A stretch of 46,717 bases of DNA from positions 1 to 46,717 of IMG/VR virus record IMGVR_UViG_3300047552_000200; one strand, written 5' to 3'. This document shows, piece after piece, positions 1 to 46,717 of this stretch. The notes beneath the pieces are model-generated. The model saw nothing but the letters and a program-made list of their open reading frames with translations. It made no database searches and was not told the DNA's origin. The translations under genes were made by a program, and so were the position numbers. How positions within the stretch are numbered: position 1 is the first letter of the stretch; every line of letters starts with the position of its first letter. Origin of the DNA: a virus.

Positions 1-2
1 TT

Positions 3-206
3 CCCAGCACGACCGGCGCGGATTTGGGCTTTACGGGGGCTTACACCACACAAACCACAAAGACCTCAACGGGAACCGCCACAAAGACGCTGAATGCGGC
101 TGAGGAATGGTGGGCTATGACGGTTGCGCTGGCTCCCTATGTTGCCCCCGGTGGCACTACCATTCCGGTGTTTTACCATCATTATCAGCAGCAAGGTATT
201 GCATGA
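3..206 (+). CDS. 3' end of a structural-type protein (partial)
   Basis: An open frame enters from the left edge and ends at a TGA at 204-206, giving 67 C-terminal residues with no start in the window. The peptide is rich in Thr, Gly and Ala, like phage tail or virion surface proteins, and contains an Ala-Glu-Glu-Trp-Trp segment. The next gene starts at 203 in an ATGA overlap, so the two are probably translationally coupled and functionally linked. I recognise no domain. A virion role is inferred only from position and composition. Confidence 0.6.
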   Translation, partial: PSTTGADLGFTGAYTTQTTKTSTGTATKTLNAAEEWWAMTVALAPYVAPGGTTIPVFYHHYQQQGIA

Positions 207-2197
207 CGATCTATCTGAGACAGTCTACCGCTTCGCAAGAGATTCCTTTAGGGTATTTCGTTGATTCCACTGATGGAAACACGGCGGAAACGGCCTTATC
301 TATTGCCAATACCGATATTAAGGTTTGGAAAACAGGGGCGACCACACTTGCTGATAAAAACAGCGGTGGCGCAACGCATATTTCTAACGGTATCTACTAT
401 TGCGTGCTTGATGCTACCGATACTAACACCATTGGCCCGTTGACGGTATTTGTCAAAGTATCTGGTGCATTAGGAGTAAAAGTTGATTGCTGTGTACTGG
501 ATGAAACTGTTTATGATGTCTGGTTCGGCACGACTGCTCCGGCAACGGCAACGAATATCACTGCCGGGACAATCACCACGGCAACAAACGTGACGACAGT
601 AAACGGGCTGGCTGCAAACGTCATCACGGCGGCAGCTACGGCATCAGACTTTGGCACCGAAGTAGGAACGGCAGTCTGGGCTACAGCGGCAAGAACGCTT
701 ACAGCGGCAACTAATATCACCAGCACTGGCGGCTCCGTTCCAATCACGGCGGGTGGCCTTGTAAGCTCGGATGTCACGGCGATTTCTACCGATACCACGG
801 CGGCAAATAACGCTGAGTCCTTCTTCGATGGCACTGGCTATGCTGGCACGAATAACGTGATTCCTACTGTCACCAGCGTGACCAACGGCGTTACGGTCAG
901 CACAAACAACGATAAAACCGGCTACGCACTTTCTGCCGCTGGTGTTGATGCTATCTGGGATGAGGCGATGTCAGGGCATCAGACAACAGGCACCACAGGC
1001 CGCGCTCTTACTCTGGCGGGGACAATTCTCGATGAAACCACGGCAACAGGAACGCCAACTACCACGACTCTGCAACTAACTGCGGGTTCTGCCACTGATG
1101 ATTTCTATAATGATTTAGAAATTATTCCCACCACAGGAACGCTTGCGGGACAGGCCAGAATCATTACGGATTACGCTGGAGCGACAAAAACTATAACGAT
1201 TGATGAAGCCTGGACTTCTGCCCCATCTAACGGCGATGGTGTAATTATCCGGGCGCGCCATTCTCACAGTATAAACCAGATGCAGCAAGTGGTTGATGAC
1301 GCTCTGACTGCCTATGGTACTGCAACGGCAACGGATGTCACTACGGCAGCGGCTAATGTATCTGTAGATGAGATTCAGGCAACGGCACTGGCTGACCTGT
1401 TTAACACAAATTCCGGCACTACCTATGCAAGCGCGGTAGCTGGCTCTGTGGTGAAAGAAATTGCAGACAATGCTGGTGGGTCTAGTTTGACTGCCGCAGA
1501 TATTGCGGATGCTGTCTGGGATGAAGCACAAGCTGGGCATGTTACTGCGGGTAGCTTCGGCGAGATTGCGACAGAGATTGCCTCTATTCTTGTAGATACG
1601 GCAGAGATTGGAGTGGCTGGGGCGGGATTAACTAACATTAATCTACCTGACCAAACGATGAATATCACAGGCAACATTACGGGCAACCTTTCTGGATCCG
1701 TTGGCAGTGTCACAGGTGCGGTTGGTTCGGTCACTGGTAGCGTGGGTGGCAACGTAACCGGCTCCGTTGGTAGCGTGGCTACGGGTGGCATCACCGCCGC
1801 TTCCTTCGCCGCAGGGGCTATTGATAACGCCGCCATTGCCACGGATGCCATTGGCTCTAATGAATTGGCCGCGAGTGCGATTGCAGAGATTCAAAACGGG
1901 CTTTCTAACTTAAGTCAGGCCGATATTAGGACTGCGGTTGGGTTGGCGAGCGCGAATCTGGATACTCAATTGGCGGCTATCGACGACTATCTGGATACGG
2001 AAGTCGCGGCGATTAAAGCTAAGACGGATAACCTACCCGCCTCCCCTGCTGCGACAGGTGATATCCCAAGTGCAGGGGCTATTGCAGATGCTGTCTGGGA
2101 CGAATCTCTTAGTGGACATACCACCGCCGGAACTGGTGGAGCCACGTTAACCGCTGCCAAAAACAATGCTGCCGTAGCTGCTGCTCTGAGCGCATAA
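203..2197 (+). CDS. Repetitive tail fibre or appendage-like protein
   Basis: This 664-residue protein starts at the ATG overlapping the upstream stop; the frame is open further upstream, but that part is out of context. Its N-terminal ~110 residues resemble a domain I recognise from many phage structural proteins, with a Tyr-Leu-Arg-Gln-Ser start and a Gly-Gly-Ala-Thr-His-Ile motif. The body is Thr/Ala/Gly-rich with three copies of a Val/Ile-Trp-Asp-Glu...Gly-His-x-Thr-x-Gly motif, near residues 250, 465 and 630. A glycine/valine/serine hexapeptide-like repeat lies near residues 485-530, encoded around 1660-1790. Such architecture suits a trimeric fibrous appendage. Codon use is richer in GCG, ACG and GGC than in genes after 2.2 kb, so the module may have a different origin. 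The role in host contact is inferred. Confidence 0.65.
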   Translation: MTIYLRQSTASQEIPLGYFVDSTDGNTAETALSIANTDIKVWKTGATTLADKNSGGATHISNGIYYCVLDATDTNTIGPLTVFVKVSGALGVKVDCCVLDETVYDVWFGTTAPATATNITAGTITTATNVTTVNGLAANVITAAATASDFGTEVGTAVWATAARTLTAATNITSTGGSVPITAGGLVSSDVTAISTDTTAANNAESFFDGTGYAGTNNVIPTVTSVTNGVTVSTNNDKTGYALSAAGVDAIWDEAMSGHQTTGTTGRALTLAGTILDETTATGTPTTTTLQLTAGSATDDFYNDLEIIPTTGTLAGQARIITDYAGATKTITIDEAWTSAPSNGDGVIIRARHSHSINQMQQVVDDALTAYGTATATDVTTAAANVSVDEIQATALADLFNTNSGTTYASAVAGSVVKEIADNAGGSSLTAADIADAVWDEAQAGHVTAGSFGEIATEIASILVDTAEIGVAGAGLTNINLPDQTMNITGNITGNLSGSVGSVTGAVGSVTGSVGGNVTGSVGSVATGGITAASFAAGAIDNAAIATDAIGSNELAASAIAEIQNGLSNLSQADIRTAVGLASANLDTQLAAIDDYLDTEVAAIKAKTDNLPASPAATGDIPSAGAIADAVWDESLSGHTTAGTGGATLTAAKNNAAVAAALSA

Positions 2198-2207
2198 GGA
2201 AACAACA

Positions 2208-2597
2208 ATGGCCGAATTAAACGCAAAACAAAAATTATTCCTTGATTATGTCTGGGATGCTTTTCCTAACATTACCGATGAAACTTATAAAGAAGCTAAG
2301 GAATTCGCGGGCTACGCTGAAAGCTACTCTGTATGGCAGATCGTCAACGGTCTTAAAGAAGAAATCCTGGCTGGCATGAAACAGCGTCAGGCTATGTATG
2401 GTGTTGAGGCATTAGCTAAGCAAGTACATCTCATGAGAAATCCTGAGGATAAATGGTGGAGAGCTAAGTTAGCTATCACTGATAGTATCCTGGATCGCGC
2501 TGGCATGGCTAAGAAACCAGACGGAGAAACCAGTGCAATGCCTTCTGGTGTAATCATTCTCCCAGGCAAGAAATATGTCATCAGCGAAGAAGCGTAA
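2208..2597 (+). CDS. Small terminase subunit (TerS)-like protein
   Basis: This 129-residue protein has a purine-rich site (AAGGAAACAAC) just before its ATG. The N-terminus (Leu-Asn-Ala-Lys-Gln-Lys-Leu-Phe-Leu) followed by helices resembles the DNA-binding part of small terminases. The C-terminal Gly-Val-Ile-Ile-Leu-Pro-Gly-Lys motif after a charged linker is typical of TerS proteins ending in a portal- or TerL-contacting tail. TerS recognises phage DNA and regulates TerL. It lies immediately upstream of the TerL locus, which supports the call. Its last codons overlap the next start (ATG at 2575). Confidence 0.75.
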   Translation: MAELNAKQKLFLDYVWDAFPNITDETYKEAKEFAGYAESYSVWQIVNGLKEEILAGMKQRQAMYGVEALAKQVHLMRNPEDKWWRAKLAITDSILDRAGMAKKPDGETSAMPSGVIILPGKKYVISEEA

Positions 2598-3078
2598 AAA
2601 ACCTGACACTTTAATACAGAGTATCCAACATATAAGAATGGGGCTAGGTCTACCCATCTATAGGACACAATTTGGCCCTAAGCCTCCTGTAGGGTACGTG
2701 TTCAAAGATAATAAGCAAAAGATATTAATCCCGGACATAAGATTATTGAGGTTGCTTAGAAAAGCCTATGAACTCAAAGATGAAGGCTGCTCCTTAGAAG
2801 ATATCTGTAAGTGGATATATATTAATTCTAAGAAACGTATATCCGAGCCATTATTTTCCAGGTTGTATCATAATAGGCCCATATTCAAAGAAATAGAGTT
2901 ACCACTCCGTGAGCGACAAAGACTTTACAAAACCGCCCAAGCCAAAGCAGACGAAGAAAAAGGTCTCTACAAAGACTACCAAGAAGAGGCTGACGAAGAC
3001 ACAGATCTCGATCCAGGAATTCAAGGCGAAGAAGGCGCGGGACAAGGAACTCAAAACTTTATCGCAGAAGGCATCTAG
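2575..3078 (+). CDS. DNA-binding protein resembling a serine-recombinase 'Recombinase' domain, overlapping terL
   Basis: This 167-residue protein lies between TerS and TerL. Residues ~35-105 follow the pattern of the DNA-binding 'Recombinase' domain of large serine recombinases: a Pro-Pro-x-Gly-Tyr start, a hydrophobic helix, Glu-Gly-Cys-Ser-Leu-Glu-Asp-Ile, then a Leu-Tyr-His-Asn-Arg-Pro end. The catalytic resolvase domain is absent, so it is not a recombinase; a role as a packaging or DNA-binding accessory protein is inference. The C-terminal ~45 residues are very acidic and overlap the start of terL by 170 bp in another frame. It overlaps the end of terS by 23 bp. The domain similarity was read by eye and is moderate. 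Confidence 0.6.
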   Translation: MSSAKKRKKPDTLIQSIQHIRMGLGLPIYRTQFGPKPPVGYVFKDNKQKILIPDIRLLRLLRKAYELKDEGCSLEDICKWIYINSKKRISEPLFSRLYHNRPIFKEIELPLRERQRLYKTAQAKADEEKGLYKDYQEEADEDTDLDPGIQGEEGAGQGTQNFIAEGI

Positions 3079-5392
3079 TGGCTTAGAAGATGCTGCCCTA
3101 GTTAAGACTCTTGATGAATCTGTACCTGAAGATGCAAGAGCCGAGATAGGCAGTAGAAAGGTTCTCTGGGAGCCACAATATAATCCTACCACAGGGCGAT
3201 CTCTCCAGAAAGAATTCTTAGAAGCTACCGAAGATGAAGTACTCTACGCAGGTGGTCGTGCCTCCGGTAAATCTTCTGCTCTCTTAGTTGATCCTCTTAG
3301 ATACGTCCATAATCGCAATTTCCGCGGTTTGATTGTCCGTAAAACTATGCCAGAGTTGGCAGAACTTATTGGCAGAGCGAAGATTCTTTACAATGATGCT
3401 TTCCCAGGTGTCCAATGGCGTACCCAGGAAAAGATCTTTAGATTCCCATCTGGGGCAAGAATAGAATTCGGTTACTGCGATACTAAAGATGACGTGGAGC
3501 GCTATCGTGGTCAGGAGTATTGCGTAGGCGTAGACACTCCTATACAGATGCTTAATGGCTCAGCCAAAAGAATAGTCGACATAGTAATAGGTGATTATGT
3601 CTCTACTTTGGAAGGCCCTAAGCGAGTAACTGATATTATTAAACCTTATATGGCCCCTTGTGTTAGGCTTCAAGGTGAGGGCGTTGATCAAATAATGCCA
3701 GTGTGGCACCCCGTTTTAACCTCTTTGGGCTGGCAGTCTTACACATCAATTCTGGGTACCGATTCCACAGAGTTTGAAGAGACATATTTAGAAGGTTCAC
3801 AGCCTCCTTCCGTGGATTGTTTTGTAAAACGTGCAGTATCTGTTCCTCTGATGGTCGTACAGGCAAATGTTTCCATAGAATTCCCTGACGTTTACAAGCA
3901 TGTTGAATCGTTGATGGACTGCAAGTTAAGAGCTTTCCAGCTTGTTGCAGAGACACAGATGAATCCTCAGCCAGTTTCCGTAAATTCTCTACCCAAGTTT
4001 CATCTGCGTCCTTACGTCTATGATGATGAGCTTCTGAGAGGTGAGTGCCATGATCCTTTATCACTTCAAGATTCTCTAAAAGATTATTCTGCTTATTTCC
4101 GTCCTTATGATGTACTATCTCTCTATTCACAAGATAATAACCTAGATGTACTTCCATTATCAGACGATGCTGTAACACGTAGCCTCTTTTATCTCTACTC
4201 TGATGTTCTGGGCAATATTCCTGAATGTAACCATCAGATCGAACATGGCTACCTGCATCCTTACGACGAACTGGAACGGAAGACGGTGTGGGAAAGTTCT
4301 TTAGTGGCATGTAAGATGTCCTATGTTGGATATAAGTTAGTCGCGGATATTACCGTAGATTCGGCTAATCATTATATAACATATAACCAAGGAATAGTCA
4401 ATAAGAATTCCTGGTTGGGTATTGACGAATTAACCATGTTCCCCACAGAGGAAATATATAATGCTCTTAGATCATCTGTACGTTCTACTGATCCTGAGTT
4501 ACGTGCATATACCCGCGCTACCTCTAACCCTTATGGTGTAGGTTTTAACTGGGTTAAGAAGAGATTTATCTCCTTAGGTCCAGAAGGTCAAACTATTAAT
4601 GTCAGCATAGACACACCTATAGGTAAAAGAACTACCACAAGAAAATGGTTCCAATCTAACTACCAGGATAATCCGCTTGTTAAAGAAGAATATATTTCCT
4701 ACCTTGCTTCTCTCCCTGAGAAAATGCGTAAGCGCTGGCTTGAAGGGTCTTGGGATGGTGGTGATGGAGCTGCATTCCCAGATTTTGAACGCTCTATTCA
4801 CGTTATTAAACCCTTTAACATACCCGGTAATTGGCCCCGCTTTCGTGCGATTGACTACGGTTATACAACAATGGGTGTGTGTCTTTGGTTTGCGGTAGAT
4901 CCCGAAGATTGTCTGTATATCTATCGAGAATTAAAAACCACGCTGGTCACGGCGGATGAATTTGCCAAAATGGTACTCAAAGCTGAAAAAGGTGAGTATA
5001 TAAGCTATGGGGTTATAGATGGCTCTATTGGAGCGAATAGAGGAACCACAGATCCTACCTTAGATGAGATTATGAGAAAAGAAGGCTTAATTTGCCGCTA
5101 CTCTGATCGCTCTGCTGGGTCTAGGATGGCTGGGAAAAATCTCATGCACCAATATCTAGCTGAGGATCATAATCTTAAACGCCCTAGGTTACAGATATTT
5201 GATTGCTGTGAAGAATTAATAGACGAACTCAGCTCCCTTCCATCTGGGGAACTTAACCCGGATGATGTACAGAAAAAAGGAGTCGTAGACCATGCCTGGG
5301 ATGCTTGCCGCTATGGCATACTCTCGCGGCCTAAATTCTCCTCTGGTTTTACTTACGAACCTCCTCCTACCCACGATCACTACTTCTTCTAA
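2909..5392 (+). CDS. terL: Large terminase subunit (TerL) containing an intein
   Basis: TerL is the ATP-driven motor and nuclease that packages DNA into proheads. The 827-residue precursor has Walker A Gly-Gly-Arg-Ala-Ser-Gly-Lys-Ser-Ser near residues 114-122. The Walker B motif Trp-Leu-Gly-Ile-Asp-Glu directly follows an intein at residues 205-500. The nuclease domain shows the expected acidic sites: Arg-Ala-Ile-Asp-Tyr-Gly, Val-Ile-Asp-Gly and Val-Asp-His-Ala-Trp-Asp. Intein removal would leave a normal 531-residue TerL. The only usable start before Walker A is a GTG at 2909 with a weak ribosome site, inside the upstream gene. The first ~55 residues are lysine-rich, opposite in charge to the overlapping peptide. 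A +1 frameshift from the upstream frame is an alternative start mechanism. Confidence 0.93.
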   Translation: MSDKDFTKPPKPKQTKKKVSTKTTKKRLTKTQISIQEFKAKKARDKELKTLSQKASSGLEDAALVKTLDESVPEDARAEIGSRKVLWEPQYNPTTGRSLQKEFLEATEDEVLYAGGRASGKSSALLVDPLRYVHNRNFRGLIVRKTMPELAELIGRAKILYNDAFPGVQWRTQEKIFRFPSGARIEFGYCDTKDDVERYRGQEYCVGVDTPIQMLNGSAKRIVDIVIGDYVSTLEGPKRVTDIIKPYMAPCVRLQGEGVDQIMPVWHPVLTSLGWQSYTSILGTDSTEFEETYLEGSQPPSVDCFVKRAVSVPLMVVQANVSIEFPDVYKHVESLMDCKLRAFQLVAETQMNPQPVSVNSLPKFHLRPYVYDDELLRGECHDPLSLQDSLKDYSAYFRPYDVLSLYSQDNNLDVLPLSDDAVTRSLFYLYSDVLGNIPECNHQIEHGYLHPYDELERKTVWESSLVACKMSYVGYKLVADITVDSANHYITYNQGIVNKNSWLGIDELTMFPTEEIYNALRSSVRSTDPELRAYTRATSNPYGVGFNWVKKRFISLGPEGQTINVSIDTPIGKRTTTRKWFQSNYQDNPLVKEEYISYLASLPEKMRKRWLEGSWDGGDGAAFPDFERSIHVIKPFNIPGNWPRFRAIDYGYTTMGVCLWFAVDPEDCLYIYRELKTTLVTADEFAKMVLKAEKGEYISYGVIDGSIGANRGTTDPTLDEIMRKEGLICRYSDRSAGSRMAGKNLMHQYLAEDHNLKRPRLQIFDCCEELIDELSSLPSGELNPDDVQKKGVVDHAWDACRYGILSRPKFSSGFTYEPPPTHDHYFF
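3663..4310 (-). CDS. HNH homing endonuclease encoded antisense inside the terL intein
   Basis: This 215-residue protein lies on the strand opposite the intein. Residues ~25-95 match the phage HNH homing-endonuclease pattern: Asp-Gly-Tyr-Ile, Gly-Tyr-Val-Leu-Gln-His-Arg (His48), Glu-Ile-Val-His-His-Lys-Asp-Gly-Asn-Lys (His67-His68), Asn-Asn...Glu-Asn-Leu-Glu-Val, then Thr-His-Leu-Ser-Glu-Ala-His. Two helix-turn-helix-like segments follow (~118-141 and ~155-185), as expected for DNA-recognition modules of such enzymes. The ATG has an AGGA site 8 nt upstream (4319-4322) and a promoter-like sequence further upstream. All recognisable catalytic residues are present and the frame is uninterrupted, so it is probably active. 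It likely cuts intein-less terL alleles to drive homing; that is inference. Confidence 0.88.
   Translation of the reverse strand: MPLKNFPTPSSVPVRRKDAGSHVRSDGYIQEYCPEHQSRDKRGYVLQHRLIMEVHLGYYLVNREIVHHKDGNKQNNLLENLEVIKDHGTHLSEAHHHRRKDADETWVENLRKLAEDSSVSLQQAGKLLTCSPSTIQHACKRQGILWKHLPVRPSEEQILHVLQNNPRKEAVNLLNMSLQTLWNRYPELMCKTASPKRLKRGATLALFDQRPHLEA
4319..4322 (-). promoter_or_regulatory. Shine-Dalgarno site of the antisense HNH gene
   Basis: AGGA on the minus strand, 8 nt upstream of the ATG at 4310-4308. The spacing is good and decides this start. It lies in sense-strand codons just before intein block F. Confidence 0.6.
4371..4401 (-). promoter_or_regulatory. Putative sigma70 promoter for the antisense HNH gene
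   Basis: Read on the minus strand, TTGACT (4396-4401) is followed after 19 nt by TATAAT (4371-4376). The -35 matches consensus at five of six positions and the -10 is perfect, but the 19-nt spacer is longer than the optimal 17. A shifted TATATA at 17 nt is also possible. Transcription would start near 4364, giving a ~54-nt leader to the HNH ATG. The element lies wholly within codons for intein blocks F and G, so it is constrained by splicing function too. Confidence 0.55.
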
Positions 5393-5413
5393 CAAATAAA
5401 TAAGGAAATCAAA

Positions 5414-5620
5414 ATGGAACAACCTAAAAACACAGGAAATGTTTCTGTCAATGGCACTGCCAAAGGTAAAAAAGGCGGCAATTATATTGACAATTCAGTT
5501 CTCTCTAAGGGCGGTATGCAACCGATGAACAAAGACTATCCCACCAAAGGTAGCTATCCGTCTAAGATGCTGTCTTGCGACTACACTGTAGGTGTAAACG
5601 GCGATAATTACGCGAAGTAA
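5414..5620 (+). CDS. Small Gly/Lys/Asn-rich protein between TerL and portal
   Basis: This 68-residue protein has a good AAGGA site 8 nt before its ATG. It is polar, with Gly, Lys, Asn and Tyr dominating, two Cys-free thirds and no membrane segment. I do not recognise the family. Its place between the terminase and portal genes suggests a minor virion or packaging accessory role. Confidence 0.7.
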   Translation: MEQPKNTGNVSVNGTAKGKKGGNYIDNSVLSKGGMQPMNKDYPTKGSYPSKMLSCDYTVGVNGDNYAK

Positions 5621-5635
5621 TAAAGGTACTAATAA

Positions 5636-7804
5636 GTGATTTTTAATCCAGTAGATTCTACTAAGATTCTGTCTCCTGTGCCAGATGGCCCAGAGCAGGA
5701 TAAGTTAACTCTTACACAATTATCGGAGAAACAACTTGCACTAAGTAATCTTGCTGGGTTTATTGATAGCAAATACCAAGCAGCTAAATCGGCTCGTAAC
5801 CCTAGTGAAATTCGCTGGATGAGAGCCTGGAAGCAGTTCAATGGTGAACCTTCTGAGATTGAGCGCATTGCTATCGCTGCGGCCAAGAAAAGAAATCCTA
5901 CCGCCTCTGATATTTTTATCAATATCACTAAGACTAAGGCACTTGCTGCCTATGGTCAAATCTGTGAAATCCTGTTTGGGGATGAAAGATTTCCCTTGAC
6001 TCTGGAAGCTACCCCAGAACCTGAGGGCATTCTCAAAGAAGCCTTCTTAGCTCCTGCTCAATTTCCCGATTCTACCCCAGATATATATGGGTATGAAGGC
6101 GATGGCCAGGAAATAGCTCCGGGTGCTACTTATTCTACCCTCTTAGGAGGTATCAAGGATAAAGTAGGGAAGTTCCTGGATGCTGGGCGTAAGCTCATTC
6201 CTGGGATTTCCCCAGATCCTGTCCAGATGCCACAGATTTCCCCTGCGGAAGAGTCTGCAAAGCGTCTGGATAAGGTAGTACAGGATCAATTAGCTGAGCA
6301 AAACGTAGGTGAAGCTGTCCGTGCTGCTGCTTTAGAGGCTGTTATCATGGGTACGGGGTGTCTTAAGCGCCCCCATACACATAGAGAAACACTGCATAAG
6401 TGGGTGAATGGAGATAATGGCATAGAGCATTCTGAGGAAGAGCGCCTTACTCCTAAGCCGGAGTTTGTTACTATCTGGAATATCTACCCAGATCCTGCTA
6501 TTAGACGAGCCAGGGGTGCGTCACATTGGATAGAACGCCATAGACTGAACCGTTTTGAGCTTAAAAAACTCATTAAACAGCCATTTTTCATCAAATCAGC
6601 CATAGAAAAGCTGCTGGAAAGCCCTGGAAACTACACAAAAGAGTGGTGGGAGTCTACAGGATCTCTTTCTGAGGTACAAGATGACTTTGGTACCACCGAA
6701 GAGTGGTTAGTTCTTGAGTATACCGGTTATGTTGAAAAAGAAATGCTGGAATATATTGATAGCATCACCGAAGAAGAGAAAAAAGCTCTCACAGATATAG
6801 TAAAAGTCAATATTTGGAAGTCTGGGGATCAGATTATCAAAGTTGTACTTAATCCCTTCGTAGCTGGCGGTGAAGATTACTACTTAGTGCCTTACGAAGA
6901 ACAGCCTAACTCTCCTTGGGGTAAAGGTCTTCCCGAGAATATGGAAGATTCCCAGGCTCTAATCAATGGCCACATGAGAATGGCCGCAGACAACCTTAAG
7001 TTTGCTGGTTCTGTGATGTTTGAGGTCAATGAGAACTACCTTGTTGCTGGACAAGATATGTCTATCTACAACGGTAAGATCTTTAGAACCAATGGTGGTC
7101 CTCCGGGACAAAGCATCTTTGCTATTACTACACCTAACGTAGCTAATTCCAATCTACAATTCGTAGATAAAGCTATGCAGATGGCGGAACAAAGCACAGG
7201 TCAACAAAGCGCAGCCTATGGACAGTATTCCACAGGACAAACTCGTACTGCATCTGGGCTATCTATGCTCATGCAAGCTGCATCTTTGACGATTAAAACT
7301 GTGATCAATAACTTTGATCAGTATCTCATTGAGCCTATGGGCCAAGCGTACTTCCATTGGAATATGCAATTTAACCAGGACATCAAAGAAATATACGGGG
7401 ATATCAAGATTGTAGCTAAGGGTACTGCTTCCTTGGTGCAAAAAGAAGTTCAATCTCAGCGACTGTTAACCCTGTTGCAGGTATCTGCCAATCCTATGGC
7501 GGCTCCCTTTGTTAACCTTGAGTATGTTCTTAAAGAGACAGTCAGAACTATGGGTCTTGACGCAGATAAGGCTGTCAATGATCCGGCTAAAGCAATGCTA
7601 TATGCAGAAATTATGGGGAAATTAAATAATGCGATTAACCAAGGCCCAAGCACAGGAGATGGTAGTTCTAACCCAGGGGGAGAACAAGGAAGCCCTCAAC
7701 AAGCTGGTGGAAGTCCTAACCCAAATGACGTTGCGGGAGGCAGTGGCGGCGCAATCCAACCTGGAGCAATCCAGAAACCTGGGCAAACTGGCTCTGCTGG
7801 CTAA
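5636..7804 (+). CDS. Portal protein (head-tail connector)
   Basis: This 722-residue protein forms the dodecameric DNA channel at the capsid vertex in tailed phages. It starts with GTG at 5636, preceded by AAAGG at 9 nt. The N-terminal helices (residues ~35-110) and the central Pro-Asp-Pro-Ala region (Trp-Asn-Ile-Tyr-Pro-Asp-Pro near 285) fit podovirus portals. So does the stretch Gly-Lys-Gly-Leu-Pro-Glu-Asn-Met-Glu-Asp-Ser-Gln (~427-438), followed by long helices with Gly/Ala/Ser/Thr. The C-terminus is a Gly/Pro-rich tail seen in this type of portal. Position after TerL and before scaffold and capsid agrees. The last 176 bp overlap another frame (7629-7853). Confidence 0.85.
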   Translation: MIFNPVDSTKILSPVPDGPEQDKLTLTQLSEKQLALSNLAGFIDSKYQAAKSARNPSEIRWMRAWKQFNGEPSEIERIAIAAAKKRNPTASDIFINITKTKALAAYGQICEILFGDERFPLTLEATPEPEGILKEAFLAPAQFPDSTPDIYGYEGDGQEIAPGATYSTLLGGIKDKVGKFLDAGRKLIPGISPDPVQMPQISPAEESAKRLDKVVQDQLAEQNVGEAVRAAALEAVIMGTGCLKRPHTHRETLHKWVNGDNGIEHSEEERLTPKPEFVTIWNIYPDPAIRRARGASHWIERHRLNRFELKKLIKQPFFIKSAIEKLLESPGNYTKEWWESTGSLSEVQDDFGTTEEWLVLEYTGYVEKEMLEYIDSITEEEKKALTDIVKVNIWKSGDQIIKVVLNPFVAGGEDYYLVPYEEQPNSPWGKGLPENMEDSQALINGHMRMAADNLKFAGSVMFEVNENYLVAGQDMSIYNGKIFRTNGGPPGQSIFAITTPNVANSNLQFVDKAMQMAEQSTGQQSAAYGQYSTGQTRTASGLSMLMQAASLTIKTVINNFDQYLIEPMGQAYFHWNMQFNQDIKEIYGDIKIVAKGTASLVQKEVQSQRLLTLLQVSANPMAAPFVNLEYVLKETVRTMGLDADKAVNDPAKAMLYAEIMGKLNNAINQGPSTGDGSSNPGGEQGSPQQAGGSPNPNDVAGGSGGAIQPGAIQKPGQTGSAG

Positions 7805-7853
7805 GCTCAAAGATATGCCACTCTGGATAGAGGAATCTTTAAAGGATGAATAA
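7629..7853 (+). CDS. Small helical protein overlapping the portal gene end
   Basis: This 74-residue protein starts within the 3' end of the portal gene with a good GGGGA site 9 nt before the ATG. It reads as an amphipathic, Leu/Glu/Lys/Gln-rich helix, unlike a random shadow frame, while the portal frame over the same DNA is a flexible Gly/Pro tail that could tolerate dual coding. It ends 8 bp into the next gene, giving an overlapping chain. I do not recognise the family. A virion assembly role is inferred from location. Confidence 0.65.
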   Translation: MRLTKAQAQEMVVLTQGENKEALNKLVEVLTQMTLREAVAAQSNLEQSRNLGKLALLAKLKDMPLWIEESLKDE

Positions 7854-8967
7854 TGTCATGCAGCCACTGCCGGTAATGAATGTTCCTACTGCTCCCCAAA
7901 TAGCTATGCAATACCCTGTCGGAGGGTCTATTATGAACCTCAACCAAGGCAGTCAAGTTAATGCTACCGGCCAAGCCCAGGATAGCGGCGGCTTTAATTT
8001 TCTCAGTAATACCCCCTCTAATCCTCTGTCAACTGGTACTGTGTTTAATCCTGGCACGGCAGCGGCAGTAGATCAGTTCGGTAATAGTGCTTTTGGTATA
8101 GGTAAATTAGCAGAGGTTCCTGGGCCTAGCCTCCCAGGTGCAATGGGGCCAGCTCCTAACGGAGTAGGTGTCGAAGGTGGTTTATCTAGTAATTTTTCCG
8201 GGGCTAATCTTGCTGCGGGAGCTATTGGTGGCTTTGCTGCTAATAAAGTCTTCGGTGGCGGTATCGGAACTAATATTGGCTCCACCATAGGTGGTATCGC
8301 AGGCTCCTTTGGTGGCCCTATCGGCACTGCTATTGGTAGTTTTATCGGAGGTGGTATTGGTTCTATGTTCGGTAAGAAAAAGCCAAGTAATCGCCTCCAG
8401 GTAGGGGGTATTAATATGGCTACTGGGCAATATGATGCTGAAGGTTCTAAACTATTTTCCCAGAAAGATAATAAATTCTCAGAAGCCAATGCGCGTGTAA
8501 GAGATGCCTACTCTATGGCTACTGCTGATATGGTTAAATATCTCAGAGAAAGCGACGCCACCCCCAAAGAAGAGGTCGGTAACTTAGTTATCAGAGTAGG
8601 AGATAGGTCTGGGTATGACTATTTCTTTGAGAAAACTCCTACATCGAATGCTACTCAAGATTTTAGAGGATCCCAGAGAAATGCGGAACTAATGAACATG
8701 CAAGATTCTGAAAGAAATATCCAAAGTTTTGGCAAAGATGCTAACGCCTTTGGTGAAGGTCTTCAAAACGGAGTTCTCAGTAAATTTAATGCTACCCCGG
8801 AACAACTTGATCAGGCAAAGAAAATCTTCGCGGCTAAGGTGAATGAACTTAGTGCTGCCCAAGGTGGTGGAGGCAATCTTAGTATGCCTATTCCTATGGT
8901 GGCCCCTAAGCGCACATTTGACGAGTTCATGCAACAAAAGAAATCCCAAGAAGTGAGTAAAGTATAA
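7846..8967 (+). CDS. Glycine-zipper virion protein
   Basis: This 373-residue protein overlaps the preceding gene by 8 bp. Residues ~120-180 form a long glycine-zipper/hydrophobic segment (repeated Gly-x-x-Gly with Ile, Phe, Ala), ending in Gly-Lys-Lys-Lys. Such segments insert into or associate with membranes. The N-terminal ~120 residues are Pro/Asn/Gly-rich and low in complexity; the C-terminal half is soluble and helical. Placed between portal and scaffold, it may be an ejection or minor head protein that helps DNA cross the cell envelope. That role is inference. Confidence 0.7.
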   Translation: MNNVMQPLPVMNVPTAPQIAMQYPVGGSIMNLNQGSQVNATGQAQDSGGFNFLSNTPSNPLSTGTVFNPGTAAAVDQFGNSAFGIGKLAEVPGPSLPGAMGPAPNGVGVEGGLSSNFSGANLAAGAIGGFAANKVFGGGIGTNIGSTIGGIAGSFGGPIGTAIGSFIGGGIGSMFGKKKPSNRLQVGGINMATGQYDAEGSKLFSQKDNKFSEANARVRDAYSMATADMVKYLRESDATPKEEVGNLVIRVGDRSGYDYFFEKTPTSNATQDFRGSQRNAELMNMQDSERNIQSFGKDANAFGEGLQNGVLSKFNATPEQLDQAKKIFAAKVNELSAAQGGGGNLSMPIPMVAPKRTFDEFMQQKKSQEVSKV

Positions 8968-9392
8968 TGCCTATTATGAATCCAGAAGCAACACAAGAAA
9001 AGCCTATGCCGCAAGAAGGCGCAGTCGCTCCACGAGGTCAAGATCCTATGATGGAAGAGGATGATGGCGTAGATGATGAAGAGTATGGCGCAGATATTAT
9101 GGCTAACTTGGAGGCACATCTGAACTCTCTCCCAGATGAACAAAAAGCATTTCTAAGTGAATACGCCACGACACCCGAAGGAGCAACTATGCTCGGGATT
9201 GTCAATGGTAAAGAGGTCTATGATTACTTCGCTAAGTATATAGATCCCAGTAAGAGTTTGACGGTGACTAAGGCAACTCAGCAACCGTCCCCCGCCCAAG
9301 GTCAACAACCTCCGGCACAACCCCAACCTCAGCAACCTGCTCCCCAGGCTCAGCCCCAAGCTGCTCCCCAAGGGCAAGTTATGAGAATGTAA
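8967..9392 (+). CDS. Small acidic protein with a Pro/Gln-rich tail
   Basis: This 141-residue protein starts on the last base of the previous gene's stop (TAATG). It has an acidic N-terminal third (Asp-Asp-Gly-Val-Asp-Asp-Glu-Glu), a helical middle, and a C-terminal ~40 residues almost entirely of Pro, Gln and Ala in short repeats. I do not recognise it. Its location just before the scaffold gene suggests a head-assembly accessory protein. Confidence 0.7.
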   Translation: MPIMNPEATQEKPMPQEGAVAPRGQDPMMEEDDGVDDEEYGADIMANLEAHLNSLPDEQKAFLSEYATTPEGATMLGIVNGKEVYDYFAKYIDPSKSLTVTKATQQPSPAQGQQPPAQPQPQQPAPQAQPQAAPQGQVMRM

Positions 9393-9396
9393 AGCA

Positions 9397-9472
9397 AGGC
9401 TACTTCCCTCTGGGAACCCCTAGAAGTAAGTCTCAGGCTACTTTACTTTAGTAAACCCCTGTAGAAAGATAA
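9397..9472 (+). repeat. Tandem pair of 38-bp hairpin units upstream of the scaffold gene
   Basis: Two adjacent units (9397-9434 and 9435-9472) both begin AGGCTACTT, then form a 5-bp stem-loop, then CCCCT. The stems differ in sequence but stay paired: TTCCC/GGGAA in the first and TTTAC/GTAAA in the second. This covariation suggests an RNA structure. It occupies the leader of the scaffold gene, whose ATG is at 9476. Confidence 0.6.
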
Positions 9473-9475
9473 CAA

Positions 9476-10330
9476 ATGACTGATAATAACGGTGCAACTA
9501 ATGCAGGTCAGGCTCTGGGCTATACCTCAGCAAACCTGACCTACAAACAAATGACCCCTGTGAATCTGGTTGATCCTAGGACCGGTGCACAGGAAAACCC
9601 CACGGATACTCCAAGTAATGCCCCCGACCCGGCCACGCAGAACAAAGACCCCAAAGGTGATGAAACCTGGGAAAAACGATACGCAGACCTCCGTTCTTAC
9701 ACGGATAAGCGACTAGACGCTCTTGTAGAACAGAACAAAACCTTGTTGGAGAAATTAGCGGAAAAAGACCGTGAGATTACCCAAGTTAAATCTGCTAAGC
9801 GAGAACTTCCTGCCTCAGAAGATGAACTCAAAGAGTTTTCCGAAAGCTACCCTGTCTGGGATAGAATTATTGAAGCGAAAGCTATGAAGCTCAGCCAAGG
9901 AGAAGTAGACGCTCTGAGGGCAGAGGTAGAAGCCTTAAGAACCCAACTTAAAGAAGAGAAAACTGAGAAGGCGAAAGCTAAGCTCAAAGATCTTCACCCA
10001 GATTGGGAAAAACTTGAGAAAGATCCCGTATTCAATTCATGGTTTGCAGAACAACCGGAAGGTGTAAAAAACCTTATTCGCAGTTCTGATATTTATGAGA
10101 TTGCTCGCGGCTTAGACCTATTTAAAAAAGAGATAGGTATAAAGACTAAGAGGGAGCGGGATTTGGAAGCAAGTCTAGCCGTTAAAGCAGATGCTGGCGT
10201 AGTACCAGAAGAAAATAAACCGAAGATCTGGACTACCTCTGAGATCAAAAAGCTAAGTCCTCGTGAATATGAGAAACTGGCTGATGAGATTAACAAAGCT
10301 ATGCGTGAAGGTCGTATCAGACAATCTTAA
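9476..10330 (+). CDS. Capsid scaffolding protein
   Basis: This 284-residue protein has a disordered, Pro/Asn-rich N-terminus, a long charged coiled coil (~60-180, heavy in Glu, Lys and Leu) and a basic helical C-terminus (Ile-Asn-Lys-Ala-Met-Arg-Glu-Gly-Arg). This is the usual layout of podovirus scaffolding proteins, which template prohead assembly and then leave. It lies directly upstream of the major capsid gene. Its leader carries the tandem hairpins at 9397-9472 and no strong Shine-Dalgarno (AAAGATAAC). Confidence 0.8.
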   Translation: MTDNNGATNAGQALGYTSANLTYKQMTPVNLVDPRTGAQENPTDTPSNAPDPATQNKDPKGDETWEKRYADLRSYTDKRLDALVEQNKTLLEKLAEKDREITQVKSAKRELPASEDELKEFSESYPVWDRIIEAKAMKLSQGEVDALRAEVEALRTQLKEEKTEKAKAKLKDLHPDWEKLEKDPVFNSWFAEQPEGVKNLIRSSDIYEIARGLDLFKKEIGIKTKRERDLEASLAVKADAGVVPEENKPKIWTTSEIKKLSPREYEKLADEINKAMREGRIRQS

Positions 10331-10368
10331 ACAAACATTAACAAACAACACTAATTGGAGAATATAAT

Positions 10369-11283
10369 ATGGCTTTTACTAGCTCTGCTGGTTACGGCAA
10401 TCTTCCTAATGGTGTATTCGTACCCGAAATTTTCTCTCAGAATGTTATCCTGCAATTCCGCAGAGTGGGCATTGTCTCGGACATCACGAATACCGACTAT
10501 TACGGCGAAATCAAAAATAAAGGCGACACTGTTCGCATCCTTGTTGAACCTGATGTAACTGTCAGTGACTACACCCGTGGTCTTGAAGTTGTAGACCAGG
10601 ATCTCGAAGATGCAGAGATCACGCTGACTGTTGACCAAGCGAAATACTACTCTTTCGTTCTGGACGACCTCGAAGTTCAACAAGCTCATGTAGACTATGC
10701 TTCGCTGTGCGCTAACCGTGCTGCTTACAACCTCAACAATACCTACGAACAGAACGTCCTGGCTGCAATGTATGCTGGTATTGCTTCTGGTAACGTAGAA
10801 GGTACGACTGGCGCACCTAAGGCTATCGGCTTTGATGCTGCCTCGGATGACTACACCCCGCTGGAAGCTATTAATGCTCTTGCTCGTATCCTTGACCTGG
10901 ATGATGTTCCTAATGACGGTAATCGCTTCCTCGTAGCTAATCCATACTTCTTCGAGATGCTCCGTAAGGAAGATTCTAAGCTGATAGATGCTGGAGTTAT
11001 GGGTGATAGCGGCTCTATCCTGAAACGTCCTATGGGCTACCAAGGTATGACTCTCTCCGGTATCCGCCTGTACCAATCCAACAACGCTGTAACGGATACG
11101 TCCAAAGCAGTACTCCTGGCTGGTCACAAAGCTGCTACTGCTACTGCTGCTACCTTGGTTAAAGCCGAGAATGTACGCATGGAGAAGAAATTCGGTGAGC
11201 GCCACAAGGGTCTCATGGTATTCGGGCGCAAAGTTATTCGTAGCAATGCTCTTGCTGCCATGATCACTGATATTACGGCATAA
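10369..11283 (+). CDS. Major capsid protein, HK97-fold type
   Basis: This 304-residue protein has a strong ribosome site (TTGGAG) before its ATG. The N-terminal Val-Phe-Val-Pro-Glu-Ile-Phe-Ser, the Gly-Asp-Thr-Val-Arg-Ile strand, and the helix with Asp-x-Val-Pro-x-Asp-Gly-Asn-Arg-Phe-Leu-Val fit the HK97-like coat proteins of podoviruses of this size. Codons look cleaner and more C-ending than in neighbours, as expected of a highly expressed gene. A terminator-like hairpin follows one gene later, at 11791-11810. Confidence 0.88.
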   Translation: MAFTSSAGYGNLPNGVFVPEIFSQNVILQFRRVGIVSDITNTDYYGEIKNKGDTVRILVEPDVTVSDYTRGLEVVDQDLEDAEITLTVDQAKYYSFVLDDLEVQQAHVDYASLCANRAAYNLNNTYEQNVLAAMYAGIASGNVEGTTGAPKAIGFDAASDDYTPLEAINALARILDLDDVPNDGNRFLVANPYFFEMLRKEDSKLIDAGVMGDSGSILKRPMGYQGMTLSGIRLYQSNNAVTDTSKAVLLAGHKAATATAATLVKAENVRMEKKFGERHKGLMVFGRKVIRSNALAAMITDITA

Positions 11284-11296
11284 GGAGAAATAAACT

Positions 11297-11773
11297 ATGG
11301 CTAACCAAACTACTCTCGCTAAAGGCGGTTCTACCGTACCTGTAGCAACCCAAACCCTGACTCGTTGGGATCATGAGATCGACATTGCAGATGCTGCTGG
11401 TACTGTTACCACCGGCGGTTACACTGTCGTCCTCAATATTCCTGCGGATACCTATGTTACACTTGAACAAGTGGAAGTTGTCACGGCTCTTGACCTTGAT
11501 AGTGGAGCTTCGGATCGTGTGGATATTGGTGACTCCGCAGATGATGATGAATGGGTAAGCAATGCTACCACGCTCACGGCGGGTACTAACCTTACTCTGC
11601 TCAAAGTCAATGGCACCCCAGGTAACGTATACACCGCTGCTGATACCATCCGTCTTAAATTGACTGGTGATAAGCTGGCTGGCGGTACTGCTAACGCTAC
11701 TGGTAAACTGCGTTTCGTAGGTACTATTATGTCCACGGCTCGCAACGCTATGGCGGCTACATTTACTCCGTAG
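11297..11773 (+). CDS. Putative capsid decoration or head protein
   Basis: This 158-residue protein has AAGGAG 9 nt before the ATG. It is Thr/Ala/Val/Asp-rich with alternating beta-strand patterns and few charged helices. Its position right after the capsid gene and before the transcription terminator suggests it is made in large amounts as a decoration or head-associated beta protein. I see no diagnostic motif. Confidence 0.65.
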   Translation: MANQTTLAKGGSTVPVATQTLTRWDHEIDIADAAGTVTTGGYTVVLNIPADTYVTLEQVEVVTALDLDSGASDRVDIGDSADDDEWVSNATTLTAGTNLTLLKVNGTPGNVYTAADTIRLKLTGDKLAGGTANATGKLRFVGTIMSTARNAMAATFTP

Positions 11774-11790
11774 TCTGCCCCAACTTGGTT

Positions 11791-11817
11791 GAGGGGGCGC
11801 AAGCCCCCTCTTCCCTC
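11791..11817 (+). terminator. Putative intrinsic terminator after the capsid genes
   Basis: An 8-bp perfect GC-rich stem, GAGGGGGC/GCCCCCTC, is closed by a GCAA tetraloop (11791-11810). It is followed by a pyrimidine tract (TTCCCTC) that is weaker than a pure T run. Its place after the capsid cluster parallels partial terminators of T7-like phages, which let capsid transcripts exceed tail transcripts. Confidence 0.7.
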
Positions 11818-11847
11818 TTCCTCTGTTAACTTCTCCAGAAATATACA

Positions 11848-12759
11848 ATGGCAATCACATACCTAGATCTAACTAACAGAGTTCTCAAAGCATTGAACGA
11901 AGTTGTGCTCACTTCTTCTACCTTTGCTTCAGCTACCGGCTTTCATGCCGATGTCAAAGACGCTATTAATGTAGCTATCGTAGATGTATACACAGAGGAA
12001 CAAAATGAGTGGCCATTTGCCTGGGCCGAGGTAACTTTACCTACAGTAATAGGCACACAGAAATACACATTGGATTCCACTGTCACAACCGTTGACTGGG
12101 ATTCTTTCCGGCTGCAAAAGCCACAAGTTACTATCTCTTCTTTGACACAGACTGCTGGCACAGCCACTGCTGCTACTTCCTCTGTGCATTACCTTTTAGT
12201 CGGTGATACTGTGGCTATCTATGGCGCAGATCAAGATGACTACGTAGGTACTTTTACCGTAGTTACTGTTCCTACAACTACCTCCTTCACATTTGTCGTA
12301 GACAGTACGGCTACGTCTCCGGCCACAGGTACAATATATTGTTATCCCCCCTTCGCGGAGCGTAAATTGCCTTGGGTATCCTATGACGCATATCGTAGAG
12401 ATAGTCTTGAGACCGATAGAGAAGTAATAAACCCGGATACCTATTCTGCTCCAGAGTTCGTAGTTAGAACCTTAGATAATAACATATTGTTGTCTGGGAA
12501 GCCGGATAGGGTGTACCCAATAGTATATGAGGGTTTCTTAGTACCATCTAAGTTAACTGCATACACAGATACGATCTCCGTCGCAAGTAAATATGAAATT
12601 TTAGTAGAGCAACTCATCGTAGATAAAGCTCTGCACTATGCTTATATGTTCCGGGACAACCTTGAACAGGCTAACTTCGTAGAAGACAGATACAGAGCCA
12701 ATGTAAATAAAGTCCGTAGGATGCTGATTCCCCAGGATACCTATATGCGCCATGAATAG
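11848..12759 (+). CDS. Head-tail adaptor / tail tubular protein A-like
   Basis: This 303-residue protein starts Ile-Thr-Tyr-Leu-Asp-Leu-Thr-Asn-Arg-Val-Leu-Lys. It has early helices with Ala-Ile-Asn-Val-Ala-Ile-Val-Asp-Val and Glu-Trp-Pro-Phe-Ala-Trp, a pattern typical of gp4/gp11-type podovirus adaptors that sit under the portal. The middle (~85-175) is a Thr/Val/Ala-rich beta insert, possibly Ig-like, and the C-terminus returns to helices ending in Arg-Arg-Met. Gene order between capsid and nozzle supports the call. Confidence 0.75.
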   Translation: MAITYLDLTNRVLKALNEVVLTSSTFASATGFHADVKDAINVAIVDVYTEEQNEWPFAWAEVTLPTVIGTQKYTLDSTVTTVDWDSFRLQKPQVTISSLTQTAGTATAATSSVHYLLVGDTVAIYGADQDDYVGTFTVVTVPTTTSFTFVVDSTATSPATGTIYCYPPFAERKLPWVSYDAYRRDSLETDREVINPDTYSAPEFVVRTLDNNILLSGKPDRVYPIVYEGFLVPSKLTAYTDTISVASKYEILVEQLIVDKALHYAYMFRDNLEQANFVEDRYRANVNKVRRMLIPQDTYMRHE

Positions 12760-12773
12760 CCAGGATATATTAC

Positions 12774-14309
12774 ATGACAGATAGATGGGATAATTTTCCT
12801 GTAAGTTGCAAGGGCGGCTTACGACTAGACCTAGAAAAGTTGCTACAAGGGACAAACTTCCCAGGTACGGCTACTGTATTACAAAACTACGAAGTATCTA
12901 TTAATGGTGGTTATGAACGTATTAAAGGATTTTCTAAGTATAGTTCAACCGTAGTACCTGGATCTGGGGCTATTTTGGCTGTGAAACCTGCTCTAGGTGG
13001 GGTTTTTGCTGTCAGAAAAACCTCTACAGATAATGCTTTGTATTATTCAACTGGTACTGGCTGGGGGTCGATCCTCAATACCACGGCGAGAACTGGCTCA
13101 CCTACCAAGGCTAGAATTATAAAATATAATATTACTGCACCTGCCATTATCGTCACAGATGGTGTAAATCCTGCCGGAAAATTTGATGGCACTACTTACA
13201 CACATATCAATGGTACTGGTGCTCCTACGGCACCTAAATACGCAGAGCCGTATAAGGATAGGATAGCCCTAGCTCCCGGATCAACTTCGTCTTCTTTTGT
13301 ACTCACAGCCCCTACCTCAGATACTGATTGTGATGCTGCTAATGGAGCCATAGAGATAAATGTCTCAGACACTATTACTGGTATTAAGACATTCCGAGAA
13401 GATTTGTATATCTTTTGTACTAATTCTATTCATAGATTAGAAGGTGCCACAACAGAAACCTTCTTGGTATCTGATGTGTCTAAGAATATAGGTTGCCTCG
13501 GTCATGATACTATCCAGGAGATCGGCGGTGACGTAATATTCCTATCACAGTCTGGGTTACGCTCCCTAGCTGCCACAGAAAGGTTCGACGACTTAGAATT
13601 AGGTGTTGTATCTAAGGGTATACGCCCTCTGCTGGTAACTCAATTATCTCTGGGTGAAACTGCATATTCTTCTTGTGTAATACCTTCCAAGAATCAATAC
13701 AGATTATTCATTTATAATTCCAGCATATCCACCAGCTCTACTATCAACTTTATAGGTACTTTGACAGATAATCCAGTTGATCCCCATGGGAATTATGAAT
13801 GGTCTACGCTCGTAGGGCTTAAAGCCTTCTGTGCCGCAAATCTATATGATGCTTCTACTGAGGTTGCTGTGTTCTCTAATGGCACGGATGACTATGTATA
13901 TTTAATGGAGTCTGGGAATAGTTTCAATGGATCTAATATATCTTATATATTCAGAACCCCGTTCATGACTCTGAACAATGCTACTCTACGCAAAGTTATG
14001 CAGAAAGTGGACATATACACACAGGTATCTGGGGATATAAATATAAACTGCCAATTAGTATTCGATAATGCTAACACAGGTGTCCAACAACCTAGTGCAA
14101 TACCTATAACCCAGCTTGGTGGGGTATCCTTCTATGGTACCGCTATCTATGGCACAAGCCTATACTCTGCGGTTATTTTCCCCATATTCAAAAAAAATCT
14201 AATCGGTTCATGTTTTACTGTGGCCTTTAATTTCTCAGGATCAGACACTAATCCTCCGCATAGGATTGATAGCCTGGATATTACCTTCGCCCTGAAGACA
14301 AGACGTTAA
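12774..14309 (+). CDS. Tail hub / nozzle protein, P22 gp10-like
   Basis: This 511-residue protein opens with Pro-Val-Ser-Cys-Lys-Gly-Gly-Leu and Asn-Tyr-Glu-Val-Ser-Ile-Asn-Gly-Gly-Tyr-Glu-Arg-Ile-Lys-Gly-Phe. I associate this with podovirus tail stabilisation or tubular-B type proteins built as beta-propellers. Repeated short beta segments with Gly, Asn, Thr and Tyr run through the chain. It probably plugs and extends the short tail. It directly follows the adaptor gene. The family assignment is by motif and context only. Confidence 0.7.
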   Translation: MTDRWDNFPVSCKGGLRLDLEKLLQGTNFPGTATVLQNYEVSINGGYERIKGFSKYSSTVVPGSGAILAVKPALGGVFAVRKTSTDNALYYSTGTGWGSILNTTARTGSPTKARIIKYNITAPAIIVTDGVNPAGKFDGTTYTHINGTGAPTAPKYAEPYKDRIALAPGSTSSSFVLTAPTSDTDCDAANGAIEINVSDTITGIKTFREDLYIFCTNSIHRLEGATTETFLVSDVSKNIGCLGHDTIQEIGGDVIFLSQSGLRSLAATERFDDLELGVVSKGIRPLLVTQLSLGETAYSSCVIPSKNQYRLFIYNSSISTSSTINFIGTLTDNPVDPHGNYEWSTLVGLKAFCAANLYDASTEVAVFSNGTDDYVYLMESGNSFNGSNISYIFRTPFMTLNNATLRKVMQKVDIYTQVSGDININCQLVFDNANTGVQQPSAIPITQLGGVSFYGTAIYGTSLYSAVIFPIFKKNLIGSCFTVAFNFSGSDTNPPHRIDSLDITFALKTRR

Positions 14310-14325
14310 ACATAGGAATTAATAC

Positions 14326-15576
14326 ATGGTCGCTACTGGATATACAAGACAATCCGCTGCTGAAATTACTACTGGGGCTACTATTGATGCCGCAGATTTG
14401 AATGCTGAATTTGAAGCTCTGGCTACAGCCTTTGATGCTACCTCAGGACATGATCATAGTGGGGCTGCTTTAGGTAAGCCTATTGTACTTACTACCTCGG
14501 TTACTGGTACTCTTCCTATAGCTAATGGAGGAACTGGAGGGGCCACAGCATCCGCTGCAAGAACTGCTCTTGGATTAGCTATAGGCACAGATGTCCAAGC
14601 CTATGATGCAGAACTAGCCGCAATAGCTGGTTTAACCTCTGCTGCTGACAGAGTACCTTATTTTACTGGCTCGGGTACCGCTGCACTGGCTACGTTTACA
14701 ACTGCTGGTAGAGCCTTAGTTGATGATGCAGACGCATCTGCTCAAAGAACTACTCTAGGTCTGGGAACCATGGCTACTCAGGCTTCTAGTAGCGTATCTA
14801 TCACAGGCGGGTCTATTGCTGGTATTACAGACTTAGCTGTTGCCGATGGCGGCACCGGGGCTAGTACTGCTGCTGGGGCTAGAGCTAACTTAGGGGCTTT
14901 AGGTGGTGTATCCGACGATACTTCTCCTACTCTGGGAGGAGATCTAGACGTAGATGGTAATCAAATCATTTCGTCCGGGACACTAAATTTAATTGGTAAT
15001 GATGTATACATTGAAGCAAACACAGGGTCTGGCACTATCTCCCTTGTTGGCAGTGCTGAAGGCAATACTTTTATTCCAACCTCTTCTAGTGCGCCTACCA
15101 ATGGTATGTATCTCCCTGCTGCTAACACAGTAGGTATCGCCGCTAACAGCCTTAACGTGGTCAGATTTACCAGCAATGCCAGCGCAGTTAACTACTTGAC
15201 TATGAATAACGCCTCCACAGGTACGTTGCCTACTATTAGAGTTGCAGGTAGTGATACCAATGTTGGCTTGAGCCTAACTAGTAAAGGCTCTGGTGCTCTG
15301 CAAGTTTATACCAATGATACTGCTCAGCTCCAATTCGTGGTAAGTCACACCGCAAGTGCAGTAAACTATGTCTCTGTAACTGGCTCCGCTACGGGTAATG
15401 CTGTCACTATCGCCGCTGCTGGCAGTGATACAAACATAGATATGGCGATTACTCCTAAAGGCTCAGGAAACGTTAGGTTTGGTACGCATTCAGCCGTGGG
15501 AGCCGAGACAATCACGGGGTACATCACTATCAAAGATTCCGCAGGGAATACACGTAAATTAGCTGTTATCAGTTAA
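14326..15576 (+). CDS. Tail fibre-like protein
   Basis: This 416-residue protein has hallmarks of phage fibres. The N-terminal Gly-His-Asp-His-Ser-Gly-Ala motif is common next to the tail-attachment segment. It is followed by Gly-Gly-Thr-Gly-Gly-Ala-Thr...Ala-Ala-Arg-Thr-Ala-Leu-Gly-Leu and [12 protein letters not shown] copies, and by Gly/Ser/Thr-rich beta repeats. Two ~60-residue repeats near the end share Ser-Asn/His-x-Ala-Ser-Ala-Val-Asn-Tyr and Gly-Ser-Asp-Thr-Asn. It ends with a short beta domain. It probably contacts the host receptor; the real receptor-binding tip may be another protein. Confidence 0.75.
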
Positions 15577-15583
15577 ATATTTG

Positions 15584-15612
15584 TTGACTAATATATAAAA
15601 CTAGGGTATAAT
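15584..15612 (+). promoter_or_regulatory. Strong sigma70-like promoter after the fibre gene
   Basis: TTGACT (15584-15589) and TATAAT (15607-15612) are separated by 17 nt, matching consensus at 11 of 12 positions. The start point would fall near 15619, at or just inside the ATG of the next gene (15617). The transcript would therefore be almost leaderless for that gene but would serve the downstream ejection and lysis genes. Confidence 0.65.
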
Positions 15613-15616
15613 TGCA

Positions 15617-15895
15617 ATGGTAGTACCAACAGAGCAATCTTGGGAAGCATATAGACTTCTCATAGTGTCCAGCGTAGACCGTATAGAGGCTAGTCAAAAG
15701 AGCTTAGCCACTGACTTAGATCGTAAATTTGTAGATTTAGATCGTAAATTCGCAGAAATTCAAAGAGATATTACAGAGCAAAAGATTGAGGCAGCGGCCA
15801 GAGGAGGTAAACTCGGCGCTCTCTGGGGTATGTTCACAGGCGCGGCCTCGGCAGTTATTTCCTATATGGTGTTGAAAATCTTAGAAAGCCATTAA
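15617..15895 (+). CDS. Coiled-coil protein with a C-terminal membrane segment
   Basis: This 92-residue protein has an N-terminal ~55-residue coiled coil, with a near-perfect duplicated Leu-Asp-Arg-Lys-Phe heptad (encoded at ~15716-15756). A single hydrophobic segment follows (~residues 65-88), after a basic Arg-Gly-Gly-Lys. The layout is reminiscent of XhlA/hemolysin-type lysis accessory proteins, and a holin or antiholin-like role is possible but unproven. AGGG precedes the ATG by 10 nt but overlaps the promoter, so the start is uncertain. Confidence 0.65.
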   Translation: MVVPTEQSWEAYRLLIVSSVDRIEASQKSLATDLDRKFVDLDRKFAEIQRDITEQKIEAAARGGKLGALWGMFTGAASAVISYMVLKILESH

Positions 15896-15897
15896 CT

Positions 15898-16071
15898 ATG
15901 AATATCTTAGCAGATGTCAGAATAGCATTCTTCGCCGCTTTAACAACTATGACTATCAATATAAGCGTTATGGCACATAATGATAGAAACATAACCCACA
16001 ACAATATTCCTATGGAGCAGCTTGCCAGCTTGTCTATAGTAGAATTATCCAAGATAAAGGTCAAAGTATAG
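15898..16071 (+). CDS. Small protein with hydrophobic N-terminus
   Basis: This 57-residue frame starts two bases after the stop of the preceding gene and ends one base before the next start. The first ~25 residues are hydrophobic (Ile, Ala, Phe, Leu, Val), suggesting a signal anchor or a membrane segment, and the rest is polar. The tight packing between two genes supports translation by coupling, although the ribosome site is weak. It could be a small holin or antiholin partner, but I do not recognise it. Confidence 0.55.
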   Translation: MNILADVRIAFFAALTTMTINISVMAHNDRNITHNNIPMEQLASLSIVELSKIKVKV

Positions 16072-16072
16072 C

Positions 16073-17641
16073 ATGGCTAACACATTAACACAGGCCCAGG
16101 TAGAAGCCGCGCTTAAGCCCTATGGGTTTACTGGATCTGCCACAGGAGGCGCAGCTCAGAAGTTCCTAGCTTCTAACCCTGCTGCTGCCAAAGCCTTCGA
16201 GGCGTATAGTGCATCTGGAGGTAAGACAGCTATGAGTAAACCTACTGCGGTTGCTCAGCCCACCCCAGCACCAACACCACAACCGGGGAATTCTTTAACC
16301 CAGAGACAAGTAGAAGATTTCCTAAGACCTTATGGTTTTTCAGGGTCTGCTAGTGGTGGCGCAGCTCAGGCATTCTTATCCTCTAACCCCCAAGCAGCCA
16401 CAGCTTTTAGGCAATTTAGTGCATCTGGAGGTGCTGCTGGTACTCCTCAGCCAGTAACTACGGTAATGTCAGATAAGATTAATAATCCTGAGTTACCTGC
16501 CTTAGGTACGGCTAATTATACTCCGCTGCAAGTAAACAAGAATGAATTAATGACTGGGCAAGGGTCTCAGGTTGCAGGTACTCAGGTACAGACCCCAGCA
16601 GCTATCGCGGTTCCACAACTTGGTCAAGCGGCTCAGGCTACTGCAACCCAGGTTGATCAAAACAATATTATCCAATTTCTTAACCCAGAGACAGGGCAGT
16701 ATGAGGCGCTTACCATTGGGCCTAATGTTCCCCAGGCTACTGCACAACAAGGCATAGTCAACGATAAGGCTACTATACAAGGCCAATTAACTGAACTTTA
16801 CGCTGAATCTACCCCGGGGCAAATCCCTGACTGGGCTAAAGGCGCTGTTAAAAACGCTAATGAGGCCCTGTCTGCGAGAGGATTAGGTAGTTCTACCATA
16901 GGTCCCGCAGCTATCGCCGCAGCTATTCAACAAAGTGCATTACCTATTGCCGCCGCTGACGCTGCTACCTATTTCTCTATGGATATGGCTAACCTGACTA
17001 ACAGGCAGCAAACTGAGTTAACCAACGTACAACTGAAACAGCAAGCCTTATTGACTGACCAGGCTGCAACTAACGCCGCTTCTCAGTTCAACGCTACTTC
17101 TTCTACGCAGACTCAACAGTTTATGGCCAGTCTGGTATCCCAGATCCAAACCCAGAACGCAGATCGCGTATCTACTATATCTCAATTTAACACCAATCAG
17201 AAGAATAGCTTTGCCCAAGCTCAGGCTGCCTTAGATGACGGTGTGAATAAATTCAACACTCAGATGAAAACCCAGATAGATAGCTTCAATGCCAATCTGG
17301 AGACCCAAAGACAACAATTCAACGCTACTAATGCCTTTGCTATTGAACAAAGTAATGTTCTGTGGAGAAGGGCTGCTAACACTGGTAACACCGCGGGTTA
17401 CAATGCGGCCAATCAGGCCAACGTACAGAATGCCTACAATATGAGTGCCACAGCGCTTAATAATTTGTGGCAGCAATATCGTGATGAATCAGCGTGGCTA
17501 TTCTCTGCCTCAGAAGCTCAGAAAGACAGAAACTTCCAGTTGGCTTACTTAGCTAATCAACAGAGTTTCGCAGAAGACCAAAGTGGCAATGATCTCAGCG
17601 CTGCTGTGGGTAGTTTCGCCGCAGGTCTATTAATTAAGTAA
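16073..17641 (+). CDS. Internal virion-type protein with duplicated N-terminal module
   Basis: This 522-residue protein begins with two copies of a ~50-residue module (residues ~3-52 and ~75-124). Each reads Leu-Thr-Gln-x-Gln-Val-Glu, Pro-Tyr-Gly-Phe, Gly-Gly-Ala-Ala-Gln, Phe-Leu-x-Ser-Asn-Pro and Ser-Ala-Ser-Gly-Gly, joined by a Pro-rich linker. The rest is rich in Gln, Asn, Ala and Thr, with long helical stretches of regularly spaced Phe-Asn (~residues 340-420). Its place before other large ejection-type proteins suggests an internal core or ejection protein like T7 gp14-16. The function is inferred from position. Confidence 0.7.
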   Translation: MANTLTQAQVEAALKPYGFTGSATGGAAQKFLASNPAAAKAFEAYSASGGKTAMSKPTAVAQPTPAPTPQPGNSLTQRQVEDFLRPYGFSGSASGGAAQAFLSSNPQAATAFRQFSASGGAAGTPQPVTTVMSDKINNPELPALGTANYTPLQVNKNELMTGQGSQVAGTQVQTPAAIAVPQLGQAAQATATQVDQNNIIQFLNPETGQYEALTIGPNVPQATAQQGIVNDKATIQGQLTELYAESTPGQIPDWAKGAVKNANEALSARGLGSSTIGPAAIAAAIQQSALPIAAADAATYFSMDMANLTNRQQTELTNVQLKQQALLTDQAATNAASQFNATSSTQTQQFMASLVSQIQTQNADRVSTISQFNTNQKNSFAQAQAALDDGVNKFNTQMKTQIDSFNANLETQRQQFNATNAFAIEQSNVLWRRAANTGNTAGYNAANQANVQNAYNMSATALNNLWQQYRDESAWLFSASEAQKDRNFQLAYLANQQSFAEDQSGNDLSAAVGSFAAGLLIK

Positions 17642-17650
17642 GGAAACATA

Positions 17651-17944
17651 ATGAACTTCGGTAATATATTCTCAGACTTTCCTGACTCCCTGGATGATTG
17701 GTTACAAGCAGGAGCTAAGGGACTTGTAGCATATAATAAAAGCAAGGCAGAATCAGCGTCTATGGCCAACATTGGAGGCTCCAGCAGCACACAAAAAGGT
17801 GGCGTAGCAGCTACCCAGAGTAGACCCGCAGATGTTGCAGACCCAGCTACCATTGATGCCATTTGGCGTTCTCGTCTGGGGAAACTCTTAGAGACCACAG
17901 AAGTCAAAGCTGCCACTCAAAGCAAACCAGTAAAATTAGGATAA
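17651..17944 (+). CDS. Small virion-region protein
   Basis: This 97-residue protein has AAGGA before its ATG. The N-terminus (Asn-Phe-Gly-Asn-Ile-Phe...Asp-Asp-Trp-Leu-Gln) is followed by a Ser/Ala/Gly/Gln-rich flexible middle and a basic end. No motif is recognised. It is packed between ejection-type genes, so it is probably a minor internal virion component. Confidence 0.65.
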   Translation: MNFGNIFSDFPDSLDDWLQAGAKGLVAYNKSKAESASMANIGGSSSTQKGGVAATQSRPADVADPATIDAIWRSRLGKLLETTEVKAATQSKPVKLG

Positions 17945-17947
17945 TCA

Positions 17948-18397
17948 ATGCCGATTAATATTTTAGATGCTCCTGTTCCTGGGCAATCTCTTACTCTACC
18001 CAAAGGGGCAACTCCTATGGAGCAACCGCCCAGGTTTGTTAAACTAGATGAAGCACTTGATTTTGTTTTTGACAGACTGACCGAGCCTAAGCAGCTAACT
18101 AAGATGATCCTCCTACTTAAAAATGGCAGTTCCTGTGAATATTTGGCAAGGACTATCCTGTTTGCCGGGGGTATGAATGCTATGTGGAATGTGGATCTTA
18201 TGATGCTTATGGCTGATAAGGTTATGTATATGATTGCAGCTCTGGGTCAGGTTAAGGGGGTTAAAAACCTCAAAGTTAAGAGTGTAGACAAAGAATATAA
18301 TAAATTCCTCGACACCTTTGCTAAGATGACACCGGAAGAGGCTAAAGTAGAAGAACAAGTAACAGAGTCTATTTTCTCTGGGCTAGGTAAGGAGTAG
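17948..18397 (+). CDS. Virion-region protein with hydrophobic middle
   Basis: This 149-residue protein has a middle third (~60-100) that is strongly hydrophobic and Met-rich, with Leu-Leu, Met-Met and Ala runs suggesting a membrane-active helix pair. The C-terminal ~45 residues are charged and helical. The gene starts three bases after the previous stop. Size, hydrophobicity and position recall small ejection proteins of podoviruses, which insert into the host envelope, but I find no sequence signature. Confidence 0.65.
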   Translation: MPINILDAPVPGQSLTLPKGATPMEQPPRFVKLDEALDFVFDRLTEPKQLTKMILLLKNGSSCEYLARTILFAGGMNAMWNVDLMMLMADKVMYMIAALGQVKGVKNLKVKSVDKEYNKFLDTFAKMTPEEAKVEEQVTESIFSGLGKE

Positions 18398-18399
18398 AC

Positions 18400-19815
18400 A
18401 TGGGACAAGGTTTTTTTGAGGGTTTCTCTAAGGGTTTCCTTAATACGGGCGCTGCTATACTGGCTGAGAAATCACGACAGGAGGCTGAATGGGCCGAAAA
18501 AGCTAAGGACAGACTCGATCAGGTTAGCGCCGAGAAAGAGTTATATAAGTATAAATCTGAGATGGAAGCGCAGAGAGAGCGGGACAAAGCCAGAGAAGAG
18601 TTACAAGCTGTACAATTACTCTTAGGTAATAATCTCGGGGAAGAACAAATCCGAGGGGCGACAGATCCTAAAATGAATAAAGGTACGCTGGGAAGTGTTA
18701 CTACCCCAAATGTCGATATCTCTCTAGATCAAGAAATCCCGGATACATTCTTACAAGATACTACTGGTACTCCTCAGAAGACTGGCGGAGAAGCCTTCGC
18801 CTCTGCTACAAATATTAGAGGCAATATGGAGCCTAGGGTTGAGCCTATCCAAGGTACTAATAACAGATTTGGTTTTGAAGAAACTCCAGAGATCACTAAA
18901 GACCTTGAGAGTAGTCTTAATACAAAAGATTTACAATCTAAGATAGCCTACTATAGAAAAGAAGCTAATGTAGACCGTAGAGCAGAGGAGACTAATCAAG
19001 CCCGTATTGAGGCTGCTAAAATCACCCAGGAGGGCCGAGAAAAGCTACTGGCTATACCGCCTGAGGTTATTGATGCGCGAAAAGCGTTAGCCGCAGAAAA
19101 AGGTCTCCCTTTTGATGAGAGGGCTTATTCTATATATACAGACAGAGAAGCGCTAAACAGAGCTACTGAGAATGCTCTCAACCCTTATAATGGGAAGACA
19201 TACCAAGAAACTGTTTCTACTATGCGTGCGGCTATCCCAGAAGCAGATAAAGCGCTGGAAGCCCTTAGAAAAGATCCTAATATGACGGGCCTAAGTCTTA
19301 AAGCCCAGCTCAGCGATCTATTCAAGAGATTCGACACAGATGTAGCCTCGTTAAAAGGTTCTCAGAGTATGTTTGCGCTCTTGGAAAAGGGTATCTATTC
19401 GTTCCCCGGCTCCTTGTCCGATGCTGACCGTGAATTCTTGAAAACTATTGTTATTGATTTTGATAAAGATGCTGCTGCCAATAAAAATAATCTCCTTGGC
19501 TTCAAAGAATTTGCTCAAAGACGTTTAGATTATGATAACACTCGCCAGGACTACATCCAAACAGTGTCTCCTAACACCTCAGATTTTGAAAATGAGTGGG
19601 CAGAGTATCTAAAAGCTAATCCCTACACCGTCAACGTAGGCGGTAAAACTATGGTAGCAGAAGCCCCTGGGTTCACTACATGGGTAAAGGATGGTAAACC
19701 TGATAACAGGCCTCAGGAAGTGGATAACCAAGCTACTATGAATTCGGATATTCCTGAAGGAGTCACCACAGAGGAATGGCAATTTATGAAACCAGAAGAA
19801 AGAGCATTGTTCTAA
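18400..19815 (+). CDS. Large helical internal virion-type protein
   Basis: This 471-residue protein starts two bases after the preceding stop. The first ~70 residues form a charged helix rich in Glu, Lys, Arg and Ala. The middle includes Pro/Thr-rich linkers, and the remainder is helical with few cysteines. It ends at 19815 one base before the 1107-residue transglycosylase-bearing protein, so the pair is probably co-translated, like the T7 gp15/gp16 ejection proteins. Assignment rests on order, size and composition. Confidence 0.65.
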   Translation: MGQGFFEGFSKGFLNTGAAILAEKSRQEAEWAEKAKDRLDQVSAEKELYKYKSEMEAQRERDKAREELQAVQLLLGNNLGEEQIRGATDPKMNKGTLGSVTTPNVDISLDQEIPDTFLQDTTGTPQKTGGEAFASATNIRGNMEPRVEPIQGTNNRFGFEETPEITKDLESSLNTKDLQSKIAYYRKEANVDRRAEETNQARIEAAKITQEGREKLLAIPPEVIDARKALAAEKGLPFDERAYSIYTDREALNRATENALNPYNGKTYQETVSTMRAAIPEADKALEALRKDPNMTGLSLKAQLSDLFKRFDTDVASLKGSQSMFALLEKGIYSFPGSLSDADREFLKTIVIDFDKDAAANKNNLLGFKEFAQRRLDYDNTRQDYIQTVSPNTSDFENEWAEYLKANPYTVNVGGKTMVAEAPGFTTWVKDGKPDNRPQEVDNQATMNSDIPEGVTTEEWQFMKPEERALF

Positions 19816-19816
19816 T

Positions 19817-22800
19817 ATGGACTTAGCACAACAAAAAGCATTGGCAAGGGCAAGGGCAAGAGCCAGGGCAGCAGCCCAGAGTGCAGAAACTAATGTAACT
19901 TCTGCCGTAAGCAATGCGCCTGTAACTCAGCCATCTTTCAGCTATGCTAAAACTGGCCTCCCAACACAATCGGATACTAACTTTGATGCTATGAGATCTG
20001 CGGAAGAAAGCGCCACTGCATTTGCTCGTAGTACGACTAAACCTCTTATAGGGGCAGCTCAATTACTCACCCCCGAGGATGCTGGTATTCAAGAGGATCT
20101 GGCCTATGCTTCCAGAGAAACAGACAAGGCTACAGAAAAAGCTCCTGTGTCCGGGTTCCTAGGTGAAACTGGTACTTATCTATTAGGTGGAGGTCTTTTA
20201 TCCAAAGGCCTTTCTAAATTTAAAGCCATTAATGAAATAAGAAAAACCGGCAGCTTAGCTAAGAAAACAGCTCTGAGTGCTGGTATCGGCGTACCTACTG
20301 GTGTCACCACCTCTGCTGCTATGCCTGTGACTGGTGAAACTCCTGAGGAGCGTACATCTCAGAGGGAAATGAACACCTTAGTTGGTGGTGGTATCTCGGG
20401 GGCTATATCTATAGCTTCTCCTGCATTAGCCAAAGGTGTTAAAACCTTGGCTGATTATGTTGCATTGTCTGGGGCTGTCGGTAAAGGGGCTGCTGAGAAA
20501 GTTGCTCTTAAAAAACTCAGTGAGCAATATGATACTTTTATAGCAGAAGTTAATAAAGCTAAAAAAGCCGTAGGGGAACCTGAGATTAATCCAGGTGACG
20601 CTGTAAATAATATCGACGCTACATTATCTGATATTCAGACCTTTAACCAGAAATATGGTACTAGTATCTCTGCGTCTGCTGTCAATGCTGCCAAGGCCCC
20701 TGAGCTAACTGCTTTCCTGGCCACCTATAAAGGGGATGAGGTCATAGAATTCCTTAAAGTAGGAAACAAAGAACGTAACAACGCTGAGTTGGCCAAAGTC
20801 GTACAGATGGCTAGAGAGAACGCTAACCCTGCTGTTAAACAGGCTGCACAGAATGCCTTAGCTAAAAAAAGTAGAGCCGAGGTAAATAAACTTGGTCAAA
20901 TGACCGGAGCCGAAGAAGGTCTCATTGGTGCACCTAAGTCTATTGCTACCCCAGAGCAGCTCTCCAGAGGGGGTGTAGATGTCAGCCTGGGTATAGATGC
21001 CGCTAAAAAGGCGGAGATCAAGGCCGCTTACGATGCAGTAAATGCCCAGGCTAAGACGTTACCTATTATGCCAGATGTGCTCAAGAAAGAGATTGCCGCA
21101 ATTACTAAAACTCTCAGTGGTAGTGTGGCTAAGAATGATTTCATGGCAGCCCTTCCTAAAGAAATAACCCAAGCCAAAAAGCCCTTGACCTATGCAGACA
21201 TTGACACACTCTACCAAAGAGTTAACGAAGATTACAATGCTAGTCCCTCAGACACCCTTCTCAAAGTCAAGAATTTCCTTGGGCAACGTGATACTGGCCT
21301 CAAAGATAAAATTATAGCTAATTCTGGTAACACAGAACTCAAAGTTCTGAAAGCCAACGCTGACAAGATCAACAAAGAATTTGAAGACCTGGGCCGAGGT
21401 ACGTTTACCGATGATACTGGCAAAGTAATCGCCCAGAGAGCCTCTGAACCTGTTTCCAGCCTTAGGAGTATGTCTCAGAATAAAAAGTTCACTGAGTCTG
21501 ATTGGCTTAATACTGCAACGAAGAATCAGGTCAACGTAGATGAAACTCTTAGAGCCTATCCTGAGAGCAAGCCTTACATTGAAAGCTATTACACGGCTAA
21601 GCTGGCTGCCCTGGCTGACTTAGATGGTTCTATCTCAGAAAAGCAATTAAATAAGTTTATGGTTGACAATGCTGATAGCCTTAGTCATCCTGAGTTAGCC
21701 TCTGTTAAAGCTGACTTAGATATGCTCCAAGCTGGTGCCGACAAAGCTGGTAGAAGCAACATAGCTAAAGCCTATGAGAATAAACTTAGTAGCCCGGCAT
21801 TTGCTGATAGTCTCTGGGGGAATGAAAAGCTCCGCAGACAAGTAGTTAAGTTTGCTACTGACTCAGGCACTTTACCTAATCTAAGAAACGCTGCCAGAGA
21901 GAGTATTCAAAGAAAGATTCTCAATGTTACTGACGCTGGCGCAGAAATTAAAGACCGTGCTGCTTTCACTAAGAATCTCAGTAATGAGGTGTCTAAGGAG
22001 CGTGTTGCCTTTGATGATATCTTTGGAAAGGGAGAGAGCAATTCTATCCTGGAAGCATTAAACATTCTTAAGGATAATGACTTCGGTAAGCAATACTTAG
22101 ATACCATTAATAAGTCGCCAGATGTGACTAAGCCAGTACTGGAATTCCTAGGTATTACCCTCGGTTCTGCTACCCCTGCTCAGATCACCAGGGCGGGTTC
22201 TGTATCTACTCTTATCGGCAAAGACGCCTTCAATAATGTTGCCAGAGGTATTGCAACTAATCCAGAATATGCTAAGGAATTCATTAAACTATCTCAGAAA
22301 CCAGACCTCAAAGCTCTGGAAGGATTCTTAGCTAAAATAGAGCAGGGGAATGTAGGAGCTAATGCTGCTATTGCCTCCACACTAACTACAGACAAGACAT
22401 TAGAAAGTACTGTACAGTCGCCTGAAGATGATGTATATAGGCTCGGCAAAGATAGTAAAGGAACTTTTAATGCGGCAATACCTCAAGCCACTACTAACTC
22501 TGATGTTTATCAGCTACGCAAACCCTCTACAGGAGGTCAGCCTGGGAAAGTACCGCAGGGCGAGCCTCTTAAGATAGAGATTCGCCCCCAAAGCCTGAAC
22601 GACTTAGCCCCTGTGCAAAAGCAAGTAGTAAAATTAGCTCAACAAGCTGCTCCTAAGGCTGGTGTAGATACCAAAGGTTTTATCAATACTCTGAACATTG
22701 AGAGTAACTTAGGTGCTAACGCAGGACAGAATCCTCGTAGTACTGCCTCAGGCGTACCTCAGATAACCGATGGCACTTGGGATCTCTTCGTTAAGAAGTA

Positions 22801-23140
22801 TGGCCAAACTGCTGGTGTTACTAATTCTATGCGTGGGAAGCCAGAAGCCGAGATTAAGATTGCTGCGTTTATCTATAAGGATGCTGTGGAAGATGTCAAG
22901 AAAATACTAGGCAGACAGCCCAACCCAGCCGAGGCCTATATGGGCTATAAGCTAGGTAAAGGTAACTCAGATATATTCTTTGGGCTGCTTAAACGTAATC
23001 CTAAAGCTATTCCAGCTAAATACATCCAAGCTGCGGCCACAAGTAATCCTGAGTTTTTCTACAATGGAAACACCCCACTAACTGCTGGAGAAGTATATGC
23101 CCGATACGTTAAACGATACAAAGAAAAGGCCATTGCTTAA
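19817..23140 (+). CDS. Ejection protein with C-terminal lytic transglycosylase domain
   Basis: This 1107-residue protein begins with an Arg-Ala dipeptide repeat (residues ~9-18). A ~700-residue helical body follows, with a Gly/Ala-rich potentially membrane-active region near residues 115-215. From ~935 to ~1090 it resembles a goose-type or SLT lysozyme: Ile-Glu-Ser-Asn-Leu-Gly (Glu near 960 as the likely catalytic acid), Ala-Ser-Gly-Val-Pro-Gln-Ile-Thr-Asp-Gly-Thr-Trp, and Ala-Tyr-Met-Gly-Tyr-Lys-Leu-Gly. Such domains open peptidoglycan locally during DNA entry. In T7 gp16 the transglycosylase is N-terminal, while here it is at the C-terminus. Its 3' end overlaps the next gene by 44 bp. Confidence 0.82.
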   Translation: MDLAQQKALARARARARAAAQSAETNVTSAVSNAPVTQPSFSYAKTGLPTQSDTNFDAMRSAEESATAFARSTTKPLIGAAQLLTPEDAGIQEDLAYASRETDKATEKAPVSGFLGETGTYLLGGGLLSKGLSKFKAINEIRKTGSLAKKTALSAGIGVPTGVTTSAAMPVTGETPEERTSQREMNTLVGGGISGAISIASPALAKGVKTLADYVALSGAVGKGAAEKVALKKLSEQYDTFIAEVNKAKKAVGEPEINPGDAVNNIDATLSDIQTFNQKYGTSISASAVNAAKAPELTAFLATYKGDEVIEFLKVGNKERNNAELAKVVQMARENANPAVKQAAQNALAKKSRAEVNKLGQMTGAEEGLIGAPKSIATPEQLSRGGVDVSLGIDAAKKAEIKAAYDAVNAQAKTLPIMPDVLKKEIAAITKTLSGSVAKNDFMAALPKEITQAKKPLTYADIDTLYQRVNEDYNASPSDTLLKVKNFLGQRDTGLKDKIIANSGNTELKVLKANADKINKEFEDLGRGTFTDDTGKVIAQRASEPVSSLRSMSQNKKFTESDWLNTATKNQVNVDETLRAYPESKPYIESYYTAKLAALADLDGSISEKQLNKFMVDNADSLSHPELASVKADLDMLQAGADKAGRSNIAKAYENKLSSPAFADSLWGNEKLRRQVVKFATDSGTLPNLRNAARESIQRKILNVTDAGAEIKDRAAFTKNLSNEVSKERVAFDDIFGKGESNSILEALNILKDNDFGKQYLDTINKSPDVTKPVLEFLGITLGSATPAQITRAGSVSTLIGKDAFNNVARGIATNPEYAKEFIKLSQKPDLKALEGFLAKIEQGNVGANAAIASTLTTDKTLESTVQSPEDDVYRLGKDSKGTFNAAIPQATTNSDVYQLRKPSTGGQPGKVPQGEPLKIEIRPQSLNDLAPVQKQVVKLAQQAAPKAGVDTKGFINTLNIESNLGANAGQNPRSTASGVPQITDGTWDLFVKKYGQTAGVTNSMRGKPEAEIKIAAFIYKDAVEDVKKILGRQPNPAEAYMGYKLGKGNSDIFFGLLKRNPKAIPAKYIQAAATSNPEFFYNGNTPLTAGEVYARYVKRYKEKAIA

Positions 23141-23516
23141 GTTACAAAGGGTAGCCCAATCTGATAAAGGTACCTTCGGAGTATTGGTCTGGGATAACGT
23201 TCCTCTCTGCGTTACCCTAGAAGATCCGTGGAATAATAACTTCCCTAATGTGTCATGTATACCGGCTAAGACCTATGAAGTAAAGCCATGGAACGGTAAT
23301 AAGTATAAGAATGTCTGGGAAGTAACTAAAGTACCTGGGCGCTCTGCTATATTAATACACCAAGGTAATTCTATAAAAGACACCGAAGGTTGCATTTTAG
23401 TAGGAGAATCTTTCTCTACCTTGGGTGGTATGCCTTCTATAACAAGATCCTTAGTTACATTGGACAGACTTAGAGCTATTTTACCAAAAGAATTTACACT
23501 AGAAATAAAGGAATAA
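23097..23516 (+). CDS. DUF5675-type endolysin candidate
   Basis: This 139-residue protein starts inside the previous gene with GGAG 7 nt before its ATG. It has the pattern I associate with DUF5675: Gly-Val-Leu-Val-Trp-Asp near the start, Leu-Glu-Asp-Pro-Trp, Cys-Ile-Pro-Ala-Lys-Thr-Tyr, then Ile-Leu-Ile-His-Gln-Gly-Asn and Asp-Thr-Glu-Gly-Cys-Ile-Leu-Val-Gly. The His...Cys pair resembles the L,D-transpeptidase fold, so it may act on peptidoglycan. It is the first gene of the lysis cassette, followed by a holin candidate and spanins. The enzymatic role is inferred. Confidence 0.7.
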   Translation: MPDTLNDTKKRPLLKLQRVAQSDKGTFGVLVWDNVPLCVTLEDPWNNNFPNVSCIPAKTYEVKPWNGNKYKNVWEVTKVPGRSAILIHQGNSIKDTEGCILVGESFSTLGGMPSITRSLVTLDRLRAILPKEFTLEIKE

Positions 23517-23521
23517 ACATT

Positions 23522-23719
23522 ATGGAAAATGATATTTTAACTTGGGTGTTGGCCCAAAGCTGGGTTGGCTATGTTACTGCTGGCTACGTAGTACTTTGTG
23601 CGCTTGGCCAGATTGCCTCTGTGATAGTACCTTATACGGCTTCGACTGAGGATGATAAGATCGTAACTAAGATTAATGGCTTCCTGCAAAGATTCGTTTT
23701 GCTTGCACCTAAGAAGTAG
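23522..23719 (+). CDS. Holin candidate (small membrane protein)
   Basis: This 65-residue protein has one clear hydrophobic segment (~residues 10-40), an acidic turn (Glu-Asp-Asp-Lys), and a C-terminal amphipathic basic helix ending in Lys-Lys. It lies between the endolysin candidate and the spanins, where a holin is expected. Holins permeabilise the inner membrane to trigger lysis. No family motif beyond the general layout is seen. Confidence 0.6.
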   Translation: MENDILTWVLAQSWVGYVTAGYVVLCALGQIASVIVPYTASTEDDKIVTKINGFLQRFVLLAPKK

Positions 23720-23727
23720 TTGACTCT

Positions 23728-23952
23728 ATGGAAGCATTGCTATACACTACTGGTATAACGGGACTGCTGCTTGGCTTAACTTTATTTGGTCTGTGGAAAC
23801 TTAATGGTTCACATCAGAAACTTAAAGCTGAGACAGAGGTCAAAGTACAATCCTTAGAAAAGCATATAGAGGCTAAGAATGAAGAAATTAAAATACTCTC
23901 TGATCGCACTCCTGTTGACGTTAAGCAGTTGCTCAGGGATGGTGACTTCTAG
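23728..23952 (+). CDS. Inner-membrane spanin (Rz-like)
   Basis: This 74-residue protein has an N-terminal membrane anchor (residues ~4-24) followed by a periplasmic coiled coil (Glu/Lys/Leu heptads ~30-60). It is short for an Rz protein. The 3' 74 bp overlap the Rz1-like lipoprotein gene in the +1 frame, the classical embedded spanin layout. With its partner it would fuse the inner and outer membranes at the last step of lysis of a Gram-negative cell. Confidence 0.75.
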   Translation: MEALLYTTGITGLLLGLTLFGLWKLNGSHQKLKAETEVKVQSLEKHIEAKNEEIKILSDRTPVDVKQLLRDGDF

Positions 23953-24118
23953 TGATGCCTATTCTGGGATAGTATATTTCCATTACCCAGTTGATTTCCA
24001 GGAAAGTGCTGCCCAGGAGATAGAGGACATGGAAGCTAAGCAGATCTACCCTAAGGTGCGTGTCCTTGTGGAAGACTATTCCCTAGTCCGAAAAAGTCAA
24101 AGAGCTAAAAACAACTAA
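23879..24118 (+). CDS. Outer-membrane spanin lipoprotein (Rz1-like)
   Basis: This 79-residue protein starts within the Rz-like gene. Its signal peptide Met-Lys-Lys-Leu-Lys followed by a hydrophobic core ends in the lipobox Leu-Ser-Ser-Cys (Cys18), the site of lipidation. Unlike many Rz1 proteins it is not proline-rich; the mature part is acidic then basic. The overlap with the Rz-like gene and the last position in the rightward operon support the role. Confidence 0.75.
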   Translation: MKKLKYSLIALLLTLSSCSGMVTSSDAYSGIVYFHYPVDFQESAAQEIEDMEAKQIYPKVRVLVEDYSLVRKSQRAKNN

Positions 24119-24120
24119 GA

Positions 24121-24147
24121 AAAAGCCCCTTTCGGGGCTTTCTTTTT
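24121..24147. terminator. Bidirectional intrinsic terminator between the two genome halves
   Basis: The stem AAGCCCC/GGGGCTT (24123-24129 with 24134-24140) has a TTTC loop. It is followed by TCTTTTT on the plus strand, and on the minus strand by TTTTTC. It lies exactly where the rightward late operon meets the leftward early operon, so it can stop both. Confidence 0.88.
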
Positions 24148-24310
24148 ATCTAGGTTTTACTTCTATCACTTTCCAATCATCTCCATCACCTATATTCTTC
24201 CACTCCCCAGTATCTGTCAGAGCAGTGGCCTTAGCTTCTTCCTCAGAGTTAGCCCAGATAATATTCTGATAATAAGTAGTACATTGAGCAGTAACATAGT
24301 AATTAGGCAT
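24146..24310 (-). CDS. Small conserved-looking phage protein
   Basis: This 54-residue protein starts at the ATG at 24310, chosen because AAGGA stands 7 nt upstream; the frame is open further upstream without a ribosome site. It reads Tyr-Tyr-Val-Thr-Ala...Ile-Trp-Ala-x-Ser-Glu-Glu-Glu-Ala, a compact alpha/beta pattern seen in small phage proteins of unknown function. It is the last gene of the leftward operon, ending at the shared terminator. A TATAAT-like sequence lies ~36-41 nt upstream (24351-24356). Confidence 0.65.
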   Translation of the reverse strand: MPNYYVTAQCTTYYQNIIWANSEEEAKATALTDTGEWKNIGDGDDWKVIEVKPR

Positions 24311-24392
24311 TGTTTTTCCTTCAAATTTACTGTACTTTCTAATATTACTAGCATTATATAACACTGGTTTGTGAGGAGATCCTAAGGGTACA

Positions 24393-25016
24393 TCATATAT
24401 CTAAGGCAACCTTTCCAATAATAGGCCATTGTTCTTTAAACTGAGCACCGATAGACTTAGCTATATCCATGTGTTCTTTCTGTGTACCATTGGCACTTCT
24501 AAGATTGATATAATGAATCCAAGACCTCAGGCTACCAGTCATGTACAACCTTGTCTGAGTAGATTCAAGTAGTACATCTCTGGCGCATTCCTTAGCTATA
24601 CCTCGGCCTAAGGCTTCTTCGTACACTGCTACAGATTCGTCAAAGAGCTTTCCGCGCCGCCATTCAAACCATTCGATATCTTCCTTAGACAAATCATCAA
24701 CTGAGTTCTGCCTATTTTTAAGATCTTGTCGTCTGGGTGTATGGAACTCGGGCAAAGCATCCTGACCAGAATATCTGCGACTTAGCTGCTGAAACGTGAA
24801 GGATCTATGTCTAAGTATCTGCGGAGCTACAGCTAAAGAGGTGGTAATTTCCCAGGTGGCATAGGCATGCTCAAAAGGACTCCAATGCTGGTGTTTAACC
24901 AAGTATGTAAGTAACTTAGCAAACTCGGGATTATCCTGGTTATCAGATGAAACCCTAGCTATGCGAGCTATCATTGCTTCTGCATCTGGGGTGAAAGTGA
25001 TTAACTTAGTTTCCAT
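24393..25016 (-). CDS. thyX: Flavin-dependent thymidylate synthase
   Basis: ThyX makes dTMP from dUMP using FAD, NADPH and methylene-tetrahydrofolate. The 207-residue length is normal. The signature RHR-x7-S is present near residue 70 (Arg-His-Arg-Ser-Phe-Thr-Phe-Gln-Gln-Leu-Ser-Arg-Arg-Tyr). The His-x-Ser-Pro-Phe-Glu-His-Ala motif precedes it, and the C-terminal Ser-Leu-Arg-Ser-Trp-Ile-His-Tyr helix with a downstream Gln-Lys-Glu-His completes the substrate site. AAGG precedes the ATG. With ribonucleotide reductase in the same operon it supplies DNA precursors. Confidence 0.95.
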   Translation of the reverse strand: METKLITFTPDAEAMIARIARVSSDNQDNPEFAKLLTYLVKHQHWSPFEHAYATWEITTSLAVAPQILRHRSFTFQQLSRRYSGQDALPEFHTPRRQDLKNRQNSVDDLSKEDIEWFEWRRGKLFDESVAVYEEALGRGIAKECARDVLLESTQTRLYMTGSLRSWIHYINLRSANGTQKEHMDIAKSIGAQFKEQWPIIGKVALDI

Positions 25017-25030
25017 TTAACTACCTTTTC

Positions 25031-25255
25031 TTAGAAATATCCATAGCTGCGTTTAAGTTCTACTTCTTCGTCTTTATCTGTATCCCACATCCTAAGTTCC
25101 CAGGTATTAGGAATAGAGAAAGTAGCACTACGAAGATAGTTGAGAAACACAGGCAAAAGATCAGCCCAAGTAACCTCATCATCTACTTGAAATTCAACAC
25201 TCTTAACAGGAGTATACTCTGCGCCAAACTCAGGGGTATAAGTAAACTTATGCAT
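25031..25255 (-). CDS. Hypothetical small protein
   Basis: This 74-residue protein is mildly acidic, with beta-strand-like Phe-Thr-Tyr and Val-Glu-Phe-Gln-Val segments and a charged C-terminus. It overlaps the end of the upstream gene (25248-25412) by 8 bp, typical of a coupled operon. I recognise no family. The ribosome site is weak (AGAGAG). Confidence 0.65.
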   Translation of the reverse strand: MHKFTYTPEFGAEYTPVKSVEFQVDDEVTWADLLPVFLNYLRSATFSIPNTWELRMWDTDKDEEVELKRSYGYF

Positions 25256-25412
25256 AATTTTTACTCTCTAAACTAATCATTAATTCATTGGTGGCTTCAT
25301 TTATATAGAAATCTATGTCATAATTATCAGGATTACCATCTTCATCAGAGGGGAATAGGGTAGGTACTAAGACAGTTTTAAGATAATCTAAGGTCATTTC
25401 CATTTTAAACAT
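25248..25412 (-). CDS. Hypothetical small protein
   Basis: This 54-residue protein has its start at 25412, chosen because AAAAGGAAT stands upstream; an upstream in-frame ATG has no comparable site. The sequence is acidic, with Met-rich N-terminus and an Asp/Asn-rich middle. No motif is recognised. It overlaps both neighbours by 8 bp. Confidence 0.6.
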   Translation of the reverse strand: MFKMEMTLDYLKTVLVPTLFPSDEDGNPDNYDIDFYINEATNELMISLESKNYA

Positions 25413-25683
25413 TGTTATTCCTTTTCTCAACTCTATCAATTAAACGATCTAGGTATTGTCTTGCTTTCTTAAGGTCTTTCAAAGGTACTTCCTTGTACGG
25501 CCACCGCCAGATATACTTAAAGACATTACCCCAGAGATTACCCTCATAGGGAGGTAAGTTTGCATTAGACATCATGGCTTCCATAGCATCCCAGCATTCT
25601 ATACCCATAGGATTATGCTTGTAGTGTTCTGGGTTTTTAACTTGATCCCAATTACCTTCATTTCTACCATCTAACTTAGACAT
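25405..25683 (-). CDS. DUF3310-type protein
   Basis: This 92-residue protein shows the DUF3310 pattern: Asn-Pro-x-His-Tyr near residue 17, Glu-Cys-Trp-Asp-Ala, then Gly-Asn-x-x-Lys-Tyr-Ile-Trp-Arg and a final Leu-Lys-Lys-Ala-x-x-Tyr-Leu-Asp-x-Leu-Ile helix. These small phage proteins are often annotated as nucleotide-kinase-like, but their function is unsettled. A strong AGGAGGG site stands 6 nt before the ATG. It overlaps the preceding gene's end. Confidence 0.85.
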   Translation of the reverse strand: MSKLDGRNEGNWDQVKNPEHYKHNPMGIECWDAMEAMMSNANLPPYEGNLWGNVFKYIWRWPYKEVPLKDLKKARQYLDRLIDRVEKRNNNV

Positions 25684-26005
25684 CTAAACCCTCCTTTTTT
25701 ACATCGTCAAAGACTACAATTATATCGGTATATTCTGCTCTGGATTTATATGATCGTTTGGCGTAGTGAGATCCTCCGTCCACCGATACGTTTCCACAGC
25801 GACAACTACGCATATCATGGCGATTCCTAGACCTAACAAACCAGTTACAATTATGGCACTTAGCAGCGTTTATATAAATATCACCAGCATTAAAGCGTTG
25901 CCTATCTTCTTTAGTAGAGCCTGGATGTAAAAAGTCGTGATAATCTGTTATTCCATAGTTTTCTGATACAGGTGACTCATAGATAGTTTTACTTACCTTC
26001 TTCAT
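25676..26005 (-). CDS. Zinc-ribbon-like small phage protein
   Basis: This 109-residue protein starts at 26005, preceded by AAAGGA. It contains Lys-Cys-His-Asn-Cys...Arg-His-Asp-Met-Arg-Ser-Cys-Arg-Cys-Gly, then Val-Asp-Gly-Gly and a Tyr-Ala-Lys-Arg end. I recognise this pattern from short phage proteins of unknown function with a four-Cys zinc site. It overlaps the 3'-5' exonuclease gene by 17 bp. Confidence 0.75.
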   Translation of the reverse strand: MKKVSKTIYESPVSENYGITDYHDFLHPGSTKEDRQRFNAGDIYINAAKCHNCNWFVRSRNRHDMRSCRCGNVSVDGGSHYAKRSYKSRAEYTDIIVVFDDVKKEGLDV

Positions 26006-26729
26006 CTGTAATCCTTTTATTTGCTGTTGACCAAGCCCCACAATCCTGGCATTGGTACCGTTGATACTTCCCTAGCTTCTTGACAGTATACCCACGTTTT
26101 TGTACATTAGAAGAGGTACAATGTGAACAGAATCTATCAGAAGTATCTTTGCTAAACATATTGAGGTCTGGGTGACTTCTAATATAGGGCCTAATCTTAA
26201 GATATACTTCTTCCAGTAAGGTTACATCTCTTTTATTATACAGGAGCATTTTAGGAACACAAGATAAATCTCCTCTAAGTATCTCCATCCACATACCTGG
26301 CTTATTAGAAATCTTAACTCCGCAGCCTAGTGCCTTACCCAGATAATCAAGACGGTTGCTAGTAAACTTAAACTCTTTTCTTGCTACTTTGAGAGTATCA
26401 ATACTAATAGGTGCCGGGAATGGTGGAATATCATGTAAGATCATCCTTGCATTAAGTTTCTTAAGATCAAAGGCATCACCATTGTGGTGAATAACAATAT
26501 CAGCTTCTGCAATAGCATCTCTTAGTTGCTGCACAACTTCCTTATCTTGCATAGGCTCAGAAACTGCACTGGCATAGACTTTTTTCTTACCAAGCCACTT
26601 CCAGGCAGCACAGATGATGTACCAGTCCTGAATAATGTTATTATGTGACTTAGCCTCATCCCATAAGGAGAAGGTGGCCACAGACATAAGACTGGTCTCA
26701 ATATCCAGTAAGAGAATTTTAGCTGGCAT
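25989..26729 (-). CDS. DnaQ-like 3'-5' exonuclease with C-terminal zinc ribbon
   Basis: This 246-residue protein shows the exonuclease motifs in order: Leu-Leu-Asp-Ile-Glu-Thr (Asp9, Glu11), His-His-Asn-Gly-Asp-Ala-Phe-Asp near residue 85, and Tyr-Asn-Lys-Arg-Asp-Val near residue 168. The C-terminal ~45 residues hold Cys-x2-Cys...Cys-x2-Cys within a Tyr-Gln-Cys-Gln-Asp-Cys-Gly context, a zinc ribbon that may bind nucleic acid. It probably degrades or trims DNA or RNA in replication or host takeover; its precise substrate is unknown. Confidence 0.82.
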   Translation of the reverse strand: MPAKILLLDIETSLMSVATFSLWDEAKSHNNIIQDWYIICAAWKWLGKKKVYASAVSEPMQDKEVVQQLRDAIAEADIVIHHNGDAFDLKKLNARMILHDIPPFPAPISIDTLKVARKEFKFTSNRLDYLGKALGCGVKISNKPGMWMEILRGDLSCVPKMLLYNKRDVTLLEEVYLKIRPYIRSHPDLNMFSKDTSDRFCSHCTSSNVQKRGYTVKKLGKYQRYQCQDCGAWSTANKRITDEEGK

Positions 26730-26733
26730 TATT

Positions 26734-27102
26734 CTACCCTTTAAATATCTTCATGAAGTCTGTGAATCTAAGAATAACTAAGGGTTCTTCCCGGTTTCTT
26801 TTAATAACTAAGAGCGGGTCTGTGTCCTTAGTTCTATTACTCTCAGCCTGTTTAAATGCCGCCCAGATACTCAACTTCTCACAGTTCTTTGTCTCCACAG
26901 CATAAGGAAATACCTTGACAGCCGCCTCAGATAATTGAACATCTACGCCAGAAGCCCCCATAGAAGTAGACTTGACATCGCGCTCAGTTAGCTTAGGAAA
27001 AGCCACCAGGATAGCATCTCTGACCATTTGTTGACAAAGACGGCCTTTTTGCTTGGCCGAAGCCGCAGAGATACGCTTCTTCTTAGGTTTCTCTACACCC
27101 AT
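26734..27102 (-). CDS. PD-(D/E)XK nuclease, resolvase-like
   Basis: This 122-residue protein has a Lys-Gly-Arg helix near residues 18-30 and a core Gly-Val-Asp-Val...Val-Glu-Thr-Lys-Asn (Asp54, Glu70, Lys72). This is the Asp-x(n)-Glu-x-Lys catalytic pattern of small phage Holliday-junction-type or VRR-type nucleases. It then has a Trp-Ala-Ala-Phe-Lys-Gln-Ala-Glu helix. It likely processes branched phage DNA before packaging. Its ATG overlaps the end of the 59-residue gene upstream. Confidence 0.75.
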   Translation of the reverse strand: MGVEKPKKKRISAASAKQKGRLCQQMVRDAILVAFPKLTERDVKSTSMGASGVDVQLSEAAVKVFPYAVETKNCEKLSIWAAFKQAESNRTKDTDPLLVIKRNREEPLVILRFTDFMKIFKG

Positions 27103-27272
27103 AGATTTACTCCTCCCTGTAGTTGTCCTTTGATAAGCGCTGCCCGTAGAAAGCCCTTAGCAGAGATATTGTCAAGATATACAACCTCAGAGGAACCGTC
27201 ATTGTACTGAGCTACTACTTGGGTATGTGTGGCATTGTGGGCATCGAATGTTACTCTGGTTATTATTCTCAT
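27093..27272 (-). CDS. Small hypothetical protein (59 aa)
   Basis: This short frame begins at an ATG with GGAG 7 nt upstream and stops at a TAG inside the first codons of the nuclease gene, overlapping by 10 bp. The sequence reads Arg-Ile-Ile-Thr-Arg-Val-Thr-Phe-Asp-Ala...Gly-Phe-Leu-Arg-Ala-Ala-Leu-Ile, a plausible small alpha/beta fold. The start spacing and overlap support translation. I recognise no family. Confidence 0.65.
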   Translation of the reverse strand: MRIITRVTFDAHNATHTQVVAQYNDGSSEVVYLDNISAKGFLRAALIKGQLQGGVNLWV

Positions 27273-27463
27273 TAATATCTCCTAGGTAATCCCGAGCGGA
27301 AACATCTTAGTATAAAACACTTAGTTTACAACTAAAACATCCCGCTCGGTAACATTTATTATGGCCTAGTTCACAGATAGTATCTAGAATATCTGGAACA
27401 TCACGTGTCCTAATTCCTCACAAGGCAAGGAATCTGAGGCTGCTGGTTTATCAGGTCCAGTCC
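27273..27463 (-). ncRNA. Structured intergenic leader, possible noncoding RNA
   Basis: This 191-nt gap has no credible reading frame but several inverted repeats on the transcribed strand. They are ATTCCT/AGGAAT near 27410-27430, CAGATA/TATCTG near 27375-27400, and a perfect 8-bp GC-rich pair, CCGAGCGG/CCGCTCGG, enclosing 27292-27349 with a nested TTAGT/ACTAA hairpin. No T run follows, so it is not a simple terminator. It may be a processing site, leader or small RNA; the function is inferred. Confidence 0.4.
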
Positions 27464-27727
27464 TTATTCACGCTCCGTTGCATTGTCCGTGACCGACTTC
27501 TTTCTAAGTTCCTTTAAGAGCATGTCTAAGCCAGGACTTATGCACACTCTGCAAGAACTAATCACTACTGGATGAAACTCTCTACCAGAATCTGTCTCCT
27601 CAGTATAATCTAAGTAAGTAAAGAACTCTTCTACCAACTCCCAGATATTTCTTGTTGATAGGAATTCAGAGTATTGCTCTCTGTCTATCCTAGCTTGATC
27701 ATTTCTAATAGAGACAAGTTTAACCAT
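27464..27727 (-). CDS. Hypothetical protein downstream of nrdA
   Basis: This 87-residue protein starts at the ATG at 27727, chosen because GAAGGG overlaps the end of nrdA 9 nt upstream. It is charged and helical with two cysteines (Ser-Cys-Arg-Val-Cys) near residue 59. I recognise no family. Its location in the nucleotide-metabolism cluster hints at a linked role only by context. Confidence 0.65.
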   Translation of the reverse strand: MVKLVSIRNDQARIDREQYSEFLSTRNIWELVEEFFTYLDYTEETDSGREFHPVVISSCRVCISPGLDMLLKELRKKSVTDNATERE

Positions 27728-27731
27728 AATA

Positions 27732-29432
27732 CTACCCTTCACAAGCTAAGCATACATCTTTGGAAGCCTGTACACCTCTTAGCGTTCTCATATAATATAG
27801 ACTTTTAATGTTCTTGTCAAGAAATGCTTCTTTGTGTATCTGAGAAATATATTCTTCTGACTCATCTGCGGCAAAGAATAGGTTCAAAGATTGTCCTTGG
27901 CAAATATAAGGCTGCCTAGCGGAGGCTAATCTAAGGATAGCTCTTTGATCAATCTCGTAGGCTGTCTTGAACACATTTTTCTCATCATTACTTAAGAAGT
28001 CTAGGTGCTGTACTGATCCATTGTTAGAGGCCACATCTTCAATAGTAGTCTGTGTGTACTTTCCATGCTTCTCTAAGAGTTTAATAAACTCAGGATTTAA
28101 CCTATCTAATTCTCCTGCGGCCCCGGGTTGAGTATATACATTAGCTACCACAGGCTCAATACCTTGGGATACTCCTCCACAGATTAGTGCAGAAGTTGTA
28201 TTAGGTGCTACAGCAATTAGATGCGTATTTCTTACTCCGTAGCCCCGACACCACTCAGGTTCCCCAAGCTCCTCGGCCATCCATTGAGTTGCCTGTGTAG
28301 CCTGATCATGAATATGCTTAAAGATCTTAGTGTTCTCTATGTGAGCTTCTAAGGATTCAAAGGCTATGTTCTTACTTTGAAGGTAGGAGTGAAAACCGAG
28401 AGCACCCAGACCCAATGCCCTACTTTTCTCAGTGAATCTTACCGCTTTCTCTAGCCCTTTGATATACTTACCCTGTTCAATGAATTCTTGGGCGACACAA
28501 TCTAAAAATACAGTGGCTACAAAAACTGCATCCGTATCTTTCCACTCATCATATTTGTACAGATTCATAGATGATAAAATACAAGTAAAGGCAGTATCTC
28601 TATCCGCATGAAGTGTTGTTTCGGTGCAGAGGTTAGAGGCAACAGACCTAAGACCCAGATCCTGATACATCTTTGGTTGTGCTCTATGTGTTTTGTCTAC
28701 AAAATTAAAATACCCCTTGCCTGTTACCACTTTTACCTTCAAAGCCCGTTGGTAACGGTTTATAGCATCCTCATCTCCAGACTCCAATTTTTCAATGAAA
28801 GAGTCATGGATATTCCACCCTATGTTTAAATCATCCGGGTTATTGAGCAGGTAATTAGCTACTTCGTAAAAGTCCCCGTGCTCAATAGAAATATACCCAG
28901 CCCAAGCACCCCTGCGAACTCCTCCCTGAGAGATATCTCTCATATCCTGAACAAACATCTTAAAGATAGGCAGCACCCCAGATGCTTTACCCTTGCCTCC
29001 TGAGATGTCTGCTCCTCTAGATCTAATGTCCCCTAGATATGCAGAAGTACCAAAACCATTCTTAGTTAGTACTGCCGTTTCGAGTCTATTAGCGTAGAAG
29101 CCGTAGACACTATCATCCACATACTGCCCAGAACAAGATACAGGACAACCCCTATCAGTACCCATATTAGCCAGCACGGGAGTAGAGCAAGCCAAATAGC
29201 CTTTCCAAAGAATATCATAGAATTTCTCTTCCCATTTATCTTGGTCTACTTTCATATGCTTGGCCGCAGTTTTAGCTATTCTGGTGTAGGTGTCGCTTAA
29301 CCCCACAGCATTATACAGGTATTTTTGCTTAAACATCTGCCATCCAGGAGTGATAAACCAATCGGGCAAATGCCCAGATTGTTGCAATTCTTTACGCTCT
29401 GTGGACAAATCTTCTTTTATATTTTTTACCAT
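27732..29432 (-). CDS. nrdA: Class I ribonucleotide reductase, large subunit
   Basis: NrdA reduces ribonucleotides to deoxyribonucleotides using a radical delivered by NrdB. The 566-residue protein shows Ser-Thr-Pro-Val-Leu-Ala-Asn and the redox-active Gly-Cys-Pro-Val-Ser-Cys-Ser region near 95. The active-site stretch Asn-Leu-Cys-Thr-Glu-Thr and a second Thr-Cys-Ile-Leu-Ser-Ser-Met-Asn-Leu lie near 270-295. It ends with a C-terminal Cys-x2-Cys (561/564) for thioredoxin-type re-reduction. It is much shorter than cellular NrdA (~760), lacking an N-terminal ATP-cone, so it probably escapes dATP inhibition. It overlaps nrdB by 7 bp. Confidence 0.93.
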   Translation of the reverse strand: MVKNIKEDLSTERKELQQSGHLPDWFITPGWQMFKQKYLYNAVGLSDTYTRIAKTAAKHMKVDQDKWEEKFYDILWKGYLACSTPVLANMGTDRGCPVSCSGQYVDDSVYGFYANRLETAVLTKNGFGTSAYLGDIRSRGADISGGKGKASGVLPIFKMFVQDMRDISQGGVRRGAWAGYISIEHGDFYEVANYLLNNPDDLNIGWNIHDSFIEKLESGDEDAINRYQRALKVKVVTGKGYFNFVDKTHRAQPKMYQDLGLRSVASNLCTETTLHADRDTAFTCILSSMNLYKYDEWKDTDAVFVATVFLDCVAQEFIEQGKYIKGLEKAVRFTEKSRALGLGALGFHSYLQSKNIAFESLEAHIENTKIFKHIHDQATQATQWMAEELGEPEWCRGYGVRNTHLIAVAPNTTSALICGGVSQGIEPVVANVYTQPGAAGELDRLNPEFIKLLEKHGKYTQTTIEDVASNNGSVQHLDFLSNDEKNVFKTAYEIDQRAILRLASARQPYICQGQSLNLFFAADESEEYISQIHKEAFLDKNIKSLYYMRTLRGVQASKDVCLACEG

Positions 29433-30406
29433 TTGAAGCTACTCTCATTCCAAGTACGATTATACGAGTTGCCAATTCCTGTGAAGAAGTCGTGGAACTG
29501 GATACTGTTAATATTTTTATAAAACCAATCTTTGATAGGGTTATATTTAACCTCAAAGATGGGCTTAATCCCAAGATTGCGTAAACATAGATTTATACGA
29601 CTTTGTACGAAGTTTTTAAGCTGTACATCTGTTATACCTTCTATCTTACCCTCTTCAAAGATCATATCTACAATACGCTCTTCATGCTCATATAACTTCT
29701 GAGCCGCAGTTATAATCATAGTTTCAACTATATTTATATAGTCTTTGGTGTACTGCCCGGAGGCTAATCCTTCCTCTCTTAAGGTTCGATAAAGCCAGGC
29801 CCCACCTTCTGCATGGATATTCTCATCGGCCACGGAGAAATTAATACCTCTTACAACATTAAGTAGCTGATTTTTACCTTGAGATTGAAAATGCTTAAGA
29901 AACGCAAAAGAAGAGTATAGGATAGCCCCTTCTACCATAGAAAATACTCCCAGGGACAATAGATTATCTTTATTATCCACGTAAGTATTAATAAACTTAA
30001 TGCGCTCAGATAGCACTGGATCATTTATATAGTCGGAATAAAAATCATCTGTGTTGATGTGCAAACACTCATTGAGTTTATTGTAAAACGGTGCATGTAC
30101 GTTTAATTCAAAGAAAGCAAAACAATTAGCCATCCTCTGGATATCTGGGCGTTGGAAGGTTTTCGCCACTCTTCCTCCCCAATACTCATTACCGGCTATA
30201 AGTTCATACAAGGTGAACAATTTTAGCACTGTGATAACACCATGCTTAGCTGCACTCCCCATATTTACCATTATATCCTGGATATCTTTCTCGACATGGA
30301 TCTCTTCATCTGTCCAAAAGATACTATTTTGCTTTTTAGCAAATTCTATAGCCTCTGGGTAATCTATAGTGTATGTTGATTTTGGTGTCAGTAATCTTGG
30401 GATCAT
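29426..30406 (-). CDS. nrdB: Class I ribonucleotide reductase, small subunit
   Basis: NrdB (326 residues, near normal length) holds the metal cofactor. Visible ligand motifs are Phe-Glu-Leu-Asn-Val-His-Ala-Pro-Phe-Tyr (~residue 100), Val-Glu-Gly-Ala-Ile-Leu-Tyr (~160) and Ala-Asp-Glu-Asn-Ile-His-Ala-Glu (~205), followed by the radical-transfer C-terminus ending Ser-Phe-Lys-Trp. In the first motif Glu and His are four residues apart, not three as in E. coli; I have seen this form in phage NrdB, but have not verified it. The Tyr four residues after His fits a tyrosyl radical. It is first in the nrdBA pair, after the tRNA genes. Confidence 0.92.
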   Translation of the reverse strand: MIPRLLTPKSTYTIDYPEAIEFAKKQNSIFWTDEEIHVEKDIQDIMVNMGSAAKHGVITVLKLFTLYELIAGNEYWGGRVAKTFQRPDIQRMANCFAFFELNVHAPFYNKLNECLHINTDDFYSDYINDPVLSERIKFINTYVDNKDNLLSLGVFSMVEGAILYSSFAFLKHFQSQGKNQLLNVVRGINFSVADENIHAEGGAWLYRTLREEGLASGQYTKDYINIVETMIITAAQKLYEHEERIVDMIFEEGKIEGITDVQLKNFVQSRINLCLRNLGIKPIFEVKYNPIKDWFYKNINSIQFHDFFTGIGNSYNRTWNESSFKW

Positions 30407-30437
30407 CTTATTTCTTTTCTTGCTGTATTATTATTGA

Positions 30438-30508
30438 TGCTGTGGCCTTGAATCGAACAAGGAACTAAACTTTACAAGAGTCTTATTATACCATTTAACT
30501 AACACAGC
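30438..30508 (-). tRNA. tRNA-Thr (TGT anticodon)
   Basis: Minus-strand cloverleaf: acceptor GCTGTGT with CCACAGC (one unpaired position), D arm GTTA/TAAT, anticodon stem AGACT/AGTTT with loop CTTGTAA (anticodon TGT), and T arm CCTTG-TTCGATT-CAAGG. The 3' end is followed by TCA, not CCA, so CCA would have to be added by host enzyme. It starts one base after the tRNA-Leu 3' end. Confidence 0.8.
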
Positions 30509-30509
30509 T

Positions 30510-30586
30510 TGGTGGGACTACTCAGACTTGCACTGAGAGCTTACAGATTTTAAGTCTGTTGTGTTTACTAATTTCACCATAGTCCC
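30510..30586 (-). tRNA. tRNA-Leu (TAA anticodon)
   Basis: Acceptor GGGACTA/TAGTCCC, D arm GTG/CAC, anticodon stem ACAGA/TCTGT with loop CTTAAAA (anticodon TAA), T arm CTCAG-TGCAAGT-CTGAG, discriminator A and encoded CCA (total 77 nt). Unusually for a leucine tRNA, the variable region is short (AAGCT). Identity is from anticodon only, so charging identity is an open point. Confidence 0.82.
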
Positions 30587-30593
30587 TTTGCAT

Positions 30594-30672
30594 TGGTGGG
30601 CATGGGGTGAGTCGAACACCCATTGATCCATTTACGGTGCTACGGTGTAGAAGACCGTTCCGATACATGCCC
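30594..30672 (-). tRNA. tRNA-Arg (TCT anticodon), irregular fold
   Basis: Acceptor GGGCATG/CATGCCC with discriminator A and encoded CCA. The anticodon stem ACGGT/ACCGT has loop CTTCTAC (anticodon TCT), and the T arm is GGGTG-TTCGACT-CACCC. Only about seven bases (TATCGGA) lie between acceptor and anticodon stem, so the D arm looks almost absent, and the region between anticodon and T stem is long (~19 nt). It may be a degenerate tRNA or fold differently from my reading. Confidence 0.65.
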
Positions 30673-30680
30673 TTGTTATC

Positions 30681-30756
30681 TGGTATCCCAGGAAGGAATT
30701 GAACCTTCGACCAATCGTATATAAGACGACCACTCTCACCACTGAGTTACTGGGAT
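30681..30756 (-). tRNA. tRNA-Ile (TAT anticodon)
   Basis: A complete 76-nt cloverleaf with encoded CCA: acceptor ATCCCAG/CTGGGAT, D arm ACTC/GAGT, anticodon stem GTCGT/ACGAT with loop CTTATAT (anticodon TAT, reading AUA), and T arm GAAGG-TTCAATT-CCTTC. AUA, read by this tRNA, and AGA, read by the neighbouring tRNA-Arg, appear common in this phage's genes; the match is inference. Confidence 0.88.
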
Positions 30757-30758
30757 AT

Positions 30759-30845
30759 TGGTGGCATAGGTAAGGACTTGCACCTACGATGTTTCTGATG
30801 TCACGGTGTTACAGACCGCTTCCTTCGCTACTTGGATACTATGCC
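30759..30845 (-). tRNA. tRNA-Tyr (GTA anticodon), overlapped by an HNH gene
   Basis: Acceptor GGCATAG/CTATGCC, D stem TCC/GGA, anticodon stem GCGGT/ACCGT with loop CTGTAAC (anticodon GTA), a long variable region as expected for bacterial tRNA-Tyr, discriminator A and encoded CCA. The T stem (GTAGG with CCTTAC) seems to have one bulged T. The 5' 62 nt also encode the last 20 codons and stop of the HNH protein at 30784-31221. Confidence 0.75.
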
Positions 30846-31221
30846 TCTTTTTAATTCGCCAGGTTTTTACATACTCTCTCCTAGATTCAGAACAAATATA
30901 GCAGCGGCAACCCTTTCTATACAAAGAACTGCCATGATCAAGATGCTTCTTAGATTCTTCTCTTGTTTTATTTATATGACAAGATTTGCAAAGAAGTTGA
31001 CACTTAGATAATTCTATATTTAATTCACGGCTCTTACCATTTGCTATAAGATTAGATATAGAGTCTACTTTAGTTGTCCTATCTACGTGATCAAATTCTA
31101 AACTGCTTTTACTACCACAGTTAGCACAGCAAGCTTGAAATACCTCTTCACAAAGTATTCTCAGTCGTTTTCTGTAGTCTTTTTGATAGTCTCTGCGTTG
31201 TTCTTTAGTATATTTACCCAT
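30784..31221 (-). CDS. Free-standing HNH endonuclease running into tRNA-Tyr
   Basis: This 145-residue protein has a zinc-type HNH core: Cys-Ala-Asn-Cys (32-35), Phe-Asp-His (His45), and Cys-Lys-Ser-Cys-His-Ile-Asn-Lys (78-85). A second Cys cluster, Gly-Cys-Arg-Cys-Tyr-Ile-Cys (104-110), occurs after a His-Gly-Ser-Ser-Leu-Tyr motif common in phage HNH proteins. The last 20 codons lie inside tRNA-Tyr and are probably not needed for catalysis. It is likely a homing-type nuclease targeting the tRNA region; the overlap with a tRNA gene resembles insertion next to a conserved site. It starts 5 nt after the small lipoprotein stop. Confidence 0.85.
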   Translation of the reverse strand: MGKYTKEQRRDYQKDYRKRLRILCEEVFQACCANCGSKSSLEFDHVDRTTKVDSISNLIANGKSRELNIELSKCQLLCKSCHINKTREESKKHLDHGSSLYRKGCRCYICSESRREYVKTWRIKKRHSIQVAKEAVCNTVTSETS

Positions 31222-31226
31222 AAACT

Positions 31227-31313
31227 CTATTGCAGTGATTTAAACACATCAAAGGTGGCGCTGCAAGCAGAGAGAAGAATAGCGGCGTTAGCAAGAATAA
31301 AATATTTAATCAT
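31227..31313 (-). CDS. Tiny lipoprotein (28 aa)
   Basis: A 28-codon frame starts at an ATG with AAGGA 8 nt upstream. It encodes a signal peptide (Met-Ile-Lys-Tyr then a hydrophobic core) ending in the lipobox Leu-Ser-Ala-Cys at Cys17, leaving a mature lipid-anchored peptide of only 12 residues. It lies far from the lysis cassette and just upstream of the HNH gene. By analogy with small phage lipoproteins that block receptors it may act in superinfection exclusion. That is inference. Confidence 0.6.
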   Translation of the reverse strand: MIKYFILANAAILLSACSATFDVFKSLQ

Positions 31314-31336
31314 TGTTTTAGTCCTTTGTTGTTAAG

Positions 31337-31861
31337 TTAGTTTTGACCTTTGTGGTCATCTTTGATAGTCTTCTTGTAGTAATGCCCAGAGTGAGTATGG
31401 AAGATGATAATACCTTCAGCTTCAACTTCTGGGTTAAACATAGAACCATATTCTGCCAGATCTGTCAAGGCTTCATTTATAGCAGTCTCAGAAAAAATAC
31501 CTTCATAGAGAATTGGAACTACGTCACAGCATTCTGGGCGAGAGTCTTTCCACCTGTAGGTATTAAACAGAGCAAAATGTTTCTTAGATAGACCATAACC
31601 ACGCTGGATACCTTTACCAAACCATTCACCGTAATGGTATCCTGGGCCAAGTTCTCTAAGTTCCTCCTGGTTAGTCTCTACCCATTTAGCAAAGCCATAG
31701 TTATCATCCTCTGGGGTGATCCAACGATTACGACTACCGGCCCGGACAATACCATCTTCAGCTACATGAACTAACCCATTGGTGCCATCGATTTTCTCAC
31801 TGATCACTATGCTTCTGGAAAGTCTAGGTATTTTAGCAAAGGCGGGGTATTTATCAGTCAT
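31337..31861 (-). CDS. RNA ligase, Rnl2-like nucleotidyltransferase domain
   Basis: This 174-residue protein shows the nucleotidyltransferase motifs in order: motif I Glu-Lys-Ile-Asp-Gly-Thr-Asn (Lys23 as the adenylated lysine), Gly-Ser-Arg-Asn-Arg-Trp, Tyr-Gly-Glu-Trp-Phe-Gly (motif III), Ala-Glu-Gly-Ile-Ile-Ile-Phe (motif IV) and Tyr-Lys-Lys-Thr-Ile-Lys (motif V). It is small, essentially the catalytic core alone. It would seal RNA ends using ATP. It starts next to the nucleotidyltransferase-like gene cluster and complements the Rnl1-type ligase at 41298. Confidence 0.8.
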   Translation of the reverse strand: MTDKYPAFAKIPRLSRSIVISEKIDGTNGLVHVAEDGIVRAGSRNRWITPEDDNYGFAKWVETNQEELRELGPGYHYGEWFGKGIQRGYGLSKKHFALFNTYRWKDSRPECCDVVPILYEGIFSETAINEALTDLAEYGSMFNPEVEAEGIIIFHTHSGHYYKKTIKDDHKGQN

Positions 31862-32204
31862 GTTTAACCTTTTTATACTGAGTTACTGTTACTCCTACTG
31901 GCTCTACTTCTTCCCAGTCAAAAATATCATTGATATAGAACCCATCATAGGAAGCATAAGAAGCTGTTACACGGAAATATCTACCCTTAAGCCTAAATAC
32001 AGATTCAGCGTAGTCTCCCTCACCTTCGCCACCTTCAAAGTGAACTGGTTGCCATTCAAATTTATTTACAAAATCTTGGTCATCGCTGTACACCTCTTGA
32101 TGGAAAAAGATATCCTTGAACTTGCCAGTAATATAATCTTCTGACAAACCTTGTGCTGCGAAAAATTCTTTGATCTCGGTTTGTAGCTCTTTAATAGTTT
32201 GCAT
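31854..32204 (-). CDS. Hypothetical acidic protein
   Basis: This 116-residue protein starts at 32204, selected because AGGAATGGTATA precedes that ATG. It is acidic and aromatic, with Gly-Glu-Gly-Glu-Gly-Asp and Tyr-Ala-Ser-Tyr-Asp-Gly-Phe-Tyr segments, and looks like a small globular protein. I recognise no family. It overlaps both neighbours by a few bases. Confidence 0.65.
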   Translation of the reverse strand: MQTIKELQTEIKEFFAAQGLSEDYITGKFKDIFFHQEVYSDDQDFVNKFEWQPVHFEGGEGEGDYAESVFRLKGRYFRVTASYASYDGFYINDIFDWEEVEPVGVTVTQYKKVKHD

Positions 32205-32973
32205 TATACCATTCCTCTGCTTTGTTGTACCAACCCCATTTACTGTTCTTAGCATAAAATTCATAGTTGTCAACTAAAAATTCAGTAGCCCAGTTTTTAG
32301 TCAAAGATGTTATAGTTTTCTTCAGTGCCAGGTTGTATGCTTTTTGTTTAGGAAAATCAAACTTAGCAGGTATAACCCAGCGTTCTAAAGCTATAACACA
32401 GATCTCCTCTAAAAACAAGTGTAATTTTTCATCCTGGGATAATTTATCAAACTTGAGTTTATCTATCAGGACTTCGCAGTTTTCTTTCAGTACCTTAGTA
32501 TATATTGGTTTATCATAGAAGGCCACAATCTCATGAAGTCTATCATGGTCAACCTTGTAGTCAACATAATCTGTGAAGAATTCTTCCTTAGTTTTGTTTA
32601 GGCTAAGATACTTCTTGTTATCGTGGTGTGTCAGCCAGTATTTATACAAAGCATCATATAACTCAGGTATCTTCTTGCAGCCTAGTTTCCTCAGAGCCAT
32701 AATATCTGACATAGTTTTATGCCAATGAATATCCCAACCAGCATGGCTACATTTTATTGTATAGATAGCATCTGGGGTTGCTACATTGACTTTATCTTTG
32801 GGTATAAGTTGATATAGTTTCTCTGGTATAACGTGGTATTCGTAGTCTCCATCTCTTCTAGGATAATCAAACTGGGTTGCGGCTATGTCTTGGTCTGAGA
32901 TCCATACATCAATATCCTTTGGTTCTCTAAGATAAAGCCCGTTGTAATTAAGTGCCGCAGATCCAACAATCAT
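32191..32973 (-). CDS. Nucleotidyltransferase-like protein
   Basis: This 260-residue protein starts Ile-Val-Gly-Ser-Ala-Ala-Leu, then Pro-Lys-Asp-Ile-Asp-Val-Trp (Asp20, Asp22). This is the Gly-Ser...Asp-x-Asp signature of polymerase-beta-type nucleotidyltransferases. The rest is helical with a Cys-His and a Lys-Phe-Asp-Phe-Pro segment. It lies beside a small RNA ligase. It could modify an RNA end or a protein target, but the substrate is unknown. RNA-repair involvement is contextual inference. Confidence 0.7.
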   Translation of the reverse strand: MIVGSAALNYNGLYLREPKDIDVWISDQDIAATQFDYPRRDGDYEYHVIPEKLYQLIPKDKVNVATPDAIYTIKCSHAGWDIHWHKTMSDIMALRKLGCKKIPELYDALYKYWLTHHDNKKYLSLNKTKEEFFTDYVDYKVDHDRLHEIVAFYDKPIYTKVLKENCEVLIDKLKFDKLSQDEKLHLFLEEICVIALERWVIPAKFDFPKQKAYNLALKKTITSLTKNWATEFLVDNYEFYAKNSKWGWYNKAEEWYNANY

Positions 32974-32975
32974 AG

Positions 32976-33839
32976 TTAACCCTCAATGTAATTCTTCCAC
33001 ACTGTTGTCTTAGCTTTGCTATGCTCACAGGGCTTTCTAGTAATTTTAGTATGGCAGATACCATCTTTGTATGGGCAGTATTCACACACCTTACCTAAGA
33101 TTTTCTTCCCTGTCAACTTCCCATTGAAACTTTCTTCTTCGATACCAGGGCAAGGAGGAATGTCATCTGGGCTGTAAGTGATATGCTTAGCTTTAGCTTT
33201 GATATCTGCTACATACTTCTCTCTTAGACGCTTATGTTCATGTTGAGGTATCTCTACGACTTTCCACATACCAGAAGACTTATCTATGACGATCCAGCCT
33301 CCTGCGGGGATTCCTGCTGCCTCAGAGTAACCAAAAAGCTGCCCGAAGTAACCAAAGTCATCTTTAGCTTCCAAAGTAGACCAATCTACAAACTTGTACT
33401 GGAAAGCATTAGGTGAAGCTGTCTTGACATCCCAGATAAGTCCATCAATATCAAAGATGATATCAAGCTCCCCAGGAATACTAATATTCTCATCTACGAC
33501 TAAGGTAACCTTCTCTGCCTGGGAAAACTTGACTCCAGCATGCTTCAGTAAAGTTACAAATACGGCCTCATAAAGATGGCCATAGGTTACTCTCATAAGA
33601 AAGCCCGGGGTCATCTCTTCCCTGCCATATTTTTTTTGTAAAAGTTGCTGCCTCAGATCTCGGCCAATACCTGACATTCTAAGGTTAAAACCTTTATCTT
33701 GCCTAGTAAAACTTGAACTAATCTTCTTAGTAACCTCACTACCAATGTCTGTAGCAATAGCCTCTACTATCTCCGAGGGGGCAGTATTATTACATATCTT
33801 GGTCAATAAGTCAAGTACTTTCTTTTCCCACTCAGCCAT
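32976..33839 (-). CDS. Cas4/RecB-like exonuclease
   Basis: This 287-residue protein has Tyr-Gly-His-Leu-Tyr-Glu (85-91), Gly-Glu-Leu-Asp-Ile...Trp-Asp-Val-Lys-Thr (Asp126, Asp137, Lys139) and Gly-Gln-Leu-Phe-Gly-Tyr. These are the motifs of the PD-(D/E)XK RecB/Cas4 nuclease fold. Four C-terminal cysteines (252, 255, 262, 271), with Cys230 nearby, could bind an iron-sulfur cluster as in Cas4. It probably resects or degrades DNA during recombination, alongside the SSB-like protein. A 62-nt structured element lies in its leader. No other CRISPR genes occur. Confidence 0.85.
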   Translation of the reverse strand: MAEWEKKVLDLLTKICNNTAPSEIVEAIATDIGSEVTKKISSSFTRQDKGFNLRMSGIGRDLRQQLLQKKYGREEMTPGFLMRVTYGHLYEAVFVTLLKHAGVKFSQAEKVTLVVDENISIPGELDIIFDIDGLIWDVKTASPNAFQYKFVDWSTLEAKDDFGYFGQLFGYSEAAGIPAGGWIVIDKSSGMWKVVEIPQHEHKRLREKYVADIKAKAKHITYSPDDIPPCPGIEEESFNGKLTGKKILGKVCEYCPYKDGICHTKITRKPCEHSKAKTTVWKNYIEG

Positions 33840-33865
33840 TATCTTTATTTCCTAGGTTTGTTAAT

Positions 33866-33927
33866 AGTTATACGGGCTACCAGTGGCGACCGGCACTTAC
33901 CGAAGTTCCTCTTAGCACCCTATAACT
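33866..33927 (-). promoter_or_regulatory. Structured leader element upstream of the exonuclease gene
   Basis: The outer stem AGTTATA/TATAACT (33866-33872 with 33921-33927) continues with GGG/CCC and CTA/TAG pairs. It encloses ~35 nt with further small hairpins such as CGG/CCG. It fills the 92-nt gap between the stop at 33932 and the ATG at 33839 and has no T run. On the transcribed strand it contains AGAGGAAC and CGCCACTGG, a faint echo of cobalamin riboswitch core segments, but the element is far shorter than that class. Confidence 0.4.
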
Positions 33928-33931
33928 TAAT

Positions 33932-34111
33932 TTATACTACTTTGATTTTTTTAACTTTTAATAAAGAGCTATAGAATTTATTAATATGAGCCTGGGCATC
34001 CTCTACAGTTTTAAATGTCACAGGAGTAATATTACCATTTCCTCCACTTGAATAATTAATAGAGCCAACAAAGCCATCCTTATCTTTATCCCATATACCA
34101 TAAACTACCAT
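33932..34111 (-). CDS. Small hypothetical protein (59 aa)
   Basis: This frame starts at an ATG with GAGAGG 4-5 nt upstream and ends at TAA. It reads Val-Val-Tyr-Gly-Ile-Trp-Asp-Lys-Asp-Lys-Asp-Gly-Phe-Val-Gly...Phe-Lys-Thr-Val-Glu-Asp-Ala-Gln-Ala-His-Ile, ending in a basic Lys-Val-Lys-Lys. It resembles short phage proteins of unknown function with a beta-beta-alpha layout. It lies directly after a terminator-like hairpin. Confidence 0.62.
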   Translation of the reverse strand: MVVYGIWDKDKDGFVGSINYSSGGNGNITPVTFKTVEDAQAHINKFYSSLLKVKKIKVV

Positions 34112-34125
34112 AGCACCTCTCCACT

Positions 34126-34171
34126 AAAAAGATACCCTCAGTATAAATACTTTCATAGATATACCGAGGGT
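34126..34171 (-). terminator. Putative leftward terminator after the SSB-like gene
   Basis: On the minus strand ACCCTC-c-GTATA pairs with TATAC-a-GAGGGT across a 14-15 nt loop (34134-34171), followed by ATCTTTTT. It lies downstream of the SSB-like gene and would reduce read-through into the exonuclease genes. The internal mismatch and the A in the tract make it moderate. Confidence 0.65.
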
Positions 34172-34211
34172 TTAGGTTATGCACACAATCTAATGAAACT
34201 TAGTTTAGTTT

Positions 34212-34967
34212 TTAAAACACACTCTCATCATCGTCATCATCTCGGGCATTAACTGGGGTATCCGAGTCACCCTTGTTCCTAGACTTATATTGACGCAGAA
34301 TCCACGAGTTTTGCTGTTCAACGTGTTTGTCTGCGGTCTTATACGCCTCTACAATACTATCATCCCCAGGCAGATCTGTCTTAAGGATCTGAGCTACAAA
34401 ATACCCCTTTTCATTCAGAGATACTTTAATAGAGGTCGAGAACAGGCTCTCAGTTTGCAGTTCATCCAGGAAAGTACTCAGAGCCATAGCTTTAGCCGAA
34501 GGCAGTTGCAATCGGATAAGTTCACCTGTGGATTCCAGGATAGCATAGAGCACACCGTAGTATTCACCTTTGGCTTTGTTAGCTTCTTTCTTTTCCTCAG
34601 ACCAATTAGCTGCCTCTTTGTTAGTAGCACGGCCACACATTTCAGTACCGAAGGTGTCAAAGAACTTACCCTGCTCCCCCCTCTTAACCATGACAGTTTC
34701 ACCCAGAGGACGATAGTTGTCTTTCTTAGATCCTCGGCGCATAAACTTACCATAGAAGTCCAAAGGGCGCAATGAGATAGAGCTACCGTGGTTAATCGTC
34801 TCCTCACCTACAATACTCTGGAAAGTCTTAGTTCCATTATTAATAGAAAGAGAAGTAACTACAACATTATCAGTTTTAGGTGCCTCTGCCTTCTTAGGTT
34901 TTGCCCGAGATGCAAGATAGCTTTCACTATCCTTACTCAGTTTATCGTTCTTAGCTGCTTTGGTCAT
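34212..34967 (-). CDS. Single-stranded DNA-binding-like protein
   Basis: This 251-residue protein has a basic disordered N-terminus, a beta-rich middle, and a C-terminus of five Asp residues followed by Glu-Ser-Val-Phe. The acidic tail ending in Phe is the hallmark of phage and bacterial SSBs, which use it to contact polymerase and helicase. It lies in the replication and recombination cluster. The central fold is not diagnostic by eye, so the family is inferred. Confidence 0.65.
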   Translation of the reverse strand: MTKAAKNDKLSKDSESYLASRAKPKKAEAPKTDNVVVTSLSINNGTKTFQSIVGEETINHGSSISLRPLDFYGKFMRRGSKKDNYRPLGETVMVKRGEQGKFFDTFGTEMCGRATNKEAANWSEEKKEANKAKGEYYGVLYAILESTGELIRLQLPSAKAMALSTFLDELQTESLFSTSIKVSLNEKGYFVAQILKTDLPGDDSIVEAYKTADKHVEQQNSWILRQYKSRNKGDSDTPVNARDDDDDESVF

Positions 34968-35145
34968 TATTTACTCCGTTGTTAATTTCATTGATAGCTT
35001 GATCATAGTTCTTTCGGGTAGTCTCAAAGTCCTTGTAGTTCTTAATGCTCCTGGGGAATACCTTATAGAAGATAAACTTGTACAAGAACCATAGGAATAC
35101 GAAGGCTATAAGAAACTCTCCCAGAGGCAAGAGTAACTTGGTCAT
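34951..35145 (-). CDS. Small membrane protein
   Basis: This 64-residue protein has a single strong hydrophobic segment (residues ~8-30, Phe/Leu/Ile-rich) and a polar C-terminal tail with Asn and Asp. It directly follows the SPFH gene with 1 bp between stop and start, and overlaps the SSB-like gene by 17 bp. It may be a membrane partner of the SPFH protein; this is from adjacency only. Confidence 0.65.
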   Translation of the reverse strand: MTKLLLPLGEFLIAFVFLWFLYKFIFYKVFPRSIKNYKDFETTRKNYDQAINEINNGVNNDQSS

Positions 35146-35146
35146 A

Positions 35147-36316
35147 CTACTTAACCTCCGTTGCCATGTTTTTACTAATCTTAATCAGAGATTCCAAGCC
35201 AACTGCGTCAAAGGGATTGATAGCTTGGCCATTACTATTGCCACCAAGTACCATCAACTTGGGCAATTGAACCTTAGCAAGCTGCATAGCTACACCAATA
35301 GCGGTATCTCGGTCAATCTGAGCTTTTTCCAGAGGTGACAGACCAGCGGCAACCTTGAGAGAAGCGGCACGGGCATCTGCTTCACCACGGGCAATAATAG
35401 CTTTCTTAACTTCGATTGCTTTCAATGCTTGTTGTTCTGCGACTTCTTTCTCTTTCTCAGCTTCGATCACAGCTTTCTTCTTGATAACCAGGGCTTCTGC
35501 CTCAGCCAGTGCTACGTTAGCCTTACCTTGTTCCTGAGCCGTGATAGCATCTTGCTTAGCTCGTTCAGCTTTGGCTTTAGCTACGACTTGTTCCTGCTCT
35601 GCTTCCTTGCGCTTCGCAATCAGTTCGTCGGTTTTTTCATCGAAGTTAGGATCATCAATGATAAGCTGTACCAGTTCAATACCATAGCGCTTAAAGGTAC
35701 TAGGCTCGGATACAATTGGTTTACCTTCATCGTTGGTACGCACCATGACATTACGCTCAATGAAACGGTTGCCATCGTCATCTTTTTTCAAAGTCTCAGT
35801 ATAAGAAGTAGCATAGATACCATTCTTAATCTGCTCATTAACAAGTTGAACAAAGTCGGCTCTCCGCGAGGAATAAACTTCTTCGGCACCAAACATAGAT
35901 GCTGTCTGACGAATCGCCGCAGATACACTTTGACGAATTAGATCACTTTGTACAGCCTCGTAGCTACGAAAATCCTGGTGAATTTGAAGCAACTGAGTTT
36001 CTCCCCCAGGCAGCCGATACTTAATCTGGCCACTAATTTCTGCGGTAGAAGCATCGTTGAAACGGACTGTGATAGGCATATCTGCGCCAAAGGTGTATAC
36101 ATCTGAGATCTTATAGGTATGGATATCGCCAAAGAACTGATTATACACCCCAGGTGTTGCCCGAACAGACATTTCCCCAGATCCAGCAGCCTGTTTAACT
36201 TGGATATACCCAGCATCGTTAGTTTCAAACAGCTGAGTAGACAGTGCAAGTGTAGCTACAGCAGCCAAGGCCATTACACCGAATACAATTTTCTTAGTTA
36301 CGCTCATAGGTTCCAT
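35147..36316 (-). CDS. SPFH/Band 7 (prohibitin-like) membrane protein
   Basis: This 389-residue protein has an N-terminal membrane anchor (residues ~8-28), a Band 7 domain (~35-215), and a long Ala/Glu/Lys coiled coil (~225-330). The coiled coil is full of Ala-Glu-Ala and Glu-Ala-Arg repeats, ending in a short hydrophobic tail. This is the HflK/HflC/stomatin/prohibitin layout, which forms ring-like assemblies in membranes and often modulates FtsH-type proteases. The role in this phage is unknown. An alternative start three codons downstream (36307) is possible; AGGAG lies 12 nt before the first ATG. Confidence 0.85.
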   Translation of the reverse strand: MEPMSVTKKIVFGVMALAAVATLALSTQLFETNDAGYIQVKQAAGSGEMSVRATPGVYNQFFGDIHTYKISDVYTFGADMPITVRFNDASTAEISGQIKYRLPGGETQLLQIHQDFRSYEAVQSDLIRQSVSAAIRQTASMFGAEEVYSSRRADFVQLVNEQIKNGIYATSYTETLKKDDDGNRFIERNVMVRTNDEGKPIVSEPSTFKRYGIELVQLIIDDPNFDEKTDELIAKRKEAEQEQVVAKAKAERAKQDAITAQEQGKANVALAEAEALVIKKKAVIEAEKEKEVAEQQALKAIEVKKAIIARGEADARAASLKVAAGLSPLEKAQIDRDTAIGVAMQLAKVQLPKLMVLGGNSNGQAINPFDAVGLESLIKISKNMATEVK

Positions 36317-36415
36317 CTTAGTTATTTACTCCTGGGTTATTAAACTTAGTTATACGATCTCTAATCTCAGATAGTGTAGTTTCTTAGGGCAACTTACCAT
36401 CTTTGAACACTGTTG

Positions 36416-36895
36416 TCAAGCAGCTTTCTCAGAGAAATTACATACAGTGACATTAATATCCTCGTTATTGAAGATAACTTCCAGCAAAGGTTTTACCTCA
36501 GTATCCCAATCTAAGCCACCATGACCACAGCCAATACGGGGAAGGTAGATATCCTTTACACCCCATTCAAATGCACGCAGCATCACAAACAACATAGATT
36601 TAGCAATAGCACCGAGAGAAGCATAACGAGCACCATCACAGCCATAGTTTTCCTGGGTGAAAGCATTGCATACAACCAAAGGTTTATCTTCGGTCATATC
36701 AACAGCTACAAAGTTAACAGAACCCAGAGTACGTACACTATCAGGTACTTTGAGATATTCTTCTTTCACTACTGGCCATTTTTCAAGGATAGCTTTTGCT
36801 ACGCCAGAACCCATAGTCTTTTGACAGTTTACACCTTGGACGATAATGGCTGGGCCTTCGACTGTGGTGATATCTTTGGTAATTTCTTTAATCAT
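36416..36895 (-). CDS. Macro-domain protein
   Basis: This 159-residue protein shows the macro-domain ADP-ribose site: Val-Gln-Gly-Val-Asn-Cys (Asn23), Met-Gly-Ser-Gly-Val-Ala (28-33), and Leu-Pro-Arg-Ile-Gly-Cys-Gly-His-Gly-Gly-Leu-Asp-Trp near residues 118-130. This closely resembles single-domain macrodomains that bind or hydrolyse ADP-ribosyl groups or ADP-ribose-1''-phosphate. It may counter host ADP-ribosylation defence or process by-products of RNA repair. Both roles are inference. It overlaps the MazG-like gene by 4 bp. Confidence 0.85.
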   Translation of the reverse strand: MIKEITKDITTVEGPAIIVQGVNCQKTMGSGVAKAILEKWPVVKEEYLKVPDSVRTLGSVNFVAVDMTEDKPLVVCNAFTQENYGCDGARYASLGAIAKSMLFVMLRAFEWGVKDIYLPRIGCGHGGLDWDTEVKPLLEVIFNNEDINVTVCNFSEKAA

Positions 36896-37239
36896 TGTTT
36901 ATCCTTACGTTCCTGGGCTGCTTGATCTGAATATTTCAACTCTGAGTATCTACGAGAAAGTTTGTCTTGGTTATACCCTAGAATATACTCTCTGTCAACC
37001 CCAATAATTTGTCGAATACCTTCCATGTAGAACTCTAAGTCCCCTAACTCTTCTATAATATTCTCAGTATCCCTGGGCTTACCATAGACTACGTGCTTTT
37101 TAACTGCATCCAAGAGTTCTCCAGCTTCCCCAGATACACCAGTAGCCATGTGCCAAAGATGAGCTGTTTCCTTAGTTAGGTCCTTGATGATATCATCGCC
37201 ATCTTTAACAAGATCTGCTACAAAGTGTTTATAATCCAT
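36892..37239 (-). CDS. MazG-like nucleotide pyrophosphohydrolase
   Basis: This 115-residue protein carries the MazG pattern Gly-Glu-Ala-Gly-Glu-Leu-Leu-Asp-Ala (residues ~36-44), then Glu-Glu-Leu-Gly-Asp-Leu-Glu (~63-69), in an all-helical fold. These enzymes cleave nucleoside triphosphates or (p)ppGpp-related substrates. It probably tunes nucleotide pools during infection. AGGAAAT precedes the ATG. Confidence 0.85.
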   Translation of the reverse strand: MDYKHFVADLVKDGDDIIKDLTKETAHLWHMATGVSGEAGELLDAVKKHVVYGKPRDTENIIEELGDLEFYMEGIRQIIGVDREYILGYNQDKLSRRYSELKYSDQAAQERKDKQ

Positions 37240-37249
37240 AATTTATTTC

Positions 37250-37492
37250 CTATACTGCTAAACGAAGAATTTCAAAGAAAATATTAAGAGCAAACATAAA
37301 CCCATTTAACATTAATGTCAAGAGAAAAGCAAGGCCATAGTGAACTTCCACAGGGACTCCCTTAAAATAGGTAAACCAGAACTCTAAGTTACGCTCAGTC
37401 CACAGACTCAGAAGTCCTACTACAGTAATAAATAAACCAATGAATACTACGGCTTCTGCGCCTGTCAGTGTTCTTTTTGTAGATATCTTCAT
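37250..37492 (-). CDS. Small two-helix membrane protein
   Basis: This 80-residue protein has two hydrophobic segments (~13-32 and ~52-76) joined by a Trp/Phe/Tyr-rich polar loop, and a basic N-terminus. It begins with GGAG upstream and overlaps the DNA polymerase stop by one base. No family is recognised; the layout would suit a membrane modifier such as an antiholin or exclusion factor. Confidence 0.65.
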   Translation of the reverse strand: MKISTKRTLTGAEAVVFIGLFITVVGLLSLWTERNLEFWFTYFKGVPVEVHYGLAFLLTLMLNGFMFALNIFFEILRLAV

Positions 37493-39582
37493 TAAATCTT
37501 CTCCTTGTTAAGCCAGTCACGGCCAATACTTAGTTCATAGTCTATCGGTACATTAATGTCAATAGAAAATCTCTCTTTGCACTGTTCTTTTACTGAGCCG
37601 AAAGCATCTTTGAAAACTTGAATCATGATTTCTTTCTCCTCAGGATGCACATCTGCGGTGATATCATCATGCACAGTCAAGATAAGCCTGGAGCGCAGAC
37701 GTAGTTTCTTCATATCTTTGTAGATCTTAACAAAGATACTAGGTAAGATATCTCCAGTTGCAAACCCTTGAACAGGATAATTTACTATCTGTGTAAAAGG
37801 CTTTACAGTATCCGCGTCTACTCTTACGGCGTTAGGGTAGGCATATATACGCCCAGAGGGGGATCTAGTCTGCTTATTATTCAAGGCCTCATCACATAGA
37901 GTCTTATGCCATCTCTTAATACCTGGAAAAGTTCTATAGAAATGTTTAGCATATTCGTTTCTTTTTCCAAAGAGAGGGCCAAAAGTCTCAGCTTTGGCAG
38001 ATTGCCTATCTATACCAAAAAACTCGGCAGATACCATATGGATATCTCTACCCTCTTTAATAAACTCAATAGCATCCTGGCATTGGCTTAAATAAGCTGC
38101 GATCCTAAATTCCAACTGAGCCAAGTCAGCACTAAGTATATAACCATCAGGAAAACGAGATACGATAACTTTTCTGAGCGGAAACGTCGATGCTCTCGGT
38201 AAGTTCTGGAAATTTGGCTTAGTTGAAGATAGACGACCCGTAGCAGTGACACATTGATTAAAATTAGTATGAAGCAGACCATAGTTATCATTCCCCGGGA
38301 TAGGTACTACATTTTCTAGGATACCCTTGATAAAACTGCCTAAATAGTTCTCAATAGAACCTATCTTAGATAGGCCTGTAATAAAATCTACAGCTGTCTG
38401 GGCCTTTGTTGATAGACTTTTTTTACTTTTGGCGCGTTCAATAAGTTTATCAATAGCATCTCCGCTTGATGAAAATCCATTAGCTGTAACGAAGTCCGTA
38501 CCAGGGTGTTTGATTCTAAACCCGGCACGTTCCTCGGTTTGTATATAGACTACACCAGTTTTGCCGCAGGTTTTGCAGTTTAAGGGTTTCTTCCCAGGAT
38601 TACCATCCTTCTTATATTTAGGAATAGTACCTTTGCCATAGCAGTCTGGGCATTGCGCTGCTCTGGTTTTATACAAAGGAGTGGTCATCTGGGAGATCAC
38701 ACGGTCTACTTCCCAGTCCTTCATTCGCGTAGGATATTTCTTCTTCCAGACTCCGTTCCTAAGCTCCTCCCCAATATTAAACATCTCGGCCCAGGCTTTC
38801 TTATCATTGATCTTAAACCCATAAAGAAGCTGAGAGAGCTGTTCTGGAGAAGAAAGATTAATAGGAGTATCCCCTATAACCTCTTGGGCCATTTCCCGCA
38901 GAGTATAGGTAAGTGTATTTAATTCTTGGGTGTAATGGGCCTCTAGTTCTCTGAGAGCAACCAAGTCAATACAGCAACCAGCACGCTCTGTGTCAGTCAA
39001 TGCTTCACAGAATTCATTAGACAGATCAAGGGCGGGACACATGTAAACTGTGTCATCATCTACCATAGCCTTCTGCTTAAGATACAACTCTTCTGTGGTA
39101 TAGATATCTAGCATACCATAGTCAATCAACTCGGCCAAAGGCATTTCATCTACATTAACGCCTAAGGCAAACTGATCCTTCATGAAAGAACTTTTCCGAG
39201 AATCTAACTCATGTCTCTCCGCACAGTCTTCCAGAGAAAGTCCAGGTTTCATACCTCTGGCTTGCAGGTATTCAAAGATCATCGTATCCCAGAGAGCACC
39301 ATCATAAGTAAAGCCGCATTCGCGGAGCCAGGACAAATCAACCTTGATGTTATGTCCAATGAGAAGAGTAGCTTTGTCTAGTAGTTTTTGGACAAAAGCA
39401 TGATTCGGGGCCAAGTCCTCATGATACTCCTTGTGAGCAAAGAGAGCATATCCTGCGTCATCTGTGTTTACAAACTTATACTGTACCATGACCAACTTGT
39501 TACCTGGGATATAGGGAGAACCCTTTTTATCCTTGGCAGTAGGATCTTGTACAGTAAACTCAGTATCTAGGACTAATTCCAT
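37492..39582 (-). CDS. Family A DNA polymerase with 3'-5' exonuclease
   Basis: This 696-residue enzyme copies the phage genome. The exonuclease motif Leu-Asp-Thr-Glu-Phe starts the protein. Polymerase motif A is Ser-Ala-Asp-Leu-Ala-Gln-Leu-Glu-Phe-Arg (~480), motif B is Arg-Gln-Ser-Ala-Lys-Ala-Glu-Thr-Phe-Gly-Pro-Leu-Phe-Gly, and motif C is Val-His-Asp-Asp (~637). The motif B Tyr of E. coli Pol I is Phe here. Between the exonuclease and polymerase parts there is a zinc-ribbon-like insert with Cys311, Cys314, Cys336 and Cys339 in DnaJ-type Cys-x2-Cys contexts. It has an overlapping upstream 42-residue gene. Confidence 0.95.
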   Translation of the reverse strand: MELVLDTEFTVQDPTAKDKKGSPYIPGNKLVMVQYKFVNTDDAGYALFAHKEYHEDLAPNHAFVQKLLDKATLLIGHNIKVDLSWLRECGFTYDGALWDTMIFEYLQARGMKPGLSLEDCAERHELDSRKSSFMKDQFALGVNVDEMPLAELIDYGMLDIYTTEELYLKQKAMVDDDTVYMCPALDLSNEFCEALTDTERAGCCIDLVALRELEAHYTQELNTLTYTLREMAQEVIGDTPINLSSPEQLSQLLYGFKINDKKAWAEMFNIGEELRNGVWKKKYPTRMKDWEVDRVISQMTTPLYKTRAAQCPDCYGKGTIPKYKKDGNPGKKPLNCKTCGKTGVVYIQTEERAGFRIKHPGTDFVTANGFSSSGDAIDKLIERAKSKKSLSTKAQTAVDFITGLSKIGSIENYLGSFIKGILENVVPIPGNDNYGLLHTNFNQCVTATGRLSSTKPNFQNLPRASTFPLRKVIVSRFPDGYILSADLAQLEFRIAAYLSQCQDAIEFIKEGRDIHMVSAEFFGIDRQSAKAETFGPLFGKRNEYAKHFYRTFPGIKRWHKTLCDEALNNKQTRSPSGRIYAYPNAVRVDADTVKPFTQIVNYPVQGFATGDILPSIFVKIYKDMKKLRLRSRLILTVHDDITADVHPEEKEIMIQVFKDAFGSVKEQCKERFSIDINVPIDYELSIGRDWLNKEKI

Positions 39583-39688
39583 TTTTCATTTGCTCAGTTA
39601 GTATTATATATAGACACCTATACTTCTCTCGGGTAATAGACGTACTCGCAGTCATCCACTTAATCCATGCCTCTGTTCTACTAGACAT
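39560..39688 (-). CDS. Possible 42-aa coupled small protein
   Basis: This frame starts one base after the stop of the kinase gene (TGATATG) and ends inside the first codons of the DNA polymerase gene, overlapping by 23 bp. It encodes a basic, Thr/Ser/Ile-containing peptide without motifs. The gene-to-gene coupling suggests translation, but no Shine-Dalgarno is seen. It might alternatively serve only to link kinase and polymerase translation. Confidence 0.45.
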   Translation of the reverse strand: MSSRTEAWIKWMTASTSITREKYRCLYIILTEQMKNGISPRY

Positions 39689-39689
39689 A

Positions 39690-40220
39690 TCAGGTATCTA
39701 AATACAGCACAGGTTTAATTTCATCGAAGCCTTCGGCCAAACTAGGTCTAACAAACGTAGCTTGCAAGTCTTCCAGAAGTCTCTTTGTGATAATCTTCCC
39801 CGATTTATTTCTTACTTCCAAGCGTTTCTCTATGACATTTATAGGGGTATCGAAGTACACAGCTATTTTCTTATACCCTGGGTGAGCAACTAAGTCAAGT
39901 TTTCTTTTCCTAGATTTAGGACTAAGATTAGTTTGATCCAAACAAAGATTATTCTTACCGGGATAGCTGTGCAGATATAGCTCATTGTCTACGATCTTTT
40001 GGGCCGGGCCAATAATATCTTTGAAAATATCATTGTAGGTTTTCCCCAGACTAACAGCCATATCTTCAATAATACTATCTGTAGATAGATAAACTGAGTT
40101 GGCCCCTAGGTTCTGCATAGCCCAGGTTGTCTTACCTGAGCCTGGAAGCCCCACCAGCATATAAAAGATAGGCAACCTAGCTAGTTTTTCTTTCCCTTTA
40201 AGTCTCTGTACCTTAGGCAT
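39690..40220 (-). CDS. Polynucleotide 5'-kinase domain
   Basis: This 176-residue protein starts at 40220, chosen for GGAG 7 nt upstream; the frame opens earlier without such a site. It has the P-loop Gly-Leu-Pro-Gly-Ser-Gly-Lys-Thr-Thr (24-32), Leu-Ser-Thr-Asp-Ser, and Leu-Asp-Gln-Thr-Asn-Leu, as in T4 Pnkp kinase domains. It would phosphorylate RNA or DNA 5'-OH ends. Unlike T4 Pnkp, the 3'-phosphatase is a separate gene (40853-41311). It overlaps the SpeD-like gene. Confidence 0.83.
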   Translation of the reverse strand: MPKVQRLKGKEKLARLPIFYMLVGLPGSGKTTWAMQNLGANSVYLSTDSIIEDMAVSLGKTYNDIFKDIIGPAQKIVDNELYLHSYPGKNNLCLDQTNLSPKSRKRKLDLVAHPGYKKIAVYFDTPINVIEKRLEVRNKSGKIITKRLLEDLQATFVRPSLAEGFDEIKPVLYLDT

Positions 40221-40608
40221 TGTAAGTCTCCAAGAAAATAACTCGTGGCATTTCTCCACGATCAATGAAATAATAGTCTGCTTTCGTTACTCCTAGATCT
40301 TCTAGGAAGGTAAATACTTGCTCAGGAGTAAAATCAGAGCAGCTATACAAATCAAACATCACACTGTGAGGACTAAACTCATCCCAGGTATGGATAGTAG
40401 TATGAGAAGTTTCCAATATGGCTACTCCTGTATAGCCTGTATTACCTTTGTCTGTACAATAATAGGCCATAGGGTTGCCTGGGACCTCGGCCAAGTCCAT
40501 GTTTACAGCTTTGATTATGTTTTTAAGCCATGCCTTTACAGCTTCTATACTGTCAAAAGAAGAATTAACATAGGCTTTTACAATAAGGTGTTTATGCGTA
40601 GTTATCAT
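40213..40608 (-). CDS. SpeD-like (AdoMet decarboxylase family) pyruvoyl enzyme
   Basis: This 131-residue protein contains Glu-Thr-Ser-His-Thr-Thr-Ile-His-Thr-Trp-Asp-Glu, matching the prokaryotic SpeD processing region: Ser68 (cleavage and pyruvoyl formation), His73 and Cys90. Cys90 lies 22 residues after Ser68, two more than in Thermotoga SpeD, and the residue before Ser is Thr rather than the usual Glu. Some SpeD relatives decarboxylate ornithine or arginine instead of AdoMet, so the substrate is uncertain. It sits between RNA-repair genes in the operon. Confidence 0.78.
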   Translation of the reverse strand: MITTHKHLIVKAYVNSSFDSIEAVKAWLKNIIKAVNMDLAEVPGNPMAYYCTDKGNTGYTGVAILETSHTTIHTWDEFSPHSVMFDLYSCSDFTPEQVFTFLEDLGVTKADYYFIDRGEMPRVIFLETYNA

Positions 40609-40853
40609 TTAAGTATCTTACCTAGGTCAATAGTTTCCATTTTTTTATCTACATACTCTCTCAAAGAAGTTCTTAATGCAGAGTATACTATATCATCTAC
40701 TAATTTAGGTAGATCCTTAATATATCTATCTGTAGATTCTTCTATGGCAGTTTTTAGAACTTCTAAGTAATTATCTTCTACTAAAGTAGCAACTTGTATT
40801 TCTATATCTTTTTCTAAATTGAGTATTCTAAAGCTGGCTCTTATATCTTTCAT
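40605..40853 (-). CDS. Hypothetical charged helical protein
   Basis: This 82-residue protein is Lys/Glu/Asp/Leu-rich and probably all-helical. It overlaps the SpeD-like gene by 4 bp and the phosphatase gene by 1 bp, so it is in the same transcription unit. No motif is recognised. GGAATTCTA precedes the ATG. Confidence 0.65.
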   Translation of the reverse strand: MKDIRASFRILNLEKDIEIQVATLVEDNYLEVLKTAIEESTDRYIKDLPKLVDDIVYSALRTSLREYVDKKMETIDLGKILK

Positions 40854-41311
40854 TAGAATTCCTCTTCATGTTGCAGTACGTTAAAAGTAAACAATCCCTT
40901 TGTTCTCCAAGCTCTTAGAACTTTTGGGCGGTCGTCGAAGATTCCTACAATGACATTATCTTTTGTAATCTCTTCAAGCATCTCAGTTTTAACTATACCA
41001 TCATCACGGTAGTCCTTAGACTTACGCATAATGAGTTGATCTGGGTAAACAAGATTATCATGGAGCCATTGCTCTGTGATCTCTCGTTTGTCTTCTTCTC
41101 TGCCTGTGGTGCAGATAATCTTAAATCCAGCTACCTTCAAAGCAGTAAAAACTTTGGCTACAGGAAGAATCAAAGTATCCTTTTCCATGTTTTGATTGTA
41201 TGCTGCCCAGTTCTTAGGCTTAGTCTTAACCCACTGCTGCCTATGGTTGTTGTTAGCTAACGTGCCGTCCACATCGAAGAGGAATGCCTCAGGTTTCTTA
41301 TTTGCTTTCAT
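40853..41311 (-). CDS. Polynucleotide 3'-phosphatase (HAD family)
   Basis: This 152-residue protein starts at 41311 with AAGGA upstream. Its Phe-Asp-Val-Asp-Gly-Thr-Leu (Asp13, Asp15) is the HAD catalytic motif, followed by Cys-Thr-Thr-Gly-Arg, and Ile-Phe-Asp-Asp-Arg-Pro-Lys-Val as the metal-binding motif. The middle Asn-Trp-Ala-Ala-Tyr-Asn and Lys-Asp-Tyr-Arg fit the 3'-phosphatase half of T4 Pnkp. It would remove 3' or 2',3'-cyclic phosphates from cut RNA. It overlaps the Rnl1-type ligase gene by 14 bp. Confidence 0.83.
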   Translation of the reverse strand: MKANKKPEAFLFDVDGTLANNNHRQQWVKTKPKNWAAYNQNMEKDTLILPVAKVFTALKVAGFKIICTTGREEDKREITEQWLHDNLVYPDQLIMRKSKDYRDDGIVKTEMLEEITKDNVIVGIFDDRPKVLRAWRTKGLFTFNVLQHEEEF

Positions 41312-42473
41312 CTGTGTTTCCTTCTTTATATTTAACAAAATTCATAAGCCAACGACTAGCATTTAATTTAGTACCAGACCCGCAGGACTTTATTAAGGTA
41401 TTGGTTATCTCTTCCATTATATCTTTGTTATCATATAGCTTAAACATAAATGGGCTAATTAAAGGCCCAAGTTTTACAGCTTCTTCAGCAAATTCCTTTC
41501 TCTGTAGTTTAGTCTGGGAAAGATTAACTATAAGATGATATTTAGTTAGTAGGAACTCCGCTACCGTAGCAATGCCCTTAGTTACCTCTTTCTCATAAGC
41601 CTCAACATCTCTAAGATCATGCTCAGGCAAAGTAGGTTTAATATCATCCAAGGCATTTGTCAAGATACATTTTAGTAAATTCTTTTCCTGGGAGACAAAT
41701 TCCTTAGTTTTATGCAGGAGAACATACCAATCAGACTTAACTTTAACACGATGACCTGAGTTGAACACAATGACATAGCCCTCTTGACCTTCTAGCTTTT
41801 TAGTATGATCGGCTACGTCTTGCATATATCTAAAGTCACTAGCTCTAACAACTGGTATGCCCAAAGAATGCCCATACTCATAGATATCAGCCTTAGAAAG
41901 ATAAATACCAGATTTTGTATCTCGTATAGCCAACAGAACTAAGTTATCCTCTGAGTAGTCTAACACAATACGCTGCTTCCTTGAGCACCACTCAAAAATA
42001 GGAGTATATCCGTTCTTATGACATAGCTCCATAAATATTTCGTAATTAGGATAGCGCACAATGAACTGCTCTGCTTGCATAGCCACATCTGTAATACCCA
42101 TACGAGTACCTAGGCGCATACCCGAGGGCAGGAACAAAGGCCGAATCATAGATCCGTCTAATTTCTCATAAGCAGTAAATTTTTCCCAGGTCTCTGCCCA
42201 AATAAGGCGAGTTTCAGGACGTTCCTCTAGGTTAAAAAACTTATGAAAAGGCCGGGATATAATTTTCCCAGACTTACTATCAAAGGCTATGCCACGGCAC
42301 TCTCTTAGAATAGCATCTTCTTTGGTATCTACCTCTGGAAACACCTCAGGAGAAGCCAGGAGATAGTTAATCACAGTATACTCACCTTTGTCAGCAATAA
42401 CAAAGGCGGGATTGTCCTTGACTAAGGGAGTTACCTGAGAGATATGTTCAATGTACGGGAATTCATAGTTCAT
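41298..42473 (-). CDS. RNA ligase 1 (T4 Rnl1-like)
   Basis: This 391-residue protein is close to T4 RnlA in size. It has motif I Tyr-Glu-Lys-Leu-Asp-Gly-Ser-Met (Lys104), preceded by Arg-Glu-Cys-Arg-Gly-Ile-Ala-Phe. It also has Ile-Phe-Glu-Trp-Cys-Ser (motif III), Glu-Gly-Tyr-Val-Ile-Val (motif IV), and Val-Lys-Val-Lys-Ser-Asp-Trp-Tyr (motif V). The C-terminal ~130 residues form the tRNA-specificity helices. AAGGA precedes the ATG. Together with the adjacent phosphatase and kinase it forms an RNA-repair set expected to rejoin tRNAs cut by host anticodon nucleases; that role is by analogy with T4. Confidence 0.92.
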   Translation of the reverse strand: MNYEFPYIEHISQVTPLVKDNPAFVIADKGEYTVINYLLASPEVFPEVDTKEDAILRECRGIAFDSKSGKIISRPFHKFFNLEERPETRLIWAETWEKFTAYEKLDGSMIRPLFLPSGMRLGTRMGITDVAMQAEQFIVRYPNYEIFMELCHKNGYTPIFEWCSRKQRIVLDYSEDNLVLLAIRDTKSGIYLSKADIYEYGHSLGIPVVRASDFRYMQDVADHTKKLEGQEGYVIVFNSGHRVKVKSDWYVLLHKTKEFVSQEKNLLKCILTNALDDIKPTLPEHDLRDVEAYEKEVTKGIATVAEFLLTKYHLIVNLSQTKLQRKEFAEEAVKLGPLISPFMFKLYDNKDIMEEITNTLIKSCGSGTKLNASRWLMNFVKYKEGNTDESK

Positions 42474-42514
42474 TTTTAGTGTTCCTTAGGTACTATGAGT
42501 ACCATAATCTGAGA

Positions 42515-42787
42515 TTATTTAAACAATTCATCTACGGGAATCATATCTTCGTAGTCAACTGAGAGATATTCATCCTCTTCATCATAGGTATATCTATCTT
42601 TTTTGTAGACTTCGTGTTTATTAGTATCATCAAAGATCTCTTCAATCATAGTCCTAAGCCCATCTAAGCTATCTGAGGCTAACCTAAGAGCGAAAGGTTC
42701 AATGCGTACTACATCACCATAGGCATCTTCCTCCACCTCGGCTACGATATACTCATCACTACTATCTTTAGTTATTCTATAGGCCAT
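42515..42787 (-). CDS. Hypothetical acidic protein
   Basis: This 90-residue protein is very acidic and Tyr-rich, with Asp-Glu-Glu-Asp-Glu-Tyr near the end. It may mimic DNA charge, as many phage anti-defence or host-modifying proteins do, but there is no motif to support this. No family is recognised. Confidence 0.65.
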   Translation of the reverse strand: MAYRITKDSSDEYIVAEVEEDAYGDVVRIEPFALRLASDSLDGLRTMIEEIFDDTNKHEVYKKDRYTYDEEDEYLSVDYEDMIPVDELFK

Positions 42788-42811
42788 GTTTTATTACCTT
42801 GATTAGTTGCA

Positions 42812-43315
42812 TTAGAATACCTTTCCTATTGTCCTAAATGCCTTAGCAAAAGCCGAGACATTATCTCCCCAGTAAAGAATTATCTGATCGTACCTTGGGC
42901 TACCTCCATTGAGGCTCTCATGCCCTGGAATAAACTTGATTCTTTCATGTGGCAAACATACCCCTGTAGCATAATGCTTAAGCCACCTAAGATCTTTAGA
43001 ATTAGCATAATTTACAAGCCAAATATACTCTTTTTCTATATTATCTTTGAAATCAGTTTTATATTCTTCTATACCCTTATTAACAAAAGCCCGTTTGAGT
43101 TCCTTGGAGTAGGGAGGATTAATAAAGCATTTGTCTCCCCAGACTACATCTAAGCCATCGAACTTAGGATCAATAGGACAAGGATCAAAATAGTCTGCGC
43201 CTAGGACTTCACGCACAGGTTCTAGGATATACTCTGGGGTGTACCAAAGATCATTCGGTTTAACTTCTTTTTTGACCTTAGTCTCTAGCCATTCTTCTAA
43301 GTATGTATGAGTCAT
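42812..43315 (-). CDS. Phage Dam-type adenine-N6 methyltransferase
   Basis: This 167-residue protein starts at 43315, with GGGGA 10 nt before the ATG; an in-frame ATG six codons earlier has a weaker site. The pattern Asn-Asp-Leu-Trp-Tyr-Thr-Pro-Glu near the start, then Tyr-Phe-Asp-Pro-Cys-Pro and Phe-Ile-Asn-Pro-Pro-Tyr-Ser, marks the phage DNA adenine methylase family (Asn-Pro-Pro-Tyr catalytic motif). Methylation may protect phage DNA from host restriction; the recognition sequence cannot be read from sequence. Confidence 0.85.
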   Translation of the reverse strand: MTHTYLEEWLETKVKKEVKPNDLWYTPEYILEPVREVLGADYFDPCPIDPKFDGLDVVWGDKCFINPPYSKELKRAFVNKGIEEYKTDFKDNIEKEYIWLVNYANSKDLRWLKHYATGVCLPHERIKFIPGHESLNGGSPRYDQIILYWGDNVSAFAKAFRTIGKVF

Positions 43316-43316
43316 A

Positions 43317-43538
43317 TTAAGTAAAATCCCCATTGTAATATTTATGTATAAACTCTTGTAAACGCAGTAGTATAACTGGTACGTCTGATGTAGAACTATG
43401 GTAAGTTGGCATAGATCCGTCCTCTGGCCAAGCTATAACAAAAGCATTCTTAGGTTTATCCTCTGATATATTTATAAGCATTTGACTGGCAGATATATCT
43501 AAAGTAGTTATACAATTTAACGTATACACATCAGCCAT
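43317..43538 (-). CDS. Hypothetical small protein
   Basis: This 73-residue protein has a Val-Ile-Leu-Leu-Arg-Leu-Gln core and a Lys-Tyr-Tyr-Asn end, suggesting an alpha/beta fold. It overlaps the 85-residue gene at its start by 8 bp and ends just before the methylase. No motif is recognised. Confidence 0.62.
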   Translation of the reverse strand: MADVYTLNCITTLDISASQMLINISEDKPKNAFVIAWPEDGSMPTYHSSTSDVPVILLRLQEFIHKYYNGDFT

Positions 43539-43788
43539 CGTAGCCTACCACCTTAGTAAAGTCAAGAAATTTAACAGGAGTCAAAGGAGTAAAATAGTAT
43601 CCCATAGACCAACTATCACCATCATCAGAAAACCAGCCCCGCTCGCCTTGGAACTCGTCATCATCATCAAATTCACCTATGTTATAATCTTGTTTCCATG
43701 AACCTAAACTTACATACCCTTCAGCACTCTGTAGCAGATACAAAGTACCATCTTTCTTTGCTTCTTCTATGTTTAGCCAAGTTGTCAT
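43531..43788 (-). CDS. Hypothetical acidic phage protein
   Basis: This 85-residue protein has Trp-Leu-Asn-Ile-Glu-Glu-Ala-Lys-Lys-Asp-Gly at its start and Gly-Trp-Phe-Ser-Asp-Asp-Gly-Asp-Ser-Trp later. The layout recalls small DUF551-like phage proteins of unknown function, but the match is loose. Its start overlaps the end of the helicase gene by 4 bp. Confidence 0.6.
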   Translation of the reverse strand: MTTWLNIEEAKKDGTLYLLQSAEGYVSLGSWKQDYNIGEFDDDDEFQGERGWFSDDGDSWSMGYYFTPLTPVKFLDFTKVVGYDG

Positions 43789-46007
43789 TGAGTAATCCTT
43801 GAAATTGGTGAATCTAACATGAAGCTAACATTTCCATGCCAACCTGTCAACTTGTTTTTACAGATATTTGCAACTCTGAACCCATTATCTTCTCCTTGTG
43901 ATGTAGCAAAGCCCTGCTTACCTATAGTGATAATCAGATCTGTCTCTGCGGCCTTGCCTGTCTTAGATCCTTCTAACATATCAAAGCCATAGTAAAGTTT
44001 ACCCTCAGCATCAGCACTAGCCTGAGATACACCTATAATAGCACAGTTATATTTCTTAGAGATCTCCCTGGCCTGAGTATACAAAGCTCGCAGCTCTTCA
44101 TGCCCAGAGTTGTACTTACCTGCCGTTCTAACTTTATCCAATTGATCTATGATAACAATATCCGGTCTGTGTTTAGCAATCCACTTCTCCATTTTATCCG
44201 TGGACATACCAACTACGTCTAAGACATAAACATTATTCTTAATCTCAGCATATTTTTGTATAACCCCTTCTTTCTTGTCTTCCCAGTCACTTTCAGGAAT
44301 CCCAGAATAGCAGCACATACCACGCTTCTTAGTCCTAAATGCCTGTTCTTCGTTACCAAAGTAGGCCACCTTAGCCCCTTGCTTAGCCCAACCCTCAGGA
44401 TGGAACACCAAAGATACAACAAAAGCGGTTTTACCACAGTTTCCTGAGATAGCTACTTGGCCGTTTCTACGGATGATGATATACCCAGTAGGCACAGTTA
44501 CACAATGAACAGTACCTTCATAGTCTACCCATTCTCTTTTCAAAGGTTTAGCATCAACATAGTCTCTATTTTTTAGAATATGTAAGGTGTTAATAGGATT
44601 ATGATGAGGTTCTTTTAGTTTCTTCTGCATAGAGTATGTAGTTTTGTACCCAGCCATAGTAGACAATGCCTGTACTACGTCTGTATTAATTTTTACTACA
44701 CTATCATACTTAATTCTATGTTCTGATCTCCTGGAAGCATCCCAATAAGACAGCTCTTCAATAAACTCTTCTGCCCAGACCCTATTACTATTAGCTATAT
44801 CTACCCAGCTAAAATCTTTCCTTATGGTGTTATGATACATATCTGTAGGTATTTTAACATAGAATGTACTAAACCCAGGACGAGTAGCTTCCTGCTTTTC
44901 TTCCCAGAGAAATGTTAAATTATTAAGTATGTTTATTAGACGTGCTTTTTTATCCTCCCTCTTGAGAGTGAACCTAACAGATAATGTCCCACAGCGTTTT
45001 CCTGTGCTGTTGGGATTATGTGACGCAGAGCCATCCGCTTGGTATGCAATAAGAAAACGATCCAACCAAGTTAATCCATCTCCACCTAAGGCATAAGGCT
45101 TAACTTGGATATGTCTGTGTAAACTAGAGAAAGTAGCATCCTCAGCCTTTACTTTGAACATGGTGCCATTCGTATGCTCAAAGGCTAAGTCATGATTCTT
45201 AGTAACAAGATAGTTTACACCACGCACATTAGAGTAAACGTGGAGTAGCTGCTCTTTGACATAATAGCCTACTACATCTAAGGGGTTAGTAAAGTCCCAT
45301 GTTTTAGTAATAGGATTGACTTGGGCCACCATGTCTAGCTTAGTGACATCTTTAATTAGCTTAAAGCCAGTAGTAGTAAGAATCTCCGTATCAGAAGAAA
45401 AACACTCTGGACGAGCAGCAATAAGACCAAAAATACCTGGGCCTACACCATTGATCTTATCTTTAAGGTTATCCAGGCAGAACTTCCACCTAAAAGCGTG
45501 TTCACTAAGAGCCATAAGCTCATCAATATCATCTGTAACGGGCAGAAGATCATCTTCATCAGATGAATACTCACCTTTGACACGAGCTACCAAGTTCTCA
45601 AGCAAGCCAAAGTCCCTATGATGGCCATCAGCCATGTTCAGAGCTTCATTAGCTAACTTAGTTACATTGAGTTTTAGCTTCTCATTCCTAAGAATAGCTT
45701 CTGCGGCCTCTTGACCAATCTCTATATTGCCAAGATTCTCAAAGACAATATTCAAGTTACTACGCTCAGTGTTGGTAATAGCAGGATAGCGGCTAAGATG
45801 ATACTGCCTCAGATCCTTAGCTGTTATACCGGATATAGCTATACTTTCATCTGAGATAAATTTGGGTTGTATCTGAGAATCCCAGTATTCTTGTAAACTA
45901 AGATAAATCTTTCTGATATCTGAGGGAAAGAATTCTGGATCTAGGTTGGCTTTATTCTTAGAATAGAATTCATAGTTGAGGCAATGTTTTAATAGTTCCA
46001 AGGACAT
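43785..46007 (-). CDS. DnaB-like replicative helicase containing an intein
   Basis: This RecA-fold helicase unwinds DNA ahead of the polymerase. The 740-residue precursor carries an intein at residues 202-523; splicing would give 418 residues. Joined exteins read Ala-Arg-Pro-Glu-Cys-Gly-Lys-Thr, a DnaB-type Walker A with Glu for the usual Gly. Further motifs are Lys-His-Arg-Pro-Asp-Ile-Val-Ile-Ile-Asp-Gln-Leu-Asp (Walker B) and Val-Ser-Gln-Ala-Ser (sensor-like). The N-terminal ~150 residues are helical, without primase motifs, so the primase may be elsewhere. It is encoded just after a small zinc-ribbon protein. Confidence 0.92.
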   Translation of the reverse strand: MSLELLKHCLNYEFYSKNKANLDPEFFPSDIRKIYLSLQEYWDSQIQPKFISDESIAISGITAKDLRQYHLSRYPAITNTERSNLNIVFENLGNIEIGQEAAEAILRNEKLKLNVTKLANEALNMADGHHRDFGLLENLVARVKGEYSSDEDDLLPVTDDIDELMALSEHAFRWKFCLDNLKDKINGVGPGIFGLIAARPECFSSDTEILTTTGFKLIKDVTKLDMVAQVNPITKTWDFTNPLDVVGYYVKEQLLHVYSNVRGVNYLVTKNHDLAFEHTNGTMFKVKAEDATFSSLHRHIQVKPYALGGDGLTWLDRFLIAYQADGSASHNPNSTGKRCGTLSVRFTLKREDKKARLINILNNLTFLWEEKQEATRPGFSTFYVKIPTDMYHNTIRKDFSWVDIANSNRVWAEEFIEELSYWDASRRSEHRIKYDSVVKINTDVVQALSTMAGYKTTYSMQKKLKEPHHNPINTLHILKNRDYVDAKPLKREWVDYEGTVHCVTVPTGYIIIRRNGQVAISGNCGKTAFVVSLVFHPEGWAKQGAKVAYFGNEEQAFRTKKRGMCCYSGIPESDWEDKKEGVIQKYAEIKNNVYVLDVVGMSTDKMEKWIAKHRPDIVIIDQLDKVRTAGKYNSGHEELRALYTQAREISKKYNCAIIGVSQASADAEGKLYYGFDMLEGSKTGKAAETDLIITIGKQGFATSQGEDNGFRVANICKNKLTGWHGNVSFMLDSPISRITQ
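44439..45404 (-). other. Intein with LAGLIDADG endonuclease in the helicase gene
   Basis: This 322-residue intein runs from Cys (45402-45404) to Asn (44439-44441), with Cys as +1 residue. Block A is Cys-Phe-Ser-Ser-Asp-Thr-Glu-Ile-Leu; block B includes Val-Thr-Lys-Asn-His-Asp-Leu. The C-terminal end reads Ala-Ile-Ser-Gly-Asn, with Gly as the penultimate residue. The endonuclease has Leu-Asp-Arg-Phe-Leu-Ile-Ala-Tyr-Gln-Ala-Asp-Gly (first LAGLIDADG helix) and Phe-Ile-Glu-Glu-Leu-Ser-Tyr-Trp-Asp-Ala (second), each with its catalytic Asp. It splits the ATP-binding P-loop, so helicase activity requires splicing. Confidence 0.92.
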
Positions 46008-46188
46008 GATTTAATTCTTCTTTGTTTAAATTCCATAGATTCTTTTGTATACTGTCAAGGACTATCTCTATATCATCTCTTAGTACCTCCTCAGGCTCCC
46101 TAATATCTGAGCCAGGAAACCCACAATATTTACAATCTGAGAAATCATATTGGGATTGACAGGCATTACAGCGTTCACATCTAGCCAT
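45970..46188 (-). CDS. Small zinc-ribbon protein
   Basis: This 72-residue protein starts Cys-Glu-Arg-Cys-Asn-Ala-Cys and has Asp-Cys-Lys-Tyr-Cys-Gly, a likely zinc site (residues ~4-23). It is followed by a helical acidic half with Ile-Val-Leu-Asp-Ser-Ile. Its stop overlaps the helicase start by 38 bp, so the two are coupled. It might recruit the helicase or primase, by proximity only. Confidence 0.65.
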   Translation of the reverse strand: MARCERCNACQSQYDFSDCKYCGFPGSDIREPEEVLRDDIEIVLDSIQKNLWNLNKEELNHVLGTIKTLPQL

Positions 46189-46191
46189 ATG

Positions 46192-46458
46192 TCACCCCTT
46201 AACTCTAGTCTTAGCAGCAAGCTGTAGCTTGTTATGTACCCATGCTTTGACAAGATCTAGCTTTTCATTCACCTCAGAGGCTTCAAAGTCACCCGCATAG
46301 CTCATATCTATTTTTTCTGACTCATAATTACCTAGGTTTAAGGTAAGACCTCTAGCATACATTAAACGGACGTTCTTACCTCCGGGGAGAGCTACTACAT
46401 CTGTGGATTCTGTATCTGTACCTTCATAAGACTTATTTGTTACTTTTTTCTGAGTCAT
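46192..46458 (-). CDS. Hypothetical protein
   Basis: This 88-residue protein has AAAGGA 8 nt upstream of the ATG. It has a Thr/Ser-rich N-terminus, a beta middle (Val-Arg-Leu-Met-Tyr-Ala-Arg-Gly), and an amphipathic C-terminal helix with a Lys/Arg end. It is the first gene of the leftward operon seen complete in this window. No family is recognised. Confidence 0.65.
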   Translation of the reverse strand: MTQKKVTNKSYEGTDTESTDVVALPGGKNVRLMYARGLTLNLGNYESEKIDMSYAGDFEASEVNEKLDLVKAWVHNKLQLAAKTRVKG

Positions 46459-46566
46459 TTTAATATCCTTTCATATATAATGTATTATCTACAAGAATTA
46501 GGGCGGTCCGAATCATCTCTCGTCGTCTTTCTGTTGGGGTGGATTAGGGTTGAAAAGGTTCCACCC

Positions 46567-46717
46567 TTACTTTTCAGCTTCGGTTTCATGCGCCCCCTGC
46601 TTTGCTGGTGGTTGCACAAGATTAAGCCTGAATAGCTCTTTCATCACGGCATCGGTAATCTGGTTTTTCTGCGCGTATTCGATGCCGGTATAATCCGTGG
46701 CATGATACACGGCCTGT
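46567..46717 (-). CDS. 3' end of a gene on the leftward strand (partial)
   Basis: An open frame enters from the right edge and ends at TAA (46567-46569), giving 49 residues with no start in the window. It is Gln/Ala/Glu/Lys-rich and ends His-Glu-Thr-Glu-Ala-Glu-Lys. Its codons (GCG, GTG, CAG, ACC) look more G+C-rich than those of the neighbouring leftward genes, similar to the first ~2.2 kb of the window. The next gene starts after a 108-bp gap. No function can be assigned. Confidence 0.5.
   Translation of the reverse strand, partial: QAVYHATDYTGIEYAQKNQITDAVMKELFRLNLVQPPAKQGAHETEAEK

Follow-up and report, generated by a model that had tools for sequence, protein, structure and literature searches.

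Inteins are generally presented as single polypeptides that combine splicing and homing activities, and some nuclear rDNA group I introns carry homing endonuclease genes in antisense orientation. The closest described case to the element reported here is that of the ShiLan-type insertions, in which an HNH endonuclease lies out of frame within phage DNA methylases (Arsenault, Gosselin, Gogarten 2025, PMC11855218). In these the HNH is read from the same strand in another frame, the authors found no splicing domain, the distribution is disjunct, and a proline after the site is replaced by serine or threonine in invaded alleles (PMC11855218). The literature that we searched, whose coverage is incomplete so that priority is uncertain, yielded no report of an antisense endonuclease within an intein.

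The window, a 46,717-base IMG/VR virus record, encodes a terminase large subunit (TerL) of the HMO-2011-like group, a group of Pelagibacter and Roseobacter phages with which it shares 40-45% identity. The original prediction had placed at 3521-4408 of this gene an intein whose homing endonuclease is encoded on the opposite strand. Alignment with the intein-less TerL proteins of HTVC033P, CRP-13 and ctYwJ313 recovered a single insert of exactly 296 residues, and the predicted coordinates are exact. The segment is thus a precise, in-frame insertion in a conserved host protein that is missing in its homologues, and it interrupts TerL at RGQEY/SWLGIDE (here and below a slash marks the junction), directly ahead of the Walker B segment. 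The features of the locus are as follows:

2909..5392, plus strand: TerL precursor ORF, 827 aa, GTG start (PHROG terminase large subunit, 2.6e-41)
2909-3520 and 4409-5392, plus strand: TerL exteins (40-45% identity to HMO-2011-group TerL over the joined exteins)
3521..4408, plus strand: intein, 296 aa, Cys1 to Asn296, with Ser at +1 (gap against intein-less homologues; Hint fold)
3521..3760, plus strand: N-terminal splicing half, blocks A and B, residues 1-80, with His63 in HPVLT..GW (pLDDT ~82-96)
3845..4240, plus strand: sense linker, residues 109-240, open and predicted to be disordered (AlphaFold pLDDT ~30)
4241..4408, plus strand: C-terminal splicing half, blocks F and G, VADITVDSANHYITYNQGIVNKN followed by S (pLDDT ~72-95)
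3663..4310, minus strand: antisense HNH endonuclease ORF, 215 aa, ATG at 4310, stop at 3663-3665 (HNH_3 and PHROG matches, protected open frame, same-phase homologues)
4056..4172, minus strand: HNH core, residues 47-85, QHR...EIVHHKDGNKQNNLLENLEV (the Pfam HNH_3 stretch)
3735..4001, minus strand: helical, HTH-like C-terminal tail, residues 104-192, a putative DNA-binding part (AlphaFold helices, pLDDT mostly >80; weak HTH profile matches)
4319..4322, minus strand: AGGA, Shine-Dalgarno-like, 8 nt ahead of the antisense ATG (sequence; weak in the window, stronger in most relatives)

Examination of the plus strand bore out the predicted intein blocks A, B, F and G. The window intein possesses Cys1, the block B His63, the terminal Asn296 and a serine at +1, and the first three of these are invariant in its relatives. 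More broadly, C1, T6, G24, T29, H63 and W71 of the N-terminal half and D276, N283, H284, Y285, N294 and N296 of the C-terminal half are invariant across 11 homologues. The Hint domain is weakly detected with the single sequence (Vint, 0.0016), and the sense-frame single-sequence Pfam matches lie below the curated cut-offs; a family profile of the sense intein recovered PI-SceI block A at 8e-6. The AlphaFold model contains two confident halves (residues 1-80 and ~241-296) separated by a disordered stretch (109-240) opposite the HNH, and its best PDB matches are the inteins Ssp DnaB, M. smegmatis DnaB and gp41-1 (prob 1.00). In block G the penultimate residue is lysine in place of histidine; a penultimate histidine is not essential for every known intein. 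Profile searches of the sense polypeptide detected no endonuclease profile or domain, in keeping with the original prediction, and where an in-frame homing endonuclease domain would be sought there is a disordered linker. Judged by its sequence and its modeled fold, the plus strand of 3521-4408 is a clean class-1-like intein with predicted splicing activity.

The minus strand of the same segment encodes the intact 215-residue HNH protein that had been anticipated (Pfam HNH_3, 5.6e-9; PHROG HNH, 9.1e-16), and the check proposed with the original prediction, a profile search of both strands, placed an HNH on the minus strand and none in the sense frame. The residues that it had singled out, His48, His67-His68 and a Glu-Asn-Leu block, proved correct, with the histidines and asparagines invariant in 11 homologues. 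The invariant core positions are Q47, H48, R49, E64, V66, H67, H68, N76, N80 and L81, and the ORF thereby combines the HNH_3 profile with the invariant catalytic His and Asn residues of a homing endonuclease of this family. Its nearest solved fold is I-HmuI (prob 0.98, though with an E-value of just 0.013). The helix-turn-helix-like tails stood only in part: the model is indeed helical but the HTH profile matches are weak, so that the region is best termed HTH-like.

The window's AGGA is a weak Shine-Dalgarno match (33rd percentile). Most relatives with the insertion at the Walker B site have a Shine-Dalgarno-like sequence 5-10 nt upstream of the antisense ATG, and the site is strong in four of the loci (L100, L101, L104, L119). 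Together with the layout itself, these sites support the earlier proposal of an endonuclease uncoupled from the spliced protein. The enzyme may be produced from its own message and be separately regulated. A scan of the window for minus-strand promoters found nothing above chance. We noticed by eye the string TTGACT-17-TATATA at 4401-4373 and claim no promoter for it because the scan shows no excess.

Roughly a dozen divergent viral lineages share this layout at the TerL site used in the window. Searching IMG/VR with the TerL-junction DNA pattern Y-x-G-x-x-Y/C..DT recovered 7 loci, four of which are TerL inteins at the window's site, all four with an antisense HNH; a modified form of the pattern brought in two more contigs, nearly identical to each other, from a different lineage. 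A scan with the HNH alignment recovered more TerL inteins of divergent sequence and showed that the P-loop (GGNR/C...HHN/SGKT) is a second site of insertion, in TerL and in one DNA helicase. Scanning one genome per species revealed the layout in the cultured Polynucleobacter sp. Tro8-14-1 and in two MAGs, one of Burkholderiaceae and one of Phycisphaeraceae. When the HNH or the complete TerL was run against IMG/VR as a single sequence, nothing was recovered, and in isolate phages the intein protein yielded no more than marginal matches; a scan with an alignment of the TerL exteins, whose pattern reaches across the junction, could therefore return intein-less genes only. The relative phase of the two frames is identical in all 17 compared loci, with sense position 1 opposite antisense position 1 and sense position 2 opposite antisense position 3, and both layout and phase are found in 63 further loci.

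Prevalence was gauged with an HNH-blind sample of at least 80 loci, fetched by a DNA pattern for HHN/SGKT alone. Among the matches listed, 61 of 80 have an antisense HNH, as detected by a profile built from the family itself, which may miss other endonucleases. The remainder of the matches listed comprise 3 that are not inteins and others that are mini-inteins (131-159 aa), truncated contigs or other types. These 61 loci together with L161 and L164 make up the 63, which fall into 37 clusters at 80% identity. We considered ascertainment bias, whereby only loci with an open sense frame are counted, and rejected it: a search of the 2 kb upstream of all 80 HHN/SGKT sites uncovered no extra antisense HNH outside an open frame. 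The host genes tested are TerL or unclassified relatives plus one DNA helicase, in which the antisense HNH occupies an intein at the helicase P-loop rather than in a terminase (L169). Among isolates, the layout is carried by the Pectobacterium brasiliense phages Taid (PQ008975; L285) and Ymer (OP748252; L286). Both records label the intein-containing TerL a "hypothetical protein" and have no annotation for the antisense HNH ORF (242 aa). These Pectobacterium phages and the Polynucleobacter prophage render the antisense-HNH inteins testable. The intein with an opposite-strand HNH is present as first described, and the further check of looking for antisense HNH frames in other phage terL inteins found them repeatedly: it is a recurrent class and not a one-off. 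Mini-inteins without an HNH, of 131-159 aa, also occur at HHN/SGKT (L166, L175, L229, L178, L220, L221, L176, L227 and L234), and they should be useful as ancestral or derived controls.

These inteins are a natural instance of antisense gene overlap that lets selection be measured on either frame. We shuffled synonymous codons of one frame, retaining its protein and codon composition, and counted stops in the partner frame. For the window, none of 3000 shuffles in either direction left the partner open, with ~6.5 stops expected each way. Across 14 loci (the window and 13 others), 5-8 sense stops are expected per locus and none is seen (P <=0.003 each), and the reverse shuffle for antisense stops in the same loci gives P <=0.014 each. 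Likewise, in 37 further lineages ~250 sense and 194 antisense stops are expected, with none seen of either. Both frames are thus under selection.

The substitution pattern reveals how this selection is apportioned. In five close relatives (L088, L094, L118, L119, L153) differences within the overlap concentrate at the third antisense position (sense position 2); between L088 and L094, for instance, sense positions 1, 2 and 3 differ 14, 50 and 15 times. The exteins of the same five display the ordinary position-3 excess. Overlap dN/dS in these relatives is 0.10-0.25 for the antisense and 0.8-1.4 for the sense frame, values that are approximate in overlapping frames and come from non-independent pairs, while the positional asymmetry is model-independent. 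The L113/L114 pair was left out of the codon-position test as too close, and many P-loop pairs show a similar pattern. Moreover, between the window and L092 the antisense protein is 57% identical, against 32% for the sense reading of the same DNA. Therefore, selection acts on the HNH as the product, and the sense linker evolves almost neutrally save for the need to stay open.

The evidence for mobility comes from relatives of the window element, for which our searches gave no close relative. A TerL match is present in 29 of 186 Polynucleobacter genomes; of the alleles examined, 23 are empty and a few are occupied, at ~91-96% protein identity. The +1 residue is proline in all 23 empty alleles (L127-L149) and cysteine, always as the single codon TGC, in all five occupied ones (L088, L094, L118, L119, L153). 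Given this partition, the +1 Cys codon, which supplies the nucleophile required by splicing, appears to have been brought by the element. Between L118 and L119 the intein differs at 38 of 996 nt and the flanking terL at 40 of 354 and 64 of 600 nt (~11%). As the inteins differ less than the flanks, the comparison indicates that the divergence of the host gene predates the movement of this element. At the P-loop site, two genes with 92% identical exteins carry, respectively, a 132-aa mini-intein (L166) and a 293-aa intein with an antisense HNH (L188), and a second such pair (L178/L233) has exteins 86% identical. Since exteins this similar carry an intein with or without the HNH segment, this segment behaves, by its sequence distribution, as a module gained or lost inside the splicing domain. 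Separately, a second copy in Polynucleobacter sp. Tro8-14-1 (L152) is a truncated TerL in which all that is left of the intein is its C-terminal end, a decaying remnant.

We regard it as highly probable that the window harbors a composite mobile element, a splicing mini-intein in TerL with a nested antisense HNH homing gene. Under this model the plus-strand Hint-type mini-intein would excise itself from TerL, and a gene for an HNH_3-family homing endonuclease with its own start codon would be nested between the splicing halves on the opposite strand. The enzyme, translated from a minus-strand message, would cut terL copies lacking the element, and repair from an occupied copy would install intein and endonuclease gene jointly. 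The sense frame across the endonuclease gene would be kept stop-free, so that the precursor remains full-length, with the encoded peptide probably serving as hardly anything but a disordered linker. The data establish the two ORFs, their constant phase, selection on either frame, the Hint and HNH folds, the presence/absence polymorphism and the independent movement of related elements; from these we infer splicing, HNH expression, cleavage of empty terL and homing itself, which accounts best for the observations.

A different account accepts the antisense HNH as real and selected but has it cut elsewhere, as a free-standing-type or packaging HNH for which the intein is a safe landing place. 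HNH proteins of the same family do stand alone in phages, ShiLan-type insertions hold a same-strand HNH, and PMC12613952 (citing Kala et al. 2014) describes HNH proteins adjoining terminases, all of which speaks for this account. Against it, the HNH segment and the intein share host sites across great divergence, and the Polynucleobacter element has diverged less than its host gene, as fits cutting at the intein site; we consider it improbable. It is very unlikely that the insert, rather than being a splicing intein, is tolerated in frame in the way suggested for the ShiLan domain and holds an HNH in a different frame: the sub-threshold Pfam matches and the penultimate lysine would allow it, but Cys1, the block A, B, F and G residues and the terminal asparagine are invariant, occupied alleles have a nucleophile at +1 where empty ones have proline, and the family profile reaches PI-SceI with a confident Hint fold. 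That the antisense ORF is an unused chance or decayed frame is scarcely credible and is contradicted for the class: profile matches reach 1e-16 and better, the catalytic residues are intact, antisense dN/dS is ~0.1-0.25 and no stops occur in >50 lineages; the profile matches and substitution pattern exclude a chance ORF.

On the reading of a mini-intein with a nested antisense homing gene, the homing gene sits apart on the other strand, yet the splicing frame stays open across it. This would explain the many phage TerL inteins of ~300 aa whose endonuclease a sense-frame annotation would miss, and suggests the need for six-frame searches of inteins. A broader proposal, which we advance tentatively as somewhat doubtful, is that such elements form an overlooked large class of phage inteins, dominant at HHN/SGKT-type P-loops, with the endonuclease gene antisense in a mini-intein. 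The two products might then be expressed independently, possibly at different infection times, the minus-strand message might double as an antisense RNA against terL, and the element, coding on both strands, might move as a unit between sites and host genes.

Like the ShiLan-type insertions, the antisense elements are open in the host-gene frame and hide an HNH in a different one, have a disjunct distribution and replace the proline after the site in invaded alleles, and a relationship between the ShiLan HNH and the P-loop-class antisense HNHs is detectable. The window element differs in having its HNH on the minus strand and a complete Hint domain in the insert around it; it has neither the same-strand HNH nor the missing splicing domain of the ShiLan type. 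In L204, L237 and L102 an additional, C-terminal intein of the same TerL contains a same-strand, out-of-frame HNH_3 (Pfam 1e-14, 3e-17 and 2e-13), a sister arrangement to the antisense one, and hidden-frame endonucleases in inteins therefore occur in both orientations. With canonical inteins (PI-SceI; in-frame LAGLIDADG or HNH) the window intein shares the Hint domain, an endonuclease between blocks B and F and insertion at a conserved catalytic site of the host, but its endonuclease lies outside the spliced polypeptide and is read from the other strand. Its sense protein folds as a mini-intein (Ssp DnaB mini-intein, gp41-1), from which the antisense-HNH inteins differ by an extra linker of 130-170 residues that exists only because a gene lies opposite. 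Group I intron HNH enzymes provide the nearest solved fold (I-HmuI) and are likewise self-contained ORFs within a splicing element; here, however, the carrier is predicted to splice as protein, and hence the opposite frame has to stay open. The antisense endonuclease genes of nuclear rDNA group I introns similarly lie opposite the host transcript, but there the intron imposes no reading frame on the other strand.

Follow-up and report, generated by a model that had tools for sequence, protein, structure and literature searches.

A stand-alone HNH endonuclease gene ending inside tRNA-Tyr of a viral contig, and its relatives at phage tRNA genes: a probable family of homing endonucleases

The stretch of DNA analyzed here (the window) comprised the 46,717 nt of IMG/VR record IMGVR_UViG_3300047552_000200, a 46.7-kb viral contig. 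The HNH endonuclease ORF under study stood at the head of a tRNA array formed, in this order, by tRNA-Tyr, tRNA-Ile, a tRNA-like gene with a TCT triplet, tRNA-Leu, and tRNA-Thr (Table 1). The ORF and tRNA-Tyr were on the same strand and overlapped by exactly 62 bp, with the stop codon inside the tRNA, as a preliminary description of the sequence had claimed. tRNA-Tyr was missed by ARAGORN at default settings and was called by Rfam, with a score exceeding the gathering score of 29; it presented a long variable arm, and its minimum-energy fold was cloverleaf-like, with acceptor, D, anticodon, and T arms, and was no better than the folds of shuffled sequences. The HNH frame was the longest-running of the three frames through tRNA-Tyr, reaching position 62, the two alternative frames meeting stops at tRNA positions 7 and 18. 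The length of the overlap was unremarkable for the family, in which values ranged mostly from 2 to 86 nt, with a few longer ones and a median of 18.5 nt.

Table 1. Coordinates of the HNH gene, the tRNA array, and adjoining features in the window.
Feature	Position	Strand	Basis or remarks
HNH endonuclease ORF	30784..31221	-	145 aa, ATG start, TAG stop
HNH (PF01844) core, residues 32-87	30961..31128	-	Pfam match
tRNA-Tyr, anticodon GTA, 84 nt	30762..30845	-	Rfam RF00005, 40.3 bits
Overlap, 62 bp: end of HNH ORF = tRNA-Tyr positions 1-62	30784..30845	-	
HNH TAG stop, within the T-stem 5' strand of tRNA-Tyr	30784..30786	-	
tRNA-Ile (TAT), array neighbor after tRNA-Tyr	30681..30756	-	ARAGORN
tRNA-like gene, anticodon-like TCT, without ordinary D-arm	30597..30672	-	Rfam 38.9 bits; fold z -2.5
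tRNA-Leu (TAA)	30510..30586	-	ARAGORN
tRNA-Thr (TGT)	30438..30508	-	ARAGORN
Lipoprotein-like ORF, 28 codons, ends 5 nt before HNH start	31227..31313	-	
RNA ligase (PF09414) preceding the array, shown for context	31337..31861	-	

The window HNH was a stand-alone ORF, outside any intron or intein, and no intron family was detected by Rfam at gathering thresholds in the window or in the nine relatives searched. Its sole Pfam match was HNH PF01844 (E = 8.7e-5, above the cut-off), the GIY-YIG domain being absent, and it also matched the HNH endonuclease family phrog_4234 (E = 8.5e-24; residues 3-127 of 145, profile positions 3-126 of 130). Since these matches end at residues 87 and 127, respectively, the HNH core was complete ahead of the overlap, in agreement with the preliminary description. 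The catalytic and zinc-binding residues (C32, C35, D44, H45, C78, and H82) were invariant in 34 relatives, and a Cys-rich C-terminal motif (C105, C107, and C110), corresponding to conserved columns of the family, also preceded the tRNA. In the AlphaFold model of the protein (mean pLDDT of 88) the residues encoded within the tRNA formed a long C-terminal helix, which is no proof of function. A sequence search of the PDB gave no match and Foldseek gave no confident one, the best hit (E = 0.26) being an HNH endonuclease of phage T5.

Homologues were found by tblastn against phage records in mycobacteriophages of clusters C, L, and M, as well as in phages of Streptomyces, Stenotrophomonas, Xanthomonas, and others; tRNAs lay beneath or beside these matches, and across unrelated phages the tRNAs adjoining homologues were of nearly every isotype. 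The closest relative of the window HNH displayed about 40% identity. As a single-protein scan of viral contigs recovered no relative, a 14-member profile was used, and this yielded hundreds of viral relatives. Only 20 relatives were present in the bacterial and archaeal genomes of 84,980 species, which indicated that the family is essentially viral, and none appeared in the plasmids searched.

For the survey of tRNA adjacency, up to 80 loci were kept per profile scan of viral contigs; the sample comprised 224 clusters at 75% identity, 172 of them in loci with tRNAs on the plus strand, and was compared with the remaining ORFs of those loci that had a minimum length of 100 aa (n = 562). The HNH ended between -95 and +11 nt from the start of a same-strand tRNA in 106 of the 172 clusters (62%), in contrast with 109 of the 562 other ORFs (19%; Fisher P = 1e-24), and overlapped a tRNA in 79 of 172 (46%) vs. 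69 of 562 (12%; P = 2e-19). About half of the family clusters were not flush with a complete tRNA. The conserved core of the protein ended upstream of the tRNA, at a median distance of 11 nt from its start; the frame continued into the tRNA in 80 of the 115 tRNA-adjacent relatives and stopped before it in the other 35. The coding frame often had no stop of its own and terminated at a stop inside the adjoining tRNA, commonly at positions 8-10, 13-15, 20-22, or 36-38; the overlap lengths peaked at 10, 15, 23, and 39 nt, lengths at which in-phase stops can arise from conserved tRNA bases. Family stops fell earlier in the tRNA than those of random frames, with a weak preference for position 10 (20 observed vs. 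12.3 expected from random frames; P = 0.009). On the HNH tree the isotype of the tRNA changed 71 times, as compared to a mean of 88 and a minimum of 82 after shuffling, thus reflecting that lineages partly keep their isotype, yet switch often. The frequency of isoacceptor pairs flanking the HNH (20/71 vs. 153/813) did not differ significantly (P = 0.06).

Between close phages the HNH gene was present or absent, with the insertion placed at or in a tRNA gene. Thus, tRNA-Thr(TGT) was intact in Enterobacter phage ENT1 and in a prophage of E. coli MLI104K1, whereas in E. coli L6-21 and in viral contigs L355, L348, and L343 an HNH ORF lay inside its anticodon loop, with the junction at anticodon bases 35/36 and the stop codon TAA of the HNH made of U36-A37-A38. 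The E. coli prophage HNH has the accession WP_001568783.1. The RefSeq annotation of the L6-21 prophage includes the HNH gene and omits the interrupted tRNA-Thr; interrupted prophage tRNAs probably go unnoticed.

Empty alleles in Menderavirus (Moby, YB07, Marzo, and Bhz51) had tRNA-Lys and tRNA-Arg separated by the 3 nt AAT, whereas in the occupied alleles (Mendera and Yut2) the HNH filled this spacer and ended at a TAA of the tRNA-Arg anticodon loop. Both tRNAs were intact, and the tRNA-Arg of Mendera and Yut2 was identical to that of the empty alleles over the overlapped part; the tRNA being untouched by the insertion, cutting inside it is not needed at this site. Two other genes were found inserted just 5' of a tRNA in the Mendera relatives Marzo and Stenotrophomonas phage Bhz51: an unannotated ORF, nuclease-like by eye, which reads into tRNA-His, and an annotated GIY-YIG endonuclease gene, which ends 5 nt before tRNA-Cys.

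In cluster C mycobacteriophages a broken 5' tRNA stub preceded the HNH, and a full tRNA of matching isotype followed it. tRNA-Gly, intact in Flabslab and NoodleTree, was replaced in Shaqnato, Cane17, and Pinkcreek by the truncated 5' part of the resident tRNA-Gly, the HNH, and a complete tRNA-Gly of divergent sequence that shared 45 bp with the HNH; the divergence between the new and the resident tRNA-Gly is consistent with a putative nuclease-resistant rescue copy. The same pattern of 5' part, HNH, and full tRNA occurred in NoodleTree at tRNA-Thr(GGT), a site that carried a different HNH in Flabslab and decayed remnants in Shaqnato and Cane17. The coexistence of two HNH subtypes and decayed copies at this one site may be read as in a homing cycle. 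Shaqnato at tRNA-Thr(GGT) and SlimJimmy at tRNA-Glu were rejected as empty alleles because a decayed HNH was present in each of them. The tRNA-Asp that follows the Gly site in Pinkcreek (L008 compared with L009 and L010) differed mainly in the anticodon stem, CCCGCCTGTCGAGCGGG vs. CCGGTCTGTCGAATCGG, a change compatible with local conversion or with selection on that arm.

Further layouts were read by eye from the sequence. Viral contigs L224, L390, and L210 each had a tRNA-Pro broken at the anticodon loop; its halves were separated by the HNH and by a sequence resembling tRNA-Pro, which Rfam called in L390. In Quaran19 a tRNA 5' half stood just before the HNH and the 3' half just after it, and in Navo a full tRNA-Lys(CTT) was followed by a small HNH and then by a tRNA 3' half, in which the stop TAA again coincided with positions 36-38. 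At the anticodon-loop insertions of relatives, the nuclease often had a further tRNA next to it, intact and of the same isotype. Insertion at or in tRNA genes was recurrent in the family and was accompanied by borrowed stops, by intact tRNAs beside broken ones of the same isotype, and by decay.

Broken tRNAs upstream of the HNH were sought by scoring against a library of tRNA 5' halves, which worked only for high-scoring stubs; a stub search with nhmmer was dropped as too insensitive. Stub-like upstream sequences with scores of at least 17 were obtained for 26 of 283 HNHs, 14 of 283 other ORFs, and 0 of 283 reversed sequences. When only stubs scoring at least 16.5 were considered, a threshold picked after the scores were seen, the isotype of the upstream 5' stub coincided with that of the downstream tRNA in 11 of 17 HNHs (permutation mean of 1.5; 0 of 200,000 shuffles). 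Weaker-scoring stubs gave no isotype agreement, lower scores representing noise, and the test for similarity within each locus between the upstream sequence and the tRNA downstream gave a null result when all loci were taken together. Among the 159 HNHs that had no complete tRNA close by, 13 carried a tRNA 3' half immediately behind the stop, vs. 6 of 1883 other ORFs; about half of these 13 belonged to one related prophage group, so that they represent fewer events than the count. In the window itself, the HNH was linked to an intact tRNA-Tyr; no broken target tRNA was seen there, and the stub search revealed no tRNA 5' stub upstream of the HNH (P = 0.65).

The preliminary description had proposed that the tRNA gene was used as a target of insertion or as a stop. 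Both uses were borne out in the relatives, the former by the empty and occupied pairs at tRNA-Thr, tRNA-Arg, and tRNA-Gly, and the latter by the frames that end at stops within the adjoining tRNA. Insertion beside the tRNA, as suggested there, was the case for the spacer site at tRNA-Arg; in other relatives, however, insertion had taken place inside the tRNA, at the anticodon loop. Relatives at a fixed distance away from any tRNA were looked for, and the claim was not refuted. The proposed comparison with phages lacking the HNH located the insertion point in the relatives at the three tRNAs mentioned, but gave no empty allele for the window; the neighboring RNA ligase led to 61 contigs that were mostly without tRNAs at that place, and therefore no empty allele was obtained by this route.

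We consider it probable that the window gene is a free-standing HNH homing endonuclease whose family is widespread and nearly confined to viruses and has phage tRNA genes as its homing sites. For the window, this reading rests on homology and gene architecture, the insertion event itself not being seen. In co-infecting phages without the HNH, the putative enzyme would cut tRNA genes close to the anticodon, and repair would copy in the nuclease plus its flank, including the donor tRNA. Copies would persist where the phage retains, or receives together with the nuclease, an intact tRNA of the target isotype, in what may be a natural cut-and-rescue arrangement; in the window, tRNA-Tyr would be the flush intact tRNA and the 62-bp overlap would represent a borrowed stop codon. 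A wider proposal, which we put forward tentatively and regard as rather doubtful, is that natural cut-and-rescue drives constitute a widespread phage class whose target is the tRNA anticodon loop: each HNH would destroy the tRNA gene of a rival for one isotype, supply its own copy in the same step, borrow its stop, and be throttled by RNase P release, which would leave a non-stop message. If this were true, such drives would have contributed to the assembly and rearrangement of large phage tRNA arrays.

A generic phage HNH located upstream of a dense array could also have lost its stop by drift and read on to the nearest one, the tRNA not being a target at all. Other ORFs of these arrays do end at tRNA starts and overlap tRNAs, in the proportions given above and with peaks at the same stop positions (e.g., -10), and such an origin would also suit the Mendera tRNA, unchanged by the insertion, and the half of the family clusters that are not flush with a complete tRNA. 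It is nevertheless unlikely in view of the three- to fourfold enrichment, the split tRNAs, the matching stub isotypes, and the empty and occupied pairs at tRNA genes.

It seems improbable that the HNH cuts at some other, non-tRNA site and that the 5' edges of tRNAs are just a tolerated, harmless landing place, as this would leave unexplained the anticodon-loop insertions that destroy tRNA-Thr and the isotype agreement between stub and tRNA. Free-standing homing endonucleases can cut at some distance from the gene that encodes them (PMC13096335; PMC2988022), both tRNAs remain intact at the flush Menderavirus insertion, and the GIY-YIG gene and the other nuclease-like ORF of the same phages use similar sites, all of which would fit with a cut elsewhere.

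Very improbable is the tRNA as a switch, in which the cut of RNase P at the 5' end of tRNA-Tyr would remove the HNH stop and the non-stop message would limit the nuclease: the stop located 62 nt downstream of the mature 5' end, the overlap in 80 of 115 tRNA-adjacent relatives, and the stops earlier than in random frames agree with it, but long tails that merely do harm would likewise lead to a preference for early stops, and in 35 of the 115 the stop precedes the tRNA. The overlap is frequent without being universal, which makes this control unlikely as its general reason.

Group I intron-encoded HNH endonucleases occur in tRNA anticodon loops, and members of the present family were likewise inserted there. 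Unlike in those introns, little beyond the ORF was present between the tRNA halves in the two best-mapped split loci (the L355 group and Quaran19), which leaves no room for an intron ribozyme. SegF and SegG are intronless homing endonuclease genes, each linked to a copy of its target gene that resists cleavage. By analogy, the HNH gene adjoins its presumed target and the neighboring gene may be co-converted; in contrast with SegF and SegG, the presumed target of the HNH family is an RNA gene, hit at many isotypes, with the end of the ORF lying inside that gene.

SegB of phage T4 is described, in the available text of the sources, as a free-standing GIY-YIG homing endonuclease with its cut site in the tRNA region, which spreads with flanking tRNA genes (PMC2988022; PMC13096335; PMC6409571). 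The window HNH family shares with SegB the condition of a free-standing nuclease gene within a phage tRNA cluster and differs in the type of nuclease, HNH instead of GIY-YIG; borrowed tRNA stops, anticodon-loop insertion, and a stub with a same-isotype tRNA are not described for SegB in that text. HNH genes of mycobacteriophage tRNA arrays have been linked to the diversity of the tRNA repertoire and to the way in which tRNA clusters spread (PMC5966550; PMC6409571, citing Pope et al., 2014). These array HNHs (clusters C, L, and M) are direct homologues of the window HNH, and the portions of the published accounts at hand give for them no insertion point, overlap rule, split tRNAs, or isotype match. 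In ShiLan, there is an out-of-frame HNH insertion in a conserved methylase gene without any known self-splicing element, with the stop at the end of the insertion (PMC11855218); there, as in our family, a gene is interrupted without a known self-splicing element, but the interrupted gene is a methylase and not a tRNA. Within the literature text available, HNHs in tRNA arrays and SegB were already known, whereas no description was found of anticodon-loop insertion, borrowed stops, or isotype match, which would be new; Pope et al. (2014) and Brok-Volchanskaya et al. (2008) may add more.

A nuclease family placed flush with tRNA genes or within them, for almost any isotype, with matching broken stubs and same-isotype tRNAs alongside, provides a selfish and testable route for the gain, swap, and loss of tRNA genes. 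Why phages carry tRNA arrays is an old question, to which the usual answers are codon supply and evasion of tRNA-cutting defenses. The E. coli prophages and the Menderavirus alleles, empty vs. occupied and one gene apart, are ready-made targets.

Some other features of the window phage were observed. The tRNA-like gene with the TCT triplet had a counterpart in the Streptomyces phage Navo (L002, 2856-2931, plus strand), with an anticodon-like TCG and also without an ordinary D-arm; both genes were 76 nt long, aligned without gaps, and had in common TATC...AATGGAT..ATG, and in Navo an HNH stopped 1 nt ahead of the tRNA-like gene. The two may possibly represent an unusual type of tRNA. No match to this odd gene was obtained with a first pattern, nor with a related pattern scan of viral contigs. 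The window phage also encoded two RNA ligases (31337-31861 and 41298-42473), an AAA_33 protein, with a kinase-type P-loop (39690-40265), and a macro-domain protein (36416-36895), perhaps a tRNA repair set alongside the tRNA array. An HNH_3 ORF of 215 aa (3663-4310, minus strand; E = 5.6e-9) lay, on the opposite strand, within an intein-like insertion of the ORF of the terminase large subunit (2909-5392, plus strand); the HNH_3 nuclease and this insertion appear to be encoded antisense to each other. Finally, the ORF of a DnaB-like helicase (43785-46007, minus strand) contained an intein-like insertion which, as judged by eye, starts with CFSSDTEILTTTGF and ends near VAISGN.
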